From: Pandoraea iniqua
GTDB lineage: Bacteria; Pseudomonadota; Gammaproteobacteria; Burkholderiales; Burkholderiaceae
Assembly (NCBI RefSeq): GCF_902459685.1
Contig: NZ_CABPSF010000001.1
Location: 186,001 to 250,000, forward strand
Direction of reading: 5' to 3'
Length of the DNA stretch: 64,000 nucleotides
Part shown: positions 1-64,000 of the stretch, in pieces
Position numbering within the stretch: position 1 is the stretch's first letter
Layout: the number at the start of each line of letters is the position of its first letter
Program-made: the position numbers and the translations under genes
Notes under the pieces: model-generated
Told to the model about the DNA's origin: nothing
Database searches by the model: none
What the model saw: only the letters and a program-made list of their open reading frames with translations

Positions 1-2
1 GC

Positions 3-899
3 GTGTTTGCTTACGCGCTTGGCGCCTTCGGCAGACTGGAATCATCGGACCGTGTCGCGATTGCTGCGACGTTGGCGCTGTTCGGAAACGTGCAAATCGA
101 ACCCGGACGCGTGCGGGAGATGCAGGCGCTGCTGGCGCAGAATCCGGAGTTGTTCGAGGAATTCCTGAAGACGTGGCTAGTGGGCGATGTGCCGGAGCGT
201 CCGGTGACCAAAGTCGGCGCACTGGTGCTGGAAATTCGCGGGATCGTGCAGGGATTGAGCGCCGTCGATGCGTTCAAGCTGATTCGCGCAAGGATCGATT
301 TCGGGGCCATTGCGCGTCGCGTTTACGCGAAACCGTATGACGCGGAAATGGTGTCCCGGTCGCTCGATGCCTTTGAAAGCGCCATGGCAGGAAAACCGGA
401 TACGCTCGCGGGGTTCTTCGATACGTGGCTGACGACCGTCACTTCCGCGACGACCGGACGGCGAGTCGAACGCGTGATCATCGACACGGTTTCCAACGTG
501 AAGGGACGCGAATTCGACTGCGTGATTCTGCCGTACATGGATCGCAACGAATTCCCGAACCCGCACCTTGCGCACGATCAGGAAGCCAATCTGTTCTACG
601 TGGCTGCGACGCGCGCGCGCAACAAGCTGGTGCTGGTGACCTCATCTGCCGATGCCGTGCTTCAAAGCCGGTTCATCGGTGATCTGGATTTGGAAAAATC
701 GACACTGCGGGCGGATATTGCGCTGGACCGGAATCGCCAACTGGCGTCCGCAGACAACATCATTCGTATCTACCTAAAGCACTACGATCCGCGCGATCAC
801 GCGGAAATTCGAGGGCTCGGTGCGAGCTACGATCCCGCGCGGCGACAGTGGTTCATCACGTCGGATATGAGCACAGAGCGCTTCCTTCCGTGGCTTTGA
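3..899 (+). CDS. UvrD/PcrA-like helicase, C-terminal part (5' truncated by window)
   Basis: Only the last 298 residues are inside the window; the true start lies before base 1. The segment VKGREFDCVILP followed by EANLFYVAATRARNKLVLV matches helicase motifs V and VI of superfamily 1 UvrD/Rep enzymes, which unwind DNA 3'-5' using ATP. The motor motifs Ia-IV would lie upstream and cannot be checked. The last roughly 80 residues after motif VI are not recognised and could be an accessory tail. The gene is convergent with the lipoprotein gene that ends 21 bases further on. It could belong to a DNA repair or defence locus to the left, which cannot be judged from here. Helicase family is fairly secure; the exact subfamily is not. 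Confidence 0.75.
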   Translation: MFAYALGAFGRLESSDRVAIAATLALFGNVQIEPGRVREMQALLAQNPELFEEFLKTWLVGDVPERPVTKVGALVLEIRGIVQGLSAVDAFKLIRARIDFGAIARRVYAKPYDAEMVSRSLDAFESAMAGKPDTLAGFFDTWLTTVTSATTGRRVERVIIDTVSNVKGREFDCVILPYMDRNEFPNPHLAHDQEANLFYVAATRARNKLVLVTSSADAVLQSRFIGDLDLEKSTLRADIALDRNRQLASADNIIRIYLKHYDPRDHAEIRGLGASYDPARRQWFITSDMSTERFLPWL

Positions 900-920
900 C
901 GCAATCCTGACGTTTCATTC

Positions 921-2555
921 TTACTGCGGCATTTCCTCCGGCGTGTCGGCACTCTTCGCGTGCGCCGCGTCGCCGCTGGCATCGGCATTACCGTCGCCGA
1001 TCACGCTGATTTCGAATAGCCGCTTGCCCGCCAGCGAGCGCGCTTCGGGGTCTTCGGGATACGACTTCAGCAGCGGCAGAATCACCGAGCCACCGATGAC
1101 GTTGCGCCGGCTGTTATCGGCGGGCGACAACCCCCACACGTTCTGATACGTCATGGGCACGGTTTGCCCGTCGATCTGCGTGTTACCGAGATACAGCATG
1201 ATGTGGCCGTCGATGTGGATCAACGTCATGAGCGGCCGGCCACGCTCGGCGAGCGTGCGCAAACGTGTATCGATGTCGGCCTGTCGAAGATCGGTGCGTT
1301 GACCCGCGCGCAACTGGTCGGAGGAATGTCGCGGCAGCCAGATGCCGAACGGCGCAAAGAGGCTGCGCGTCTCCGCCGAACAGTCGTTGTAGAACAGCGT
1401 GTTTCCCCATCCATACGGCCGCCCGATCATCTGCTTCATGACTTGTGCCATGTGACGCGGTGTCAGCGTCCACGGCATGGGTACGACCGTCGACGCATCG
1501 AGCGGCATCGTGCGGATCACGGCGGCTCGCTGGGTATCGGCGACGGGGAACATCACGATTTGCCTGCCGTCTTGTGCGCGTGTCATCGGCAGCACCGTCC
1601 CGATGGGCGCAGTCGTGCGATAGATCGTCTTGAGCGTGCCGGGCACGGTGTCGGCGAGCGTTGCGTCGGCATGCACGATGGCACCGAGTCCGCGCTGCGC
1701 CACCGCGCGCCAAGTCGCGACAAACCGCTCGTCCACCGACGCTACGGTGCGGGCATCCACCCAGCCGATCAGATCCGGCGAATACACCAGCAGCCATGCA
1801 CCATCCGCGCTGCGCGCAAGCGTGTACACGGGCGTGCCCGGACGCAACGCGGAGTCTTGCAGCGCGTCGAACGGATAGCCCTCACCTGCCTGACGGAAAT
1901 CGTAGAACGCGGGGTCGGACGTCGGCAGTTGCCGCACCAGTGCGTTATCGACCGTGATGCCGCGACGGCGCGGGTCGTAACGCCAGTCGGCATGGTCCGC
2001 GTCGAGTTGCGCGAGCGCCATGTTCGACTCGATCGCACGAATCCACGCCTGTGAGTGCGGTTGGAAGTTCTCGCCGTAGGTCTTGCGCACACCGGCGGCG
2101 CTGTTGTCGAAGCGGCGGACGCGCCGTGCCTGCGAGTCGGCAATCTGGCTGGCGCCTGCGGCATTGAGCAGTGACGTCGAGAGCCAAGTGCCGTTCCACG
2201 GCGACGCATCGCCTGCGGCAGTGCCGAAGTAGCGCGCGCGGAATGCTTCGAAGCGGCGTGCTTGCTCGGCGGAGGAGATGAGTGGCTGATCGTAGCCGGG
2301 GGCATCGGGACGGATCCAGTGATCGACGTCCTGATCGTAGTGTTCGATGGGGAAGCGGCTGACGTTGAAGCGGGGCTGCGCGGTCGTTGCTGCTGTTGTT
2401 GATGTGGACGAGGTTGCGGTCGCGGCGGTGATCTTACCCTTTGGCGATGGCCCCGCACAGGCCGTGAGCAGGGCAACGGCGCTCACGAGCGCAACGGAAA
2501 CGCGAGTGATCGAAGCGAGCACGTTGGCGCGCGGCGCCGGCAGGTTTGCACCCAT
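921..2555 (-). CDS. SH3 / NlpC-P60 family murein hydrolase lipoprotein
   Basis: A 544-residue envelope protein. The N-terminus ends in a lipobox (LLTAC, lipidated Cys33), so it should be exported by Sec and anchored by lipid. A central region resembles bacterial SH3 domains of cell-wall hydrolases. The C-terminal half carries an NlpC/P60 (C40) peptidase domain: YGWGNTLFYNDCSAE with the likely nucleophile Cys392, and His451 in IDGHIMLYLG. Family members cleave gamma-D-Glu-diaminopimelate links in peptidoglycan peptides. It is transcribed convergently with the helicase and sits behind the TonB receptor gene with a 136-base gap, so probably from its own promoter. No good Shine-Dalgarno is seen before the ATG, so the start is moderately certain. 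Confidence 0.8.
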   Translation of the reverse strand: MGANLPAPRANVLASITRVSVALVSAVALLTACAGPSPKGKITAATATSSTSTTAATTAQPRFNVSRFPIEHYDQDVDHWIRPDAPGYDQPLISSAEQARRFEAFRARYFGTAAGDASPWNGTWLSTSLLNAAGASQIADSQARRVRRFDNSAAGVRKTYGENFQPHSQAWIRAIESNMALAQLDADHADWRYDPRRRGITVDNALVRQLPTSDPAFYDFRQAGEGYPFDALQDSALRPGTPVYTLARSADGAWLLVYSPDLIGWVDARTVASVDERFVATWRAVAQRGLGAIVHADATLADTVPGTLKTIYRTTAPIGTVLPMTRAQDGRQIVMFPVADTQRAAVIRTMPLDASTVVPMPWTLTPRHMAQVMKQMIGRPYGWGNTLFYNDCSAETRSLFAPFGIWLPRHSSDQLRAGQRTDLRQADIDTRLRTLAERGRPLMTLIHIDGHIMLYLGNTQIDGQTVPMTYQNVWGLSPADNSRRNVIGGSVILPLLKSYPEDPEARSLAGKRLFEISVIGDGNADASGDAAHAKSADTPEEMPQ

Positions 2556-2691
2556 GGGAGACGATGGAAAGCCCGAATGACGCCATGCTACTCCATCGCT
2601 TCCATTGCTCCTTCTTCGGCCGCGGCGACACGCTGTAGCGCGCGTCGCCGCGTGGGTGCTTCAATGGCTTACTCGTGGCTTGCAGGTGTAC

Positions 2692-5199
2692 TTACCAGCG
2701 CGCCGTCACGCTACCGATCACCGTGCGGCCCGTGCCGTAGTAGCACTGCACGGTGGTGTTGCAGCCCGCCACGTAGGTGCGGTCGAACAGGTTGGTCGCG
2801 TTAAGTTGCAGGCGCCAGCGCCAGCCGATATCGGCGTGCAGCGAAGCGTCGAAGAGCGTCACGCCCGGCACCGAGAACGAGTTGGCGGTATCGCCTGCCG
2901 TCTGGCCCAGATAGCGCACACCGGCCCCGGCGCCGAGCTTCACGTCGCCGATATTGCCGAAGTTGTAGTCGGCCCAGAACGACGCCATGTTGCGCGGCAC
3001 CCCATACGGACGCTTGCCCAGATCGGCGTTGTTGCTGCGCGTGACTTCCACGTCCTGATACGTGTAGCTGGCCACGACGTTGAGCTTGTTCGTCAGGCTC
3101 ACCTTGCCTTCGAGTTCGACACCGCGCGAGCGCACTTCCCCGGTCTGAATCGTGTTGCGCGTATTAGCCGGGTCGGCCGTCGACACGTTCTGTTGCGTGA
3201 GGTTGAACAGCGACGCCGTGAAGAGCGCGTTGGTGTTCGTCGGCTGGTACTTGATGCCGATCTCGTACTGCTGGCCGGTGGTCGGCTTGAGCGGATCGCC
3301 CGCAAGGTTGGTCGACAGCGTGGGCAGGAACGACGTCGAGTAGCTGAAGTACGGCGACACACCGAAGCTCGACTCGTACAGCAGACCGGCGCGCCACGTG
3401 AACTTGTTCGGCGTTTGCTTCACCGTGGTCTTGGCGATGTTGTTGTCGGTCGTCGACCACGTGAAGTCTTCGCGCCCGCCCAGCGTCAGATACCAGCGGT
3501 CCCAACGCATCTGGTCCTGCAAATACAGGCCGAGCTGCGTTTGCGTCTGGTCGGTGCTGGTGGTCGGGTTAGCCGGCAGCACGCCCTTCACGCCGTACAC
3601 CGGTGCGTAGAGGTCGAGCGACGGCGCCGACCCGGTCCACACGCGATTCAGAAAACGTTGCGACTGAAAGTCCGTGCCGGCGACCACCTTGTGCGCGACC
3701 GGGCCGGTCTTGGTGTCGTACTGCACGTTGTTGTCCATCTGCCAGCCGTTCAGGATCGGCTCGGCCTGATAGGCGGTGCGTTGCAATGTGCGTTGGTCCG
3801 CGAGCAGCGCGGTGCCGTAGATCGACTTGTAGTCGAGGTCCATGTGCGTGAAGCGCACGCTGGAGCGCAGTTGCAGCGCGTCGTTGAAGCGGTGCTCGAA
3901 GCGGAAGCCTGTAGCGACCTGCGTTTTGCGATAACGGTCGAACGCGGGGTCGCCGGTGAGCAGTTCACGGTCGATGCGTCCCCAGCTCGACGGCGTCACC
4001 ATGCCGATGGCCGGGCCATAGCTGACCGACGAACCCATGTTGTCCTGCAAGTAATTGAAGAACCACGTGAGGCTCGTCTGCGCATTCGGGCGCCACGTGA
4101 TCGACGGCTGAATCATGATGCGGTCGTCGGTCACGTTGTTGGTCTGCGTGTCGGCCAGACGGCCCAGACCGGTGATGCGATAGAGCAGTGTGCCGTCGTC
4201 ATTGACCGGGCCGGTCACGTCGACGCGCAACTGGCGGCGGTCGAACGTGCCGTAATCGACGCCGATCTCACGATACGGCTCGGCACTCGGCACCTTGCTC
4301 ACCAGGTTGACCAGACCGCCCAGATTGCCCGCGCCGTAGAGGATCGAGCTGGGGCCGCGCAGCACTTCCACGCGCTCCAGCGTGTACGGGTCGACGCGAA
4401 TGGCGGCGTAGCTGCCCGGGCGGTTGGCGATCTGCGGAATGCGCAGGCCGTCCCAATACGCGTCGGCGTTGAAGCCACGGATGTAGAACCAGTCGGCGCG
4501 CGTGTCGCTGCCGTACGGATCGGCGTTCACACCGGCGGAGTACTTGAGCGCGTCGCTGACCGTTTGCACGGCCTGATCGTTGAGCTGGTCGCGCGGAATC
4601 ACGCTGATCGACTGCGACGTCTGCATGATCGACGTGTCGGTTTTCGTCGCGGTATCGCTGCGCTGCGCCACGTAGCCGACCACCGGGCCACGCGCGACGT
4701 CGCGATCTGCGCGGGCGTTCACGTCGGTCGCGGGCAGCGCCACGGCTGCCCCTGTTGCCGGTGCACCGCCGTTGGCGCCGGGCGCCACGATGTAGCCGCC
4801 GTTGGGCTGGCCGGTGGCTTGTAGGCCGGTGCCTTCAATCAGGATCGCCAGCGCGAGCGTCGGCGTGTAGTTGCCGGAGACGCCGGCCGTGCGTTTCTCG
4901 GCGATCTGGGCGGCGTCGTACGAGATCATCAGCCCGGTTTGCTGGGCGAAGGCGACAAGCCCTTGTTGCAGCGAGCCGGCGGGAATGTGCAGCGACTGTG
5001 CCGGGCGGGCGGCTGTTGCCGTGGTGGTGCCTGCCTGCGGGGTAGCGTCGGCGGCGTGGGCCTGTGCGCTCAGGGCAAAGACGGCGAAGGCGGCCAGTGA
5101 GACGGCGCGGCGGGCGGTTGCAACGCAAGCAACTGACGCAACGGGAGCAACGGAAGCACGAGCGGCACGCGGCGGCGTGGGGCTGACGTGAGAAGACAT
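2692..5199 (-). CDS. TonB-dependent siderophore receptor with STN signalling domain (FecA-type)
   Basis: An 835-residue outer-membrane receptor for a ferric siderophore or ferric dicarboxylate complex. I chose the ATG at 5199, not the ORF start at 5292, because it follows AGAAAGGAAT and begins a signal peptide ending near SAQAHA-ADA. After the signal comes an STN domain (IPAGSLQQGLVAFAQQTGL), as in FecA/FpvA receptors that signal to a FecR/FecI pair. Then come a plug domain (SISVIPRDQLNDQAVQTVSD) and a long beta-barrel ending in an aromatic residue (VTARW). The fecR and fecI homologues lie immediately upstream in the same direction, so the three form a cell-surface signalling set. The ligand cannot be told from sequence. 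Confidence 0.9.
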   Translation of the reverse strand: MSSHVSPTPPRAARASVAPVASVACVATARRAVSLAAFAVFALSAQAHAADATPQAGTTTATAARPAQSLHIPAGSLQQGLVAFAQQTGLMISYDAAQIAEKRTAGVSGNYTPTLALAILIEGTGLQATGQPNGGYIVAPGANGGAPATGAAVALPATDVNARADRDVARGPVVGYVAQRSDTATKTDTSIMQTSQSISVIPRDQLNDQAVQTVSDALKYSAGVNADPYGSDTRADWFYIRGFNADAYWDGLRIPQIANRPGSYAAIRVDPYTLERVEVLRGPSSILYGAGNLGGLVNLVSKVPSAEPYREIGVDYGTFDRRQLRVDVTGPVNDDGTLLYRITGLGRLADTQTNNVTDDRIMIQPSITWRPNAQTSLTWFFNYLQDNMGSSVSYGPAIGMVTPSSWGRIDRELLTGDPAFDRYRKTQVATGFRFEHRFNDALQLRSSVRFTHMDLDYKSIYGTALLADQRTLQRTAYQAEPILNGWQMDNNVQYDTKTGPVAHKVVAGTDFQSQRFLNRVWTGSAPSLDLYAPVYGVKGVLPANPTTSTDQTQTQLGLYLQDQMRWDRWYLTLGGREDFTWSTTDNNIAKTTVKQTPNKFTWRAGLLYESSFGVSPYFSYSTSFLPTLSTNLAGDPLKPTTGQQYEIGIKYQPTNTNALFTASLFNLTQQNVSTADPANTRNTIQTGEVRSRGVELEGKVSLTNKLNVVASYTYQDVEVTRSNNADLGKRPYGVPRNMASFWADYNFGNIGDVKLGAGAGVRYLGQTAGDTANSFSVPGVTLFDASLHADIGWRWRLQLNATNLFDRTYVAGCNTTVQCYYGTGRTVIGSVTARW

Positions 5200-5357
5200 G
5201 ACGGCGGATTCCTTTCTATGGAGCATCGAACATCGAAATGGGCATTCCTTCCTATGCCCCGCGAGATTCGAAAACCCCTCATCCGACGGCAAAAAAGTTT
5301 TTGGCGGGCGGTGCGTATCGTCCCGATGAAGTGACGGCGAACGACCCGCCGCGCGGT

Positions 5358-6476
5358 TCAGGTGTGCGTACGGTCCCCGCCGAAGGTCCGGATCGTGCGG
5401 ATACGCCCCGGCGACTCACCAGTTTGCGTGCCCGGCCGCACGCGTACCCACCAGCGCGTATAGCGCTCGACTTCGAGCGGTAGTGCGCGGGCGAGCATGT
5501 CGAGCACGCGGTCGGTGTCGTCGACCGGATAGATCCCCGAAACCAGTAGGTTGGCCACTTCGGGCGCGCAGCCGAGATGACCGCGCCGATAGCGGCTCAA
5601 TTCGGCGAGGAAGTCGCCGAGCGGCATGGCGTGCACGACGAGCATGCCTTGCGTCCATGCCGCGGCGGCATTGGCGGCGCTGGTGTCGTCAAAGCGCGAG
5701 CGGATGGCCGTAGCGTCGAAGGTTGCCCCCTGACCGGCGGTGAGCACGATGGCATCACCGGCGGCGCCCGACGGCGTTACGCGCACGGCGCCTTCGAGCA
5801 CGATGACCGAGGCAGTGTCGTTCTGCTGACGCACGAGAAAGTGCGTGCCGAGCGCCTGCAGGCGGCCGTGTGCCGTATCGACGAAGAACGGCCGGTGGCC
5901 GTGGTCGGCATCGGCACCGGTGGTCACGGCAATCTCGCCGCGAAGCAGGCGCAGGCGGCGGGTGTCTTGCGTATAACGCACGTCGACTGCGGAATCGGTG
6001 TTGAGCGCGAGCGCGGTGCCGTCGTCCAGTTGCACGGTGCGGCGCTCGCCGATACCGGTGCTCAGGTCGGCGCGTAGCGATTGCACCGTCGCGCTGTCGC
6101 GTGCGGTCCATGCGGCACCGGCGACCGTCGCCAGTGCAAAGAGGCCGAGCACGCGGCGGCGCGACTGGCTGGTCGCGGCCTTGCGCGTCGCCATCCGCAG
6201 CAGCGTGCCGCGGGCGACCACGGGGGGAATCGTGCGCAACTGGCTGCCGAAGTCGACCAGCCGCTGCCATGCCTGCGCGTGCTGCGGGTGCGCGTCGTGC
6301 CAGCGCTGCCACGCGGCCTGATCGGCGGCGCGGGCGCGGGTCTGCGCAGCCGTCTCTACGCCCCCCATGCCGCCCGTGGTCATTTCGTTCGCTTGCAGAC
6401 GGACGAACCACTCGGTGGCGGCCAGCGTGACCGATTCCGGCAACGGGTCGCCGATGGTGTGCGAGTGGGCGTTCAT
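5358..6476 (-). CDS. fecR: FecR family anti-sigma / sigma regulator
   Basis: A 372-residue inner-membrane regulator that relays ligand occupancy of the outer-membrane receptor to the ECF sigma factor. The N-terminal 80 residues resemble DUF4880 (WQRWHDAHPQHAQAW), the cytoplasmic sigma-binding part. A membrane segment lies at about residues 108-124 (VLGLFALATVAGAAWTA). The periplasmic FecR domain follows (GERRTVQLDDGTALALNTDS and LLRGEIAVTTG). The start codon overlaps the stop of fecI by ATGA (6473-6476), so the two are translationally coupled. The receptor gene begins 158 bases downstream. Confidence 0.9.
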   Translation of the reverse strand: MNAHSHTIGDPLPESVTLAATEWFVRLQANEMTTGGMGGVETAAQTRARAADQAAWQRWHDAHPQHAQAWQRLVDFGSQLRTIPPVVARGTLLRMATRKAATSQSRRRVLGLFALATVAGAAWTARDSATVQSLRADLSTGIGERRTVQLDDGTALALNTDSAVDVRYTQDTRRLRLLRGEIAVTTGADADHGHRPFFVDTAHGRLQALGTHFLVRQQNDTASVIVLEGAVRVTPSGAAGDAIVLTAGQGATFDATAIRSRFDDTSAANAAAAWTQGMLVVHAMPLGDFLAELSRYRRGHLGCAPEVANLLVSGIYPVDDTDRVLDMLARALPLEVERYTRWWVRVRPGTQTGESPGRIRTIRTFGGDRTHT

Positions 6477-7009
6477 GGGCGGTGGGTTCCGAAGCAGCAG
6501 GCATGCAGCGCCTTGACGATATGGCGTTGCACGGTGGCAATCGAAATGCCGACGGCTTCGGCAATATCGCGTTGCGCGAGGCCATCGAGTTGCGACATCA
6601 GAAACACGCGGCGAACGACAGGCGGCAGGCCGTCGAGGCGGCGGTCGATGTCGATGAGGGTCTGGAGCAGGATGGCGCGCGTTTCCGGATCGGGCGCGAC
6701 GGCTTCCGGCTGGGCGGCGAGCGTGTCGAGATACGCGGCTTCGATCTTGCGATGGCGGTGCAGGTTGGCGACGAGCCCTTGCGCGACGACGGTCAGGAAC
6801 GCGCGCGGTTCGCGCGGGCAGACGGGGGCGTCTTTACTGAGCAGCCGCACGAAGGTGTCGTGCGCGAGGTCGGCCGCGTCGCCGTGGTTGCCGAGCTTGC
6901 GTTGCAACCAGTTACGCAACCAGCCATGGTGATTGTGATAGAGCGCGGCCACGCCGGACGCTTCGGCGCGTGCGTGGTCTGAACGGCCCCCGGTGTCGTC
7001 ACGCATCAT
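6473..7009 (-). CDS. fecI: ECF sigma factor, FecI type
   Basis: A sigma-70 family extracytoplasmic-function factor that would direct RNA polymerase to the receptor promoter. Region 2 is seen in LGNHGDAADLAHDTFVRLL; region 4 helix-turn-helix is LDGLAQRDIAEAVGISIATV. Two starts are possible: GTG at 7045 (190 residues) and tandem ATGs at 7009/7006 (178 residues). I prefer 7009 because a Fur box lies only 20 bases before the GTG, so the transcript probably starts close to or inside that stretch. Neither start has a strong ribosome site. It is the first gene of the fecI-fecR-receptor set. Confidence 0.85.
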   Translation of the reverse strand: MMRDDTGGRSDHARAEASGVAALYHNHHGWLRNWLQRKLGNHGDAADLAHDTFVRLLSKDAPVCPREPRAFLTVVAQGLVANLHRHRKIEAAYLDTLAAQPEAVAPDPETRAILLQTLIDIDRRLDGLPPVVRRVFLMSQLDGLAQRDIAEAVGISIATVQRHIVKALHACCFGTHRP

Positions 7010-7064
7010 GATCTTGGCTCGGTCGCGGGCTTGCGCTGCCGTCACTGATTCAACAGTTTTGTTG

Positions 7065-7083
7065 GTTAATGATAATCATTCGC
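7065..7083. promoter_or_regulatory. Fur box upstream of fecI
   Basis: The 19 bases GTTAATGATAATCATTCGC match the classical Fur consensus GATAATGATAATCATTATC at 16 of 19 positions, including the whole palindromic core ATGATAATCAT. It sits just upstream of the fecI start, so the iron set is expected to be repressed by Fe(II)-Fur. Confidence 0.85.
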
Positions 7084-7195
7084 ATCATATCATGTCACGC
7101 ATGGGGCGGCGACGGATGGGAAATAAATGCGGGGGCACGGTAGCGTCGACCTTCCGAAAATTAGGACTATCGGCAATGGGGGTATGGGTGAGGTG

Positions 7196-7217
7196 CTGTA
7201 CAAATATACAGTACAAT
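7196..7217 (+). promoter_or_regulatory. LexA (SOS) box overlapping the uvrA promoter
   Basis: CTGTACAAATATACAG (7196-7211) is CTG-N10-CAG. With flanks it matches 17 of 20 positions of the E. coli SOS consensus TACTGTATATATATACAGTA. It abuts TACAAT (7212-7217), a good -10 candidate, about 80 bases before the uvrA ATG. LexA binding here would block transcription until DNA damage. Confidence 0.85.
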
Positions 7218-7295
7218 TGCCCCATGCCGAACGGAGCGTGGATGCTGTCAGCGCCTGTCGTATCGGCCTGATACAGTAGTTCCCCCGAGGCGCGC

Positions 7296-10200
7296 ATGCG
7301 CACTTTCAGACGTCAACCAAGCGGCCCTGATCAATTGGATAATTCGTCCTCGAAACCCGACCTGTCGACAAACCCGGCGACCACGCCGTCGCCTGCATCG
7401 TCGGCCAATCACGCCATTCGCATTCGTGGCGCCCGTCAGCACAATCTCAAGAATCTCGACGTCGATCTCCAGACCGGCGAGATGACGGTCGTGACCGGTC
7501 CGTCCGGCTCCGGCAAGTCGAGTCTGGTCTTCGACACGCTGTTTGCCGAAGGCCAGCGTCGCTACGTCGAGACCTTCAGTGCTTACGCGCGCCAGTTTCT
7601 CGACCGCATGGACCGTCCGCAGGTCGACCATGTGGAAGGCGTGCCGCCCGCCATCGCCATCGATCAGACCAACCCCGTGCGCAGTTCGCGCTCGACGGTC
7701 GGCACGATGACCGAGCTCAACGATCACCTGAAACTGCTGTTCGCCCGTGCGGCGGCGCTGTTCGATCGCGAGACGGCGCAACCCGTGCGCCACGACACCC
7801 CCGAGACCATCTACGCGGAACTGATGACGCGCACGGCGCAGGGCGACCCGCGGCTGGTCGTCACGTTCCCGGTGGAACTGCCGGGCAGTGTCACGCCCGA
7901 CGAGGTCACGCAGTGGCTCTCCGCCTCGGGTTACACCCGTGTGCAGGCCGAGCGCGAAGTTGTGAGCGCCACCGGCACGCGCAAGGTGCTCGACGTGGTG
8001 GCCGACCGTTTCCGCTTGCAGAACACCGAGAAGGCGCGCGCGATGGAAGCCATCGAGTCCTCGCTCAAGCGCGGACGTGGCCGTGTGAACGTCTACGTGC
8101 TCGCGGAAGAAGGCGAGCCGGACATCTGGCGGTATTCACAGGACCTGCATTGCCCCGACAGCGATCTGCATTACGCCGATCCGCAGCCGGCACTGTTCTC
8201 GTTCAACTCGGCCTACGGCGCCTGCGAGGCATGCCGGGGCTTCGGGCGCGTGATCGGTGTCGACCTCGGTCTGGTGATTCCCGACGAGCGCAAGACACTG
8301 CGTGGCGGCGCGATCAAGACGATTCAGACGCCCGCATGGAAAGAGATTCAGCAAGACCTGCTCGAATACGCCGGTAAAGCAGGCATTCCGCGCGACACGC
8401 CGTGGTCGAAGCTCTCGCCCGAGCATCAGGAATGGGTGATCGAAGGCGACCCGACGTGGAACGGCGAGTGGAACAAGCAGTGGTATGGCGTGCGCCGCTT
8501 CTTCGGCTATCTGGAGTCGAAGGCGTACAAGATGCACATTCGCGTGCTGCTCTCGAAGTACCGCAGTTACACCACCTGCGATACCTGCGGCGGTGCGCGT
8601 CTCAAGACGGAAGGTCTGCTGTGGCGTCTGGGGTCGAAAGAGAACGCCGACGCCGTGCTGCCGCCGTCGCAACGCTTCATGCCGCGCGGCGTGTCGTGGT
8701 CGCGCGCGCAACTCGAAGCACTGCCCGGCCTGACCATGCACGACCTGATGCTCATGCCGATTTCGCGCGTGCGTCAGTTCTTCGACTCGCTGACGCTGCC
8801 GTCGAGCCTGCTCGACGATGCGCTCAAGCTGCTGCAAGAGGAAGTGGGCACGCGCCTGAAATACCTGTGCGACGTCGGCATCGGCTATCTCACACTCGAT
8901 CGCCAGAGCCGCACGCTTTCCGGTGGTGAAGTGCAGCGGATCAACCTGACGACGGCGCTGGGCACCTCGCTCGTCAACACGTTGTTTGTGCTTGATGAGC
9001 CGAGTATCGGCCTGCACCCGCGCGATATGGACCGTATCGTTGCCGCCATGCATCGCCTGCGCGACGCGGGCAATACGCTGGTGGTGGTCGAGCATGACCC
9101 AGCCGTCATGCTGGCGGCCGATCGTGTGATCGACATGGGCCCCGGCCCCGGCGAGCGCGGCGGTCAGATCGTATTCGACGGTACGCCCGAAGAAGTGCGT
9201 AACGCCGACACCCTCACCGGCAGTTATCTCGGCGGGCGCAAGCATGTGGCGAACGCGTCGAACTGGCGGGCGCGTCCGGTCGATGCCGACACGCCGCGTC
9301 TGTCGCTCACGGGCGTTCGCGAACACAACCTCAAACAAATCAGCGTGGACATTCCGTTACAACGGCTTGTCTGCGTGACGGGCGTGTCGGGCTCCGGCAA
9401 GTCCACGCTCGTGCAAGACGTGCTCAGCCCGGCGCTCGCGCGTCACTTCGGTGATCCGACCGAGGCGCCCGGTGCCCACGATGAATTGGTGGGTGCCGAG
9501 CAACTGTCCGGCGTCGTGTTCGTGGATCAGTCGCCCATCGGCAAGACGGCGCGTTCGAACCCGGCAAGTTACGTCGGCGCGTTCGACGAAATTCGCAAGC
9601 TGTTCGCGGCCGAGCCGGTGGCGCTGCAACGTGGCTACAACGCCAGCACGTTCAGCTTCAACTCGGGCAACGGACGCTGCCCGACCTGCGGCGGCTCGGG
9701 TTTCGAACACGTGGAAATGCAGTTCCTGAGCGACGTGTATCTGCGCTGTCCGGACTGCGATGGCAAGCGCTATCGCGCCGAAGTGCTCGACGTGAAGATT
9801 CAGCGCGCCGTGCCGGGTGAAGCCATGCGCGAGTTGAGCGTGTCGGATGTGCTCGACCTCACGGTGAACGAGGCGGTGAAGTTGTTCTCGTCGGATCGAG
9901 ACGTGCTGCGCGTGTTGCAGCCGATCGTGGACGTCGGGCTTGAATACGTGAAGCTGGGCCAGCCGGTGCCGACGCTCTCGGGCGGGGAAGCACAGCGTCT
10001 CAAGCTCGCGGGTTTTCTGGCCGAAGCGTCGCAAAAGAAGACGGCAAGCGGCCAGAAGGTGGCGCATCGCGGCCGCCTGTTCATCTTCGACGAACCGACG
10101 ACGGGCCTGCACTTCGACGACATCGCCAAACTGATGCGCGCGTTCGGCAAGTTGCTCGACGGCGGCAATTCGCTGCTGGTGATCGAGCACAACCTCGACG

Positions 10201-13200
10201 TGGTGCGCGCTGCCGACTGGATCATCGATCTGGGACCGGAAGGCGGTGAAGGCGGCGGCGAAGTGCTTTGCGCCGGTACGCTGGCCGATGTGGTGGCATG
10301 TCCCGGCTCGCATACGGGCAAAGCCTTGGCGGACTACGAGCGCAATATCGTGGCGCCCGCACAGGCCGTGGCGACAAGCGCAAAGGACGATGCCGGCATG
10401 CCGCTGCAAACCGCCTTGCGTGCCGCCCGCGCCCATCGCAAGCCGGCGGGTGGCGACGCCATTCGGATCATCAACGCGCGCGAACACAATTTGAAGTCGC
10501 TCGACGTGGAGATTCCGCGCGGCAAGTTCAGCGTGATCACGGGCGTGTCGGGGTCGGGCAAATCGACGCTCGCGTTCGACATTCTGTTCAACGAGGGGCA
10601 GCGCCGGTATCTGGAATCGCTGAACGCGTATGCGCGCTCCATCGTGCAACCGGCAGGGCGTCCGGAAGTCGATGCTGTCTACGGCATTCCGCCGACGGTG
10701 GCGATCGAGCAGCGTCTGTCGCGCGGCGGTCGCAAGAGTACGGTGGCGACGACCACGGAGATCTGGCACTTCCTGCGGCTGCTATACGTGAAGCTCGGTA
10801 TTCAGCATTGCATTCATGACGGCGCACCGGTGACGGCGCAGAGCCCCGATTCCATCGTGGCGCAGTTGCTGCGCGACCGGCGCGGTCAGCACGTCGGCTT
10901 GCTGGCACCGCTGGTGGTGGGCCGCAAGGGTATCTACACGGATCTGGCGAAGTGGGCCAAAGCGCGCGGGCATTCGCATCTGCGCGTCGACGGCGTGTTC
11001 CTGCCAGTGGATCCGTGGCCGAAGCTCGATCGCTTCCGCGAGCACACCATCGAGTTGCCGGTCGGTGACGTGGTTGTCACGCCCGAGAACGAAGGTCTGC
11101 TGCGTACGTTGCTCGCGGCGGCGCTCGAATTGGGCAAGGGCGTCATGCATCTGCTGGCACCGCTCGACGGTCTGGGCGATGCCATGACCAGCGAACAACC
11201 CGGCGAGGGCGTCGGTAAGATCGAAGTGTTTTCGGTCAAGCGGGCCTGCCCGGTGTGCGGCACGAGCTATCCCGATCTCGATCCGCGCATGTTCTCGTTC
11301 AACAGCAAGCATGGCTGGTGCACGACCTGCGTGGGTACGGGGCTCGCGCTCACGCGTGAGCAGCGCGAAGCATTCGACGACACGGTGCTGGGGCAGGACA
11401 ACCGGGGGCGCGAGCATTCGCTGCCGTCGGAGGAGCAAGAGCCGGAAGACGTGGGCGATCAGCCGTGTCCGGACTGCCATGGTGCGCGACTGAATCCGGT
11501 CGCGCGGGCCGTGACCTTCGACGAAGAGGCGATTTCGGACGTAGCGCAGTGGACCGTCACCGACGTTCGCCACTGGGTGCAAGGGCTGCATCTGCATGGC
11601 CGCGATGCGAGCATTGCGCGCGACCTGATCAGCGAAATTCAGGGCCGCCTCGAGTTTCTGGAAGAAGTGGGACTGGGCTACCTGACGCTGGACCGTGCGG
11701 CACCGACCCTCTCGGGCGGCGAGTCGCAGCGTATTCGTCTGGCGGCGCAACTCGGCAGCAATTTGCAGGGTGTTTGCTACGTGCTGGACGAGCCGACCAT
11801 CGGCTTGCACCCGCGCGATAACGGCATTCTGCTTGGCGCGCTGCGCAAGCTCGGCGACCAAGGCAACACGCTGGTGGTGGTCGAGCACGACGAGGACACG
11901 ATTCGTCGCGCCGACCACATCATCGATATCGGGCCGGGGGCGGGCAAACGTGGCGGTACGCTTGTGGCGCAGGGCAGCGTGGCCGATCTGGCGGCGCATC
12001 CCGATTCGCTGACGGGCAAGTTCCTCGCGCATCCGTTGCAGCACCCGCTGCAACCGCGTCGCGAAGTCGTTGCGCCGAAGAAGGGCACGGAAGCGGTGCC
12101 GCCGAACTGGCTGACGGTGCATGGCGCAACGCTACATAACCTGAAGAACGTCACGGCATCGCTGCCGCTCTCGCGATTGACGGCGATCACGGGCGTTTCG
12201 GGCTCGGGTAAATCGACACTGGCCCGCGATGTGTTGATGACGAACCTGCTCGACGCCGTGGGTCGTTCGGTGCTGTCGTCGCCGGCCGAGCGCCGGGCAC
12301 GCAAGGGCACGGTCCGGCATGCGGTGAAGGCGGACGGCAAGCCGCGCGCCAAGTCGGAGGCGCCGGCGGAACCGCGTCGTGCGGTGACGCATGCGTGGCA
12401 CGGCTGCGAGTCGGTGACAGGCTGGGAGACGATCGACCGCGTGCTCGAAGTCGACCAGACGCCGATCGGCAAGACGCCGCGCTCGTGTCCGGCTACGTAT
12501 ATCGGCTTCTGGGACACGATTCGACGGTTGTTTGCCGACACGCTGGAAGCACGTGCGCGTGGTTACTCGGCCTCGCGCTTCTCGTTCAACACGGGCGACG
12601 GGCGCTGTCCGGCGTGCGAGGGGCAGGGCGTACGCACGATCGGCATGAGCTTCCTTGCAGATGTGAAGGTGTTGTGCGACGTGTGTCACGGCCAGCGCTT
12701 CAATGCCGAAACGTTGGCGGTAACGTGGCGTGGCAAGAGCATCGGCGACGTGCTGACGATGGAAGTGGACGAAGCGGTCGAGTTCTTCGCGTCGATGCCG
12801 AGTATCGGGCACCCGTTGCAGTTGATGAAGGACGTGGGGCTCGGTTACCTGACGCTGGGGCAGCCGTCGCCGACGTTGTCGGGTGGCGAGGCGCAGCGTA
12901 TCAAGCTGGTGACGGAGTTGACCAAGGTGCGCGACGACATCACGCGCCGTGGTCAGAAGTCGCCGCATACGCTGTACGTGCTCGATGAGCCGACCGTGGG
13001 TCTGCACATGGCGGACGTGGCACGCCTGATCAAGGTGCTGCATCGTTTGGTGGATGGCGGACACACCGTTGTGGTGATCGAGCACAACCTCGACGTCATC
13101 GCCGAAGCCGACTGGATCGTCGACATGGGACCGGAAGGCGGCAAGGACGGCGGCACCGTGGTGGCGGCAACATCACCGGATGCGCTCGCGAAGGTGGCGG

Positions 13201-13280
13201 CAAGCCATACCGGTATCGCCCTCAGGCCAGTGCTGGCGCAATCGGCTGCCAAGGTCGAGGAAGCGGAAGCGGTGAAGTAA
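7296..13280 (+). CDS. uvrA: Tandem double-length excinuclease UvrA
   Basis: A 1994-residue protein made of two complete UvrA modules in one chain, where usual UvrA is about 940-970 residues. Four ABC Walker A motifs occur at about residues 68, 696, 1083 and 1633, with ABC signatures such as LSGGE at 541 and 894 in module 1 and equivalent ones in module 2. UvrA is the damage sensor of nucleotide excision repair and normally works as a homodimer with UvrB, so this chain could be a covalent pseudo-dimer. Module 2 has an intact first zinc finger (CPVC...CTTC). Module 1 has lost one Cys there (CPDS...CEAC), while its second finger (CPTC...CPDC) is intact. GAGG is spaced 5 bases before the ATG. A LexA box lies upstream and a terminator downstream. 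Confidence 0.92.
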   Translation: MRTFRRQPSGPDQLDNSSSKPDLSTNPATTPSPASSANHAIRIRGARQHNLKNLDVDLQTGEMTVVTGPSGSGKSSLVFDTLFAEGQRRYVETFSAYARQFLDRMDRPQVDHVEGVPPAIAIDQTNPVRSSRSTVGTMTELNDHLKLLFARAAALFDRETAQPVRHDTPETIYAELMTRTAQGDPRLVVTFPVELPGSVTPDEVTQWLSASGYTRVQAEREVVSATGTRKVLDVVADRFRLQNTEKARAMEAIESSLKRGRGRVNVYVLAEEGEPDIWRYSQDLHCPDSDLHYADPQPALFSFNSAYGACEACRGFGRVIGVDLGLVIPDERKTLRGGAIKTIQTPAWKEIQQDLLEYAGKAGIPRDTPWSKLSPEHQEWVIEGDPTWNGEWNKQWYGVRRFFGYLESKAYKMHIRVLLSKYRSYTTCDTCGGARLKTEGLLWRLGSKENADAVLPPSQRFMPRGVSWSRAQLEALPGLTMHDLMLMPISRVRQFFDSLTLPSSLLDDALKLLQEEVGTRLKYLCDVGIGYLTLDRQSRTLSGGEVQRINLTTALGTSLVNTLFVLDEPSIGLHPRDMDRIVAAMHRLRDAGNTLVVVEHDPAVMLAADRVIDMGPGPGERGGQIVFDGTPEEVRNADTLTGSYLGGRKHVANASNWRARPVDADTPRLSLTGVREHNLKQISVDIPLQRLVCVTGVSGSGKSTLVQDVLSPALARHFGDPTEAPGAHDELVGAEQLSGVVFVDQSPIGKTARSNPASYVGAFDEIRKLFAAEPVALQRGYNASTFSFNSGNGRCPTCGGSGFEHVEMQFLSDVYLRCPDCDGKRYRAEVLDVKIQRAVPGEAMRELSVSDVLDLTVNEAVKLFSSDRDVLRVLQPIVDVGLEYVKLGQPVPTLSGGEAQRLKLAGFLAEASQKKTASGQKVAHRGRLFIFDEPTTGLHFDDIAKLMRAFGKLLDGGNSLLVIEHNLDVVRAADWIIDLGPEGGEGGGEVLCAGTLADVVACPGSHTGKALADYERNIVAPAQAVATSAKDDAGMPLQTALRAARAHRKPAGGDAIRIINAREHNLKSLDVEIPRGKFSVITGVSGSGKSTLAFDILFNEGQRRYLESLNAYARSIVQPAGRPEVDAVYGIPPTVAIEQRLSRGGRKSTVATTTEIWHFLRLLYVKLGIQHCIHDGAPVTAQSPDSIVAQLLRDRRGQHVGLLAPLVVGRKGIYTDLAKWAKARGHSHLRVDGVFLPVDPWPKLDRFREHTIELPVGDVVVTPENEGLLRTLLAAALELGKGVMHLLAPLDGLGDAMTSEQPGEGVGKIEVFSVKRACPVCGTSYPDLDPRMFSFNSKHGWCTTCVGTGLALTREQREAFDDTVLGQDNRGREHSLPSEEQEPEDVGDQPCPDCHGARLNPVARAVTFDEEAISDVAQWTVTDVRHWVQGLHLHGRDASIARDLISEIQGRLEFLEEVGLGYLTLDRAAPTLSGGESQRIRLAAQLGSNLQGVCYVLDEPTIGLHPRDNGILLGALRKLGDQGNTLVVVEHDEDTIRRADHIIDIGPGAGKRGGTLVAQGSVADLAAHPDSLTGKFLAHPLQHPLQPRREVVAPKKGTEAVPPNWLTVHGATLHNLKNVTASLPLSRLTAITGVSGSGKSTLARDVLMTNLLDAVGRSVLSSPAERRARKGTVRHAVKADGKPRAKSEAPAEPRRAVTHAWHGCESVTGWETIDRVLEVDQTPIGKTPRSCPATYIGFWDTIRRLFADTLEARARGYSASRFSFNTGDGRCPACEGQGVRTIGMSFLADVKVLCDVCHGQRFNAETLAVTWRGKSIGDVLTMEVDEAVEFFASMPSIGHPLQLMKDVGLGYLTLGQPSPTLSGGEAQRIKLVTELTKVRDDITRRGQKSPHTLYVLDEPTVGLHMADVARLIKVLHRLVDGGHTVVVIEHNLDVIAEADWIVDMGPEGGKDGGTVVAATSPDALAKVAASHTGIALRPVLAQSAAKVEEAEAVK

Positions 13281-13307
13281 CCGCAGGACTTCCGCCGAGC
13301 AGAAAGA

Positions 13308-13339
13308 CAAACGGGACGCTTCGGCGTCCCGTTTGTTTT
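13308..13339 (+). terminator. Rho-independent terminator of uvrA
   Basis: A 12-bp perfect stem CAAACGGGACGC / GCGTCCCGTTTG closed by a TTCG tetraloop and followed by TTTTC, 28 bases after the uvrA stop codon. Confidence 0.9.
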
Positions 13340-13353
13340 CCACTACGCTCATG

Positions 13354-14259
13354 TCATTCCTGATCGCTCGTCACGAGGTCACCGATACGACGCGGCACAA
13401 TCGTCATCAAAAGCCCAGCGACGATGCAGACGGCACCCAATGCACCGAAGCCACCGAGCATGTCTCCGAAACATGCGAAGGCGAACAGTGTGGCGAACAA
13501 CGGGTCACTGGTCTCTATGATCTGTAGCTTGCTTGCCTCGCCGTGCGAAATCGCCAGTGTCGTGAAATAGAAGCCGCCAATCGTGGGCAGCAGAATTAAC
13601 GCCAACAGGATCGCCCACGCCCAACCGACCGGCACTGAAAACCCTTGATGCAACGAGAGCAGCAACAAATAGAGACTACCAAATCCAAACAGCCAAGTGA
13701 GCTGCGGGAGTCCACTCCCCACGTTCCATAACTTCGACAGAAAGATGAACAACGCGTAACCGAGTCCGCCGCATAGGGCGAGCGCAACACCGAGATAACT
13801 TCCCGTCACACCGCCTTCGAACAGGCAGATCAGTGCAATGCCGGTGACGATGGAACCGAACGCAGCGACCTTCCGCCGTGTGATCTGCTCCTTTAAAACC
13901 AGCGTCGAAAGCACAATCGTGACACCCCCCGCGGCGTAGGTCAGAAAAGAGACCAGCGGAATCGATGCCTCAGCGAACGCCCATGTTTCGAAAGCGTAGA
14001 GACAGAAGATGCCCAGCAACGCGAGCAGTGCAAAAACGGGCCAGCGGCTCGCCAGTCGCACCGTTTGATCGCGCAACGTCCGTCGTGTGCAGCAGTAACT
14101 CGCAATCAGAACAAAGGCACCAAAGCATTTCCAGAACGCGATGTTCGTCGGCGTCAAACCGTGGCCGAGTCCGACGCGAGTGAGCGGGCCGATCGTGCCA
14201 TTCAATGCGGCGGCAATGAGTGCGTAGACTTCGGGGCCCCGCGCAAATCGGATGAACAT
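13354..14259 (-). CDS. EamA/DMT superfamily exporter
   Basis: About 301 residues with ten predicted membrane spans in two EamA repeats (ALIAAALNGTIGP in the first; GVALALCGGLGYALFIFLS in the second). Drug/metabolite transporters of this family usually export amino acids or small metabolites; the substrate is unknown here. I prefer ATG at 14259, which starts just before the first span; an earlier ATG at 14292 is possible. Sampled lines of this gene are about 53-58% GC against about 64% in uvrA, which hints at separate origin. It is convergent with uvrA, the two stops lying 74 bases apart with the uvrA terminator between them. Confidence 0.8.
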   Translation of the reverse strand: MFIRFARGPEVYALIAAALNGTIGPLTRVGLGHGLTPTNIAFWKCFGAFVLIASYCCTRRTLRDQTVRLASRWPVFALLALLGIFCLYAFETWAFAEASIPLVSFLTYAAGGVTIVLSTLVLKEQITRRKVAAFGSIVTGIALICLFEGGVTGSYLGVALALCGGLGYALFIFLSKLWNVGSGLPQLTWLFGFGSLYLLLLSLHQGFSVPVGWAWAILLALILLPTIGGFYFTTLAISHGEASKLQIIETSDPLFATLFAFACFGDMLGGFGALGAVCIVAGLLMTIVPRRIGDLVTSDQE

Positions 14260-14431
14260 GGTCGGGGCTCGCAAAAAGAAACGACCTCGCATTCTGTCAG
14301 CTTGCGCTGAGGAATAGAGGTCGTTGCACGGCGTCGCGAGGCTTTTCGGAATTTGCCGATGACCCGAATGACCCGGGTCATCGCATGCCGACAGCTACCG
14401 CATCACTACTTTAGTTGCCGCGACAGACGCA

Positions 14432-15595
14432 TCAGAACTTATGACGCAGTCCGGCGTAGTAAGTCACCTGATTGTCGTGCCCGTTCAGACGCACGCCGGA
14501 GCCGCCAGTCCATGACGTGGTCGACGTGCCGAACAAGCCGGACCAGTCGCCGTTCACGTGATCGTAAGCACCGGCCACATAAACGTCGGTGCGCTTCGAC
14601 AGGCGATAGTCGAGGATCGCGTAAGCCGTTTGACGCGTGCCGCCGAAGTTGCTCGCCGACGTGTTGTTGTACATCCACGCACCCGTGAACGAAAGCACCG
14701 GGTTGAAGTTGTACGTCGCACCCAGCGTCAGGAACTGATCGCGGCGTGCTGCGCTGAACACCGAGCCGATCGACGCCGTCGAGCTGGCCGTCGCCGGGGT
14801 GCTCATGTTCGTGATCGACGCGAAATCAACACCACCGTTCGTCACGTCGAAGCCCGCATCACGTTGGCTTTGCAGGTAGTCGGCGTAGAACGTGGCCGGG
14901 CCGAATGCGTACTTCGCACCCAACACCCACAGCTTGGCCGTGCGGCTTTGCGTATCGCGCGTTTGCTGCAACTGACCGGTCAACTTCAAGCCATTACCGT
15001 CGTACGACAATCCACCCGAGAGCGACGAGCGTGCCGAACCCTGACCCGCGATGCCGCCCAGTGCGTACTGCAAGTTCACCCCAATCGCGCCGAACGACTT
15101 GGTGTACGTCAACGCATTGTTAAAACGCTGACCAGTGAGATACACCTGCCACGAATTCGTCGCCGGGGCGCCGACCGACAAAGGATCGACCGCCGACACC
15201 GCGAGCAAAGCGCCCGTGTACTGACGGCCGATATCCACTTCGCCAAACGCGCCCGACAGTCCCACGAACGCCTGACGGCCGAACAACTGCCCCTGCTGAT
15301 CGAAGCTGCCGTTGTTGATCGTGAGACCGTTTTCCAGCACGAAGCGCGCCTTCATGCCGCCGCCCAAGTCTTCACTACCGGTCAGGCCGAAGCGGCTGCC
15401 CGACAGAAAGCCCTCGCCGCCCTGCTGCACGCTGAAGGTCTTGCCGCCTTGCGGACTGGTGTTGGTCTGCATGACCACGGCCGCGTCGAGCACGCCGTAC
15501 AGCGTGACGTTCGATTGCGCAAAGGCGCTCGGGGCGACGCTGGCAAAACACACGCCGGCGGCTGCGGCGATCAGGGAAGGAAGCGGATATTTCAT
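14432..15595 (-). CDS. Gram-negative trimeric porin (OmpC-like)
   Basis: A 387-residue outer-membrane general porin. The ATG at 15595 opens a signal peptide (MKYPLPSLIAAAAGVCFA ... SAFA) followed by the typical mature start QSNVTLYGVLDAAV. The protein shows the family motifs GSRFGLTGSEDLGGGMKARF and LFGRQAFVGLSGAFGEVDIG and ends in Phe (GLRHKF), needed for barrel assembly. It allows diffusion of small hydrophilic solutes. It follows the peptide-utilisation cluster in the same direction but is separated from it by a terminator, so it is likely a separate transcript. Confidence 0.92.
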   Translation of the reverse strand: MKYPLPSLIAAAAGVCFASVAPSAFAQSNVTLYGVLDAAVVMQTNTSPQGGKTFSVQQGGEGFLSGSRFGLTGSEDLGGGMKARFVLENGLTINNGSFDQQGQLFGRQAFVGLSGAFGEVDIGRQYTGALLAVSAVDPLSVGAPATNSWQVYLTGQRFNNALTYTKSFGAIGVNLQYALGGIAGQGSARSSLSGGLSYDGNGLKLTGQLQQTRDTQSRTAKLWVLGAKYAFGPATFYADYLQSQRDAGFDVTNGGVDFASITNMSTPATASSTASIGSVFSAARRDQFLTLGATYNFNPVLSFTGAWMYNNTSASNFGGTRQTAYAILDYRLSKRTDVYVAGAYDHVNGDWSGLFGTSTTSWTGGSGVRLNGHDNQVTYYAGLRHKF

Positions 15596-15924
15596 GAGAG
15601 TTCCGATCGGTCTTGAAGCACGAGAAATAGACGGAGCCATGGCATGTCGCCGGCCCTCGATTCAAAAAATTGACGCAAAAACGCCCCCGCGCTCTCGTGC
15701 ACAAGGCAAGAGAACGACGTCATGTCGTCGCAGAGGAGCCACTCGACACAGGTCCGGCGCAGTCGCCGGCGAACCGGTTGTGTCAGGGCGTTGGCGGCAG
15801 CCAGGCACGTCGCGCGGGTTTGTGACCCAGCACTGGCGTGTCGCGGTTCAGCCTGTCGCCTTGGGGAAAAGTCGGGCGACTCGACTCACATCGAATCGCC
15901 CGGGTCCATCAACCACCTTTCGTG
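15596..15924. other. Intergenic region between DUF1177 gene and porin
   Basis: 329 bases without a supported gene. It contains the terminator of the upstream operon at 15867-15902; the rest should hold the porin promoter and leader. Reading frames here lack ribosome sites and protein-like composition. Confidence 0.6.
15867..15902 (-). terminator. Terminator of the iclR-OPT-pepE-DUF1177 cluster
   Basis: Read on the minus strand, CGGGCGA-T-TCGA pairs with TCGA-G-TCGCCCG (12 bp with one G-U wobble, 6-base loop) and is followed by ACTTTTCCCC. It lies 22 bases after the stop of the DUF1177 gene. Confidence 0.75.
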
Positions 15925-16866
15925 TTACGCGGCCTTTTGCAGCACCGTCATCGGGCCGTACAACTCCAGCAGACGCGCATATTCCGTTTCGCTGTAGAAG
16001 TCGCACTGATAGCGCTGGCGGTCGGTGTACTGAATCGCCACTTCCACGCAGAAGCGCACGGCTTCCGCGATATCCACTTCATGGCTCGCGCTGCCGCCGC
16101 TGCCGGCCACGGCCGCTTGCGCGGTGATCGGCACGCCGACCACCGGTGCTTCGGTGGCCACCGTCGGCTGCATGATGCTGTTGATGTGGTACAGGCCGTT
16201 GTCGTAGTCGGTGATGTCCTGCGTCGTCAGCGGCATGACGCGCGGCAGATGCCCGGTCGTCTGCTGCATGATGTTCAACAGGCTGTCCGACACGCGCAGC
16301 AAATACCCTTGCTTGGACGTCGGCGTGATCGCGAAACCGCGCTCGTTGAACACGCGGTTGCCCTTGCTCGTATCGACCGACAGAATCGCATCCATGGCGG
16401 CGTCGACTTCGAACTGGTTCATCGTCGTCGAGCTGCACGGCATGCCCATGAAGTCGACCGGCTGACGCGGCGTGATCGGCGCGTCGGTGCACAGGTGCGT
16501 GGTCACGATGACGTCGCCCTGCAACGTGTCGCCACGTGCCCGCAGTTGCGCGAGCTTCAGGCCCGCGGCGATCACTGCCGTCGCGCCGTCGGCATCCGAC
16601 ACCTGCGCGATACGGTCGGGACGTGCACCGATCGCGCCGTTACGGCCGATCAGGCCAAGTGTCGGGGCAGTGCCGCCAGCCGTCTTGCCTGCCGCGCCCG
16701 GTACCACGATCTTGATGAAGTCGGCCACGCGGCCTTCGGTCACACGCTCCACCGTGACCGTTACGCCGGCGTCGGTGTAAGGCGCGAACAAGGCGACGAT
16801 GTCGTCACCGTTCACGCTCGGCAGGTCGATGAGTTCATACACCGCCAGGGTTTGCTGCAATGCCAT
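15925..16866 (-). CDS. DUF1177 family protein
   Basis: A 313-residue protein without signal peptide or membrane span. I recognise it as DUF1177, a conserved family of unknown function; features are an N-terminal LPSVNGDDIVALFAPY and a central VIVTTHLCTDAPITPRQPVDFMG. The many conserved Asp/His/Asn residues (VTTHLCTDAP, GMPCSSTTMNQFEVDAAMD) suggest an enzyme rather than a structural protein, possibly metal-dependent; this is inference. It is the last gene of the leftward peptide cluster, 51 bases after pepE, and a terminator follows. Placement suggests action on a product released by PepE. Confidence 0.65.
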   Translation of the reverse strand: MALQQTLAVYELIDLPSVNGDDIVALFAPYTDAGVTVTVERVTEGRVADFIKIVVPGAAGKTAGGTAPTLGLIGRNGAIGARPDRIAQVSDADGATAVIAAGLKLAQLRARGDTLQGDVIVTTHLCTDAPITPRQPVDFMGMPCSSTTMNQFEVDAAMDAILSVDTSKGNRVFNERGFAITPTSKQGYLLRVSDSLLNIMQQTTGHLPRVMPLTTQDITDYDNGLYHINSIMQPTVATEAPVVGVPITAQAAVAGSGGSASHEVDIAEAVRFCVEVAIQYTDRQRYQCDFYSETEYARLLELYGPMTVLQKAA

Positions 16867-16917
16867 GTTTCTAAACCTCTTGAATCTGCTTTTGTTACCA
16901 GAGACGCCGTAGCGACC

Positions 16918-17631
16918 TCAGATCGATGCGAGCGAGAACGTGCTGCCCGTGGCGATCTTGTCGATGACGCCGCCCTGCTTGAAGTACAGCGCGTCGAACT
17001 CGCCGAGCACGGTGGCGTTTTCGCCCTGCACGTGCAGCGCGGTGCCTTCCGGAATGCCGACAACGCGCTCGTCCGGATTGATGCCGAGGTACTCGGCCAG
17101 ACGCTCTTCGCGCGACTCGCCGTTGTGACCGGCCGGTTTGCCGCTGATGAAGTGCGGGTTCACTTGGAACGGAATCAGGTTCAGCGCCTTGAGCGTGGGC
17201 GGCTCGACGATCGGCATGTCGTTGGTGGTGCGAATGGTCGGGCACACGACGTTCGACCCGGCGCTCCAGCCCACATACGGCATGCCGGCATTCACGCGCT
17301 CGCGAATCAGACCGACGATGCCCGCGTTGTACATGCGATCGAGCAGGGCAAACGTGTTGCCGCCGCCGACAGCCACGGCTTCCGCCTGTTCCACCGCTGC
17401 GCGCGGGTCCTTGTGATGATGGATCGATTCGAGTTCGTAGCCGAGGCGCTCGAACACCGGCTTCACACGCGATTCGTACTCGTCGTAGCTGAACGTGATG
17501 CCGCCCGCGTAGGGCACGAACAGCACGCGCTTGGCGCGACCCTTGAGCAACGCGTGCAGTTGGTCGTCCGCATGCTCCAGATAGCCCAGATTGCCCTTGC
17601 GGGAGCTGCTCATCATCAGAATTTGTTTCAT
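16918..17631 (-). CDS. pepE: Aspartyl dipeptidase PepE (peptidase S51)
   Basis: A 237-residue cytoplasmic serine peptidase that hydrolyses dipeptides with N-terminal aspartate. The nucleophile motif GWSAGSN places Ser123; Asp138 and His160 (QVNPHF) have exactly the spacing of the Salmonella PepE triad Ser120-Asp135-His157. The glycine-rich VGGGNTF upstream fits the family. The length is normal. It lies between the class-V PLP enzyme gene and the DUF1177 gene in one direction with short gaps, so imported dipeptides from the OPT transporter are the natural substrates. Confidence 0.9.
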   Translation of the reverse strand: MKQILMMSSSRKGNLGYLEHADDQLHALLKGRAKRVLFVPYAGGITFSYDEYESRVKPVFERLGYELESIHHHKDPRAAVEQAEAVAVGGGNTFALLDRMYNAGIVGLIRERVNAGMPYVGWSAGSNVVCPTIRTTNDMPIVEPPTLKALNLIPFQVNPHFISGKPAGHNGESREERLAEYLGINPDERVVGIPEGTALHVQGENATVLGEFDALYFKQGGVIDKIATGSTFSLASI

Positions 17632-17687
17632 GGCTTATGCCTCGTCGGGGGAAGGGAGTGACGGTTCAAAGACGACTGGATTACGGG

Positions 17688-18878
17688 TCACGAACGCTTG
17701 CCGAGCAATTCACGAATCAGGCCGACGGCCCGGTCGATTTCCTGCTCGGTATTGAAATAATGCACTGCCAGACGCGCCATGCGTTCAATGTTGAAACGCT
17801 TGAGAATCGGCGTCGCCATGAAGTGACCGGCTTCAATGATGACACCGGCGGCTTCCAGATGGGCGACGATGGCATCCGCTTCGAGACCCTTGACGTTGAA
17901 GGGCACGAGGCTCAGACGCTGCTCGACTTTCGACGGCCCGTAAATCTCGGCACCCGGCAGCGTTTGCAATTGTTCGACGGCGTAGCGCGTGAGTTGCTGC
18001 ACACGTGCAAAGACATCGGCCATACCGAGCGACTGTGCGTAGGCGATGGCCTCGCCCATGCCGAGAATCGACGGCACGATCGGGCAACCGGCTTCGAAGC
18101 GCTTGGCCGTCGCGGGCAGCGACAGCGCGCCGCTGGCGTCGACGGACGCGTTCCACCAGCCGATCAGCGCCGGACGCAGTTGCGTGATGAGCGCTTCGCG
18201 CACGTAGAGGAAGCCGCTGCCTTCGGGGCCGCGCAGGGCCTTACGGCCACACGTAGCGAGAAAGTCGCAACCGAGCGTGCGCACGTCGATCGGCACCATG
18301 CCAACGGTTTGCGTGGCGTTGATCAGCGTCCAGACATTGCGCTCACGGGCCAGTGCACAGATCGCATCGATCGGCTGCAAGGCGCCCGTCACGTTCGGCA
18401 GATGCGCCATCGAGATCAGACGCGTGCGCGGCGTGAGGTATTGCGCGAGCGTGTCGACTTCCATCACGCCGTCGGCGTTTGCCGGTACGACCACGACCTT
18501 CACGCGGCCCTGCGCCTGCAATTGCAGCCACGGCGCCTGATTCGAGATCATTTCGAAGTCGGAGAGCACGACTTCGTCGCCGTCTTGCCAGTCGATGCCG
18601 GCGGCCACGAGGCTGATCGCTTCGCTGCCGTTCTTGGTGAAGGCAATTTCCGACGCGTTGGCGCCGACGAAGGCCGCCGTGGCGGCGCGCACTTGCTCGA
18701 CACGTGCATACGTCTCGCGACGGAAGGCGGGCAGGTACGGGCCGGTGCGTGCGGTCTCGGCGAGATATGCGGTCATGGTGTCGACGACGCAGCGCGGCGG
18801 CACCGAGGCGGCGGCGTGATCGAAGTAGACGAGGCCGGGCGCGAGTGCGCTGTCGGCGGTGATGCGATTCAGATCCAT
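17688..18878 (-). CDS. Class-V aminotransferase-fold PLP enzyme
   Basis: A 396-residue PLP-dependent protein of the NifS/SufS/isopenicillin-N-epimerase fold. DHAAASVPP at the N-terminus, HLPNVTGALQPI in the middle and the PLP lysine Lys213 in CGRKALRGPEGSGFLYV are typical. Oddly, the segment that normally reads D-A/G-A-Q/H reads INATQ here: Asn187 replaces the aspartate that usually holds the PLP pyridine nitrogen. The reaction is not clear; desulfurase, epimerase, lyase or transaminase are all possible. Gene order (OPT transporter upstream, pepE downstream) suggests it acts on an amino acid liberated from a peptide. Confidence 0.8.
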   Translation of the reverse strand: MDLNRITADSALAPGLVYFDHAAASVPPRCVVDTMTAYLAETARTGPYLPAFRRETYARVEQVRAATAAFVGANASEIAFTKNGSEAISLVAAGIDWQDGDEVVLSDFEMISNQAPWLQLQAQGRVKVVVVPANADGVMEVDTLAQYLTPRTRLISMAHLPNVTGALQPIDAICALARERNVWTLINATQTVGMVPIDVRTLGCDFLATCGRKALRGPEGSGFLYVREALITQLRPALIGWWNASVDASGALSLPATAKRFEAGCPIVPSILGMGEAIAYAQSLGMADVFARVQQLTRYAVEQLQTLPGAEIYGPSKVEQRLSLVPFNVKGLEADAIVAHLEAAGVIIEAGHFMATPILKRFNIERMARLAVHYFNTEQEIDRAVGLIRELLGKRS

Positions 18879-18942
18879 CGAACTGTCCTACGGGGGTGAG
18901 ACAAAACAACGGGCGCACGCGAGTGGCGCGCGCCACTCGAAA

Positions 18943-20583
18943 TTACTTGGCCAGCAATTTGCCGAACAGCAGCGGCTTGAAGAAGCTGTACAGCGCGTCG
19001 CCTGCGATGAAACCGGCTGCCAGCGTGCCGCAGGCCGACTCGCCTGCTGCGCCCCAGCGGCGCACGATCAACACGCGCAGCACGAGACCCGCGGCGACGG
19101 CCCAGCCGGCGGCCGGGCTCATCAGCAAGAGACCCGTCGCCATCAGCACGCCAAGCTGGCGCTTCGGGCCGCCGATCAGTTGCAGCAGCGCACCGGGGAT
19201 GGCCCAGATCATCAGTTGATGACCGATATCGTTCGACACACCGGCTTCGATGGTGGCGGCATAGACCTTGTCGACCGGCGGGAACATGTTGTTCGCGAAG
19301 AAGTGCGGGTAGGCCAGCACGACGGCCACGCCTGCCACGCAGAAACCCAGCATGCCGGCGTAGTACTGCTGCTTGCGGCCGGCACGTTCCAGCGCGGGGT
19401 CGGCGCCGTTGCCGCGCAGGATGAAGCCGGTCTTCAGGTCGTAGCCCATATCGGCGAAGGCGGGACCGGTGGCCGACGACAGACCGACCAGCAGGCCGAG
19501 GGCCGTCGGCGGGAAGCCGCACAGCATGCCGATCACCAGCGTGATGAGCGCGACGGCGAACGCCGGGAACCAGCCCGAGTACATCGCGGCGATACCGACG
19601 ATCAGTTCATGCGCGAAGGCTGCGAACGCGGCGAACAACAGGAAGCCGATCAGCATGCCCGGCGACATGTGCGTGGCAAGGCCAGCGCACAGTGCAATCA
19701 GCAACGCGATGCCGACATAGGCGAGAAAGCTCACGCCGAGGAAGCCGGCGAGCTTGCGATCCGACACGGTGGGTTGGTAGCCGGTCTCTGCCTGCGCGCC
19801 CTTGCGGTTGCCGCGCAGCACGAGGAACGTCACTTGAATGAGCGCGACCACACCGGCACCGATCATGAAGCCGTGCGGCAGATAGATCTTGTTCAGATCG
19901 ACGTGCAGCAGCGGCAGTGAATAGCCCTTGATGAGCAGGCCCATGCCGAAACTGCCGAGCGCCCAGATGTTGCCGATGAAGGCCACACCGAAGGCAGACA
20001 TCGGGATGCCCAGCACCGAGCCGGCGACGCCCCCCACCACGCCGTAGACGAGCAGGCGGGCCTTCTTGCCGCCCTGATCGCCGGCAATGATCGATTCGGC
20101 CGTGGCGATACCGGCGGGCCAGGTGCCCGTGGCGGGGAATGCCTTCGAATCGAACACGCGATAGAGCACGGTGCCGTCGAGGAACATCGCGATCATCACG
20201 CCGATGAGCAGCGGCACGATCAGGTCGGGGCGGCCCATGGCAAAGGGAATGCCGATCGGAATCATCAGGCTGTTCGACGCGCCGAAGGTGGCCGACGAGA
20301 TGGCCGTCTGCACCAGATTCTGACGGTGCACCGAGCGGAACTTGCGCATCATCGCGATGGGCAGGCGTGCCACGAGCATGGCGAGCAGCGCGCCGATGAT
20401 CGACGTGTTGGCCGAGATGCCGAGCGTGACGATCAGCTGCATGCCGATGATCGCGCCCGCGACCGAGACGGCCACCATCAGCAGTAACGATGTCGGCTCG
20501 AAAACGGACGGGTGCTTGCCGTCGAGCGGCGCATAAGGTGCGCCGGGTGGCTTGGCGGCGGCAGAAGGCGGGGCGGATTTCAT
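18943..20583 (-). CDS. OPT family oligopeptide transporter
   Basis: A 546-residue inner-membrane carrier with about 14 hydrophobic segments and the OPT-like sequence FEPTSLLLMVAVSVAGAIIG near the N-terminus and IPMSAFGVAFIGNIWALGSFG in the middle. OPT proteins import short peptides or metal-chelate complexes using the proton gradient. It starts 45 bases after the IclR gene stop and is followed at 64 bases by the PLP enzyme gene, so it is the uptake step of the cluster. The bacterial substrates of this subfamily are mostly unknown. The Asp-peptide guess rests on the neighbouring pepE only. Confidence 0.85.
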   Translation of the reverse strand: MKSAPPSAAAKPPGAPYAPLDGKHPSVFEPTSLLLMVAVSVAGAIIGMQLIVTLGISANTSIIGALLAMLVARLPIAMMRKFRSVHRQNLVQTAISSATFGASNSLMIPIGIPFAMGRPDLIVPLLIGVMIAMFLDGTVLYRVFDSKAFPATGTWPAGIATAESIIAGDQGGKKARLLVYGVVGGVAGSVLGIPMSAFGVAFIGNIWALGSFGMGLLIKGYSLPLLHVDLNKIYLPHGFMIGAGVVALIQVTFLVLRGNRKGAQAETGYQPTVSDRKLAGFLGVSFLAYVGIALLIALCAGLATHMSPGMLIGFLLFAAFAAFAHELIVGIAAMYSGWFPAFAVALITLVIGMLCGFPPTALGLLVGLSSATGPAFADMGYDLKTGFILRGNGADPALERAGRKQQYYAGMLGFCVAGVAVVLAYPHFFANNMFPPVDKVYAATIEAGVSNDIGHQLMIWAIPGALLQLIGGPKRQLGVLMATGLLLMSPAAGWAVAAGLVLRVLIVRRWGAAGESACGTLAAGFIAGDALYSFFKPLLFGKLLAK

Positions 20584-20628
20584 CGGGTTGATTCTCGAAG
20601 GGGCTTGTCTGGCGAAATCGGGGGCGGG

Positions 20629-21381
20629 TCAGTAGAAACGGCGCATGAGCGACTGCACTTCGGCGAGCTCCTGACGCACGGCGGCGAGCATCTCGCGTCG
20701 CTTGTCGTCGGTCATGCGGAAGTCGGGGCCCGAGACGCCGAACGAGGCGAGAATGCCGTCGGTCTCGTCGAACACGGGCAGGGCGAGGCCGAACACACCG
20801 TCGGCAAATTCGTTGGCCGAGTAGCTCCAGCCTTGCTCGCGAATGGCCGCGAGATCGGCGCGCAGCGCGGCCGGGTCGGTGATGGTGCTGCTCGTGTAGC
20901 GCTTCAGACCGTGTTCGAGAATGGCGTCGAGTTGTGCCTCGGGCAGATACGCGGCGATGACCTTGCCCGACGAGCCGGCGTGCAGCGCGAAGCGCGTACC
21001 GGCGGCCACGGAATACTTGATGTTCTGATCCGACTCGGCGATTTCGAGATAGACCGCTTCTTTGCCATCGAGCACCGCGAGAAATGCGGTCTCACCGGTG
21101 TTGGCTGCCAGACGACGCATGATCGGCAGGATGAGATCCGACAGATGCAACCCTTCGCGCAGCGACTGCGCGAATTCGAGAAAGGCCATGCCGAGTGCGT
21201 ACTTGCGCGACTTGCCACGCTGCGTGACGAAACCGTGCTGGGCACAGGTCGCGAGAATGCGCTGCACGACCGAGTGGTTGATGCCGGTTTCCTTGGCCAG
21301 CTCACGCACGCCCCACGTCGGATTCTCGGCCGTGAAGTGGCGCAAAAGCGTCAGCGCGTTGTCGAGCGTCTTCAGCGTCAT
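20629..21381 (-). CDS. IclR family transcriptional regulator
   Basis: A 250-residue regulator with an N-terminal winged helix (WGVRELAKETGINHSVVQRI) and a C-terminal effector domain (AGSSGKVIAAYLPEAQLDAI, GVSGPDFRM). I chose ATG at 21381 because GAGAGA precedes it and the frame matches IclR proteins; an upstream start at 21408 adds nine residues. It is the first gene of a unidirectional five-gene set, so it probably autoregulates the set in response to a peptide-derived ligand. Confidence 0.88.
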   Translation of the reverse strand: MTLKTLDNALTLLRHFTAENPTWGVRELAKETGINHSVVQRILATCAQHGFVTQRGKSRKYALGMAFLEFAQSLREGLHLSDLILPIMRRLAANTGETAFLAVLDGKEAVYLEIAESDQNIKYSVAAGTRFALHAGSSGKVIAAYLPEAQLDAILEHGLKRYTSSTITDPAALRADLAAIREQGWSYSANEFADGVFGLALPVFDETDGILASFGVSGPDFRMTDDKRREMLAAVRQELAEVQSLMRRFY

Positions 21382-21554
21382 AAAAAATTGTCTCTCTATT
21401 AGCACCACTGTGTCTGTATGTGGTACATTTTAGAAAGGCATAAATGGGGCGGCAACGCTAAATTCACAAATTCAGGGTAAACACCCGTGTCGCTTTTCGC
21501 CCTTTTTTGGTGCGGAGTGTGCTGAAAACTGCCCCCGAAGCCGCATGAATGCTG

Positions 21555-21636
21555 GATCTGCCGGGAATTCCCGGTGCGCGTGTGACAAGACTCACACGTC
21601 GAGACGAAACGCCCGGACTTGTCCGGGCGTTTTTTC
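21555..21636 (+). ncRNA. Candidate small RNA with three stem-loops
   Basis: Three hairpins are lined up: CCGGGAATTCCCGG (21561-21574), CGTGTGA/TCACACG with loop CAAGAC (21579-21598), and a terminator stem CGCCCGGAC/GTCCGGGCG (21610-21629) with six Ts on the plus strand. No plus-strand protein gene ends here; both neighbours are on the minus strand. A short plus-strand transcript is the simplest reading. No clear promoter was identified, and the structure could instead be a 3' element of the minus-strand GHKL gene. Confidence 0.35.
21610..21635 (+). terminator. Strong intrinsic terminator, plus-strand orientation
   Basis: CGCCCGGAC TT GTCCGGGCG followed by TTTTTT. On the minus strand, where the GHKL gene ends 43 bases earlier, the trailing sequence is only GTTTCGTCTC, so it would be weaker there. 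Confidence 0.75.
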
Positions 21637-21671
21637 ATTGGGCGGGAACGATGGGCTTTGCTGGTGGCCGG

Positions 21672-23738
21672 CTAAGTTGCGGGATGACCACCGGAGGGCA
21701 GGCCGAGCCTGTCGAAGAACGCGCGGTTGCGTTCATAAGCCGATTGCAGCAATCGGTCGTACGAGATCACTTCGATATACGTCTTGAAGTGGCTGTTGTA
21801 GCCGAAGAACCCCATTCCATCCATGGTCTCGCTCAGTTGCAGCATCTGGCAGCGCTGCACGACGGAGCGGGTGATGTCGCACACCACGTAGCAAAAGCCC
21901 GGTAGCGACGCCGCCCCCGGCACGGGCCGGCCCCCCGGCGTGGTGACCGACCCGGCGCGAATCCGCACGAGATAACCGATGGCCTGCTCGACCGGGTCTT
22001 TGTCTTCGCCTGCCGCCGCGTCGTTGCGCATGGGGCGTTTGAGCTCGACCACCACAAGCGACGCCAGCGGGCCGTGTGCGCCGTCTGCCATCAGCATCGG
22101 CCGGTCGAAGACTTTCAGTGCACACAGGTCGGGCTTGCGCCCCGAGGCGCAGTCCGTGATTGGCATCGATTGCAGGGGGTTGTCACTCGCCAGATACGAG
22201 TGAAACGTCAGCCGCTCGTCGAGCAGCCACAGATTTCCATGCTCGGCGTGCACTTCCTCCGAGCTTTTGCCCATCGGCATAAACAACTCGTGAATCACCT
22301 CTTCGCGAACGAACCGACCGTCTTCGCCGCGCGTTAATGCCTGCGCGAGGATGTCGAGGATGGTCTTGCGATGAAAGACGTAGTTGGCGAGATCGGATCG
22401 CTTGATGTCGTCGGCCTTGGCGATATAGCCCGCGAGACGCTTCCGGTACATCTCGGTGGTTTCGCTCGAGGCGAATTGCATGATGTCGTGCCCCTCTGCG
22501 ATCAGCGAGTGTTCGACATTGGCCAATTCGCGGTGCAGCAGCAGATCGAGATCTCGATCGGAGATGTCAGGCGGCACACTCAGCCGGTCCTGATCGATAT
22601 GCGGGAGGATCGGGCGATAGCGTGGTGCACGATGAGTGACAAAACGCTCGACGCGGTCGCGGCTAGCCTGCCGGGTTTGGGTGAGCCATGGTGCGAGGTA
22701 GTCGGCGGCAGCGGCGAGCAGTGCCTCCCGGATATCGGCACGTCCCGGCGACGCACTGCCGAAGAGATCGTCGGACGACTCCGGAATATCGAAGCCGATA
22801 CGCTCGGGGCGTACGTGCTGATCGAGCCAGGGGGATGTGACGTAGCAGGCATAGGTGAAATCTCCCTCGCCGTCCTGCAATTTGCCGTGAAGGCCCGGCA
22901 GCTTGCCGCTCAGCGGCTCGTTCTCGATGACCCGGCTCGCCGCGCACCAGGCAATGACGGGGTGTGTGACCGCACTCGTCTTGAGCTTCACGTGAGTGAT
23001 GACGAACGGATGTCCTTTGATATCGAGCGTCTCGCGTTGTGTGCCACCCAACAGATAGCTGTCGTAGACGTCGACCAGATCGATGATTTCTTCGCCATCG
23101 CAAACGACGATTCTGGGCACGCCGCCATCGCGCACGAAGTACCACAGGCAATGTTCGAAAAGACTGTTGGCGATGGCGCGCGCCGTCTTGGCCGACTTCT
23201 CCCGGTAACTCTGGAAAAAGCCTTGCAGGTGTACGACCGTGTGCGGGGCTTCGTTGGCGCGCGCGTCACGCAAGTCGATGTTTCGGATGCCTTGTCCGGC
23301 GGTGAAATGGAACTGCCGCCGCCGCGCGCGCTGAGGCCCGGTGCGAAAAACACTCGCTACCGTGACGCACTCGAACGCCTTGAGCCAGAGCAGACGCCCC
23401 ACGCCGCGGCAGCCGTGCGCGGCCTTATGGTCGCTGTCGAGCGTTTCGAACGAGGTCATGTTCGCGGCGTCGAAGCCCACGCCGTTATCGACGATACGAA
23501 AGCCGGAGATCGGCGCCAGAGGTGGCGCGCCGCGTCGTGACGACGCGTCGTCGAGCGCCAGATCGGTCTGGGCGAGACGTTCGATGTCGATTTGAATCTC
23601 GCCCCGGGTGGCATCGCCCTCGACGGCACCGACGGCGTGGATCGAATTGACGACGGCTTCGAAGAGCGGCAAAAGGCCTTTGTGCTGCGGCAGGGGCGTA
23701 TTGCGCAACCGCCCCGTCAGATTGGTGTTCATGTTCAC
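21672..23738 (-). CDS. GHKL ATPase fused to PD-(D/E)XK-like nuclease domain
   Basis: A 688-residue soluble protein. The N-terminus has a complete GHKL (gyrase/Hsp90/MutL) nucleotide site: N-box Glu27 and Asn31 in LFEAVVNSIHA, G1 box DNGVG at 84-88, and G2 box GCRGVGRLLWL at 109-119. The C-terminus has Asp537 in KPDL and Glu565-x-Lys567 in VVVELKRP, followed by QAIGYLVRI and GFCYVVCDI; this strand order resembles a PD-(D/E)XK nuclease, though not every residue can be verified by eye. Prokaryotic GHKL proteins linked to restriction-type nucleases (MORC/MutL-like) are known in restriction and defence contexts. GTG at 23738 follows AAGGGGAAAT; an ATG two codons on is possible. It stands alone between the IclR cluster and malate synthase. 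Confidence 0.7.
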   Translation of the reverse strand: MNMNTNLTGRLRNTPLPQHKGLLPLFEAVVNSIHAVGAVEGDATRGEIQIDIERLAQTDLALDDASSRRGAPPLAPISGFRIVDNGVGFDAANMTSFETLDSDHKAAHGCRGVGRLLWLKAFECVTVASVFRTGPQRARRRQFHFTAGQGIRNIDLRDARANEAPHTVVHLQGFFQSYREKSAKTARAIANSLFEHCLWYFVRDGGVPRIVVCDGEEIIDLVDVYDSYLLGGTQRETLDIKGHPFVITHVKLKTSAVTHPVIAWCAASRVIENEPLSGKLPGLHGKLQDGEGDFTYACYVTSPWLDQHVRPERIGFDIPESSDDLFGSASPGRADIREALLAAAADYLAPWLTQTRQASRDRVERFVTHRAPRYRPILPHIDQDRLSVPPDISDRDLDLLLHRELANVEHSLIAEGHDIMQFASSETTEMYRKRLAGYIAKADDIKRSDLANYVFHRKTILDILAQALTRGEDGRFVREEVIHELFMPMGKSSEEVHAEHGNLWLLDERLTFHSYLASDNPLQSMPITDCASGRKPDLCALKVFDRPMLMADGAHGPLASLVVVELKRPMRNDAAAGEDKDPVEQAIGYLVRIRAGSVTTPGGRPVPGAASLPGFCYVVCDITRSVVQRCQMLQLSETMDGMGFFGYNSHFKTYIEVISYDRLLQSAYERNRAFFDRLGLPSGGHPAT

Positions 23739-24186
23739 GGGATTTCCCCTTGATAGCGGCTAAGGGTTGTGACGTCGGGGGGCGACTGGGCAGGATTGTG
23801 GGCATCGCGTGGGGAAGCTGCAACGCTCGATGGGTATCAATTAATTCGGAATTTCGGATTCCTACCGCGCCCCACTCATTTCTCATGAAGTGAAACGCCA
23901 TACCGAATGCTGCAACTGCACGCCCAAAAATGGCGGGTGCCCGGGAAGGCCCGTCAGGCCGTCGTCATACGCAAACCCTTATGCCACCTATAAGCTGGGG
24001 TGGAGTCACGACTCGAAATCCCGGGTTTCCGAGCGCCGGGAGAACGATTACACTCAGGGTCTTATATAAGACTGCCCCTTTTCGTCAGCGATCATGCGCC
24101 GCCCTAACGTGAAATACGTTTTCGGTGACAAGTGAATGGCCCGGCGAAGCAGCGTCAACCAGGTTTTCAAACTCGAGTACAGCATC
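23739..24186. other. Intergenic region upstream of malate synthase
   Basis: 448 bases between the divergent GHKL and glcB genes. It is richer in AT near 23840-23870 and holds the 14-bp palindrome at 24059-24072. No small gene with a convincing ribosome site was found. Confidence 0.6.
24059..24072. promoter_or_regulatory. Perfect palindrome upstream of glcB, probable operator
   Basis: GTCTTATATAAGAC is a perfect 14-bp palindrome 115 bases before the malate synthase ATG. Its symmetry and AT-rich centre fit a dimeric repressor site, for example of a GntR-type regulator of central metabolism; the binding protein is not identified. Confidence 0.55.
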
Positions 24187-26358
24187 ATGACTTCCACTTC
24201 CCAGCGTGGCGGCCTGACGGTCGCAGACAATCTGATCGCGTTCATCGAAAAGGAAGCCCTGCCGGGCACCGGTGTCGATGTCGAAACCTTCTGGAAGGGC
24301 TTCGACGCCATCGTCCACGACCTCGCGCCGAAGAACCGCGCGCTGCTCGCCGAGCGCGACCGTCTGCAAGGTGAACTCGACGGCTGGCACCGCGCCAACC
24401 CCGGTCCGATCGCCGACGCTGCCGCCTACCGCGCCTTCCTCGAAAAAATCGGCTACCTGCTGCCCGCCCCGGCCGACGTCAAAGCCACCACCGCCGAAGT
24501 CGATTACGAAATCGCCGAACAAGCCGGCCCGCAACTCGTGGTGCCGCTCTCGAACGCCCGCTACGCCCTGAACGCTGCCAACGCACGCTGGGGCAGCCTG
24601 TACGACGCGCTCTACGGCACCGACGCCATTCCCGAAGCCAACGGCGCCGAGAAAGGCACCGGTTACAACCCGAAGCGCGGCGAACTCGTGATTGCCTTCG
24701 CCCGCGGCTTCCTCGATCAGGCGGCCCCGCTGGCCGAAGGCTCGCACAAGGATGCGACCGGCTACAGCGTCGAGAACGGTCAACTCGTTATCACGACGAA
24801 AAACGGCAAGACCGCACTCGCTACGCCGGCACTCTTCATCGGCTATCAAGGTGACGCCGCGAAGCCGACGGCTGTGCTGCTCAAGCAAAACGGTCTGCAT
24901 TTCGAAATTCAATTCGACGCGAATCATCCGATCGGCAAGACGGACGCCGCCCATATCAAGGACGTGCTCGTCGAAGCCGCCGTGACGACCATCATCGACT
25001 GCGAAGACTCGGTCGCCGCCGTGGACGCCGACGACAAGGTCGAGCTGTACCGCAACTGGCTGGGCCTGATGCAAGGCACGCTGACAGAAGAAGTGTCGAA
25101 GGGCGGCAAGTCCTTCACGCGCCGCCTGAACGCCGATCGCGAATACACCGGTGCCGATGGCAAGCCGGTGAAGCTGCATGGCCGCTCGCTGCTGTTCATC
25201 CGCAACGTGGGTCACCTGATGACCAACCCGGCCATCACCGATCGCGACGGCCGCGAAATTCCGGAAGGCGTTCTCGACGGCGTGGTCACCGTGCTGGCCT
25301 CGTTGCATGACCGCAAGCACCGCCTGAACTCGCGCACCGGCTCGATTTACATCGTCAAGCCGAAGATGCACGGCCCGGCCGAAGTGGCCTTCGCCGACGA
25401 ACTGTTCAGCCGTATCGAAGACCTCTACGCCCTGCCGCGCAACACGCTCAAGATGGGCATCATGGACGAAGAGCGCCGCACCAGCGTGAACCTGTCGGCG
25501 TGTATCGCCGCGGCCGCTGCGCGCGTGGCCTTCATCAACACGGGCTTCCTCGACCGCACCGGCGACGAAATGCACACGGCCATGGAAGCCGGTCCGATGA
25601 TGCGCAAGGGCGACATGAAGTCGTCGGCGTGGATCACCGCGTACGAGAAGAGCAACGTGCTCGTGGGTCTGGCTGCCGGCCTGCGTGGCCGCGCGCAGAT
25701 CGGCAAGGGAATGTGGGCTATGCCCGACCTGATGCACGCCATGCTGGAACAGAAGATCGCGCATCCGAAGGCCGGTGCCAATACGGCTTGGGTGCCGTCG
25801 CCGACCGCCGCCACGCTGCACGCGCTGCACTACCATGTCGTCGACGTGCAGGCCGTGCAACAGGAACTCGAAAAGATCGATTACGCGAAAGAGCGCGACG
25901 CCCTGCTCACCGGTTTGCTGACGGTGCCGGTGGTGGCGAAAGCCGAGTGGAACGCCGAAGAGATCCGCAAGGAAATCGAGAACAACGCGCAGGGCATTCT
26001 CGGCTACGTGGTGCGCTGGATCGATCAGGGTGTGGGCTGCTCGAAGGTGCCCGACATCAACGACATCGGCCTGATGGAAGACCGCGCCACGCTGCGTATT
26101 TCGAGCCAGCATCTGGCGAACTGGCTGCGTCACGGCGTGATCACGCGCGAACAGGTCGAAGAGACCATGAAGCGCATGGCCGCCGTGGTGGACAAGCAGA
26201 ACGCAGGCGACAAGCAGTATCGCCCGATGGCCCCGAACTTCAGCGATTCGCTGGCGTTTCAGGCCGCCAGCGCCCTCGTGTTCGAAGGCCTCACGCAGCC
26301 GAACGGCTACACCGAGCCGCTGCTGCACAAGTACCGTCTGAAGCTCAAGGCGGAATAA
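24187..26358 (+). CDS. glcB: Malate synthase G
   Basis: A 723-residue cytoplasmic enzyme condensing glyoxylate with acetyl-CoA to give malate. From ATG 24187 the length equals that of E. coli GlcB; an upstream in-frame start at 24136 would add 17 poorly conserved residues. Recognisable segments are [48 protein letters not shown] and the C-terminal [13 protein letters not shown] holding the catalytic Asp. No isocitrate lyase gene is adjacent, so it may serve glycolate/glyoxylate use as well as the glyoxylate bypass. A palindrome upstream and a terminator downstream frame it as a single-gene unit. Confidence 0.96.
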
Positions 26359-26446
26359 CGCGGCTGAAGCGATCGCTGAAGTGATCGCGTCTATCGCGTC
26401 TATCGCGTGAATCGCAGGTCTCGATAAGCACAAGACTTATCACCGG

Positions 26447-26486
26447 ACGCCTGACGGGGTAACCTGTCAGGCGTTCGTGTTTTTTC
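26447..26486 (+). terminator. Terminator of glcB
   Basis: Stem ACGCCTGAC / GTCAGGCGT with a 10-base loop, followed by TCGTGTTTTTTC; 89 bases after the glcB stop. Confidence 0.85.
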
Positions 26487-26501
26487 AGGAGCCTGTTGCG
26501 C

Positions 26502-27773
26502 ATGGACCCCGCCATCGCACTGCAACGCGCCGAACGGCGTGCCCTGTACTTCCTGCTGGTCGCGCTGGCGATTTTCATCGCCACGCTCTTCATGCCGCCG
26601 CACTTTCTCACCGGCTGGATTCGCGCCGCCGCCGAAGCGGCGATGGTCGGCGGTCTGGCCGACTGGTTCGCGGTCGAGGCGCTGTTCCGGCGCATTCCGA
26701 TCCCCGGGCTCGCTGCACACACCAACATTCTCATTCGCAAGAAAGACGCGCTAGGCGATGGTCTGGCCCGCTTCGTTCGCGAAAAATTTCTCGATACGCC
26801 CTCGGTGGTGCGCCTCATTCAGCAACAGAATCCGGCCGACGCGGTGACCCACTGGCTGGGGTCGCACGATAACGCGCGCCAGTTGAGCGCCGTGCTGGTG
26901 AAGGTGGCCGGCGGCGTGCTCGACGTGATGGACGAGCGCAACGTGCAGGCGTTCATCCGCCGCGCGCTCGACACGATGATCGACCGGCTCGACCTGTCGC
27001 AATCGGCCGCCGCCATTCTCGACACGCTCACGCGCGATGGCCGCCATCAGGCGCTGCTCGACGAGACGCTCGAGTACCTCGTCGAACTGCTCAACGAACC
27101 GCAGACGCGCGAATTTCTCTCGGCGCGCATCGTTGAATGGCTCAAGGCCGATCATCCGAAGAAGGAGAAGGTGCTGCCCTCGGAATGGATCGGCAACAAG
27201 GGTTCGGACATGATTTCGGCCGCCGTGACGCGCCTGCTCGCCCAAATGGAGGCCGACGACTCGCACCAGCTGCGTCAGGCGTTCGACCGCGCCGTGGCCG
27301 GACTGATCGAGCGGCTGCGCAACGACGCCGAGTTTCAGGCGAAGCTCGACGGCTTCAAGGCGCAGTTGAAGGGCGACACCGCGCTGACCGCTTACGTAGG
27401 CAGTCTGTGGAACGAGTGGCGCAACTGGGTGAAGCGCGATCTGGCGCAGGAAAACTCGGTGATCGGCGCGAAGATCGTGGGCGCGGCGTCGTGGATTGCA
27501 CAAGAGCTGGCGCGCAGTGAATCGCTGCGCCGCGCGCTAGATGCCCAACTGCTCGACGCTGCCGAGCGCATGGCACCGGGTTTTGCCGACTTCGTGACCG
27601 AACATATCCGCGCAACGGTGCACGGCTGGAACGCGGAGCATCTCTCGCAACAGATTCGCCTGAGCGTGGGGCAGGACCTGCAATACATCCGCATCAACGG
27701 CACCCTCGTGGGCGGACTCATCGGCGCGGTGCTGTACCTGATCGCACAAGCGCCGGCCCTGCTCGCACGTTAG
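26502..27773 (+). CDS. DUF445 family inner-membrane protein
   Basis: A 423-residue protein with a membrane segment near the N-terminus (LYFLLVALAIFIATLFM) and one at the extreme C-terminus (LVGGLIGAVLYLIAQAPALL), separated by a long helical region. The N-terminal motif AAMVGGLADWFAVEALFRRIPIP is diagnostic of DUF445. Its function is not established. AGGAG lies 10 bases before the ATG at 26502; a TTG at 26496 is closer but less likely. It is preceded by the glcB terminator and so should have its own promoter. Confidence 0.85.
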   Translation: MDPAIALQRAERRALYFLLVALAIFIATLFMPPHFLTGWIRAAAEAAMVGGLADWFAVEALFRRIPIPGLAAHTNILIRKKDALGDGLARFVREKFLDTPSVVRLIQQQNPADAVTHWLGSHDNARQLSAVLVKVAGGVLDVMDERNVQAFIRRALDTMIDRLDLSQSAAAILDTLTRDGRHQALLDETLEYLVELLNEPQTREFLSARIVEWLKADHPKKEKVLPSEWIGNKGSDMISAAVTRLLAQMEADDSHQLRQAFDRAVAGLIERLRNDAEFQAKLDGFKAQLKGDTALTAYVGSLWNEWRNWVKRDLAQENSVIGAKIVGAASWIAQELARSESLRRALDAQLLDAAERMAPGFADFVTEHIRATVHGWNAEHLSQQIRLSVGQDLQYIRINGTLVGGLIGAVLYLIAQAPALLAR

Positions 27774-27859
27774 TGTCTTTCTGGCGCAACACTCCGCAGC
27801 GCGCGCCATCACCGTGTCAAAAATCCCGGGTTGCCGCCCCACAAGGCCTGCGCCGTTGA

Positions 27860-27878
27860 ATCGATAAAATTTATCGAT
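27860..27878. promoter_or_regulatory. Palindrome upstream of the purine-cluster porin
   Basis: ATCGATAAA-A-TTTATCGAT, a perfect 19-base palindrome in an AT-rich stretch, 118 bases before the porin ATG. Probably an operator; it shares TCGATAA with the inverted repeat in front of the divergent LysR gene of the same cluster. Confidence 0.5.
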
Positions 27879-27995
27879 ATATAAAAAATCAAAATTATAT
27901 TTATACAAACCCGTTCCCTATAGTTCGGTCCCTGTAGCGCCGAATGCACCTATCTCGCCGGCGCGCAGATAAAACCTTAGAGAACGCCACACCTC

Positions 27996-29126
27996 ATGAA
28001 GACCACGATTCTGGCCCGTCTGGGCCTTGCCGGCGCCTGCGCCGCGATGGCCCTTGCCGCAACCTCGGCACATGCGCAAAGCAACGTCACCATCTATGGC
28101 CTGATTTCGGGCGGCGTGGGGTACGTGAGCAATCAGGGTGGCAACAAGACGTGGCAGGCGCTCTCGGGTACGAACCAGAACCCGCGCTGGGGTTTCCGTG
28201 GGTCTGAGGACCTCGGTGGCGGCACCAAGGCGATCTTCACGCTCGAAGCCGGCTTCAGCATCGTGAATGGCACGGCCGCCCAGAACGGCCGCGCCTTCGG
28301 CCGCCAGTCGTTCGTCGGCCTGTCGGACAACAAGTGGGGCACGCTGACGCTCGGCCGCCAGTACGACACCATTCACGATTACGTCGGCCCGATCATCATT
28401 TCGAGCAACGGCGTGAACATCGGCGACAACGACAACGGCTACAACGATATCCGTATGCAGAACTCGGTGAAGTGGGTGAGCCCGACGGTGGGCGGCTTCC
28501 ACGGCACAGCGCAATACGGCTTCTCGAACTCGGCCACGGGCTTCCGCAACAACAACGCCTACAGCTTCGGGCTGGGCTACAAGTACGCCGACTTCGACTG
28601 GAACGCCGCGTACGCGCAGTACAACAACCCGTTCAGCGGCACGAACAACGACGGCGCCATCGCCAACGACTACGCCAGCCCGCTGCTGATCTTCTCGAAG
28701 AGCGCCGTGCACCCGACGGTGTACGCGAGCCAACAGCGCATCTTCGCCACGGGCGGCTTCTACCACTGGGGCCCGGCGTTGATCGGTGCGATGTTCTCCG
28801 ACGTGCGCTACACGTATCTCGACGCGTCGCATCTGCACTTGCAGAACTACAACCTGACGCTGAACTACAACGTCACGCCGGCCCTCGTGCTGGGTGCTGC
28901 GTACGGTTTCACGACGGGCAACTACGATGTGATCAACACGCGCCCGCAATGGCATCAGGTGAACCTGCAAGCCGATTACTGGCTGTCTAAGCGCACTGAC
29001 GTGGCGCTCACGCTCAACGCGCAGCAGGCGGCCGGCGACGCGCAGAATGCGCAGCTGTTCGGCTACGCAGCATCGAGCACCAAGCGTCAGCTGGCCGTCA
29101 CGCTGGGCATGCGCCACACGTTCTGA
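27996..29126 (+). CDS. Gram-negative porin, purine cluster
   Basis: A 376-residue outer-membrane porin. The signal peptide ends at SAHA, followed by QSNVTIYGLISGGVGYV; the family motif RWGFRGSEDLGGGTKAIFTL and the terminal Phe (GMRHTF) are present. It lies 55 bases before the nucleoside hydrolase gene in the same direction and probably shares its transcript, which suggests uptake of nucleosides across the outer membrane. An AT-rich upstream region with a 19-base palindrome is likely its control site. Confidence 0.92.
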   Translation: MKTTILARLGLAGACAAMALAATSAHAQSNVTIYGLISGGVGYVSNQGGNKTWQALSGTNQNPRWGFRGSEDLGGGTKAIFTLEAGFSIVNGTAAQNGRAFGRQSFVGLSDNKWGTLTLGRQYDTIHDYVGPIIISSNGVNIGDNDNGYNDIRMQNSVKWVSPTVGGFHGTAQYGFSNSATGFRNNNAYSFGLGYKYADFDWNAAYAQYNNPFSGTNNDGAIANDYASPLLIFSKSAVHPTVYASQQRIFATGGFYHWGPALIGAMFSDVRYTYLDASHLHLQNYNLTLNYNVTPALVLGAAYGFTTGNYDVINTRPQWHQVNLQADYWLSKRTDVALTLNAQQAAGDAQNAQLFGYAASSTKRQLAVTLGMRHTF

Positions 29127-29181
29127 TCGACCGACGCGGCCTCACGACTTCGCCTTTCACGTTATTTTCAGATTCGACGAC

Positions 29182-30294
29182 ATGGCAGACATCAACGATA
29201 CAAGCGCGGCCCCGCAACGCAATCGCCGCACTTTCCTGCGCACGTCGCTCGCCGCCTCGCTGGCGACGCTGGGCGCGACCGGTGCCGGTAACGCGCTGGC
29301 CGAACTGACGTCGACCGAAGGCGCGTCGCGCCTCGCAGCCGACGCTACGCCGCGCCGCACGGTCATCATCGATTGCGACCCGGGTCAGGACGACGCGATT
29401 GCCATCTTGTTTGCACTGGGTGCCAGCGATCAGATCGACCTGAAAGCGCTCACGACGGTGGGCGGCAACGTCCCGCTGGAACTGACCGAGCGCAACGCGC
29501 GCATCGTGCGCGACTGGGCGGGCAAGACGAACTCGCTGCCGGTGTACGCCGGCTGCCCGAAGCCGCTCATGCGCGATCTGATTACGGCCGCCAACGTGCA
29601 TGGCCGCACTGGCCTCGACGGTGTGACGCTGCATGAGCCGCGCGCGCCGCTCGCCCCGCAACACGCTGTGACGTACCTGATCGACACGCTGCGCGCGGCC
29701 AAGCCGGGCAGCGTGACGCTGGTGGCGATTGGTCCGCTCACCAACGTGGCCACCGCGTTGACCGCTGCGCCGGACGGTGCAAAGGCCCTGCGCGAAATCG
29801 TCGTGATGGGCGGCGCGTGGTTCGAGCGCGGCAATATCACGCCGTCGGCCGAGTTCAACATCTTTGTCGATCCGGAAGCCGCGAGCATCGTGCTGAACGC
29901 CGGTGTGCCGATTACGGTGATGCCGCGCGACGTGTGCGTGAAGGCACCGATCACCCCGGCGCGTGTGGCACCGTTCCGCGCGCTGAAGAACCGTTGCGGC
30001 CCGATCGTGGCGGACATTCTCGCCGCGGAAGTGGCCTATCAGAAGGGCCGTCGCGGTGTGGAGTCGGCACCGATGTACGACCCCTGCACGATTGGTTACC
30101 TGATCGATCCGACGATGTTCGGCGGGCGTCGTGTGAATGTCGCCGTCGAGACGACGGGTCAACTCACGCTGGGCGAGACCGTGGTGGACTGGACCGGGCG
30201 CACCAAGCGCGCCGTGAACGCCACGTGGATCACCGACGTGGATGACGACCGTTTCTACGAGACGTTGCTGGCGCGTATTGCGCGCCTGCCGTAA
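29182..30294 (+). CDS. Tat-exported nucleoside hydrolase
   Basis: A 370-residue inosine-uridine preferring nucleoside hydrolase that splits ribonucleosides into base and ribose. The calcium-binding motif DCDPGQDDA follows the leader, and PSAEFNIFVDPEAA is the typical central motif. I chose ATG 29182; the leader NRRTFLRTSLAASLATLGA carries twin arginines, so Tat export to the periplasm is likely. This fits a scheme in which nucleosides entering through the upstream porin are cleaved in the periplasm and the free base is taken up by the NCS2 permease encoded nearby. Confidence 0.92.
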   Translation: MADINDTSAAPQRNRRTFLRTSLAASLATLGATGAGNALAELTSTEGASRLAADATPRRTVIIDCDPGQDDAIAILFALGASDQIDLKALTTVGGNVPLELTERNARIVRDWAGKTNSLPVYAGCPKPLMRDLITAANVHGRTGLDGVTLHEPRAPLAPQHAVTYLIDTLRAAKPGSVTLVAIGPLTNVATALTAAPDGAKALREIVVMGGAWFERGNITPSAEFNIFVDPEAASIVLNAGVPITVMPRDVCVKAPITPARVAPFRALKNRCGPIVADILAAEVAYQKGRRGVESAPMYDPCTIGYLIDPTMFGGRRVNVAVETTGQLTLGETVVDWTGRTKRAVNATWITDVDDDRFYETLLARIARLP

Positions 30295-30313
30295 CGATTC
30301 AGAAAGAAGATGC

Positions 30314-30351
30314 AACGCGGTGCCCCAGCAAAGACAAGGGCACCGCGTTTT
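30314..30351 (+). terminator. Terminator after nucleoside hydrolase
   Basis: Twelve-bp stem AACGCGGTGCCC / GGGCACCGCGTT with a 12-base loop and a short T run. It lies between convergent genes and may also slow transcripts from the LysR side. Confidence 0.8.
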
Positions 30352-30363
30352 CGCATGTTGTGA

Positions 30364-31422
30364 TTACGTCGCGAGATGTTTTGCGATCCAGTCGCGACAG
30401 GCGCTGACCTGCGGGCCGCGCTCCTTGCCGTCGAGCGACATTAGCGCGACGGTACGCGTGACGCGCGGTGCGGTGACGTCGAGCGCAACGAGTTCCGGGT
30501 CATGCAGGTGCAGCGTGTAGAGCTTGGGCAGGATGGCCAGCGCGAGACCGCTGCGCACGAGCGCGTAGAGCGGCTCGGTGTACTCCATGCGGTATTTCGG
30601 CTCCAGACGTAGATTGTGAGAGCCGCCCGTGCGACGCAGCGAATCGCTGACGTTGCCGCGCACGAAGACGGCGAGGTCGCGCTCGGTGAGCTGTGCCCAC
30701 GTGGCCGACGCCGCCTTTGCCAGCGGATCGTCGTGGCGCGCGACGAGCACGATTTCATCGTCGAACAGGTCGTCGCAGCGAAAGCCTTCGGCGCTGGCCG
30801 CTTCGTCGTCTTCATCGCGAATGCCGACGCCGAGGTCGATTTCGCCACGGGCAAGCGCAGCGACCAGTTCGCTGTTCGGCAGATCGCTCAGGGCGAAGCG
30901 AACGCCCGGGTGCGCTTCGCGCAGGCTGCCGAGCACGGGCAGCAAGCGGGCGGCCACCGACGGGATGAAGCCGATACGCACCGTCTGCGCTTGCAGCGTG
31001 AAGGTGCTGGTCATGTCGTCGAAGGTGCCCCGCGCGGCGTTGAGCAGGCGCTCGGCAAGCGGCAGGATGGTCGTGCCGGCCTCGGTCAGTGTCAGCCGGT
31101 GTGCGGAGCGCTCGAACAACCGGCCGCCCAGCAGAAACTCGATTTGCCGGATCGCGGCGGTCAGTGCTGGTTGGGTGACGGAGAGCGCCTGCGCCGCCTG
31201 CGTGAAGCTGCGCGAGTGCGCCAGCGCAACAAAGTACTGCACTTGCCGCAACGTGAGCGCAGGCAGAGGCGGCACGGTGGCTGGGGTGGCCGTGGCGGTC
31301 GCGGTGGCCTTGGTTGTCGCCGGCGCTTGCTTCTTCGCTAGCGGCGGCGTGGCGGTGGCGGGCGCGGTTTTGGCGGCGGCCGATTGACCGGTACGGCGCG
31401 ATGAATTCGGGGGTGTCGCCAT
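30364..31422 (-). CDS. LysR family regulator of the purine cluster
   Basis: A 352-residue LysR-type regulator. The winged helix (VQYFVALAHSRSFTQAAQALSVTQPALTAAI, residues about 60-90) and the substrate-binding fold are normal. Unusually, about 50 Ala/Thr/Pro-rich residues precede the DNA-binding domain. The ATG at 31422 has a good site (CAGGAGCG), so the extension is probably real. It is divergent from the purine permease gene and convergent with the hydrolase gene, so it very likely controls both, with a purine or nucleoside as effector. Confidence 0.85.
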   Translation of the reverse strand: MATPPNSSRRTGQSAAAKTAPATATPPLAKKQAPATTKATATATATPATVPPLPALTLRQVQYFVALAHSRSFTQAAQALSVTQPALTAAIRQIEFLLGGRLFERSAHRLTLTEAGTTILPLAERLLNAARGTFDDMTSTFTLQAQTVRIGFIPSVAARLLPVLGSLREAHPGVRFALSDLPNSELVAALARGEIDLGVGIRDEDDEAASAEGFRCDDLFDDEIVLVARHDDPLAKAASATWAQLTERDLAVFVRGNVSDSLRRTGGSHNLRLEPKYRMEYTEPLYALVRSGLALAILPKLYTLHLHDPELVALDVTAPRVTRTVALMSLDGKERGPQVSACRDWIAKHLAT

Positions 31423-31449
31423 GGCGCGCTCCTGCGTTTGCGAAGAATA

Positions 31450-31467
31450 GATTCGAATTATCGAATC
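31450..31467. promoter_or_regulatory. Inverted repeat between LysR and permease genes
   Basis: GATTCG-AATTAT-CGAATC, 6-bp arms in an AT-rich divergent promoter region; a likely LysR-type site. It shares TCGATAA (minus strand) with the palindrome in front of the porin. Confidence 0.55.
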
Positions 31468-31541
31468 ATAAGTAATTTGATTTTTTATTTATAGTCGCTT
31501 GGCCGTAAAGTGCCACGCAAAGACCCAACTATTCTTGGCAT

Positions 31542-32933
31542 ATGCATACCTCTCCTACTGAGCGCGACGTTAATGTTGGCAGCAGCGGCGGCACCAGCGG
31601 CGGCACGGCAAGCGCACCGCGCGGCTGGTTCGAGCGGCGTTTCGCCATCGCCGAGCGCGGCTCGTCCGTGCGCACCGAAGTGCTGGCCGGCATCACGACG
31701 TTTCTCGCCGCCGCCTACCTGATGGTGGTGATTCCCTCGCTGCTCGCCACCGGCGGGATGGATCGCGGCGCCGCCACCACGGCGGTCATGCTTGTGTTCG
31801 TGCTGTTCTCGGTGCTGATGGGCTTCTACGCGAACCTGCCGTTCGTGGTCGGCCCGGGCATCGGCGGCTCGGTGATCGTGGGCGTGACGCTGGCCGCGAC
31901 GGAGCATGTGGCGTGGCAAACGGGTATCGCCATCGCGTTCCTCTCGGGCGTGTTGTTCCTGCTGCTGACCGTGCTCGGCGCGCGCAGCGTGGTCGCACGA
32001 TTGATCCCGACGGCCATCAAGCTGGGGCTCGGCGCTTCCATCGGCTTGTTCATCGCGGTGCTGGGCGTGCGCAATGCCGGCATGGTCGTGGCCAACGCCA
32101 AGACCAACGCCTTTGCACTGGGCGACTTCAGCAAGCCGGGCACGATCGTGGCCTTGGTCGGGCTGGGCGCGGCCATTTTGCTGCAAGGGCGCAAGGTGCC
32201 GGGCGCGATTCTCTGGTCGATCCTGCTGGCGGCGCTCGCGGGTGTGCCGCTGGGCGTGACCAAGATCCCCGAGTCGTTCATTTCGCTGCCGCACAGCATC
32301 GCGCCGGTGGCGTTCCAACTGGATCTGCACAGTGCGTTGACCGTGGCGGCGCTGCCGTATCTGTTCGCGTTCTTCGCAGCCGAATTCTTCTCCACGCTGG
32401 GCACCACGCTGGCGGTGGGTGGCAAGGCAGGTCTGCTCGACGAGCACGGCAACATGGCCAACATCAATCGTCCGTTTCTGGTCGATTCGATTGCCGCTAC
32501 GGGCGGCGCGCTGCTGGGCATTCCCGCGCTGACGGCGCTGGTCGAATCGGCGGCAGGCGTGGAAGCGGGTGGCCGCACGGGCCTGACGTCGATTGCCGCC
32601 GCGTTCATGTTTGCGCTGGTGTGCTTCTTCGTGCCGGTGGCATTGGCCATTCCGAAGGAAGCCACGGCGCCTGCGCTGATCCTGATCGGTCTGTCGATGT
32701 TCAGCACGATTCGTCATGTGCCGTTCGACGACTTCAGCGACGCGTTCCCGGTGCTTGCCATGGTGCTGCTCACGCTGCTCTCGAACAGCTTCGGCACGGG
32801 TATCGCGGGCGGCTTGCTGTGCTACGTGCTGGTGAAGGTGCTGATGGGGCGCTTCAAGGACCTGCCGTGGGGGCTGTATGTGTTGACACTGCCCCTCGCG
32901 TATTACTTCTGGACGGTGGTGGGGCGTCACTAA
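31542..32933 (+). CDS. NCS2/AzgA family purine permease
   Basis: A 463-residue inner-membrane proton symporter for adenine, guanine or hypoxanthine. The N-terminal segment VRTEVLAGITTFLAAAYLMVV, and later NANP-like GFYANLPFVVGPGIGG and FFAAEFFSTLGTTLAVGGKAG, mark the AzgA (COG2252) branch. About 12-14 membrane spans are visible. The divergent LysR gene and the deaminase gene 76 bases downstream fit a purine uptake and breakdown role. Confidence 0.9.
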   Translation: MHTSPTERDVNVGSSGGTSGGTASAPRGWFERRFAIAERGSSVRTEVLAGITTFLAAAYLMVVIPSLLATGGMDRGAATTAVMLVFVLFSVLMGFYANLPFVVGPGIGGSVIVGVTLAATEHVAWQTGIAIAFLSGVLFLLLTVLGARSVVARLIPTAIKLGLGASIGLFIAVLGVRNAGMVVANAKTNAFALGDFSKPGTIVALVGLGAAILLQGRKVPGAILWSILLAALAGVPLGVTKIPESFISLPHSIAPVAFQLDLHSALTVAALPYLFAFFAAEFFSTLGTTLAVGGKAGLLDEHGNMANINRPFLVDSIAATGGALLGIPALTALVESAAGVEAGGRTGLTSIAAAFMFALVCFFVPVALAIPKEATAPALILIGLSMFSTIRHVPFDDFSDAFPVLAMVLLTLLSNSFGTGIAGGLLCYVLVKVLMGRFKDLPWGLYVLTLPLAYYFWTVVGRH

Positions 32934-33009
32934 GCGACGCGGCATCCACTGAGCAACATCGGCCCGTCCGCCACGGGCGGGCCTCACGAATTCAATAAGA
33001 CTGAGCGTT

Positions 33010-34128
33010 ATGACAGAGACACCGGGCCACGTGCCCGCCGCACGCACCGGCGTGCAGATTCAGGAGGCGCATCGCACGTTTTTCCACGCGATGCCGAAGG
33101 TCGAACTGCACTGCCATTTGCTGGGTGCCGTGCGTCACGACACGTTCGTCGCATTGGCCGAGAAGTCGAACGCACCGCTCGCGCGCGACGAGATCGATGG
33201 GTTCTACACCCGTGGCGAGAAGCCCGTGGGCGTGCTGCGTGTGCTGCGCGCGCTCGACGAGTATTTGCTGACCACGCCGGACGATCTGCATCGCATTGCC
33301 TACGAATATCTGGCCGATGCCGCCGCGCACAACGTGCGTTACAGCGAGTTCTTCTGGAACCCGACGGGCACCGTGCGCACGTCGGGCATTCCGTATGTCG
33401 ATGCGCAAGACGCCCTGGTCGCTGCGATTCGTGACGCCGAGCGCGACCACGGCATCGTTGGGCGTCTGATCCCGAGCATCGACCGCGAGGCCGATCCACG
33501 CGAAGCCGTCGAGATGGTCGAGTGGATGCGTGCGCATCGCGCCGATGAGGTGATCGGTATCGGTATCGACTATCGGGAAAATGACCGCCCGCCGGAATTC
33601 TTCTGGAAGGCGTATCGCAACGCGCGTCTGGCGGGCTTCAAGACGACCGCGCATGCGGGCGAATTCGGCACGCCGTGGACGAACGTGGAGACGGCCGTCG
33701 AGTTGCTCAAGTGCGATCGCATCGATCACGGCTACACCATCGTCGACGCACCGGACTTCGCGCACGAATGCGCCGAGCGCGGCATCGTGTTCACGGTGGT
33801 GCCGACCAACTCGTATTACCTGCGCACGCTGACGCCGGAGCGCTGGGCGGAAGATCACCCGATTCGCCGCATGCCGGGGTTGGGTTTGAAGATTCACCCG
33901 AACACCGACGATCCGACGCTGCACAAGGTCAACCCGGCGCAGGCGTGGGAGTTGATGTTCAGCCATCTGGGCTTCTCGCTCGACGATTTGCAGACGTTCA
34001 TGCAGAACGGTCTCGACGGCGCGTGGATCGACGACAGCACGCGTCGCGCATGGCGCCGCACGTTCGCCGTGGAGTTCGATACGGCGCGCCGTGCGCTGGA
34101 GGCGTCGTTGCAGGTGCCCGGCGCCTGA
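33010..34128 (+). CDS. Adenosine/adenine deaminase family enzyme
   Basis: A 372-residue zinc hydrolase. Zinc ligands His-x-His in KVELHCHLLGA, the catalytic Glu in HAGEFGTPW, His in DRIDHGYTI and Asp-Asp in NTDDPTLHK follow the adenosine deaminase order. Members deaminate adenosine, adenine or related N6-modified purines; the substrate cannot be fixed by eye, but with a free-base permease upstream, an adenine-type base is plausible. It lies 76 bases after the permease and before a strong terminator, ending the purine module. Confidence 0.88.
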   Translation: MTETPGHVPAARTGVQIQEAHRTFFHAMPKVELHCHLLGAVRHDTFVALAEKSNAPLARDEIDGFYTRGEKPVGVLRVLRALDEYLLTTPDDLHRIAYEYLADAAAHNVRYSEFFWNPTGTVRTSGIPYVDAQDALVAAIRDAERDHGIVGRLIPSIDREADPREAVEMVEWMRAHRADEVIGIGIDYRENDRPPEFFWKAYRNARLAGFKTTAHAGEFGTPWTNVETAVELLKCDRIDHGYTIVDAPDFAHECAERGIVFTVVPTNSYYLRTLTPERWAEDHPIRRMPGLGLKIHPNTDDPTLHKVNPAQAWELMFSHLGFSLDDLQTFMQNGLDGAWIDDSTRRAWRRTFAVEFDTARRALEASLQVPGA

Positions 34129-34160
34129 GTCACCGCTTTTCCTTGGTCTCACCCGACCTT

Positions 34161-34186
34161 ATGCCGCCTTCGGGCGGTATTTTTTT
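34161..34186 (+). terminator. Terminator of the purine permease/deaminase unit
   Basis: ATGCCGCC-TTCG-GGCGGTAT followed by six Ts, with a stable TTCG tetraloop. Confidence 0.9.
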
Positions 34187-34189
34187 GCC

Positions 34190-34226
34190 CAACAAAAAAG
34201 CCGCCGCGTCTGCACGCTGGCGGCTT
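34190..34226 (-). terminator. Terminator of the first DUF4148 gene
   Basis: On the minus strand the stem AAGCCGCC / GGCGGCTT is followed by TTTTTTGTTGG, 46 bases after the DUF4148 stop; it faces the deaminase terminator. Confidence 0.85.
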
Positions 34227-34271
34227 CGCATCGCTTGGGGACGATGCGCGGGCAACGATCCAACCGGTGAA

Positions 34272-34589
34272 TTACGAGTGGTTGTCCGGGTCGACCAGAT
34301 TGCGGTCGTTCAACTGGGCGCGCACGTCGGCACGCGTGATACCGCTGGCCGGGGCTGCCTTGTCTTCCTGAAGCTGTGCCGTCAACGGCGTGCCGGTTTC
34401 CACTTGATTGAGCTGGCCGTCGGCGCGGGCTTGGGCAATTTCGCTACGCACTTCAGCGCGTGACACATCGCTTTGGCTGGCGAGTTGTTGCGTGTCGCCG
34501 ATCGAATTGTCGTAACGAGCGTCGGCGAAAGCAGAGGCCGACACGAATGCGGTAGCAGCAACAACAGCAGCAAGGATACGGGTGTTCAT
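34272..34589 (-). CDS. DUF4148 family small secreted protein
   Basis: A 105-residue periplasmic or secreted protein. The ATG at 34589 follows CAGGAG and begins a signal peptide (MNTRILAAVVAATAFVSASAFA-DA). The mature part has two DUF4148-type repeats, SRAEVRSEIAQARADGQL and TRADVRAQLNDRNL. This family is frequent in Burkholderiales and has no known function. A second member lies at 48720-49022 in this window. Confidence 0.85.
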   Translation of the reverse strand: MNTRILAAVVAATAFVSASAFADARYDNSIGDTQQLASQSDVSRAEVRSEIAQARADGQLNQVETGTPLTAQLQEDKAAPASGITRADVRAQLNDRNLVDPDNHS

Positions 34590-35002
34590 GGTGATACTCC
34601 TGTCAATTGATTGTGTTCTTTCGTGTTCAGCTAGCGTTCGGGGCATTTCCGCAGTTTTGCTGCGCTGCGATGTCCGTCGCGTTGGCATGAGTTGAATCTT
34701 AGGGATAACCCGTGGTTTTTTCGCAACTGAGCGTCTACAAAACACAACCAATCGTCTGATTCGAAAAATCTATTGAAAATCAACGCTCTGGAGCCGATAT
34801 AAGGGGTATATGGCTGCGCGCTGACCGGGTTTGGGCGGGGATTTGGCGGGAAATGTCGCTTTGCGCAACAACCTGTCTCATGCAATGGGGTTTATTGCTA
34901 CGCGTGTCAGCAGTAGAGTAACAATCATGAAGTCTGGCCGACGTCGTGGTTCGCAAGGTGCGCCGCACCGCGGACGATGTTGGCCCGTACAGGAGCATAA
35001 AA
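34590..35002. other. Intergenic region upstream of DUF4148 gene
   Basis: 413 bases. An AT-rich part near 34730-34800 is a likely promoter zone for the minus-strand DUF4148 gene. Open frames here have no ribosome site or protein-like composition, and nothing else was recognised. Confidence 0.5.
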
Positions 35003-35128
35003 ATGGCTGCCCTCGGTTCTTTCCTCTTGCTGGCGAGTGCTTCGTTGCTCACCGCCGTGTATTTGCGCAGCCGTCAGGAACGTGCCAACCGCTCGCGTCG
35101 TCAGCCAGTGCGTATTACGCGTCGTTGA
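35003..35128 (+). CDS. Small single-span membrane protein (41 residues)
   Basis: A short frame with ATG at 35003 preceded by ACAGGAGCATAAAA, a good ribosome site at normal distance. The product has one hydrophobic helix (GSFLLLASASLLTAVYL) and then a strongly basic tail (RSRQERANRSRRQ), a pattern typical of small inner-membrane proteins with the tail in the cytoplasm. No family is recognised. It could be an unannotated small protein; expression is unproven. Confidence 0.5.
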   Translation: MAALGSFLLLASASLLTAVYLRSRQERANRSRRQPVRITRR

Positions 35129-35443
35129 TTGGCGGGTGTTGGCGTGATGCCGATCGCCGCGCAGTGACAACGCTGCGCTGGCGTAGATGGGTGTAACCGG
35201 TTGATCTGAAGCTTTGAATTTGCGCGAGCCTCGCCTCGCGCGGGGTTCGTGCAACGTGAGCCCGCTGCGATGTTCGCCATGATTCGGTATGCGCGATCAA
35301 TCGCCTCAAACATCCCCCGATTATTTCATTTTCAGCAATGCGTCCTTCTCCGGGACCGCGTTTTTCTCATGCGTGCGCGAGCGTAGATTGGCGGCAATGG
35401 TGGCGCCCGTCGTGGACGTCGCTTCCGACAGGAGAAACGGAAA
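35129..35443. other. Intergenic region with GC-rich hairpin
   Basis: 315 bases without a supported gene. A hairpin GCGCGAG/CTCGCGC with loop CCTCGC sits at 35222-35241 but lacks a T run. The last 50 bases form the leader of the Gln-rich protein gene. Confidence 0.5.
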
Positions 35444-35692
35444 ATGAAACACGCTCTGATCGCTTCGGCCTTTGCTGCCGCCCTGCTGACCGTTGGCGCT
35501 GCCCAAGCTGCCGAAAACACGCAACCGGCATCGCAGCAGCAACAGGCGCAATCGCAAACGCAAGCTCAGGTGCAGGTGCAGCAACAAGCCCAGCCGGGTC
35601 CTGTTGCTGCCCAACAAGCCACGACCGTGGCACCGGTGTATGAAGTGCCGGGTCGCGTGAACCGCGCCGGTTCGATCTACTTCGGTCAGTAA
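35444..35692 (+). CDS. Small exported glutamine-rich protein
   Basis: An 82-residue protein with a clean signal peptide (MKHALIASAFAAALLTVGAAQA-AE) and a good ribosome site (CAGGAGAAACGG). The mature part is extremely rich in Gln (SQQQQAQSQTQAQVQVQQQAQ) and ends in RAGSIYFGQ. A near-identical ending, SAGSTYFGS, closes the DUF4148 protein at 48720, so the two may share a folding or sorting signal. Function unknown. Its stop overlaps the convergent transporter gene by seven bases. Confidence 0.7.
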   Translation: MKHALIASAFAAALLTVGAAQAAENTQPASQQQQAQSQTQAQVQVQQQAQPGPVAAQQATTVAPVYEVPGRVNRAGSIYFGQ

Positions 35693-36993
35693 GTCTTCTT
35701 CATCGCTGCGGCGCACGCGGCGGAGAGGCACCCGACGGCGACCACATAGACCGCGATCCACCACGGTTTGTGGCCGCCGTATTCGAGCAACGTTGCCGCC
35801 ACCAGCGGTGTGATCGAGCTCGAAACAATCCCCGACACCTGATACACCACCGAGATACCCGTGTAACGCACGCGCGTATCGAACAGCTCGCAGAACATCG
35901 AGGCTTCCGGCCCGTAGACGAAGGCGTACACCACGCCCAGCGGCAAAATCACCGCGAGCGACACCCACCAGATGTTCGACGAGTAGTGCATGACGGCCAG
36001 CGCCGGAATCGACGACAACCCGCACGCCATCGCCCCCCAGCCGAACACGCGACGGCGCCCCACCCGATCGGACAGCTTCGACGCGTAGGGAATCGTCACG
36101 ACAAGCACCAACGCGGCCAGCGTGACGGCCACCAGCACGGGCGTCTTCGGGAAGTGCAGCGTCCCCACCAGATAGGAAATCGCGAACACGGCGTAGACGT
36201 TGAACACGACGCCGTCGATGTAGCGCGCCCCCCAGCCGAGCAGCACGTTGCGGCGGTAGTCGCGGGCGATCTCCTTGAGCGGCACATGGGCCACGTGCTG
36301 GCTGTCTTTGATGCGCGCAAACTCGGGCGTCTCGAGCACCTTCAGTCGGATGAACATGCCCACGGCCACCAGCACGAGACTGAGCATGAAGGCGAGCCGC
36401 CAGCCCCACGACATGAACTGCGCATCGGTCAGCGTCGACGAGAGCAAGGCCACGACACCGGTCGACAGACACAAGCCGACCGCCAGCCCGATCTGCGGGT
36501 AGGCCGCAAACTGGCCGCGCTTGTCGCGCGGGGCGTACTCGAAGGCCATCAGCACCGCGCCGCCCCATTCGCCACCCAGCCCGATGCCTTGCAACAGACG
36601 CAGGAACAGCAGGATCAATGGCGCGGCGATGCCGATGCTTTCGTAGCTCGGCACCAGCCCGACCAGAAAGGTCGATACCCCCATGATGGTGAGCGTGATG
36701 ATGAGCAGTGGCTTGCGCCCGATTTTGTCGCCGAAGTGGCCGAACAGAATGCCGCCGAGCGGGCGGGTGGCGAAGCCCACTGCGTAGACGGTATAGGCCA
36801 GTGCCGTGGCGATGAAGGCATCGCCGCTGGGGAAGAAGAGCTTGTTGAAGACGAGTCCTGTGACGGTGCCGTACAGGAAGAAGTCATACCATTCGACGGT
36901 CGTGCCGATCAGGCTGGCAAGCGCGACCGTACGCACTGCCTTTTCGGCAGAGACGGTATCGCTGTTGCCGATCCCGGTGAGAACCTGTTCCAT
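35686..36993 (-). CDS. MFS transporter, metabolite:H+ symporter (MHS) type
   Basis: A 435-residue, 12-span inner-membrane symporter. GTTVEWYDFFLYGTVTGLVF at the N-terminus, ATRPLGGILFGHFGDKIGRK and LLQGIGLGGEWGGA are hallmark MHS motifs (ProP, ShiA, KgtP relatives that import organic acids or betaines). The ATG at 36993 follows CAGGAGG. It lies downstream of the Fe-alcohol dehydrogenase gene in the same direction, but with a 324-base gap, so co-transcription is uncertain. The substrate is unknown. Confidence 0.88.
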   Translation of the reverse strand: MEQVLTGIGNSDTVSAEKAVRTVALASLIGTTVEWYDFFLYGTVTGLVFNKLFFPSGDAFIATALAYTVYAVGFATRPLGGILFGHFGDKIGRKPLLIITLTIMGVSTFLVGLVPSYESIGIAAPLILLFLRLLQGIGLGGEWGGAVLMAFEYAPRDKRGQFAAYPQIGLAVGLCLSTGVVALLSSTLTDAQFMSWGWRLAFMLSLVLVAVGMFIRLKVLETPEFARIKDSQHVAHVPLKEIARDYRRNVLLGWGARYIDGVVFNVYAVFAISYLVGTLHFPKTPVLVAVTLAALVLVVTIPYASKLSDRVGRRRVFGWGAMACGLSSIPALAVMHYSSNIWWVSLAVILPLGVVYAFVYGPEASMFCELFDTRVRYTGISVVYQVSGIVSSSITPLVAATLLEYGGHKPWWIAVYVVAVGCLSAACAAAMKKTY

Positions 36994-37317
36994 TGCGCCT
37001 CCTGTTGATGCGCCGCGCCGTGGCGGCGCGCTGCGACGCTCCGGTCTGCGCCGGGGCGTCTGTCTCCATGGTTGTCTCGTGACCGCGCGTTGGACCGGCG
37101 GCTGTTTTTTCGATAATGGCTGTTGCGGGGACTGCGGATAAGTCTCGGAAATGCTTAGGTAAGCTCAGGCAAACCGACGCTGCAAACGGCCGCGCGCCGG
37201 AACTTCAGTACGTCAGTACTTCAGGACTTCAGGACTTCAGGACGAGAGCGGCAAACTTCGGTGATTCGCCGCGCGCAGTGCCGCACGGCGAAGAGGCGAT
37301 GAAGACGCGTCGGCCGG
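36994..37317. other. Intergenic region with short tandem repeat
   Basis: 324 bases between two leftward genes. It holds a GC-rich hairpin near 37010-37031 (GCGCCG.../...CGGCGC) and three exact copies of TTCAGGAC at 37220-37243, preceded by degenerate copies. No gene is supported; it probably contains the MFS promoter. Confidence 0.5.
37220..37243. repeat. 8-bp tandem repeat, three copies
   Basis: TTCAGGAC occurs three times head to tail, with related CAGTAC units just before it. A slippage-type simple repeat, about 75 bases after the dehydrogenase stop. Confidence 0.8.
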
Positions 37318-38433
37318 TCAGACCGTTGCGCCGATAAAGTTGCGGCCGCGCGGACCATCGAGTGCGGCGGCAATCATTGCTGTCGACTCCAGCTCGGTCA
37401 CCCCGTAAGCGGCGAATTCGGTGGCGACGCCCAAGCCGTTCAGGAATGCCGTGAGCTTTTCGGGCGCCCCGGCGATATCGCCGTCGAAGACTTGCGCGAG
37501 CACGGCGTCGCGGTCCGCGCGCCGGCCGATCGCCAGACGCATCACCGCCGGCAGCGTGAACGAGCAGGCAATGCCGTGCGGCAGCCCGTGGCGAATCGTC
37601 ATGTCGTACGAAATCGAATGCGCGAGCGCCGTCTTCGTGTTCGAGAACGCCATGCCCGCCCGCAACGCGGCGAGTGCAGCGTCGCGGCGCAGTCCGATGT
37701 CGCCCGGCGACGCCATGAGCAGCGGCAGCACGCGCATCATGTCGCGCGCGGCGGTGACCGCGAAGGTGTCGGAGATCGGATTCGCATTGACGTTCCAGAT
37801 CGCCTCCAGTGCATGCGAGAGCGCATCGAGACCGCTCTGCAATGTCACGGAACGGGGCAGCGAGCGAGTGAGCCGGGGATCGACGATGGCGGCTTCGGGC
37901 CACGTCTCGGGCAGATGCAGCGAGTATTTCTTGCGCTTCACGTGCCGGTCCCAGAGCGTGGCCCACGGCGTGACTTCGCTGCCGGTGCCGGCTGTCGTGG
38001 GGATCGTGATGAGCCGTTTGGTGCGCGTGGGCTTGAAGCTGCCGCCCGCATCGAGGGCGTCGACCAGCGTGCTGAAGCGGTCGTCGTCACCGGCCACCAT
38101 CAACAGCTTGGCCGTGTCGAGCGCGCTGCCGCCACCGAGTGCCACGATCACTTCGCACTGTCCGTAGCGACGCCAAAAATCGCCGTACATCGGCGCCAGT
38201 TCACGCACGTCGGGGTTTGGGCTCACCTGATCGATCACCCCGGCAAGCTTGCCGCCGAGCAGGGCTTCGACCTGCCCCGTCATGCCCAGCGCCCGGGCTT
38301 CGGGCATGGTGACCAGCACGGCACGGCGCTGGCCGACGAGCGCCGGCAGTTGGGCGAGGGCGCCGTCGCCGAAGTGGACGTCGACAGGGTTGTGAAAGCT
38401 TGAAATGTCGGGAGAGCGCGAACGTTCGGTCAT
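37318..38433 (-). CDS. Iron-dependent alcohol dehydrogenase, possibly phosphonate-associated
   Basis: A 371-residue group-III metal alcohol dehydrogenase. The NAD site GGGSALDTAK and metal ligands in LDALSHALEA and HGLPHGIACSF are present, along with TTAGTGSEVTPWATLWD. The length and the divergent LysR gene recall the Fe-ADH genes associated with 2-aminoethylphosphonate breakdown, where the enzyme would reduce or oxidise phosphonoacetaldehyde; this is inference from the pair, not proof. ATG 38433 was chosen over the ORF start at 38544, which would run through the divergent promoter. Confidence 0.8.
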   Translation of the reverse strand: MTERSRSPDISSFHNPVDVHFGDGALAQLPALVGQRRAVLVTMPEARALGMTGQVEALLGGKLAGVIDQVSPNPDVRELAPMYGDFWRRYGQCEVIVALGGGSALDTAKLLMVAGDDDRFSTLVDALDAGGSFKPTRTKRLITIPTTAGTGSEVTPWATLWDRHVKRKKYSLHLPETWPEAAIVDPRLTRSLPRSVTLQSGLDALSHALEAIWNVNANPISDTFAVTAARDMMRVLPLLMASPGDIGLRRDAALAALRAGMAFSNTKTALAHSISYDMTIRHGLPHGIACSFTLPAVMRLAIGRRADRDAVLAQVFDGDIAGAPEKLTAFLNGLGVATEFAAYGVTELESTAMIAAALDGPRGRNFIGATV

Positions 38434-38487
38434 GGCGGATGGCGGGGACGATGCCGCGTTTGCCGCTTCGCACCCGGCGAAGCGAAC

Positions 38488-38559
38488 GGTTGGCGAAAGA
38501 TTGAGCTGGATTATGGTGAGCGCCGTCCTATACTTCCAATTCACATTTTTTCGCCAACC
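38488..38559. promoter_or_regulatory. Widely spaced inverted repeat in divergent promoter
   Basis: GGTTGGCGAAA (38488-38498) and TTTCGCCAACC (38549-38559) form a perfect 11-bp inverted repeat with 50 bases between arms, lying between the dehydrogenase and LysR genes. CCAA-CCTA-TTGG directly follows the second arm. The layout fits two-site binding and looping by a LysR tetramer. Confidence 0.6.
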
Positions 38560-38598
38560 TATTGGTAAAACCTATACCTCGTCACGGGAGCGTCACCG

Positions 38599-39462
38599 AT
38601 GCGGATTACCCAATTGCGTTCGTTTCATGCCGTGGCGCATCACGGCAGCGTGACGCGCGCGGCGCAGGCGCTGCATGTGAGTCAGCCGACGATGACGACG
38701 CAGATTCGCGCGCTGGAAGAGACTTACGGCATCGAGTTGTTCTATCGGCACGGCCGTGGGTTGACGCTCACGCCCACGGGCAAGGCGTTGTACTCGGTGA
38801 GCCTGCGCATCTTTGCCGACGAGGCTGAAGCGCTCGGGTTGCTCAAGGAGCATGGCGGGCTGAGAACGGGGGAGCTACGCCTCGGCGCGGTGGGGCCGCA
38901 TCACGCGATGGAGATCGTGGCGGCGTTTCGGCCGCGTTATCCGGGCATTGCCATCTCGATGCGTGCGGGCAACTCGGAGGAGATGATCGATGGCCTGCTC
39001 GCGTATCGCACGGATGTCGCGGTGCTGGCGCGCTATCAGGATGACGCGCGACTGCATGCCGTGCCGTATCGTACGCATCCGGTGGTGTTGCTGGTGCCAC
39101 GGGGTCACCGGTTTGCGCGCCGTCGCAGTGTGAAGCTGGCGGAATTGGCGGGCGAGTCGATGCTGATGCGCGAACCGGGGTCGACGACGCGTCACGCGCT
39201 GGAGGCGGCGCTCGCATCGGCGGGTGTCACGCCGGATGTTTCGATGGAGATCGGCAGCCGCGAGGCGATTCGCGAGGCGGTGATTCTCGGGCTGGGCATT
39301 GCGGCGGTGTCGGCGCGCGAGCACATCCCCGATGAGCGGCTGGCAGTGGTGTCGATCAGCGACGCCAAAGTGGAGACGACTACCGTCGTGGTGTGTCTCG
39401 CAGAGCGCCGTGAGTCGCGCATGATCGCGGCGTTCCTGAACGTGGTTGCCGGGATGGTATGA
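38599..39462 (+). CDS. LysR family regulator (aminoethylphosphonate-associated type)
   Basis: A 287-residue LysR-type regulator. The winged helix ([27 protein letters not shown]) is unusual in having TMTTQ rather than the common SVSRQ, a trait I associate with regulators near aminoethylphosphonate genes. The effector domain is normal ([15 protein letters not shown]). It is divergent from the Fe-ADH gene, and an 11-bp inverted repeat lies between them. GGGAG precedes the ATG at the right distance. Confidence 0.85.
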
Positions 39463-39468
39463 CGTGCT

Positions 39469-39576
39469 TGCGGTGAATGTCGGGTGTAATCGCCGCATAT
39501 TTTGCGGTGATTGATTTGCCCCTGCGGCGAATCTTCGCCATAATCGCCGCATGAAACGCGGTGATTGGCTCTATCT
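39469..39576. repeat. Imperfect 54-bp tandem duplication over the fic start
   Basis: Two 54-bp units (39469-39522 and 39523-39576) each contain three copies of a 10-base element (AATCGCCGCA or its reverse complement TGCGGTGATT/TGCGGCGAAT) at the same offsets (0, 19, 34). The second unit covers the fic ATG. Six operator-like half-sites suggest autoregulation. Confidence 0.75.
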
Positions 39577-40666
39577 CTGGCAGGCTCCCGAATGGCCGGC
39601 AATGCGCTACGACATGGCATTGCTGGCGCGTCCGCTCGCACGCGTCAGTCGCGCGCAGGGGCGCCTGTATGGCCGCATGGCAGATGTCGGGATGTCCCTG
39701 CGGGACGAAGCCAGTCTGGCGGCGCTGACCGAGGACGTGCTCAAGACCAGCGCCATTGAAGGCGAGCAGCTCGATCCGGCGTCGGTGCGTTCGTCCATCG
39801 CCCATCGCCTTGGTGTCGATATCGGCGCACTGGCACCCGTGGATCGCCATGTCGAAGGTGTCGTGGAGATGATTCTCGATGCCACACAACGTAGCGCCGA
39901 GCCGGTGACGCGAGAACGTCTCTTCGGCTGGCATGCGTCACTCTTTCCGGCCGGTTATTCAGGGATGTCGCGCATTGCTGTGGCGAACTGGCGCGACGAT
40001 GCCAGCGGTGCCATGCAGGTGGTCTCCGGTTCGCACCACCGGCAGCGCGTGCATTTCGAGGCGCCCCCTGCCGCAAGGTTGGACGAGGAGATGACGCGAT
40101 TTCTCGGCTGGGTGAATCACGAGTCGGACGAACTCGCGCTGATCAAGGCGGGCCTCGCCCATTTCTGGTTTGTGACGCTGCATCCCTTCGACGATGGCAA
40201 CGGCCGGATCGCACGGGCGATCGGCGATCTGCTGCTCGCGCGCGGCGATGGCAGTCCGCAACGTTTCTACAGTCTGTCCGCGCAGATTCAGCGTGAGCGC
40301 AAGGGCTATTACGAGATTCTGGAGCGCACCCAAAAGGGCACGTTAGATGTCACGGCGTGGCTGCTATGGTTCTACGACGCGCTGGAGCGTGCCATCGAGC
40401 AAGCCGACAAAACGCTCGATGCGGTACTTCGCAAGGCGCATCTGTGGCAGGGGTGGGCCACGTTGCCGCTCAATGGCCGTCAGATCAAAGTGCTCAATCA
40501 GCTGCTCGACGACTTCGAGGGCAAACTCACGAACGCCAAGTGGGTGGCGCTCGCCAAGTGTTCGCCGGACACGGCGTTGCGCGACATCACCGAATTGCTC
40601 GAGCACGGCGTACTGCGTAAAGGCCCCGGGGCGGGGCGCAATACGTCGTACGAGTTGACGGACTAA
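39551..40666 (+). CDS. Fic family adenylyltransferase with DUF4172 and C-terminal winged helix
   Basis: A 371-residue cytoplasmic protein. The active-site loop HPFDDGNGRIAR (211-222) has all the Fic residues used to transfer AMP from ATP to a Ser/Thr/Tyr target. Residues 66-71, TSAIEG, match the inhibitory motif (S/T)xxxE(G/N), placed N-terminally as in class II Fic proteins, so it is self-inhibited. The N-terminal 90 residues resemble DUF4172. Residues about 300-370 (GRQIKVLNQLLDDF ... TALRDITELLEHGVL) look like a winged-helix domain, which could bind the repeats around its own start. No antitoxin gene is adjacent. Confidence 0.9.
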   Translation: MKRGDWLYLWQAPEWPAMRYDMALLARPLARVSRAQGRLYGRMADVGMSLRDEASLAALTEDVLKTSAIEGEQLDPASVRSSIAHRLGVDIGALAPVDRHVEGVVEMILDATQRSAEPVTRERLFGWHASLFPAGYSGMSRIAVANWRDDASGAMQVVSGSHHRQRVHFEAPPAARLDEEMTRFLGWVNHESDELALIKAGLAHFWFVTLHPFDDGNGRIARAIGDLLLARGDGSPQRFYSLSAQIQRERKGYYEILERTQKGTLDVTAWLLWFYDALERAIEQADKTLDAVLRKAHLWQGWATLPLNGRQIKVLNQLLDDFEGKLTNAKWVALAKCSPDTALRDITELLEHGVLRKGPGAGRNTSYELTD

Positions 40667-40812
40667 TTTCGTCCTCACACACGACAAACACGGAAAACGC
40701 GACCCGCGCGACCACGCGGCCCACGCGTCAACGACAAAAACCGGCACGTCGCTAACGACAGCATCCTCCTGCCAATGGCATCACCCTCTCCCGATTTTCC
40801 TTGGAGAAGATG

Positions 40813-43800
40813 ATGCCCGCCACACGCGTCACGCCACATCGCGCAAGCCCTTCCCATTCCGTCGGGCGCTCGCCTGCCGCTTTCACCCGAAATGACCGCG
40901 CACATGCGCGGTTCTTGCTCAAACACGCGCGACAACGCGAGCAAGTCCCGCGACAGCGTATGGTGCGCGAAACGCCGCAGATCGCCACATCGGCGAGCGT
41001 GCAAAGCGGCAACGCCGGGGCCGCTGCGAAAGCGTTGCTGTTCGGCATGTGCTTTCTCGGCGCACAGGTTTGTCGCGCAGACGTGACGCGTGCAGCGTCG
41101 CGTGACACCCACGTGCGCACTTCCGATATCGACAGTGCCCTCGCGTCGCTATTGCCACCGTCAACCGGCACACCGGCACAGCGGTGCGCAGTATTGCCGG
41201 CGGCTACCGCATCAGGCCTCCCATCGCTCGGCGTCGAGACATTCCTCTCGTGGGTCGGGGAGCGATTCTCACACGCGTGTGCGCGTGCCCCGCTACGTTG
41301 TTCCGGCGATATCGCCCCGCCTGCCATCAACGACGCGCTTCCGACACAGGCAGATGTGCTGCACGCAGCACTGAGCGCCGTGCCGCCCGCAGACACCGCA
41401 CAAAAAACACCGGCCGAGCGAGATGCGATGTCGCGGCAGCTCACGGCGCGCATCGATCCGGTCATGGCGCGGCACGACGTGAGCGGTATGCGCTTCGGCA
41501 GCCTTGACTGGGCCTTGGCGCGCATCGGGTGCGCACTGATCGGCGACGAGGCGAGTGACTGGGCACCGAACGCGCTGGTTGCGGTCGCGCTGGCCATGCT
41601 TCCGGCCCACGACGACACCGATGCGAGTGCTACGTTTCTCTCCCGGTTTATGCCAGTCGTCACACGCATGGCGCTGGCGCACGACGTTATCGAACCTGAC
41701 GAGGCGCAACGTCTCGACACGGGCACCCGCGCTCGCGTGATCGCCTACTTTCGATGGCGCGTGCAAGACATGCTCGGACAAGGCGAACGTCTTGCCGCTG
41801 CCGCCGGATTACTGCCGACGCGCCGTGCGATCGCACGCGAGCGCGTGGTGAGCGCAGGCGTGTCCCCGGATGTGCAAATACAAGTGAACAAACATCGCGT
41901 ATGGATCGGACTGTGGATCGCATCTGCCCACCCTATGGTCTTTCCGCCATGCATGCACACCGAAGGGATGTACACGCCCGTCGAGCTGCTGATGCACGAC
42001 TGTCTGATCGATCTCAAGCGCGACGCCCCCATGCTGCATACCCGGCTGGCCGAAGCCGGTGTGACACACGACAGCATCACGGCGTCGTTCGAGGCGCACT
42101 ACGCTACGGCGATTCCCGCGCTCGCTCACACGTTTCTGATGCCTCTGCTTCAGGCGCGTGTCGATGCCATGAGCGACACCGACCGTCAGTTCTGGCAATG
42201 CGGCGACTGGACCCTCTATCGCGCTGCCGGAACGCTTGCGATGCAACCGCTGCCGGACGATGCCGGCGGCGTGCTGGGCGTGGTGTTGCCGGATGAAAGG
42301 GCGAGCAAAACCGATGAAATTCGCCACTTCACGCTGCTGATGTCGATTCGTCGTCAATCAGCCTCGGGTGTCCGTGAGGTACGTCACTACTTGATCACGC
42401 CGTCCACGCTCCAAGTGGTTCGGCTCGATGCCGATCTTTCGGCACGGCTGAACGCGGGCCAAACGCCGTTCGTCGCCGTGCCCCGTGTTGCAGGGCAGTC
42501 TAGCGATCGCAGCGGGCGGCCAATGTGCACCGACACCGTCAAGCGCAAGGATTGCGGCGCGACGATTACGGCGACGCAAGGTGCGGCGGAAATGCTTGCC
42601 GCGCCGTTCCACGCCTTACACGACGCTTCCTTTGCCATGACGGCCACCGAAGCCGAACATGCAGCACGTCGCGAGGCATTGCTTGGCCTGCTGCCGTTTT
42701 ATCGCTGCGTGCAGGACGTGCGTGCCGCAAAGGCGGACACCGTATTCGATTGCGCGATCGATCTGACCGGCCTTGTGCCGCTGGCAGATGCCGGACTCGA
42801 CGCCGCCGTTACCGCGACGCACTTGTTGACGGCGCTTGGCCCGGACGAGTGGCTCTCGTGGTCTGAAAAATTGATCGCGCACGGCTTGCCCGCGTTGCGC
42901 GAGAGCACGCCGGCGCAGCTTGCCTATTGGCTCGACGCCGGTGTCCGCGACGGCATGCGTCTCGCTAAGGAATCCGTCCACCTGTTCGATCCGGGTTTTG
43001 CCGCCGCGTGGCATCTAAGTGCTGGCGCGGCCGGTGGCGCACGCTCACTATTCGAGCGATTGTCGAAAATGCCGGTGCTGCGGCGGCACTTGCCGCGATT
43101 GCGGGTGGCCGAGGAGCGTCTCCTGAGAGATTCCTCCTCAGTCGAGTCACCCATGCTGAACCAACTGTGCCGGACCCGCCGCAGCCCGCCGGAACAAGAC
43201 GGTGCTTGTTCGCAACTCGAACGGGTGGGCGGCTACGTCCGGCCCTATCCGCAGGGCGGCGGCGAGGCGCGCTATCAGTACGATACTGGCACGCAGCACT
43301 TCGACACCTTCGACAGTCAGGACGCGGCCATGAGAACGGTCGTGGTCGACGACATGACCGACGCCGGGCAACTGGTGGAACGAGAGTATCTGTTGATCGG
43401 GGGCGATGTTGTCTGGCGGCATCTCGATCGCTACCGGACGCTCGCGACGGCGTTCAATCGCCTCAGGCAGGATGCCCTTCACGTGTTGTCGTCGCTGAAG
43501 GGGGCATTGGGAAACGATCCTCGCTATGTCGTCGTCGACGTGCCGGTCACCACCGTGGGCGGCGACGAGCGCACGTTGCAGATTGCCGCACGTTACGCCA
43601 CGTATGCCGATCCTCACGGACACTGCATGCAAGTCGCGCGAGTGCAAGGCACGCACTACGTCTTCAAAATCGAGCACGGGTGGACGGCGGTGCCGGTGGC
43701 GAGACACCCGGTGACCCTGTTTCAGGCGACCGATGCAGACGTTGCGAGTTACCTCCAGTTCAGGGCACTGCTGCACACCCCCTACGCAGGCGACATCGTG

Positions 43801-44526
43801 GTGTACGAAGGCGTTTCGCAATTCCAGCGGGTGGTGTCTTTGTCGCGAACGGAGCAGACACGCATCAAGCGTATTGCGCTGCGCATGCAAAAAGTACAGC
43901 TCGACGCGATGCTTTGGCTGATGGACCCGATGAACCGTGCGGAATCGGAGTTGCTCCTGCAAAGGTTTACGCCTATCGAGCAGGTCACAAGACTGCGTGT
44001 TGCGCTCGTGGGCGCGCTCGAATCGATGGCCAGAGTCACACCGAGGTTTATTGCGAACTACCGGACCCGCGTTGCCGTGGCATTGATGGTGGATCCGGCA
44101 ACGCCCGCCACTGCCGCACGCGGCGGGCTGCAATCGCAAGTGGCCAGCAATCGGGCGAAGATGCCGGTGATCTATCTCAGTGAAGATGGGCTGCGCGAGC
44201 GCAAGACGGAGAGTCTGGCGGGCGTCATGGTCCATCAAATGACGCGGGCGGTGCTCGGCGCTTCGGATCGGCTGAGCGAGGCATTGTCGCTACCCGCGGC
44301 TATCGATGACTTCGGCGAGTGCGTGGACCTCAGGCCGCTGATCGCGGTCGCCCCATCGGTGCCGCCCGAGGTGCTGGTGCGGCATGCGCCCACGCTGGAG
44401 CATCTGATCTTCATGTGCGCCTATTTGCGCGATCCGGAACGTGCGGAAGAGGTCAGGCGTTTTGCGTGGAAGTCGACGGACTCGTACTGGCGTTTGAGTC
44501 CGTGGAGCGTTGACGACGCCGTGTGA
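40813..44526 (+). CDS. Large protein of unknown function, possible secreted effector
   Basis: A 1237-residue protein I do not recognise. ATGs at 40810 and 40813 follow GGAGAAG; the second has better spacing. After about 65 Arg/Ser/His-rich residues comes one hydrophobic stretch (AKALLFGMCFLGAQVCRA) and then a long mixed sequence without repeats or further membrane spans. It is sparse in Lys and rich in Ala/Arg. Near the C-terminus, GVMVHQMTRAVLGASDRL resembles the surroundings of the HExxH zinc motif in some bacterial toxins but has lost the Glu and second His. A dermonecrotic-toxin or type III effector relative is possible but unproven. The flanking genes fic and uppP give no functional hint. 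Confidence 0.75.
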   Translation: MPATRVTPHRASPSHSVGRSPAAFTRNDRAHARFLLKHARQREQVPRQRMVRETPQIATSASVQSGNAGAAAKALLFGMCFLGAQVCRADVTRAASRDTHVRTSDIDSALASLLPPSTGTPAQRCAVLPAATASGLPSLGVETFLSWVGERFSHACARAPLRCSGDIAPPAINDALPTQADVLHAALSAVPPADTAQKTPAERDAMSRQLTARIDPVMARHDVSGMRFGSLDWALARIGCALIGDEASDWAPNALVAVALAMLPAHDDTDASATFLSRFMPVVTRMALAHDVIEPDEAQRLDTGTRARVIAYFRWRVQDMLGQGERLAAAAGLLPTRRAIARERVVSAGVSPDVQIQVNKHRVWIGLWIASAHPMVFPPCMHTEGMYTPVELLMHDCLIDLKRDAPMLHTRLAEAGVTHDSITASFEAHYATAIPALAHTFLMPLLQARVDAMSDTDRQFWQCGDWTLYRAAGTLAMQPLPDDAGGVLGVVLPDERASKTDEIRHFTLLMSIRRQSASGVREVRHYLITPSTLQVVRLDADLSARLNAGQTPFVAVPRVAGQSSDRSGRPMCTDTVKRKDCGATITATQGAAEMLAAPFHALHDASFAMTATEAEHAARREALLGLLPFYRCVQDVRAAKADTVFDCAIDLTGLVPLADAGLDAAVTATHLLTALGPDEWLSWSEKLIAHGLPALRESTPAQLAYWLDAGVRDGMRLAKESVHLFDPGFAAAWHLSAGAAGGARSLFERLSKMPVLRRHLPRLRVAEERLLRDSSSVESPMLNQLCRTRRSPPEQDGACSQLERVGGYVRPYPQGGGEARYQYDTGTQHFDTFDSQDAAMRTVVVDDMTDAGQLVEREYLLIGGDVVWRHLDRYRTLATAFNRLRQDALHVLSSLKGALGNDPRYVVVDVPVTTVGGDERTLQIAARYATYADPHGHCMQVARVQGTHYVFKIEHGWTAVPVARHPVTLFQATDADVASYLQFRALLHTPYAGDIVVYEGVSQFQRVVSLSRTEQTRIKRIALRMQKVQLDAMLWLMDPMNRAESELLLQRFTPIEQVTRLRVALVGALESMARVTPRFIANYRTRVAVALMVDPATPATAARGGLQSQVASNRAKMPVIYLSEDGLRERKTESLAGVMVHQMTRAVLGASDRLSEALSLPAAIDDFGECVDLRPLIAVAPSVPPEVLVRHAPTLEHLIFMCAYLRDPERAEEVRRFAWKSTDSYWRLSPWSVDDAV

Positions 44527-44591
44527 AGTCCACCGGCGTGGAAGGCAACGGCCGGTGAGAATCTCATCGGCCTTGAACACATGCGAAAACG

Positions 44592-45446
44592 TCAGCTCAG
44601 GTACTGGCTCGAGAACAGCACCACGGCCGAGGCGACGAGGCAGTAGATACCGAACAGGTACCAGCGGCCATGCTCCAGCCAGCGCGAGAGCCAGCGCAGG
44701 GCGATCAGGCCCGCGAAGAAGCTGAACACCATGCCCACGAGACACGGCGTGAGCACCGTCATAAAGTGGCCCGAGAATGCCTGCGTAGCGCCCGATTTGT
44801 ACAGACGGTACGCCTCTTTGACGATCACCGGCGGGGTGAGCACCACGGCGAGCGCGAAGCTGAATTCTTCGACGCGAATCTTGTCGAGCCCGCGCAGCAT
44901 GCCGGTCGAAATGGTCGAGCCCGAGCGCGAGAAACCACGGAACGGCAGGCACACGCCCTGCACCGCACCGATCCACGCGGAGTCGGCGGCGCGCATCGGA
45001 CGGTCGCCCATCGGCGGACGTTTGCGGCCCGAGATGAGGATCAGGATGCCCGCCATCGCGAGACCCGCCGAGATGATGTACAGGTTGCCGAACAGATGCT
45101 CGATCTCGGAATGCTGCGTGCCGCGCATCAGCACCTTCTCGATGAACAGCATCAGCGCAATGCCGATCACGCCGGTAAAGGCGGTGGCGACAATCACCTG
45201 CTTGGCGTTGTGGACGAAGTCGCGGCGGGACGAGAAGTAACGCTCGCGCCACGATTTCCAGAAGTACACGATCACCGCCAGCATCGTGCCGGTGTGCAAC
45301 ATCACCAGCAGCAAAGTCATCTCGGGGGCGGTCGGGTCGAGCCCCATCAGCTTCTCGGCCATGATGACGTGCGCGGAGCTTGAAACGGGCAACAACTCCG
45401 CCACGCCCTGCACAATCGCGAGCACCAGCACTTGCAAATAGTCCAT
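44592..45446 (-). CDS. uppP: Undecaprenyl-diphosphatase (UppP/BacA family)
   Basis: A 284-residue, multi-span inner-membrane phosphatase that recycles undecaprenyl pyrophosphate for cell-wall synthesis and can give bacitracin tolerance. The two catalytic motifs are present in variant form: QGVAELLPVSSSAH (usual TEFLPVSSTGH) and PFRGFSRSGST (usual PGxSRSGAT). The variants suggest the second-copy UppP branch seen in several proteobacteria. ATG 45446 follows AAGGAT. It is convergent with the large unknown gene. Confidence 0.9.
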   Translation of the reverse strand: MDYLQVLVLAIVQGVAELLPVSSSAHVIMAEKLMGLDPTAPEMTLLLVMLHTGTMLAVIVYFWKSWRERYFSSRRDFVHNAKQVIVATAFTGVIGIALMLFIEKVLMRGTQHSEIEHLFGNLYIISAGLAMAGILILISGRKRPPMGDRPMRAADSAWIGAVQGVCLPFRGFSRSGSTISTGMLRGLDKIRVEEFSFALAVVLTPPVIVKEAYRLYKSGATQAFSGHFMTVLTPCLVGMVFSFFAGLIALRWLSRWLEHGRWYLFGIYCLVASAVVLFSSQYLS

Positions 45447-45637
45447 GCGCAATCCTTGGGAAATGGGCAAGCACACTACGCTGCAATCATGTCGTTTTGG
45501 TGACAGTCATATGACGGCGTCGCCGATCCCTGCCCCCGACCGGCTGCCGCGCATGATACCCCGTCAGAATTGGTCTTGAATGAGGTCTTTGCGTGGGTAT
45601 TTTGCCGGCCGTCGGCGCGCCATCGCGCTGAAATGAC

Positions 45638-45670
45638 AACGGGCGCCCGTGGGGACGCCCGTTGTTTTAT
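45638..45670. terminator. Hairpin terminator between uppP and the sulfhydrylase gene
   Basis: CAACGGGCG / CGCCCGTTG with a 10-base loop; TTTTAT follows on the plus strand, TCATTT on the minus strand. It lies 35 bases after the minus-strand sulfhydrylase stop, so it probably acts on that gene despite the weaker T run. Confidence 0.6.
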
Positions 45671-45704
45671 CAGTGAAAACGAGCCGCGATGGCTACGCCG
45701 CGTT

Positions 45705-47024
45705 TCAGAGGCGCGCGAGGGCCTGATCCAGATCGGCCAGCAGGTCGTCGATATGCTCGATACCGATCGACAGGCGCACGGTTTCCTCGCTCACACCGGC
45801 CTTGCGCAACTCTTCCGGCGAGAGCTGGCGGTGCGTGGTCGATGCCGGGTGCGTGGCCAGCGACTTGGCGTCGCCGATGTTCACGAGGCGCGTGAAGAGT
45901 TGCAACGCATCTTGGAACGATGCGCCGGCCGCACGGCCGCCCTTCACCCCGAACGTCAGGATGCCCGGACCGCGTCCCGACAGATACTTCTTCACGAGCG
46001 CGTTGTCGGGATGCTCGGGCAAACCGGCGTAGTTCACCCACTCGACCTTCGGGTGCTGCTTGAGGAACTGCGCCACCTTCAACGCGTTTTCGGTAATGCG
46101 GTCCAGTCGCAGTGCCAGCGTCTCGATGCCTTGCAGGATCTGGAAGGCGTTGAACGGCGAGATGGCCGCGCCGGTGTTGCGCAGCGGCACGACGCGCGCA
46201 CGGCCGATGTACGCGGCCGGCCCGAAGGCTTCCGTGTAGACCACGCCGTGATAGCTCACATCGGGCTCGTTCAGGCGCTTGAAGCGCGTCTTATGGTCGG
46301 CCCACGGGAATTTGCCGGAGTCGACGATGGCGCCGCCCAGACTCGTGCCGTGCCCGCCCAGATACTTGGTGAGCGAATGCACGACGATGTCGGCACCGTG
46401 CTCGAACGGACGCAGCAGATACGGCGACGGCACCGTGTTGTCGATGATGAGCGGAATGCCGTGACGATGCGCAATTTCCGCCAGCTTGGCGATGTCGGTG
46501 ACGTTGCCCAGCGGGTTGCCGACGGATTCGGCGAAGATCGCTTTGGTCTTCTCGTCGATGAGCGGCTCGAACGACTCGGGTTCACGCGGGTCGGCAAAGC
46601 GCGTGGTGATGCCCGAGAGCGGCAACGTGTGCGCCAGCAGGTTGTAGGTGCCGCCGTAGAGCGCGCTCGCCGCCACGATGTTGTCGCCCGCCTCGGCAAT
46701 CGTCTGAATCGCGTACGTGACGGCCGCCTGACCCGAGGCGAGGGCCAGCGCGGCAATGCCGCCTTCGAGCGCGGCGACGCGCTGCTCGAGCACGTCCTGC
46801 GTCGGGTTCATGATGCGGGTGTAGATGTTGCCGGGCACTTTCAAGTCGAACAGATCGGCGCCGTGTTGCGTGTCGTCGAACGCATACGCCACGGTCTGGT
46901 AGATCGGCACCGCCACCGCACGCGTGGTCGGGTCGGGGCGATAGCCGCCGTGCACGGCCAGCGTTTCGAGTCGCCACTTAGGCGCTTGTGCGTTCTCTTC
47001 GGTGCTCTGTGTCTTCTCGGTCAT
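45705..47024 (-). CDS. metY: O-acetylhomoserine aminocarboxypropyltransferase
   Basis: A 439-residue PLP enzyme of the Cys/Met metabolism family making homocysteine from O-acetylhomoserine and sulfide. The N-terminal LAVHGGYRPDPTTRAVAVPI, the PLP lysine in HSLTKYLGGHGTSLGG and the C-terminal SLATHPASTTH typify MetY; the length is right for MetY rather than MetB (about 390). Upstream lie a GTTCCC/GGGAAC hairpin and a 13-bp tandem repeat. No sulfur-assimilation genes are adjacent. Confidence 0.92.
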   Translation of the reverse strand: MTEKTQSTEENAQAPKWRLETLAVHGGYRPDPTTRAVAVPIYQTVAYAFDDTQHGADLFDLKVPGNIYTRIMNPTQDVLEQRVAALEGGIAALALASGQAAVTYAIQTIAEAGDNIVAASALYGGTYNLLAHTLPLSGITTRFADPREPESFEPLIDEKTKAIFAESVGNPLGNVTDIAKLAEIAHRHGIPLIIDNTVPSPYLLRPFEHGADIVVHSLTKYLGGHGTSLGGAIVDSGKFPWADHKTRFKRLNEPDVSYHGVVYTEAFGPAAYIGRARVVPLRNTGAAISPFNAFQILQGIETLALRLDRITENALKVAQFLKQHPKVEWVNYAGLPEHPDNALVKKYLSGRGPGILTFGVKGGRAAGASFQDALQLFTRLVNIGDAKSLATHPASTTHRQLSPEELRKAGVSEETVRLSIGIEHIDDLLADLDQALARL

Positions 47025-47076
47025 GTCGATTGTCTCCGGATAAACATGACGTTCCCTGTGGGGAACGGATGGGTTG

Positions 47077-47115
47077 GCGAGTTTGTTTAGCGGGTTTGTT
47101 TAGCGAGTTTGTTTA
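47077..47115. repeat. 13-bp tandem repeat, three copies, upstream of metY
   Basis: GCGAGTTTGTTTA, GCGGGTTTGTTTA, GCGAGTTTGTTTA head to tail, 53-91 bases before the metY start. May be a regulatory array or a slippage repeat. Confidence 0.8.
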
Positions 47116-47296
47116 GGTATCCGATGACATTCTAATGGTCCGCTCCGCGACGCCTTATCTCTGATCGGCACATGCTTAGCTCGGCCCGGGTGCAACGGTT
47201 CGTAATATCGCGCGTAATAGCGCTTACGTTTGGGCGTTATTCGGCTGGATATACTCGATTCACGCTGATTCACCACCGCTACGGAGTCGCCCGATC

Positions 47297-48247
47297 ATGA
47301 CGTTTCGTTCTGCGCTTTTTGCGCGTCTCAGCACGCACGCCGGTGTGCCGGGGCGTGCCGCTTTGCGATGTGCGCTGGTGTTGGCCTGCATGGCGGGCGC
47401 GTGGTCCGCGACGGCGCATGCGCAGGAGAAGATCAGCATTCCTTCGCTGGATACGGACAGCGCCGGTAAGCCGGTGATGCTCGATGCGTACCTGTTTCGC
47501 GCAGCCAACGCCAAGGGGCCGACACCCGCGGTCGTGTTCATGCATGGCTGTAACGGGATGATTACGCGCAAGGGCAAGATCGACAGCCGCGAGCTCGATT
47601 GGGCGCAACGATTCAACGCGCAGGGGTATACGGTGCTGGCGGTCGACAGCTTTACGTCGCGCGGGCAGGCCAGCGAATGCCGGGGTGGCGGAGATGTTCG
47701 ACCGTCGGTGGAGCGCCCGCGTGATGCCTACGGCGCGTTGCGGTATTTGCAGCAACTGCCGGGCATTGCGCCGGATCGCATCGCGCTGATGGGCTGGTCG
47801 CATGGCGGTGGCACGGTGCTGTACTCCGTGGGGCCGCGCAGCCCGGGCAAAGTGCCGGTGAGCGCATCGACGCCTGCACCCACGCCGCCTGACTTCGTGG
47901 CAGCCGTCGCGTTCTATCCGGGGTGGTGCAACACGAAGGCCCAAGGGCCCGACTGGTCGACGCGTATCCCGTTGCTCGTGCTGATCGGTGCCGATGACGT
48001 CTGGTCCAAGCCGGTGCCGTGCGACGCGTTCGTGAAAGACGTGACGGCCAAGGGCGCGCCGATCACCTTCCACATGTATCCGGGCGCGTATCACGACTTC
48101 GACTATCCGAATCTGCCGTTGCGCGAGCGCCCTGAGTTCACCAATCCGAAAACGCATATCGTCCCGATCACCGGCACGCAGCCGGAAGCCCGCGACGACG
48201 CTATCGCTCGCGTCACTGCATTTCTGGCGAAGGCTTTTGCGTCTTGA
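47297..48247 (+). CDS. Exported dienelactone-hydrolase-like alpha/beta hydrolase
   Basis: A 316-residue secreted or periplasmic hydrolase. A signal peptide ends near ATAHA-QE. The nucleophile elbow GWSHGGG gives the catalytic Ser, with Asp in IGADDVW and His in GAYHDFDYP, in the normal order. Oxyanion-hole segment FMHGCNGM precedes it. The dienelactone-hydrolase branch acts on small esters or lactones; the natural substrate is unknown. A GCAGATGCCCG hairpin follows at 48292-48318. Confidence 0.85.
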   Translation: MTFRSALFARLSTHAGVPGRAALRCALVLACMAGAWSATAHAQEKISIPSLDTDSAGKPVMLDAYLFRAANAKGPTPAVVFMHGCNGMITRKGKIDSRELDWAQRFNAQGYTVLAVDSFTSRGQASECRGGGDVRPSVERPRDAYGALRYLQQLPGIAPDRIALMGWSHGGGTVLYSVGPRSPGKVPVSASTPAPTPPDFVAAVAFYPGWCNTKAQGPDWSTRIPLLVLIGADDVWSKPVPCDAFVKDVTAKGAPITFHMYPGAYHDFDYPNLPLRERPEFTNPKTHIVPITGTQPEARDDAIARVTAFLAKAFAS

Positions 48248-48291
48248 TATTTCGCGGCGCCAAAACGTCTAGGGAATTTGAGTGATTCGAT

Positions 48292-48318
48292 GCAGATGCC
48301 CGGCTGGCGGGCATCTGC
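48292..48318 (+). other. Strong stem-loop after the hydrolase gene
   Basis: GCAGATGCCCG pairs perfectly with CGGGCATCTGC around a 5-base loop. No T run follows, so it is either a weak terminator or a border element of the adjoining array. Confidence 0.6.
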
Positions 48319-48346
48319 GGGCGATTCGGTGGCGGTTATGCACCGG

Positions 48347-48578
48347 GTATCCACAGGTTAATCACCGCAAAACCCCGGGATTTCCACAGGTAATCCACTG
48401 GCAATGCCCCAGTTATCCAAGGCATATCCACAGCTTGTTCACGGCTTATCCACGACTTATCCACCCGAATGAGGCGACTTATCCCGTGGTTATCCCTGCG
48501 CTATCCCCTGACTGTCCACAGACTTGTCCCTGTGCCAATCACAGGTTGTTCACTGGGTTATCGACAGACTTATCCACA
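48347..48578 (+). repeat. Phased 11-bp array of DnaA-box-like sequences
   Basis: About 21 degenerate units repeat every 11 (at the right end 11-12) bases, all in one orientation, with consensus TTATCCACAGG. Examples: GTATCCACAGG at 48347, ATATCCACAGC at 48424, TTATCCACGAC at 48446, TTATCCACCCG at 48457, TTATCGACA at 48558 and the exact DnaA box TTATCCACA at 48570-48578. The period is close to one helical turn, so all boxes face the same side of DNA. A role in DnaA binding or titration is inferred. Confidence 0.8.
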
Positions 48579-48610
48579 ATCCGTCGACGTGGCATCGTTT
48601 CGCGCGGACA

Positions 48611-48644
48611 AAACAAAATCGGCCGCCAGAATTGCGGCCGATTT
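48611..48644 (-). terminator. Terminator of the second DUF4148 gene
   Basis: On the minus strand AAATCGGCCGC pairs with GCGGCCGATTT (11 bp, 7-base loop) and TTGTTTTG follows; 76 bases after the stop. Confidence 0.8.
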
Positions 48645-48719
48645 GTGATCGGTGAGGGTGCGTGACCCGGAGTCGCGTCGCGCCTAACTGCGGCGCCGGC
48701 TCACGGGCACATACGGCGA

Positions 48720-49022
48720 TCAGCTACCGAAGTAAGTGCTACCTGCGCTGGCAACGTTGGTCACCGAGCCTGCCATCACCGGCTGTGCGGCACCGCCAAC
48801 CTTGGCAACCGTCGTCGGATACACCGAGTCGTGTTGTTCGAGCAGACCGGCTTGCTCGGCTTGGACGAGTTCCGTGCGGACCTGTGCGCGGCTCACGGCG
48901 CTAGTTTGCGGAACCCATGCGAATTCCGAAGGACCTTCGAAGGCGTCGCTGGCAAAGGCCGAACCGGCCGACACAGCAAGCATTGCGGAAACCAGAGCCG
49001 AGGTAATAAGAGTGCGTTTCAT
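48720..49022 (-). CDS. DUF4148 family small secreted protein
   Basis: A 100-residue exported protein. The ATG at 49022 follows CAGGAGAAAACATC. The signal peptide ends at GSAFA-SD. The mature part contains one DUF4148 unit, SRAQVRTELVQAEQAGLL, and ends SAGSTYFGS, an ending shared with the Gln-rich protein at 35444. Function unknown; it is the second family member in the window. Confidence 0.82.
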   Translation of the reverse strand: MKRTLITSALVSAMLAVSAGSAFASDAFEGPSEFAWVPQTSAVSRAQVRTELVQAEQAGLLEQHDSVYPTTVAKVGGAAQPVMAGSVTNVASAGSTYFGS

Positions 49023-49334
49023 GATGTTTTCTCCTGTCGTTTGAACGTTGGCGGTGTTCGTTTCACCGTCGACAGTTGCAGTCTATTGCTGCCATCAATC
49101 ACAATAAACACGATAATTGTCTATTTTAAATTGCTGTTTTAGAAATAATGTGCGCAAGACGGGGCGGATGCAGACACGCAAGTGAGCGCTAACGCAGCAG
49201 TGGCGAGGGTTTCGGGCTGGGGGAGGTCTGAATGCGACACCGCCGCCCGGGCGTGAGCCTCGGGCGGCGGTGTGGTGGATCAGCGAATCAGGGGCTGATC
49301 GCTGGATCGCGGTGCGGCGAGATGCCTAGGCGGA
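49023..49334. other. Intergenic region with AT-rich promoter zone and long stem-loop
   Basis: 312 bases. 49080-49150 is strongly AT-rich, fitting a promoter for the DUF4148 gene. A 13-bp perfect stem ACACCGCCGCCCG/CGGGCGGCGGTGT sits at 49237-49273, 62 bases beyond the stop of the next minus-strand gene, without a T run in either direction. Confidence 0.6.
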
Positions 49335-49757
49335 TCAGGCGTCGTCGTCGAGCCAAGGCACTTCGACATCGGTCAGGAACGCGACCATGGCGAGCGGACG
49401 GGCTTCGTGATGCCCCAACTTGCCGTCGGCACGATGCCACTCGACCTGGAACGTCTCAGGGTACTTGTCGGCGCGAAGCTGCACGGTACGCAGTTCTTCT
49501 TCGTCGGCTTCGTCGATCGGACCGTCGAACGACAGCACGAGCGATTGCGGCCACACGCCGTCTTCCGGGTCATAAATCTTGTCGCCACCCGGCACGTCCA
49601 CGACTGCGTCGACGCCGATCGTCTTCGATGCGGCCACGATCATCTCGCCAAGGGCACGCAGCAAGGCAGTGGCGCGCGCGGAGTTGATCTGGCGCATGGC
49701 GAGATCGCCGCGCGTCAGGGCTTGTTCCAGCTTGGGATCGGTTTTTTGTTTGGTCAT
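49335..49757 (-). CDS. Conserved hypothetical acidic protein
   Basis: A 140-residue soluble protein. ATG 49757 follows CGAGGA at good spacing; the upstream ORF start at 49787 is less likely. The composition is acidic, with a C-terminus FLTDVEVPWLDDDA and a helical N-terminal part (RATALLRALGEMIVAASKTIG). No domain is recognised. Codon use and the ribosome site support a real gene. Confidence 0.65.
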   Translation of the reverse strand: MTKQKTDPKLEQALTRGDLAMRQINSARATALLRALGEMIVAASKTIGVDAVVDVPGGDKIYDPEDGVWPQSLVLSFDGPIDEADEEELRTVQLRADKYPETFQVEWHRADGKLGHHEARPLAMVAFLTDVEVPWLDDDA

Positions 49758-49944
49758 GCGGGTCCTCGGTAAAACGTTAGTCACCATGCAGCGCGGCGAG
49801 TGATGTCACTTCCGACTCCAGCGGCGTGCGTGGGGTTCCGATGCTACCACCGTCGCGCACGCCGGGGCGCATTACAATGCGGCTTTCGTCATTTGTCTTA
49901 CCCCGGGTGCAGGCAATTCTTAGCCTGCGCCGCCTGGAGCCGTC

Positions 49945-50289
49945 ATGGATTCACCCAAGCAAGATCAAGCCCCGCAAGCCACCGCCAACACTGCCAGCGA
50001 GACCTATGTGCGTCTGCTGGGCGAGACCGCCAAGATCGACTGGAAGGATCTGGAATCGTTTTTCGCGCGCGGTGTGCTGCTGTACGTCGCGCCGGGCGTC
50101 GATCTCGTGTCGGTCGCCGAAGCCGTCGCCAACGACGACACACCTGTCGTGACCCAGTGGCTCTCGTCCGGCATGGTGGAACGCATGCAGGCCGAACAAG
50201 CCAGCGATTTTGCCGCCCGCACCCCCGAATTGTGGGCCGTGGTGGTCGCGCCGTGGGTGCTCGTGCAGGAGCGCTCCGTCAGTCCGTGA
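49945..50289 (+). CDS. DUF2288 family protein
   Basis: A 114-residue soluble protein matching the DUF2288 pattern: ETAKIDWKDLESFFARGVLLYVAPGVDLVSV and DDTPVVTQWLSSGMVERM, with a C-terminal WAVVVAPWVLVQER. The family is widespread in proteobacteria and has no known function. It is convergent with the next gene across a 13-bp triplet repeat. Confidence 0.8.
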   Translation: MDSPKQDQAPQATANTASETYVRLLGETAKIDWKDLESFFARGVLLYVAPGVDLVSVAEAVANDDTPVVTQWLSSGMVERMQAEQASDFAARTPELWAVVVAPWVLVQERSVSP

Positions 50290-50302
50290 GGTCGGTAGGT
50301 AG

Positions 50303-50340
50303 GGTTAGTCGGTGAGGTTAGTCGGTGGGGTTAGTCGGTA
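50303..50340. repeat. 13-bp tandem repeat, three copies, across a gene end
   Basis: GGTTAGTCGGTGA, GGTTAGTCGGTGG and GGTTAGTCGGTA in tandem. The third copy covers the stop codon of the minus-strand gene, so it encodes its last residues (AGITD). Confidence 0.8.
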
Positions 50341-50705
50341 ATGCCGGCTTCGACCAGACGTCGCGTGCAGTCTTCCAGCAGGTCTTGCGCGACGGCTGAC
50401 GCATAAGCGTAGTCCGCGTCGAGCGATTCCGTCATCTCGTGTGCCGTGTACAGCCCCGCTTCGCGCGAGAGCGTGCCGGCCAGCTCGCGTGCGAAATCGT
50501 CGCTCAACTCCGACAACACGCGCCGCTCCGCCAGCGGCAATTGCAGTTTCGAGCGTGACAGCCAAAGCTGTGCGAGCGAAGCGCCCTGTTTGTCGGTCAT
50601 CCACTGTCCATGCTCGTAATAGGCCGAGAGTCGCTCGGCCGTCAGCGCGAACAGCAAGGCGCGACGGGTGTTGAAATTCAGACGAATCGGTGTGGCTTCC
50701 GGCAT
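50331..50705 (-). CDS. Conserved hypothetical protein, 124 residues
   Basis: A soluble, mostly helical protein starting at ATG 50705 after CAGAGAG. No domain is recognised. Characteristic parts are FNTRRALLFALTAERLSAYYEHGQW and LLEDCTRRLVEAGITD. The longer frame back to 51062 is rejected since it would overlap the LysR gene. The LysR gene ends 71 bases upstream in the same direction. Confidence 0.6.
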   Translation of the reverse strand: MPEATPIRLNFNTRRALLFALTAERLSAYYEHGQWMTDKQGASLAQLWLSRSKLQLPLAERRVLSELSDDFARELAGTLSREAGLYTAHEMTESLDADYAYASAVAQDLLEDCTRRLVEAGITD

Positions 50706-50776
50706 GACGATTGCACTCTCTGGTGGATGTTGAGCAAGGGGCCAGGTGAGCGGGGGGAGCAAGGGCGCCAAAGGTA

Positions 50777-51670
50777 TCACGCAAACAACCGCAGCAGCGC
50801 GGTGCGCGCGTGGCGGATCAATTCGGTCTCGTCGGCACGCCCCGGTATCAGATGGAATTCGGCGCGCGGCAGCGGGGGCAGTCCCAGCGACGGCGGGCAC
50901 ACGACGAGGTCGGACGTGAGCGCCGACTCGTTCAGACACGAAATCCCCAAGCCGGCCCCCAGCGCCAGTTGCATCCCCGCGACACCCGCTGCCGAGTGCG
51001 AGACGCGGTACGGCACTTTGTGGCGCTCGAGCACACTGAGCACCAGACTTTGCAGCGCACACGAGGGCGGCAGCGTGACGAGGGGCAACGGCTCTCCCAG
51101 CGGTTCGGCAAGCGTCGACGACATTGCCCAGACCAGCCGCTCGCGGCGCACCAGCGTGCCCGGCGCACGATAGCCCAGTGCCTTCGGCGCCTTGCCCATG
51201 TCGTCATTCATCAGCCGCAACGCCAACCCCACATCGAAGTGTTCGCCAGTCAGCGCCGTGCGCTCGATCTGCGCACTTTGCATCGCGCTCACATGCAAAC
51301 GCAGGCGCGGATACAGGCTCGCGAAGCGCTTGAGCACACGGCCCACATCGTGCGGGCGGTAGTAATCGGTGATGGCGATGCGCAGTTCGCCGTCGAGCAA
51401 TACGCCTTGCAGGTCTTCAAACGCGGCCTCGGACAGCGCGGAAATCTGCCGCGCGTAGGCAATCAGGCGCGTGCCGGCCGGCGTCGCGCGCATGCCCTTG
51501 CGTGAGCGCACCAGCAGCGGCTGGCCCGCCCGCTCTTCCAGCTTCTTCAATTGTTCGCTGACCGTCGATTGCGACAGAAAGATCAGCTCGGCCGCAGCCG
51601 AAATGCTGCCCGCATCGTGAATGGCGATGAAGGTGCGTAACTGCGTGAGGTCGAAGGCGCGGGCGTTCAT
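50777..51670 (-). CDS. LysR family transcriptional regulator
   Basis: A 297-residue regulator with a typical N-terminal helix-turn-helix (DAGSISAAAELIFLSQSTVSEQLKKLE) and effector domain (LRIAITDYYRPHDVGRVL). It is divergent from an MFS gene starting about 160 bases away and probably controls it. Effector unknown. Confidence 0.88.
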   Translation of the reverse strand: MNARAFDLTQLRTFIAIHDAGSISAAAELIFLSQSTVSEQLKKLEERAGQPLLVRSRKGMRATPAGTRLIAYARQISALSEAAFEDLQGVLLDGELRIAITDYYRPHDVGRVLKRFASLYPRLRLHVSAMQSAQIERTALTGEHFDVGLALRLMNDDMGKAPKALGYRAPGTLVRRERLVWAMSSTLAEPLGEPLPLVTLPPSCALQSLVLSVLERHKVPYRVSHSAAGVAGMQLALGAGLGISCLNESALTSDLVVCPPSLGLPPLPRAEFHLIPGRADETELIRHARTALLRLFA

Positions 51671-51831
51671 GGCGGCTCTCGGGTGGATGCTGTCACTGCA
51701 ATAGCGCAGCAGTATCTCTGCGGTTTCTCGCTTATCGCGTCGAACCGGCGCGCCTCGGCGTAGATAATCCGGAAAACACGATATAAGGCATCGAATTTTC
51801 CCGCTTTTCCGATGGATTGTCTATCCGTACG

Positions 51832-53301
51832 ATGCGTAGCATCCCTCCTCCTCTGCGACGCGCCTCCGGGCCGTGCACCGTGTCACTCATGAACGATCGC
51901 CTCTCGTGTACCGCCGCGCCGCCCGGCCCGGCTATTCCCTTGGTTCCCCTCACGCCTCTGACGCCCGGGCCTGCGCCCACGGTATTGCCTGCGGCTGACG
52001 CGGCGCTGCGCCGTGGCGGTACCCGTGCATTGGGGCGTGAGCATCGCTGGAAGGTGCTGGGTGTGGGCGTGGCGGCCAACGCCAGCTTTGCCGCCGCCTT
52101 GGGCGGCCTGCCGGCAACCGCCGTGCAGATGCGCAGCGACTACGCGCTCGCCAACGGCGATCTCGGCCTCGTGCTTGGGTTGATCGGGCTGGGCATTGCC
52201 GTGTCCGAATTGCCTTGGGGCATGCTCACCGACCGTTGGGGCGACCGTCGTGTGCTGCTGGTCGGATTGATGGTGACGGCGGCGGCATTGTTCGCGATGG
52301 GTATCTGGGTGGTGCCGACGCCCCGACATGTGCCGCCGATGCCGTTGCTGGCCGCCGGCATGCTCGCCATCGGCATTCTCGGCGGCAGCGTCAACGGGTC
52401 GAGCGGGCGCGCGGTGATGCGCTGGTTTCATGACGGCGAGCGCGGGCTGGCGATGAGCGTGCGGCAATGCGCCGTGCCGCTGGGCGGCGGCGTCGGCGCG
52501 ATGCTGCTGCCCGGGGCTGCGCTGCATTTCGGCTTCGCTGTGGTCTACATCGGGCTGGCGGTCGCGTGCGTTGCGGCAACGTACATGGCGTGGCTGTGGC
52601 TGCTCGAACCGCCGGAAGAAGCGCATGAGTCGGCGGACGCCGCACGTGTTGCGCCAGTACGTGCCGGCGCTACCGCCGGCGCACCGGTTCAATACTCACC
52701 GCTGCGCGATGCGCGGTTGCTGAGCACGGCGTTGGGTATGGCGGTGCTCGCCATGCCGCAAATTGCCGTACTGACGTTCGGGACGGTCTTTCTGCATGAC
52801 TTCGCACATGCGAGCGTGCTGACGATTTCGCTCACGCTCGGGGCGGTGCAGACCGGGGCGGCGCTCACACGGGTCTGGAGTGGGCGCTATACCGACAAGC
52901 GTCGCAATCGTCCGCAATATCTGCGCGTTTGCACGGTCACAGTGGGCGTTGTCTTTGCGCTGCTGGCGGCACTTGTGGCCGCGCTGACGCTGCACCCGGA
53001 CTGGCTCGCGCACGGCACGCCGTGGCTCATCGCGTTGCTGATCGTGGGCGGCATGGTGGCGTCGGCGTGGCACGGTGTCGCGTTCACCGAACTGGCGACG
53101 CTGGCGGGCGCTTCACGTGCCGGGACCGCGCTTGGCATCGGTAACACGGGGGTCTTCATGACGATGTTCGTCACGCCGCTTTCGATTCCGTTCCTGCTCT
53201 CGATCGGTGGCTGGGCACTCGTGTGGTCAGGCGGGCTCCTGTGTGCCGCGCTGGCGTGGCCGTTGTTTGTGTGGTCGCATCGCGAGCGTGCGGGGCGATA
53301 G
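51832..53301 (+). CDS. MFS transporter
   Basis: About 489 residues. A long Pro/Ala-rich N-terminal tail precedes 12 membrane spans; the first loop carries the MFS motif GMLTDRWGDRRVLLVG. Start is uncertain: TTG 51817, ATG 51832 and ATG 51889 are in frame and none has a good ribosome site. The segment RAVMRWFHDGERGLAMSVRQ and a GNTGVFMTMFVTPL late segment resemble cyanate/nitrate-type MFS members. Paired with the divergent LysR gene; substrate unknown. Confidence 0.82.
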   Translation: MRSIPPPLRRASGPCTVSLMNDRLSCTAAPPGPAIPLVPLTPLTPGPAPTVLPAADAALRRGGTRALGREHRWKVLGVGVAANASFAAALGGLPATAVQMRSDYALANGDLGLVLGLIGLGIAVSELPWGMLTDRWGDRRVLLVGLMVTAAALFAMGIWVVPTPRHVPPMPLLAAGMLAIGILGGSVNGSSGRAVMRWFHDGERGLAMSVRQCAVPLGGGVGAMLLPGAALHFGFAVVYIGLAVACVAATYMAWLWLLEPPEEAHESADAARVAPVRAGATAGAPVQYSPLRDARLLSTALGMAVLAMPQIAVLTFGTVFLHDFAHASVLTISLTLGAVQTGAALTRVWSGRYTDKRRNRPQYLRVCTVTVGVVFALLAALVAALTLHPDWLAHGTPWLIALLIVGGMVASAWHGVAFTELATLAGASRAGTALGIGNTGVFMTMFVTPLSIPFLLSIGGWALVWSGGLLCAALAWPLFVWSHRERAGR

Positions 53302-53319
53302 GCTTTCGCCGCCAAGTCA

Positions 53320-54228
53320 CTACGGCAGATGCACGTGCTCGACGAGAAAATCGAGAAACGCGCGCACGCGGGCGGGCAGGTGTCCGCCCTGCCCCACATA
53401 GACGGCATGCACGGGCTCCAGATCGCCCGGGTTGTAGTCTTCGAGCACGGCGACGAGGCGTCCTTCGCGCAGGTCGGCATCGACGTGATACCGCGAGTGA
53501 CGCCCGAGCCCGAGGCCTTCGACGGCGAGCTTGCGCATGATCTCGCCGTTGCTCACGACCATGTTGCCGATCTGCGGGTAGTGCGTGATGCCGCCTGCCC
53601 CGTCGAGAAATGGCCAGCCCTGCACCTGACGATCGAAGTTGAAGGCCATCACGTTGTGATGAATCAGGTCGGCGGGGGTGCGCAGCGGACCGTTGCGCGC
53701 GAGGTAGCCGGGGGACGCGACGACATGCATGCGGCTCTCGCCGAGCTTGCGCGCGACCAGTCGCGAGTCGCGCAGCGGCCCCGCCCGCACGGCGACATCG
53801 GCGCGTTGCTCCAGCAGGTCGACGACGGTGTCAGTCAGCGTGAGATCGAGCCGGATTTCAGGGAATTGTGCGAGAAATGCCGGGATGACCGGCAGCAGAT
53901 AGAGTGTGCCGATCGGCACACTGGCGTTCACACGAAGCAGGCCGCGCGGCACAGCGCCAGCAGCCGCTTCGCGCTCCGCCGCCTCGATGTCGGCCAGCAC
54001 GCGGGTGGCGCGCTCGTGAAACGCGGTGCCCTCGGGGGTGAGTTGCAGACGGCGCGTCGAACGGTTGAATAACCGCGCACCCAAGCGCGCTTCGAGGCGC
54101 GCAATCAGCTTGCTCACCGCCGACGGCGTCATGTGAAGCGCCCGCGCTGCGGCTGAAAACCCGCCCAGTTCGGCCACGCGCGCGAAAACTTCCATATCGC
54201 CGGAGCGGTTGACGTCCTGTCGACCCAT
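53320..54228 (-). CDS. LysR family regulator (DmlR-like)
   Basis: A 302-residue regulator; ATG 54228 follows GAGGG at good spacing. The DNA-binding region FARVAELGGFSAAARALHMTPSAVSKLIARLE and the effector part RADVAVRAGPLRDSRLVARKLG place it in the large CrgA/DmlR-like branch. It is divergent from the MFS gene starting at 54430 and convergent with the preceding MFS gene (18-base gap). It most likely controls the divergent exporter. Confidence 0.88.
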   Translation of the reverse strand: MGRQDVNRSGDMEVFARVAELGGFSAAARALHMTPSAVSKLIARLEARLGARLFNRSTRRLQLTPEGTAFHERATRVLADIEAAEREAAAGAVPRGLLRVNASVPIGTLYLLPVIPAFLAQFPEIRLDLTLTDTVVDLLEQRADVAVRAGPLRDSRLVARKLGESRMHVVASPGYLARNGPLRTPADLIHHNVMAFNFDRQVQGWPFLDGAGGITHYPQIGNMVVSNGEIMRKLAVEGLGLGRHSRYHVDADLREGRLVAVLEDYNPGDLEPVHAVYVGQGGHLPARVRAFLDFLVEHVHLP

Positions 54229-54429
54229 CGCAAGTGCCCTCGTGCTCGTCGTTTGACGCATTGTGACTTGAAGTCACAAATGATTTTCCTTCGCGCAGTC
54301 TATTTCATCAATGCGAGGACGTCTATATTGCGTGGCATTGGTCAGCGTTGTCTCAGTGGTTGCTGTTTTTCTTCTGACGCACGGACGCGGCCTTTCCAAA
54401 GATTCGCAATATTCAGACAGGAGTTTCTC

Positions 54430-55620
54430 GTGCCCATCGCCCTTTACGCCCTGACCGCCGGTGCCTTCGGCATTGGCGTGACGGAGTTCGTCATCATGGG
54501 TCTGCTGCTCAACGTCGGCGCCGATTTCGGCGTCTCGATCGCGGCAGCCGGCCTGCTAATTTCCGGTTATGCGCTGGGTGTCGTCGTCGGCGCCCCGCTC
54601 ATGACCACCGCCACCGCCCGCTGGCCGCGCAAGACCGTGCTGCTGGTGCTGATGGCGATCTTCACCATCGGCAATGCGGCTTGTGCTGTCGCACCGAGCT
54701 ATACCGCGCTGATGGCCGCGCGCGTGCTGACGTCGTTTGCCCACGGCACGTTCTTCGGCGTGGGCTCGGTGGTTGCCACCGGTCTCGTGTCGCGTGAGCG
54801 CCGTGCGTCGGCCATCGCCGTGATGTTCACCGGCCTGACGGTTGCCAACATTCTTGGCGTGCCGTTCGGCACGTGGCTCGGCCAGAGCTACGGCTGGCGC
54901 GCAAGCTTCTGGGCGGTGACGGTCATCGGCGCGCTCGCGTTCGTGGTGATCGCCCTGTTCGTGCCGAAGATTGCGGCCCCGAAGGACGCGGGCGACTGGC
55001 GTGCCGATTTGCGTGCGCTGGCACGCCGCCCGGTGCTGCTGGGGTTGCTCACGACGGTGCTGGGCTGGGTCGGTGTGTTCGGTGTGTTCACGTACATCGC
55101 GCCGCTGCTCACGGAAGTGACCGGCTTCGCCGAGCGCGCAGTGTCGCCGATTCTGCTGATCTTCGGCGGTGGTCTGGTGGTGGGCAATCTGCTGGGCGGC
55201 AAGCTGGCCGATCGCCGCGTCGTGCCGACCGTGCTAGGCAGCCTGCTGTCGTTGTCCGTCGTGCTGGGACTGATGACCTTTGCGCTGCACTCGCAATGGC
55301 TGTCGATCGTGTTCGTTGCGCTGCTGGGCGCCACGGCGTTCGCAACGGTCGCACCGTTGCAACTCTGGGTGATGGAGAAGGCCTCGGGAGCGGGCGAGAG
55401 TCTCGCGTCGAGCTTCAACATTGCCGCGTTCAATCTGGGCAACGCCATCGGTGCGTGGCTGGGTGGCTTCGTGATTAATCACGGCGGCTTGACGGCGGTG
55501 CCTTGGGTGGCGGCGCTGGTGCCGCTGGCGGGCGTGGGCGTGGCGCTGTTGAGCCTGCGTCTGGATCGTCGCGATGCGCGCGCCCAACTGACGCCGAACT
55601 GCGAAACACCGGCGATGTAA
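54430..55620 (+). CDS. MFS efflux transporter (AraJ/YdhP-like)
   Basis: A 396-residue, 12-span exporter. GTG 54430 is chosen because CAGGAG lies seven bases before it and the first span (VPIALYALTAGAFGIGVTEFVIMG) begins there; the longer frame adds a non-conserved 59-residue head. Motifs GAPLMTTATARWPRKTVLL and SFAHGTFFGVGSVVATGLV match sugar-efflux/chloramphenicol-type DHA1 members. A LysR gene is divergent, and a strong terminator follows. Confidence 0.88.
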   Translation: MPIALYALTAGAFGIGVTEFVIMGLLLNVGADFGVSIAAAGLLISGYALGVVVGAPLMTTATARWPRKTVLLVLMAIFTIGNAACAVAPSYTALMAARVLTSFAHGTFFGVGSVVATGLVSRERRASAIAVMFTGLTVANILGVPFGTWLGQSYGWRASFWAVTVIGALAFVVIALFVPKIAAPKDAGDWRADLRALARRPVLLGLLTTVLGWVGVFGVFTYIAPLLTEVTGFAERAVSPILLIFGGGLVVGNLLGGKLADRRVVPTVLGSLLSLSVVLGLMTFALHSQWLSIVFVALLGATAFATVAPLQLWVMEKASGAGESLASSFNIAAFNLGNAIGAWLGGFVINHGGLTAVPWVAALVPLAGVGVALLSLRLDRRDARAQLTPNCETPAM

Positions 55621-55642
55621 TCGTCGACGCGTTTCAATGACG

Positions 55643-55678
55643 CCGGGGCGGCGGGTTCACACCCGTCGCCCCGGTTTT
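55643..55678 (+). terminator. Terminator of the AraJ-like MFS gene
   Basis: A 13-bp GC-rich stem (CCGGGGCGGCGGG / CCCGTCGCCCCGG, one G-T pair) with a 6-base loop, followed by TTTTCGTTT. Confidence 0.88.
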
Positions 55679-55692
55679 CGTTTCGCACCTGC

Positions 55693-55725
55693 GCTCATTG
55701 ACGTCAACGAGTGACGTCAATGAGC
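55693..55725. repeat. 14-bp perfect inverted repeat after the modE gene
   Basis: GCTCATTGACGTCA and TGACGTCAATGAGC flank ACGAG. A further TCAATGAGCGA copy follows at 55731-55741. It begins 18 bases past the minus-strand modE stop and may form its 3' hairpin, though no T run follows. Confidence 0.75.
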
Positions 55726-55742
55726 GACCTCAATGAGCGATG

Positions 55743-56594
55743 TCAGGCAAGCACGCCGATGATGACGCTGGTGGCGGCAAATGCCGCCGTCGCGCCGTTG
55801 GCTTCCGCGAGTCCCCGGTTCACCAAGGTGTCGTGCGGCATCACGGCAGCCAGTCGGCCGCCGCCGGGCAGCGCGAGAATGACTTCGGCCTGTCCGGTGT
55901 CGTTCGTAATGGATACCACCGTGCCGGCCAGCCGGTTGGCCGTCGGCAAACCGGCGAGGTCTGCCCCGCGCGCGATCTCGATCCATGGCGCCTTGATGAG
56001 CGCGAAGGCATCGCCGCCCACGGCGAGTCCGAGCGTCTGCGTGCTGTGATGCGTGAGCGACGCCGTGATCGCTTCGCCGCCGGGCAGCGTGAGCGTCACT
56101 TCGTCGTTCACACCGCAGCGCCGAATCGCCGTGATCGTGCCGTGCAACTGATTTCGTGCACTCGTTTGTAAGCCGAGGCGCGCAATCACCTGCCACTGCT
56201 CGTCGAAGTGTTCGAGATCGTTGGCTACCCGGGCGAGAAACTGCTGCTGCGCCGCTTCGACCGCGCGAAACGCTGCCACGAGCTTCGCGCCGCGTGCCGT
56301 CAGCGTGGTGCCGCCACCGCCGCGTCCGCCCGTGCTGCGCGCGACGAGCGGCTCGCCTGCGAGCTGGTTCATCGCGTCGACCGCATCCCATGCCGCCTTG
56401 TAGCTCATGCCGGCAGCCTTCGCGGCGGCCGTGATCGAACCTTGCGTGGCGATGTGTTCAAGCAGGGCGATTCGTGCCTGACCACCGAGCGACGAATTGC
56501 CGCGATGCAGCCAAAGTGAGCCACTTACTTGCAGTGCATTATTTGTTTCGTTGCGCAAAACATCATCCGGCGTTGAAGAAGGTTCGGAAACCAT
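55743..56594 (-). CDS. modE: ModE-type molybdate-responsive regulator
   Basis: A 283-residue regulator. The N-terminal winged helix (ARIALLEHIATQGSITAAAKAAGMSYKAAWDAVDAM) is characteristic of ModE, as is GGRGGGGTTLTARGAKLV. Two C-terminal TOBE/Mop repeats bind molybdate (NQLHGTITAIRRCGVNDEV and NRLAGTVVSITNDTGQAEV). Known ModE represses molybdate uptake and adjusts molybdoenzyme genes. No modABC genes are within the window. Start at 56594 or, 12 codons earlier, 56630; both ATG without clear ribosome sites. Confidence 0.9.
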   Translation of the reverse strand: MVSEPSSTPDDVLRNETNNALQVSGSLWLHRGNSSLGGQARIALLEHIATQGSITAAAKAAGMSYKAAWDAVDAMNQLAGEPLVARSTGGRGGGGTTLTARGAKLVAAFRAVEAAQQQFLARVANDLEHFDEQWQVIARLGLQTSARNQLHGTITAIRRCGVNDEVTLTLPGGEAITASLTHHSTQTLGLAVGGDAFALIKAPWIEIARGADLAGLPTANRLAGTVVSITNDTGQAEVILALPGGGRLAAVMPHDTLVNRGLAEANGATAAFAATSVIIGVLA

Positions 56595-56886
56595 AATGTT
56601 TTTTTCGATCAAACCCAGAGGTGGTCGCATTGTAGAGGCCTACGGAACCTGTCAGAAACAATAGCCGAAAGCCCGAGTGTTGCGGCGCACCAACGGAGGT
56701 CACTTCGGAGGCCTGATTGGGGGACGAATGGGGGACGTTTCTCATCTACATTGAATTAGCCGCATGCCCCCCCAATGCCGGTCGGATCCCGCCAGACCAA
56801 CGACCTCACGGTCCTGACGAGGTGCGCCCGGGAATGCGACGTTTACCGAAGTGCCCACTCACCTGACACAACAGAAACGGGGTGAA

Positions 56887-57123
56887 ATGATGCGCGTCAG
56901 GAATATCAAGGAAACGGTTGACGGGGCTCGATACTATCGTCTGGTTCGCACACTGCCTAACGGTAAGCGACATCAGATGCAAATCTCTTTCTCCGCGGGT
57001 GAAATGCGCTTCAGGCGTTTCGTGGCACAGCGACTCTGGTTGCTGCGCGCCGAAATGCGAGACAGTACGCGTGCGGCGGCTGCCCCTGCCCCACGCAGCA
57101 ATATGCCTCAGCTGGTGTTTTAA
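56887..57123 (+). CDS. Small basic hypothetical protein
   Basis: A 78-residue frame starting with tandem ATGs after GGGGTGAA. The product is basic and protein-like (MRVRNIKETVDGARYYRLVRTLPNGKRHQ), with no signal or membrane span and no recognised family. A start at 56851 is also open. The gene is isolated, between modE and the EAL gene, so evidence rests on the ribosome site and composition only. Confidence 0.4.
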   Translation: MMRVRNIKETVDGARYYRLVRTLPNGKRHQMQISFSAGEMRFRRFVAQRLWLLRAEMRDSTRAAAAPAPRSNMPQLVF

Positions 57124-57317
57124 CGAAGCCATACCGCAAGCGAATATCTCGCCGGGCCGGATCACTCCGCCCCGGCGTTTTCGTTTGTCGACTCGGAATT
57201 CGTGATGGCGACCCCCGGGCATTAGTTGGTTGTCCTTGATATCCGCGCGGTGCGAGATATCGACCGAACGGTCGGTCAGCGCCGCTTGGTCGTCGCTTAG
57301 TCGCCGCTTGGCCGCCT

Positions 57318-58919
57318 TCAGCCGGCCTTCCTCGGCGGCAGCTCGGCGGCTCTGGGTGTCGTCTTGACGGCCGTGAGCCCGGTGCCGGCATGGGCAATCG
57401 CAAACTGCACCAGTTCGTCGAACGAAATCGGCCGCGCGAACAAATATCCCTGCGCATACGTGACGTCGCGCTCGCGCAGGTAATTCGCCTGCATCTCGTT
57501 TTCCACACCCTCCGCCACGATCGTCATCTGCAAGTTGTTGGCGAGCTGGATGATCGAGTCGCAGATATTGCGCGTGACGGTGTCGTCTTCGGTCACCGGC
57601 AAGAATTCCTTGTCGATCTTCAGATAGTTGAAGTCGTAGCGCTTGAGGTAGCCGATCGAGTTGTTCTCGGCGCCGAAGTCGTCGAGCGCGGTTTCGATGC
57701 CGCGCCGTTGCAGTTCCGACATCACGTGGCGTGCCGCCGCCGTGTCGCGAATGACGTAGCGCTCGGTGATTTCAGCGACCAGCGGATAGGTGTCGTTCAG
57801 CGAACCGTATAGCCGCTCGATGTCTTGCACGATGGTGGTGTCGCGCAGGTGCCGCTCGGCGAGATTGATCCCCATGTGAAAACCGGGCGGCAGCGCCCCC
57901 ATCGACATGTCGTTACGAATCTGGCGCAGCACGGAGCGCGTGAGATCCACGATCAGGCCGTTGCTCTCGGCAATCGGAATAAAGGCGTCGGGGCGCACGA
58001 GGCCTGCGAGCGGGTGGTGCCAGCGCAACAGCGCTTCGGCGCCGGCGCAGCGGTTCGTGGCCAGTTCCATGACCGGCTGGTAATACACCTTGAATTCGTC
58101 GCGTTTGATGCCGCGTGCGATCTGCCGCCGCATGAACTGCGCCGGGCCGAGGTGACGGAATGTCATCACGCCGAGCAAAAACGCGATGACCGCGCCGAAC
58201 GACAGGAAGATGGGGGCCTGACTGGCGGCAAGCTCGCGCATGAGCGTCGGGCTGCCGGCGAGCGAGGTCGCAAAGTGTTCCGACGCCAGTGTGACCTGCG
58301 CGCCGCGTGTGGCAACGCCGGACGACTGGAGCAGCGGCCCTTCCGAGGTGAGCGACATCTTGCCCACGGTCATCGCCGTCCATGCGAGGTCGTTGTTCTT
58401 CACGCTGTGCAGCGTTTCGGTCAGATAGACGCCGTCGACATAGCCGAGCACGCCGTCGGTCGCCGAGGTCGGCACGTACAGTGCCAGCGCGGGCGCTTCG
58501 CGGGCGTACGGCGAGCCGGGCACGAGCAGCGTGCGGGCGCCGGTGAGCATGGGGACGACTTCGGCCGGCATGGCCATGTCGAGGCCCTCGGTCGAGCGGG
58601 CGACCGACGAGCAATAGAGCTGGCCGCGTGACACGAGCCAGATGGAGCGAAAGTAGGGGCTGAGGGTGCCGGTGGCCTGAAGCTGGTTGCCGACGTCGCC
58701 GCAGGAGCGGCCGACCCACGGGGTCACGCCCTGAAGCGTTTTTTCGGCCTGAAGGACGATGCGCTCGAGCGCATCGCGCTGGCGTACGGCTTCTTCCTGA
58801 AGAATCGACTGCGACATGTGATAAATGCGCAGCCAGCCCACGAAGAGGACAACGACAAACGTGACCGCCACAACAACCCCGGTCACCAGCCACTGCACGA
58901 CTCTCGAATGTTGAATCAT
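57318..58919 (-). CDS. CSS-motif EAL cyclic-di-GMP phosphodiesterase
   Basis: A 533-residue inner-membrane enzyme. Two membrane spans (VVQWLVTGVVVAVTFVVVLF and IFLSFGAVIAFLLGVMTF) enclose a periplasmic CSS-motif domain (GQLYCSSVA) that in relatives senses disulfide or redox state. The cytoplasmic EAL domain keeps the catalytic residues: AEALLRWHH, GINLAE, EITER, LDDFGAENNS, LKIDKEF and VAEGVE. It should hydrolyse c-di-GMP to pGpG, favouring motility over biofilm. ATG 58919 is used, just before the first span. Confidence 0.92.
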   Translation of the reverse strand: MIQHSRVVQWLVTGVVVAVTFVVVLFVGWLRIYHMSQSILQEEAVRQRDALERIVLQAEKTLQGVTPWVGRSCGDVGNQLQATGTLSPYFRSIWLVSRGQLYCSSVARSTEGLDMAMPAEVVPMLTGARTLLVPGSPYAREAPALALYVPTSATDGVLGYVDGVYLTETLHSVKNNDLAWTAMTVGKMSLTSEGPLLQSSGVATRGAQVTLASEHFATSLAGSPTLMRELAASQAPIFLSFGAVIAFLLGVMTFRHLGPAQFMRRQIARGIKRDEFKVYYQPVMELATNRCAGAEALLRWHHPLAGLVRPDAFIPIAESNGLIVDLTRSVLRQIRNDMSMGALPPGFHMGINLAERHLRDTTIVQDIERLYGSLNDTYPLVAEITERYVIRDTAAARHVMSELQRRGIETALDDFGAENNSIGYLKRYDFNYLKIDKEFLPVTEDDTVTRNICDSIIQLANNLQMTIVAEGVENEMQANYLRERDVTYAQGYLFARPISFDELVQFAIAHAGTGLTAVKTTPRAAELPPRKAG

Positions 58920-59356
58920 GTGCTGCCAACCCGGAAATAAGTGGGGCCCTTGTGTGCTGTTTGTGTTGCAGGGCACAACCCGTCAATCGACTCTACACGA
59001 ATCCCAGACGGCATCCAACGCCCGATAAACCCGCACGACAAAACCCTTAGGGCTGTCGCAATCGCGTCATTTCGGCACAGGATTGACGCGATTCCGACGC
59101 ACCCGCGGCGTTCATTCAGCGGCTCGGAGCTACGCTAATTGCGGCATCTGGACGGCAAACTCAGGCCGAACGCAGGGCAAATTGATGGCGGAATCGCGAC
59201 AAAACTTGGCGTAACGACGATTTACGCATGCTCTACACTTCACTCATTAAATTTCTGACGGAAATTGAGAAATATCCCAACTTTCATGCATATCTGCACG
59301 AAAGTCGTCGGAATCTGACCGTTTTCCTAAGCTACAGACGTCAAGTCGTTCCTCCC
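58920..59356. other. Divergent intergenic region with two operator-like inverted repeats
   Basis: 437 bases between the EAL and Fsr-like genes; no gene supported. AATTTC-TGACG-GAAATT at 59250-59266 and ACTTTC-a-TGCA-tatc-TGCA-c-GAAAGT at 59280-59305 lie in an AT-rich stretch 50-110 bases before the exporter gene. Confidence 0.6.
59280..59305. promoter_or_regulatory. Long inverted repeat upstream of the Fsr-like gene
   Basis: Arms ACTTTC-A-TGCA and TGCA-C-GAAAGT pair at 10 of 11 positions around TATC. A probable repressor site of the exporter. Confidence 0.5.
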
Positions 59357-60589
59357 ATGTCGAGTCAACCTGCTTCCTCTCTCGCTGGCGCCCCTACGCC
59401 GGCTGCGCAGGGCACGGCGTTCCGCGTGCTGTCTGCCATCAGCTTCTCTCACTTGCTCAACGACATGATCCAGTCGTTGATCCTGGCGATCTATCCGCTG
59501 CTCAAGGCCAATTTCGACCTGAGTTTCGGGCAGGTCGGCCTGATCACGCTGACGTATCAGATCACCGCGTCGTTGTTGCAGCCCGTCGTCGGCCTTTATA
59601 CCGACAAGTACCCGAAACCGTATTCATTGCCGGTCGGCATGGGATTCACGCTCGTGGGTCTGCTGCTGCTGGCGGTGGCGCCAAACTTCGGCGTGCTGCT
59701 TGTCGCGGCGGCGCTGGTGGGCATGGGCTCGTCGGTGTTCCATCCGGAATCGTCGCGCGTGGCCCGCATGGCCTCGGGCGGCCGTCATGGCATGGCGCAA
59801 TCGTTCTTCCAAGTCGGCGGTAACGTCGGCTCGTCGCTGGGCCCGTTACTGGCGGCGCTGATCATCGTCCCGCATGGCCGTGGCAGTGTGGCGTGGTTCT
59901 CGGTGGCGGCGCTCGTGGCGATCTTCGTGCTGTTCCACGTGAGCCGCTGGTATGCGGCGCAGCGCGCGGCCAGCAAGGGCAAGCCGGCAGCGCGTCGCGG
60001 CGGCACGGCGCACCTGTCGCGCGGCAAGGTCATGTTCGCCATCGGCATCCTGCTGGTGCTGATCTTCTCGAAGTACTTCTACCTCGCGAGCATCAGCAGC
60101 TACTTCACGTTCTATCTGATCAGCAAGTTCCACGTGTCGGTGCAGAACGCGCAGATCCATCTGTTCGTGTTCCTGTTCGCGGTGGCGGCCGGCACGATGA
60201 TCGGCGGCCCGCTGGGCGACAAGATCGGCCGCAAGTATGTGATCTGGGGCTCGATCCTCGGTGCGGCGCCGTTCACCCTGATGCTGCCGTACGCCAGCCT
60301 GTACTGGACCGGCATCCTGACGGTGGCCATCGGCCTGATTCTGGCGTCGGCCTTCTCGGCGATTCTGGTCTACGCGCAGGAGCTGATTCCGGGCAAGGTG
60401 GGGACGGTTTCGGGGCTGTTCTTCGGCTTCGCGTTCGGGATGGGCGGCGTGGGCGCTGCCGTGCTGGGTCAACTGGCCGACACGACGAGCATCGACTTCG
60501 TGTACCACGTGTGCGCGTTCCTGCCGCTGCTCGGTATCGTGACGATCTTCCTGCCGAACGTCGAAGGTCACAAGAAGGCGGCGGCCTGA
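59357..60589 (+). CDS. fsr: MFS exporter, fosmidomycin-resistance (Fsr) type
   Basis: A 410-residue, 12-span efflux protein. SFSHLLNDMIQSLILAIYPLLK at the start, LYTDKYPKPYSLPVGM and SSVFHPESSRVARMASGGRHG are strongly Fsr-like; in E. coli Fsr gives fosmidomycin resistance. I use ATG 59357 because the extra 43 residues of the longer frame overlap an AT-rich control region. Two inverted repeats lie upstream, and the gene is followed by tandem hairpins that include a two-way terminator. Confidence 0.88.
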   Translation: MSSQPASSLAGAPTPAAQGTAFRVLSAISFSHLLNDMIQSLILAIYPLLKANFDLSFGQVGLITLTYQITASLLQPVVGLYTDKYPKPYSLPVGMGFTLVGLLLLAVAPNFGVLLVAAALVGMGSSVFHPESSRVARMASGGRHGMAQSFFQVGGNVGSSLGPLLAALIIVPHGRGSVAWFSVAALVAIFVLFHVSRWYAAQRAASKGKPAARRGGTAHLSRGKVMFAIGILLVLIFSKYFYLASISSYFTFYLISKFHVSVQNAQIHLFVFLFAVAAGTMIGGPLGDKIGRKYVIWGSILGAAPFTLMLPYASLYWTGILTVAIGLILASAFSAILVYAQELIPGKVGTVSGLFFGFAFGMGGVGAAVLGQLADTTSIDFVYHVCAFLPLLGIVTIFLPNVEGHKKAAA

Positions 60590-60611
60590 TACGGGTCTGA
60601 TCGCTTGAAGA

Positions 60612-60640
60612 GGCGCTGCCAGGGCTTTCCCGGCAGCGCC
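60612..60640 (+). other. Stem-loop after the fsr gene
   Basis: GGCGCTGCC / GGCAGCGCC around an 11-base loop; no T run of its own, but it stands directly before the two-way terminator. Confidence 0.6.
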
Positions 60641-60645
60641 CAAAA

Positions 60646-60682
60646 CAAAACGCCGGCCTGAGCGATCAGGACCGGCGTTTTG
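60646..60682. terminator. Bidirectional terminator between fsr and the next gene
   Basis: CAAAACGCCGG / CCGGCGTTTTG encloses an inner CCTGA-GCGA-TCAGG stem; A and T runs on the two sides let it serve both convergent genes. Confidence 0.88.
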
Positions 60683-60699
60683 CTTGGGTATCGACTACC

Positions 60700-61098
60700 T
60701 TACGGCGCGGCGCGCTTTTGCAGTGCCCACTTGCCCTTCTCGCCGTCCTTGCAGGCGTTGAGCCTGAGCGTGACGTCCTGACCCTTGGCGTTGAGCAGCA
60801 CGATCAGATCCCGGCACGTCTTGTCGTCGGTCTTTTGCGTGTTGGTTGCCGTGATCTGGCCGGTGAACTGCGTGGGCGTGCCGGTGCCCTTGTTGTTCCA
60901 ATCAACGGTCTCGTTGTCCTGCTTGTTGGAGAGCACGTCGTCGGCCGCCTTGGCGAGCGAGGCGTTGTCCTTCGCGCGCAGCCACGCCAGCGGCGAGTTG
61001 CTCATGAACGTGAGGTTGGAGGCGGCGAGCACGGGTGCGGCAGCACCGGCACCGATGAGAAGGGCTGCGCCAAGCGCGAGCAAACGGGTATGCGACAT
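60700..61098 (-). CDS. Exported surface-antigen-like protein
   Basis: A 132-residue protein with signal peptide (MSHTRLLALGAALLIGAGAAAPVLA-AS); ATG 61098 follows CAAGGA. The mature part (VDWNNKGTGTPTQFTGQITATNT, KTCRDLIVLLNAKGQDVTLRLNACK) recalls the RT0821/Lpp0805 surface family, with two cysteines likely disulfide-bonded. Function unknown. It lies downstream of the RpiR gene in the same direction, 143 bases apart. Confidence 0.7.
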   Translation of the reverse strand: MSHTRLLALGAALLIGAGAAAPVLAASNLTFMSNSPLAWLRAKDNASLAKAADDVLSNKQDNETVDWNNKGTGTPTQFTGQITATNTQKTDDKTCRDLIVLLNAKGQDVTLRLNACKDGEKGKWALQKRAAP

Positions 61099-61241
61099 TC
61101 GGAGTCCTTGAGATTGTCGGGCGGGGACGGTGCCTGCCGGGTGCTGCGCGAGTAGCGCGGCCCGCACGGTGCCTGAAGACAGAACTCGCACCGGTGCGGC
61201 GGCAGGGGACGCGTCGATCATAAAAGAATCCGGGCGCGGCG

Positions 61242-62159
61242 TCATCCCGGGCCCTTGCCGGTACCCGAGCTCGTGCCGGTCGGCGTCACATACGCGCCCG
61301 TGCCGTGCAACTGATCTTCGGCCAGCTCCAGTGCGCGCACCGCGCCGCGGCCCTTGCGGGCGAGCAGCATTTCGACCAGCGTCTCGACCACGGCAATGCC
61401 CGCCGTAATCGACGGAAAGAACGACGGACTCTCGTGCGAGAACAGCACCGTGGCGTCGGCATCGAGCGCCAACGGTGAGACAGTGGAATCGGTCAGCGCC
61501 AGCACCCGTGCACCCGCGGCCTTGGCCGCACGCGCCACGATCAGCGCTTCATTCGAATACGGCGCAAAGCTGATCACGACGACCACGTCGCGCGCCGAGA
61601 GCGCCCGCAACTCCATCTCCAGCGTGCCCGCTTCGCCACGAATCAGATGCACCGTCGGGCGAAACAGGCGGTAGATGTACTGGAACGTGAAGGCAATCGG
61701 AAAGCACGCGCGAAAGCCCGCCACGTGCACGGTGCCCGCGCTGGCGAGCAACTCCACAGCGGCGCCGAGCGACTGATTGGCCCCCGCTTCGGTCAGGTCG
61801 AGATTGTTGTGCTGCACCCGAAACATCTCCGGCACCATGCGCGCGGCGTCGCCTTCGCGGATGACCTGCCGCGCACGGCTCGCATAGGGCTGCGGCCCCA
61901 GACGGATCGATTCGAGAAACAACTCGCGCAGACCGTGCCAGCCATCAAAGCCAAGGTGCTGCGCCAGCCGCACGAACGTGGCGGGTTGCACGCCCGCTTC
62001 GGCGGCAATCGCGCGCATCGAGCTGATGGGTACCTGCTGCGGGTGGTCGAGCAGAAAGCGGGCGCCCGCCTGAAACTGGGGGCTGAGGTGGGGATAGCGC
62101 TCGCGCAACAGAGTGTTGAGCTGGTCGAGCGATTGCGGCAGCACTGAGGCTTCGGTCAT
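61242..62159 (-). CDS. MurR/RpiR family transcriptional regulator
   Basis: A 305-residue regulator. The N-terminal RpiR helix-turn-helix is visible in ISSMRAIAAEAGVQPATFVRLAQHLGFDGW, and a C-terminal SIS sugar/phosphate-binding domain in VHVAGFRACFPIAF and VVISFAPYSNEALIVARAAKAAG. The ATG at 62159 has no clear ribosome site. It is divergent from the aminotransferase/BKACE operon and is its probable regulator. Confidence 0.88.
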   Translation of the reverse strand: MTEASVLPQSLDQLNTLLRERYPHLSPQFQAGARFLLDHPQQVPISSMRAIAAEAGVQPATFVRLAQHLGFDGWHGLRELFLESIRLGPQPYASRARQVIREGDAARMVPEMFRVQHNNLDLTEAGANQSLGAAVELLASAGTVHVAGFRACFPIAFTFQYIYRLFRPTVHLIRGEAGTLEMELRALSARDVVVVISFAPYSNEALIVARAAKAAGARVLALTDSTVSPLALDADATVLFSHESPSFFPSITAGIAVVETLVEMLLARKGRGAVRALELAEDQLHGTGAYVTPTGTSSGTGKGPG

Positions 62160-62197
62160 TGGGGGAGGGCAACGCGGCAACGTAGGTGTGTAACGAT

Positions 62198-62323
62198 TGT
62201 TGCATGAAATGCCACAGGCGCGCACGCGTAATCTCCCAGACGCTTGCTGTGCGGGGAAACGGCAGGTGTGGTAACGCTGTTGCGCGAATGTTGCGATGTT
62301 AAAATGCGTGAAACATATGTTGC
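62198..62323. promoter_or_regulatory. Repeated TGTTGC elements in the RpiR/aminotransferase promoter region
   Basis: TGTTGC occurs at 62198, 62279, 62289 and 62318, twice preceded by TAACG. These may be RpiR-type sites controlling both directions. Confidence 0.4.
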
Positions 62324-62411
62324 AAACGACGGACGCTGCGCCTACACTTGGCGACATTGTTGGCGCGTCGCGAACGCTGGCGCGCGCATTCTTTCCGTCA
62401 GGGGTTATGGC

Positions 62412-63755
62412 ATGACTCACGTGTTTCACCGCAATCCGCGCCAGACGCTGCCCGTTGCCGTCGGCGGCGAGGGGATCGAACTGATCGACAGCACCGGCAA
62501 GCGCTATCTCGACGCCTGTGGCGGCGCGGCCGTGTCGTGCCTCGGGCACGGCCATCCGCGCGTGATTGAAGCGATGCAGCAGCAGGCCGCGCAACTGGCC
62601 TATGCGCATACCTCGTTCTTCACGACGGAAGTGGCCGAGCAACTGGCCGACACGCTCGTCGCCAGCGCGCCCGGCGATCTGAACCACGTGTATTTCGTGA
62701 GCGGCGGTTCCGAAGGCGTCGAAGCGGCGCTCAAGCTGGCGCGTCAGTACTTCGTCGAAATCGGCCAGCCGCAGCGCCAATTTTTCATCGCCCGCCGCCA
62801 GAGCTATCACGGCAACACGTTGGGCGCTCTCGCCATCGGCGGCAACGCCTGGCGCCGCGAGCCGTTCCTGCCGTTGCTGGTGCCTGCGCATCACGTCTCG
62901 CCGTGCTTCGCCTACCGCGAGCGCCATGAGGGCGAGACCGACGACGCCTACGTGCAGCGCCTCGCCGACGAACTGGAAAACAAGATTCTCGAACTCGGCG
63001 GCGACACCGTGATCGCGTTCGTGGCGGAAACCGTGGTCGGTGCCACCGCCGGGGCGGTGCCGCCGGTGGGCGACTACTTCAAGCGTATCGGTGCCGTGTG
63101 CGACAAGTACGGCGTGCTGCTGCTGCTCGACGAAGTGATGTCGGGCATGGGCCGCACGGGGTATCTGTACGCCTGCGAAGAAGACGGCGTCGTGCCCGAC
63201 ATTCTCGTGATCGCCAAGGGGCTTGGTGCGGGCTATCAGCCCATCGGCGCCATGCTCTGCTCTGACAAAATTTACAACGCCGTTGTCGACGGCTCCGGCT
63301 TCTTCCAGCACGGTCACACGTATCTGGGCCACGCCATGGCGTGCGCGGCGGCGCTGGCGGTGCAACGCACAATTGCCGACGAGCATCTGCTCGATAACGT
63401 CAAGGCGCGCGGCGAGCAATTGCGCACCCGTTTGCGGGAAGTCTTTGCCGATCACCCGAACGTGGGGGACGTGCGCGGCCGTGGCTTGTTCGTCGGGGTC
63501 GAGTTCGTGGCCGACCGGGCGACCAAACAGACGCTGCCGGCGGCAGACAAGATGAACGCCCGTCTGAAGGCGGCTGCCAAGGCGCGCGGCCTGTTGATCT
63601 ACCCGATGGGCGGCACCGTCGACGGCGTGCATGGCGACCATGCGCTGATCGCGCCGCCGTTCATCTGCCAGCCGAAGGACATCGACCGGATCGTCGAATT
63701 GCTGGCGGCGGCCGTGGCCGACGTGACCGGTGTTTCGGCAGGGGCTGTGGCATGA
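62412..63755 (+). CDS. Class-III aminotransferase
   Basis: A 447-residue PLP enzyme of the acetylornithine/omega-amino-acid transaminase family. SGGSEGVEAALKLARQY, LLLLDEVMSGMGRTG and the PLP lysine Lys269 in IAKGLGAGYQP are all present. Such enzymes move the amino group of omega- or beta-amino acids to pyruvate or 2-oxoglutarate. ATG 62412 follows CAGGGG. Its stop overlaps the start of the BKACE gene by ATGA, so the two products probably act in sequence. Confidence 0.9.
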   Translation: MTHVFHRNPRQTLPVAVGGEGIELIDSTGKRYLDACGGAAVSCLGHGHPRVIEAMQQQAAQLAYAHTSFFTTEVAEQLADTLVASAPGDLNHVYFVSGGSEGVEAALKLARQYFVEIGQPQRQFFIARRQSYHGNTLGALAIGGNAWRREPFLPLLVPAHHVSPCFAYRERHEGETDDAYVQRLADELENKILELGGDTVIAFVAETVVGATAGAVPPVGDYFKRIGAVCDKYGVLLLLDEVMSGMGRTGYLYACEEDGVVPDILVIAKGLGAGYQPIGAMLCSDKIYNAVVDGSGFFQHGHTYLGHAMACAAALAVQRTIADEHLLDNVKARGEQLRTRLREVFADHPNVGDVRGRGLFVGVEFVADRATKQTLPAADKMNARLKAAAKARGLLIYPMGGTVDGVHGDHALIAPPFICQPKDIDRIVELLAAAVADVTGVSAGAVA

Positions 63756-64000
63756 CGCGCGCCTACGCGCTGGCGGTGGCCCCGAACGGCGCCCGCCGCA
63801 CGCACGCCGATCACCCGGCACTGCCGATGACGCCCGACGAGCTTGGCGCGTGCGCCAAGGCGTGTCTCGACGCGGGCGCGGCCATGATTCACCTGCACGT
63901 GCGCAAGGCCGATGGCACGCATAGCCTCGAAGTGCCCGATTACGTGGCGGGTATCGCGGCAGTGCGCCGCGCCGTCGGCAATGCGCTGGTGCTTCAGGTC
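63752..64000 (+). CDS. BKACE (DUF849) beta-keto acid cleavage enzyme, N-terminal part
   Basis: The first 83 residues of a gene cut by the window end. VAPNGARRTHADHPALPMTPDELG and AGAAMIHLHVR are typical of the 3-keto-5-aminohexanoate cleavage enzyme family, which condenses a beta-keto acid with acetyl-CoA; the HxH (HLHVR) provides zinc ligands. Overlap of 4 bases with the aminotransferase gene implies translational coupling. The substrate may be a beta-keto acid made by that aminotransferase. Confidence 0.88.
   Translation, partial: MTRAYALAVAPNGARRTHADHPALPMTPDELGACAKACLDAGAAMIHLHVRKADGTHSLEVPDYVAGIAAVRRAVGNALVLQV

Follow-up and report, generated by a model that had tools for sequence, protein, structure and literature searches.

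A conserved one-sided array of about 20 phased DnaA-box-like sites near dnaA in Pandoraea, probably a DnaA-binding control locus outside oriC

What might some 20 DnaA-box-like sites do, set in one direction and about one helical turn apart, at a place that is not the replication origin? The question is raised by a 64,000-nucleotide stretch of the Pandoraea iniqua chromosome (the window; G000:C1:186001-250000 of a 6.34 Mb genome), in which a first, sequence-only reading recognised such a run and proposed that it could be a DnaA reservoir, a timing locus or a secondary origin.

The array occupies 48336-48578 of the + strand and comprises 22 DnaA-box-like positions, an additional upstream unit at 48336 extending the approximately 21 units over about 232 bases of that reading. 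The steps from 5' to 3' are sixteen of 11 bp followed by 12, 11, 11, 12 and 12 bp. Folding at 11 bp without the use of any motif yields TTATCCAC, the DnaA-box core, i.e. the core of TTATCCACA; the first 16 units folded at this period read T-T-A-T-C-C-A-C followed by a G-rich spacer. The run had been called uninterrupted, and its place and near-constant spacing are as described, but its continuity is not: one position (48468) matches at only 1/9, four units are poor (48369 and 48402, 4/9; 48524 and 48535, 5/9), and Tandem Repeats Finder detected only 48413-48464 of the array. The single direction was borne out, all 11 boxes of at least 7/9 against TTATCCACA being on the + strand with 0 on the - strand, as was the exact TTATCCACA at 48570. 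In 2000 dinucleotide-preserving shuffles of the array's own sequence the number of such boxes averages 0.85 with a maximum of 5, and the best 16-site sum at 11-bp spacing, 99 in the array, averages 50.2 (sd 3.0, maximum 64). The 14-site sum is 87 at period 11 versus 42-47 at the other periods from 8 to 16, autocorrelation maxima fall at 11, 22 and 33, and the array is 51% GC. The proposed alignment on one helix face is only roughly correct: for a helix of 10.5 bp per turn, a mean step of 11.14 bp rotates each site by about 22 degrees relative to the one before. The stretch has in common with DnaA-box clusters box matches beyond chance in short non-coding DNA, and with the DnaA-oligomerising regions of oriC same-direction sites, 2-bp spacers and an adjoining strong box. 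The positions of particular concern are the following.

48468..48476, + strand: position in phase but not itself a box (1/9), with 12 units to its 5' side and 9 units to its 3' side
48535..48543, + strand: fourth site from the 3' end, weak (5/9; 2-6 of 9 in 27 of 27 arrays)
48558..48566, + strand: second box, TTATCGACA, with a 3-bp spacer to the anchor
48570..48578, + strand: 3' anchor box, exact TTATCCACA; TT(A/G/T)T(C/T)CACA across 24 aligned full arrays

The sequence-only reading had allowed that the array might be lost in close relatives or might belong to a genome-wide repeat family, and neither was found. With the 472-bp intergenic DNA as query the array was recovered from 27 of 32 Pandoraea genomes (its own included) and from 0 of 29 genomes outside the genus, and a model built from the 24 full-length arrays among the 27 adds G014 (42.7 bits), for 28 of 32 in all. 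In its own genome this sequence-only model has two matches at E≤0.1 under strict filters, both inside the array; searched on 400 kb alone it gives two more weak matches (13.0 and 12.7 bits), which fall around dnaA and within an oriC-like cluster. The model search found no array in G003 (1.2 Mb), G023, G025 and G029 under strict filters that score 11 candidates per genome and may miss weak arrays. The first 160 kb of G025 has neither array nor neighbour genes, except for one 25%-identity LysR match, and the 190 kb read of G003 yielded no neighbour gene. These four genomes, together with three others (G004, G019 and G028) whose short arrays have only about 6-7 units, indicate that the array is dispensable.

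Conservation is most exact at the 3' end. Every one of the 27 arrays contains exactly one TTATC[G/T]ACA-3 bp-TT...CACA, so that the off-consensus base of the second box is preserved in 27 of 27 arrays checked, and the first two 3' steps are 12 and 12 bp in all 27. Greedy chaining, a procedure that stops early in several species, can absorb small slips and was used for the 3' steps only, gave the full 3' series of 12, 12, 11, 11, 12, 11, 11, 11 for 18 of the 27. A firmer check is provided by scores at fixed offsets from the last box, by which 23 of the 24 full arrays share a near-identical strength profile over the nine 3' sites, the exception being G005, which departs past the sixth site; in the three short arrays only about five of the nine sites are in register. 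Column identity in the 3' stretch of the 24 arrays is 85% in boxes and 71% in spacers. The full arrays contain 9 to 14 good boxes (mean 11.75). Those at 66-69% DNA identity (G001, G008, G012, G017, G020, G022, G030 and some others) keep 10-13, versus about 2.3-2.7 under neutral drift from G000; for the closest relatives (78-89% identical) drift alone would leave 4.5-7.6. Internal gaps in pairwise alignments measure 1-2 bp (54), 9-12 (82), 21-22 (21), 33 (6), 44 (2) and 55 (3), with none of 3-8 or 13-20 bp, among 123 of the 276 pairs from the 24 full arrays, namely those with at least 72% identity, which are not independent of one another, the first 25 columns being ignored and aligners being prone to favour period-sized gaps in periodic DNA. 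Since the gaps are of 1-2 bp or near multiples of 11, units appear to have been gained and lost with the phase kept.

Several other origins for such a stretch were considered and rejected. As to coding sequence, ORF 48282-48665 crosses the array mechanically; the 240 bp that finish with the last box have no open + frame in 8 of 27 species, the open frame in the other 19 being as expected for a stop-poor stretch, and unit-sized 11-bp indels shift the frame. As to a structured RNA, there was no Rfam match at 48000-49200. As to a plasmid or phage iteron or a mobile repeat, there was no match in 72,556 plasmid and 50,697 phage records (distant blastn, E≤1e-5), and the array model finds the array alone in its own genome at E≤0.1.

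The chromosomal place of the array is likewise conserved. As the sequence-only reading had stated, dnaA is absent from the window; it is at C1:107.4 kb and the array at C1:234.3 kb, a separation of 127 kb. Where the two share a contig, in 20 Pandoraea genomes, the array is without exception downstream of dnaA, at 33.4-128.3 kb, a constancy of place of the kind seen in datA-type loci; in the remaining 8 of the 28 array-bearing genomes the two are on separate contigs. No other part of C1:1-400,000 is as densely set with boxes of at least 7/9 as the array (11 per 300 bp, one strand); next come 7 boxes on both strands at 85.2 kb, three of them exact (more than in the array), that adjoin AT-rich DNA. 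This second cluster (L007:5279-5509, C1:85.28-85.51 kb) is AT-rich and intergenic, has exact TTATCCACA on both strands together with GTTAAC sites, and lies 22 kb from dnaA in the vicinity of the GC-skew minimum. It is likely to be oriC, positioned away from dnaA itself. A third small cluster at C1:29.70-30.00 kb (L044) has five DnaA boxes of at least 8/9 on both strands. In the 400 kb examined the GC-skew minimum falls at C1:94.4 kb, about 140 kb from the array, and in place the array does not match an oriC, being neither at this minimum nor adjoining dnaA.

The surroundings of the array comprise the following genes and signals, left neighbours being counted as the nearest among seven genes tested in 27 species.

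44592..45476, - strand: UppP/BacA, nearest left neighbour in 3 of 27 species, those with shortened arrays
45705..47024, - strand: PLP enzyme of Cys/Met metabolism, the closest gene on the left in 4 of 27 species
47297..48247, + strand: dienelactone-hydrolase-like protein, transcribed toward the array and flanking it on the left in 20 of 27 cases
48292..48318, no strand: perfect hairpin of 11 bp immediately 5' of the array and past the hydrolase stop, with no T run
48616..48644, - strand: hairpin resembling an intrinsic terminator (11-bp stem, T tail), which separates the DUF4148 gene from the array
48720..49022, - strand: DUF4148 protein, its gene convergent with the array and next to it on the right in 25 of 27 cases, and in G014

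The hairpin at 48292..48318 is a possible terminator, although the terminator scan did not report it as one. Both convergent neighbours, hydrolase and DUF4148, are found in 18 of 27 species; the left gene varies between species and the array stays. Short tandem repeats are also found in the window: GCGAGTTTGTTTA x3 at 47077-47116, between the Cys/Met enzyme and the hydrolase; a 13/26-bp repeat near the array at 50281-50339; and the 8-bp ACTTCAGG x5 at 37202-37243. The hydrolase gene was rejected as a carrier of the array: of 24 loci found by a hydrolase-gene search, 12 of 12 from Pandoraea have the array (9-13 boxes per 260 bp, one strand), and the 12 non-Pandoraea loci, some of them short, hold at most 4 boxes each.

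Five other explanations bear weighing against that of a DnaA sink. That the array is a DnaA-responsive transcription element for the DUF4148, hydrolase, UppP or Cys/Met enzyme gene appears decidedly improbable. The DUF4148 gene is its right neighbour in nearly all species, and in 7 of 27 the closest left gene among those tested (the Cys/Met enzyme in 4 species, UppP in 3) begins at the array side, so that a promoter role is possible there. However, in the present genome the array is downstream of both neighbours and has the terminator-like hairpin on its DUF4148 side, no sigma-70-type promoter match was found at 48150-48800, and the genes concerned are not constant: three kinds of left gene occur, with a fourth, a cytochrome-c-like ORF (read by eye from the sequence), opposite the DUF4148 gene in G014, and G002 and G006 keep the array with no DUF4148 match. 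A switch of the datA or DARS type, in which an ordered oligomer would drive ATP hydrolysis or nucleotide exchange and shift the ATP-DnaA:ADP-DnaA ratio, is unlikely but has the better claim to attention. datA and DARS are likewise non-coding box loci at conserved distances from oriC (PMC4585315, excerpt), and that the phase is kept speaks for an ordered oligomer rather than for site number alone. However, datA needs its IHF site (PMC4585315, excerpt) and the strict IHF consensus WATCARNNNNTTR has no match on either strand at 48000-49100 of this genome; the best 8-site phased score in an 8-kb region about E. coli datA is 33 versus 55 for the array, a weak comparison in that the same scoring gives the known oriC arrays only 36.

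A secondary replication origin, a proposal of the sequence-only reading that was not supported, or a displaced oriC half is very improbable. The spacing and polarity match those published for the right half of E. coli oriC (PMC4451416, excerpt), and in the genus g36, with genomes of about 2 Mb, many model matches fall 1.2-1.6 kb from the contig start, e.g. in G253 (L104:1-6000) a phased run of about 6 boxes with 11-12 bp steps in AT-rich DNA, presumably within oriC. A stretch of 70% AT is also available at 49090-49155, about 510 bp from the array. This stretch, the nearest of its kind, is however beyond the DUF4148 gene, at its 5' end, and no AT-rich unwinding element adjoins the array, which is 51% GC within 60-bp windows of 48-73% GC at 48240-48990; the GC-skew minimum (94.4 kb), the AT-rich inverted-box cluster (85 kb) and dnaA (107 kb) are all some 127-150 kb away. 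For a polar replication-fork barrier or chromosome-organisation site, which one-sided polarity and an origin-proximal place would suit, the prospects are slighter still, since the array is on the strand opposite to dnaA in 16 of 20 genomes but on the same strand in 4, so that the fork meets it from either side, which argues against a polar barrier. Least probable of all is a decaying, functionless tandem repeat. Its units are imperfect and Tandem Repeats Finder detects only a part, but their consensus equals the core of the DnaA box, both the spacing and the strengths of the sites persist throughout a diverged genus, and the phase survives unit gain and loss.

The reading preferred here, with moderate confidence and on the evidence of sequence, is that the array is an origin-proximal DnaA-binding control locus, i.e. 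a DnaA-oligomerising sink or brake against premature re-initiation. Domain IV of the host DnaA aligns at 5.3e-31 to 1J1V, the E. coli DnaA domain solved with a DnaA box, and keeps the FGGRDHTTVLHA motif, the box-recognition domain thus being intact. Hda is present in the genome (TIGR03420, 233 bits, cut-off 194.8), and SeqA is undetectable in it by a search that recovers SeqA from E. coli. The original suggestion of a phased DnaA-box-like array acting as reservoir or timing locus is supported by boxes, spacing and place that are kept genus-wide, by the intact recognition domain of DnaA and by the outcome of the two refuting conditions considered above. DnaA, probably ATP-DnaA, would nucleate at the strong 3' boxes TTATCGACA-3 bp-TTATCCACA and extend cooperatively in the 5' direction, as one head-to-tail oligomer over about 20 weaker sites 2-3 bp apart, growth being modelled on that of each half of E. 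coli oriC. Since there is no unwinding element beside the array, this oligomer would leave the DNA closed, and it would withhold DnaA from oriC. With the array 33-128 kb from dnaA the locus should be duplicated soon after initiation, and early duplication would double the sink, with its presumed effect on timing, just when re-initiation needs blocking.

Whether such arrays extend beyond Pandoraea was approached by two model searches. The family search, at a lax E≤0.1, matches 203 of 299 genomes (some by chance), 28 of them Pandoraea, with a best outside match of 34.5 bits versus 42.7-112.6 within the genus; the order search, at E≤1e-4, matches 13 of 250 genomes, the array's own included. Places outside Pandoraea were read from both (19 from the family search, with 2-9 boxes of at least 7/9 per 500 bp, and 5 from the order search), and several are one-sided intergenic runs with 11-12 bp steps, although some are unconvincing; L102 and L161 are AT-rich with boxes on both strands. 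L158 (G353:C1:1917296-1917434), from another family of the order, has by eye about 13 in-phase one-sided units, 6 of at least 7/9, and is 284 kb from dnaA. These other Burkholderiales runs share with the Pandoraea array the 11-12 bp steps, often a strong 3' pair and in several cases a place within about 340 kb of dnaA, but are shorter and have weaker model scores. dnaA was located in 13 non-Pandoraea genomes, and the 10 outside matches that share a contig with it are about 26 to 763 kb away, 9 of 10 within 340 kb, contigs being taken as circular where near complete and draft contigs biasing the distances. Among six matches in nearly complete genomes, those of G353, G069, G472, G299 and G289 are within 285 kb of dnaA and that of G269 is not, G299 and G289 representing one locus in a single genus. 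In the genus g3 (L095, L096, L097, L100, L101, L106, L111) a one-sided run of a few boxes, mostly with 12-bp steps, recurs directly upstream of a gene starting MTNVT..., and similar boxes precede a gene starting MKQIT... (PII-like, by reading of its sequence) in L093 and L099.

These matches suggest a wider class of such arrays, as yet unproven. It is a tentative and rather doubtful generalisation that origin-proximal one-sided phased DnaA arrays make up an unrecognised class of replication control in Burkholderiales, i.e. DnaA-oligomer rulers that amount to an extended oriC half with no unwinding element and that would act as cooperative, all-or-none sinks to time re-initiation in bacteria that lack SeqA, with the longest form in Pandoraea and shorter ones in other genera. 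In the literature searched, which covered few subscription papers, no paper on both the DnaA box and Pandoraea was found; with the same coverage no report of a phased DnaA array of this kind appeared among the matches listed. How re-initiation is blocked where SeqA is lacking, and what weight chromosomal DnaA titration carries, are open questions in the field; a 2025 E. coli study notes that experimental evidence for titration-based control had previously been lacking (PMC12371093, excerpt). A compact locus of about 240 bp with about 20 phased sites can be removed, shortened by 11 bp or rephased by 5 bp, by which titration through site number becomes separable from control by an ordered oligomer, and natural variants are at hand in species with 6-7 units, about 20 units or no detectable array.

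The closest known structure is that of E. coli oriC, in which each four-site weak array faces one way with exactly 2-bp spacers, the R4-C1 spacer is 3 bp, and the strong box loads the next site so that the oligomer grows along the array (PMC4451416, excerpt). R4 is TTATCCACA and, its polarity having been checked, stands at the 3' end. With the half-arrays R4-C1-I3-C2-C3 and R5M-tau2-I1-I2 the Pandoraea array shares one-direction sites and 2-bp spacers, and with the right half the strong box with a 3-bp spacer (PMC4451416, excerpt). It is the published R4-C1-I3-C2-C3 plan, i.e. a strong 3' box with 3-bp and then mostly 2-bp spacers toward the 5' side, lengthened to about 20 sites. The differences are that each E. 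coli half has 4 sites, that the 8-site phased score is 55 in the Pandoraea array versus 36 in E. coli oriC, the Pandoraea sites being far nearer the DnaA consensus, and that the Pandoraea array is outside the origin with no adjoining unwinding element. The E. coli spacers are those of the published account (PMC4451416, excerpt), greedy chaining from R4 having missed the published low-affinity sites. In Thermotoga, paired DnaA complexes likewise form best on same-direction boxes 2 bp apart (PMC10316083, excerpt).

Among control loci outside the origin, datA is a negative regulator with five boxes and a required IHF site (PMC5295017 and PMC4585315, excerpts), its activity needing boxes 2 and 3 together with that site, and both datA and the DARS loci consist of DnaA boxes in non-coding DNA and keep their relative distance from oriC (PMC4585315, excerpt). 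The Pandoraea array resembles datA as a non-coding DnaA-box locus with a conserved side and range of distance from the origin that is presumed to lower available DnaA; unlike the five boxes and IHF site of datA (as given in those excerpts), it is contiguous and phased and has no strict IHF consensus. The ATP-hydrolysis mechanism of datA, which promotes the hydrolysis of ATP-DnaA and whose deletion leads to over-initiation, is therefore not indicated and the array is not called datA, although by analogy it is best read as working like datA. E. coli DARS1 and DARS2 too are sets of DnaA boxes in non-coding DNA with an action on DnaA, but they raise ATP-DnaA, a core of three boxes stimulating ADP release. 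They have 3 and 6 boxes and require flanking or IHF/Fis sites (PMC4585315, excerpt). In B. subtilis six DnaA-box clusters are found outside the origin and their joint removal leads to early initiation (PMC5295017, excerpt); these share with the Pandoraea array a position outside the origin but are dispersed. The Pandoraea locus is real, conserved and probably DnaA-binding, of unusual length and order, and probably of a kind already known, the DnaA-binding control locus outside oriC.
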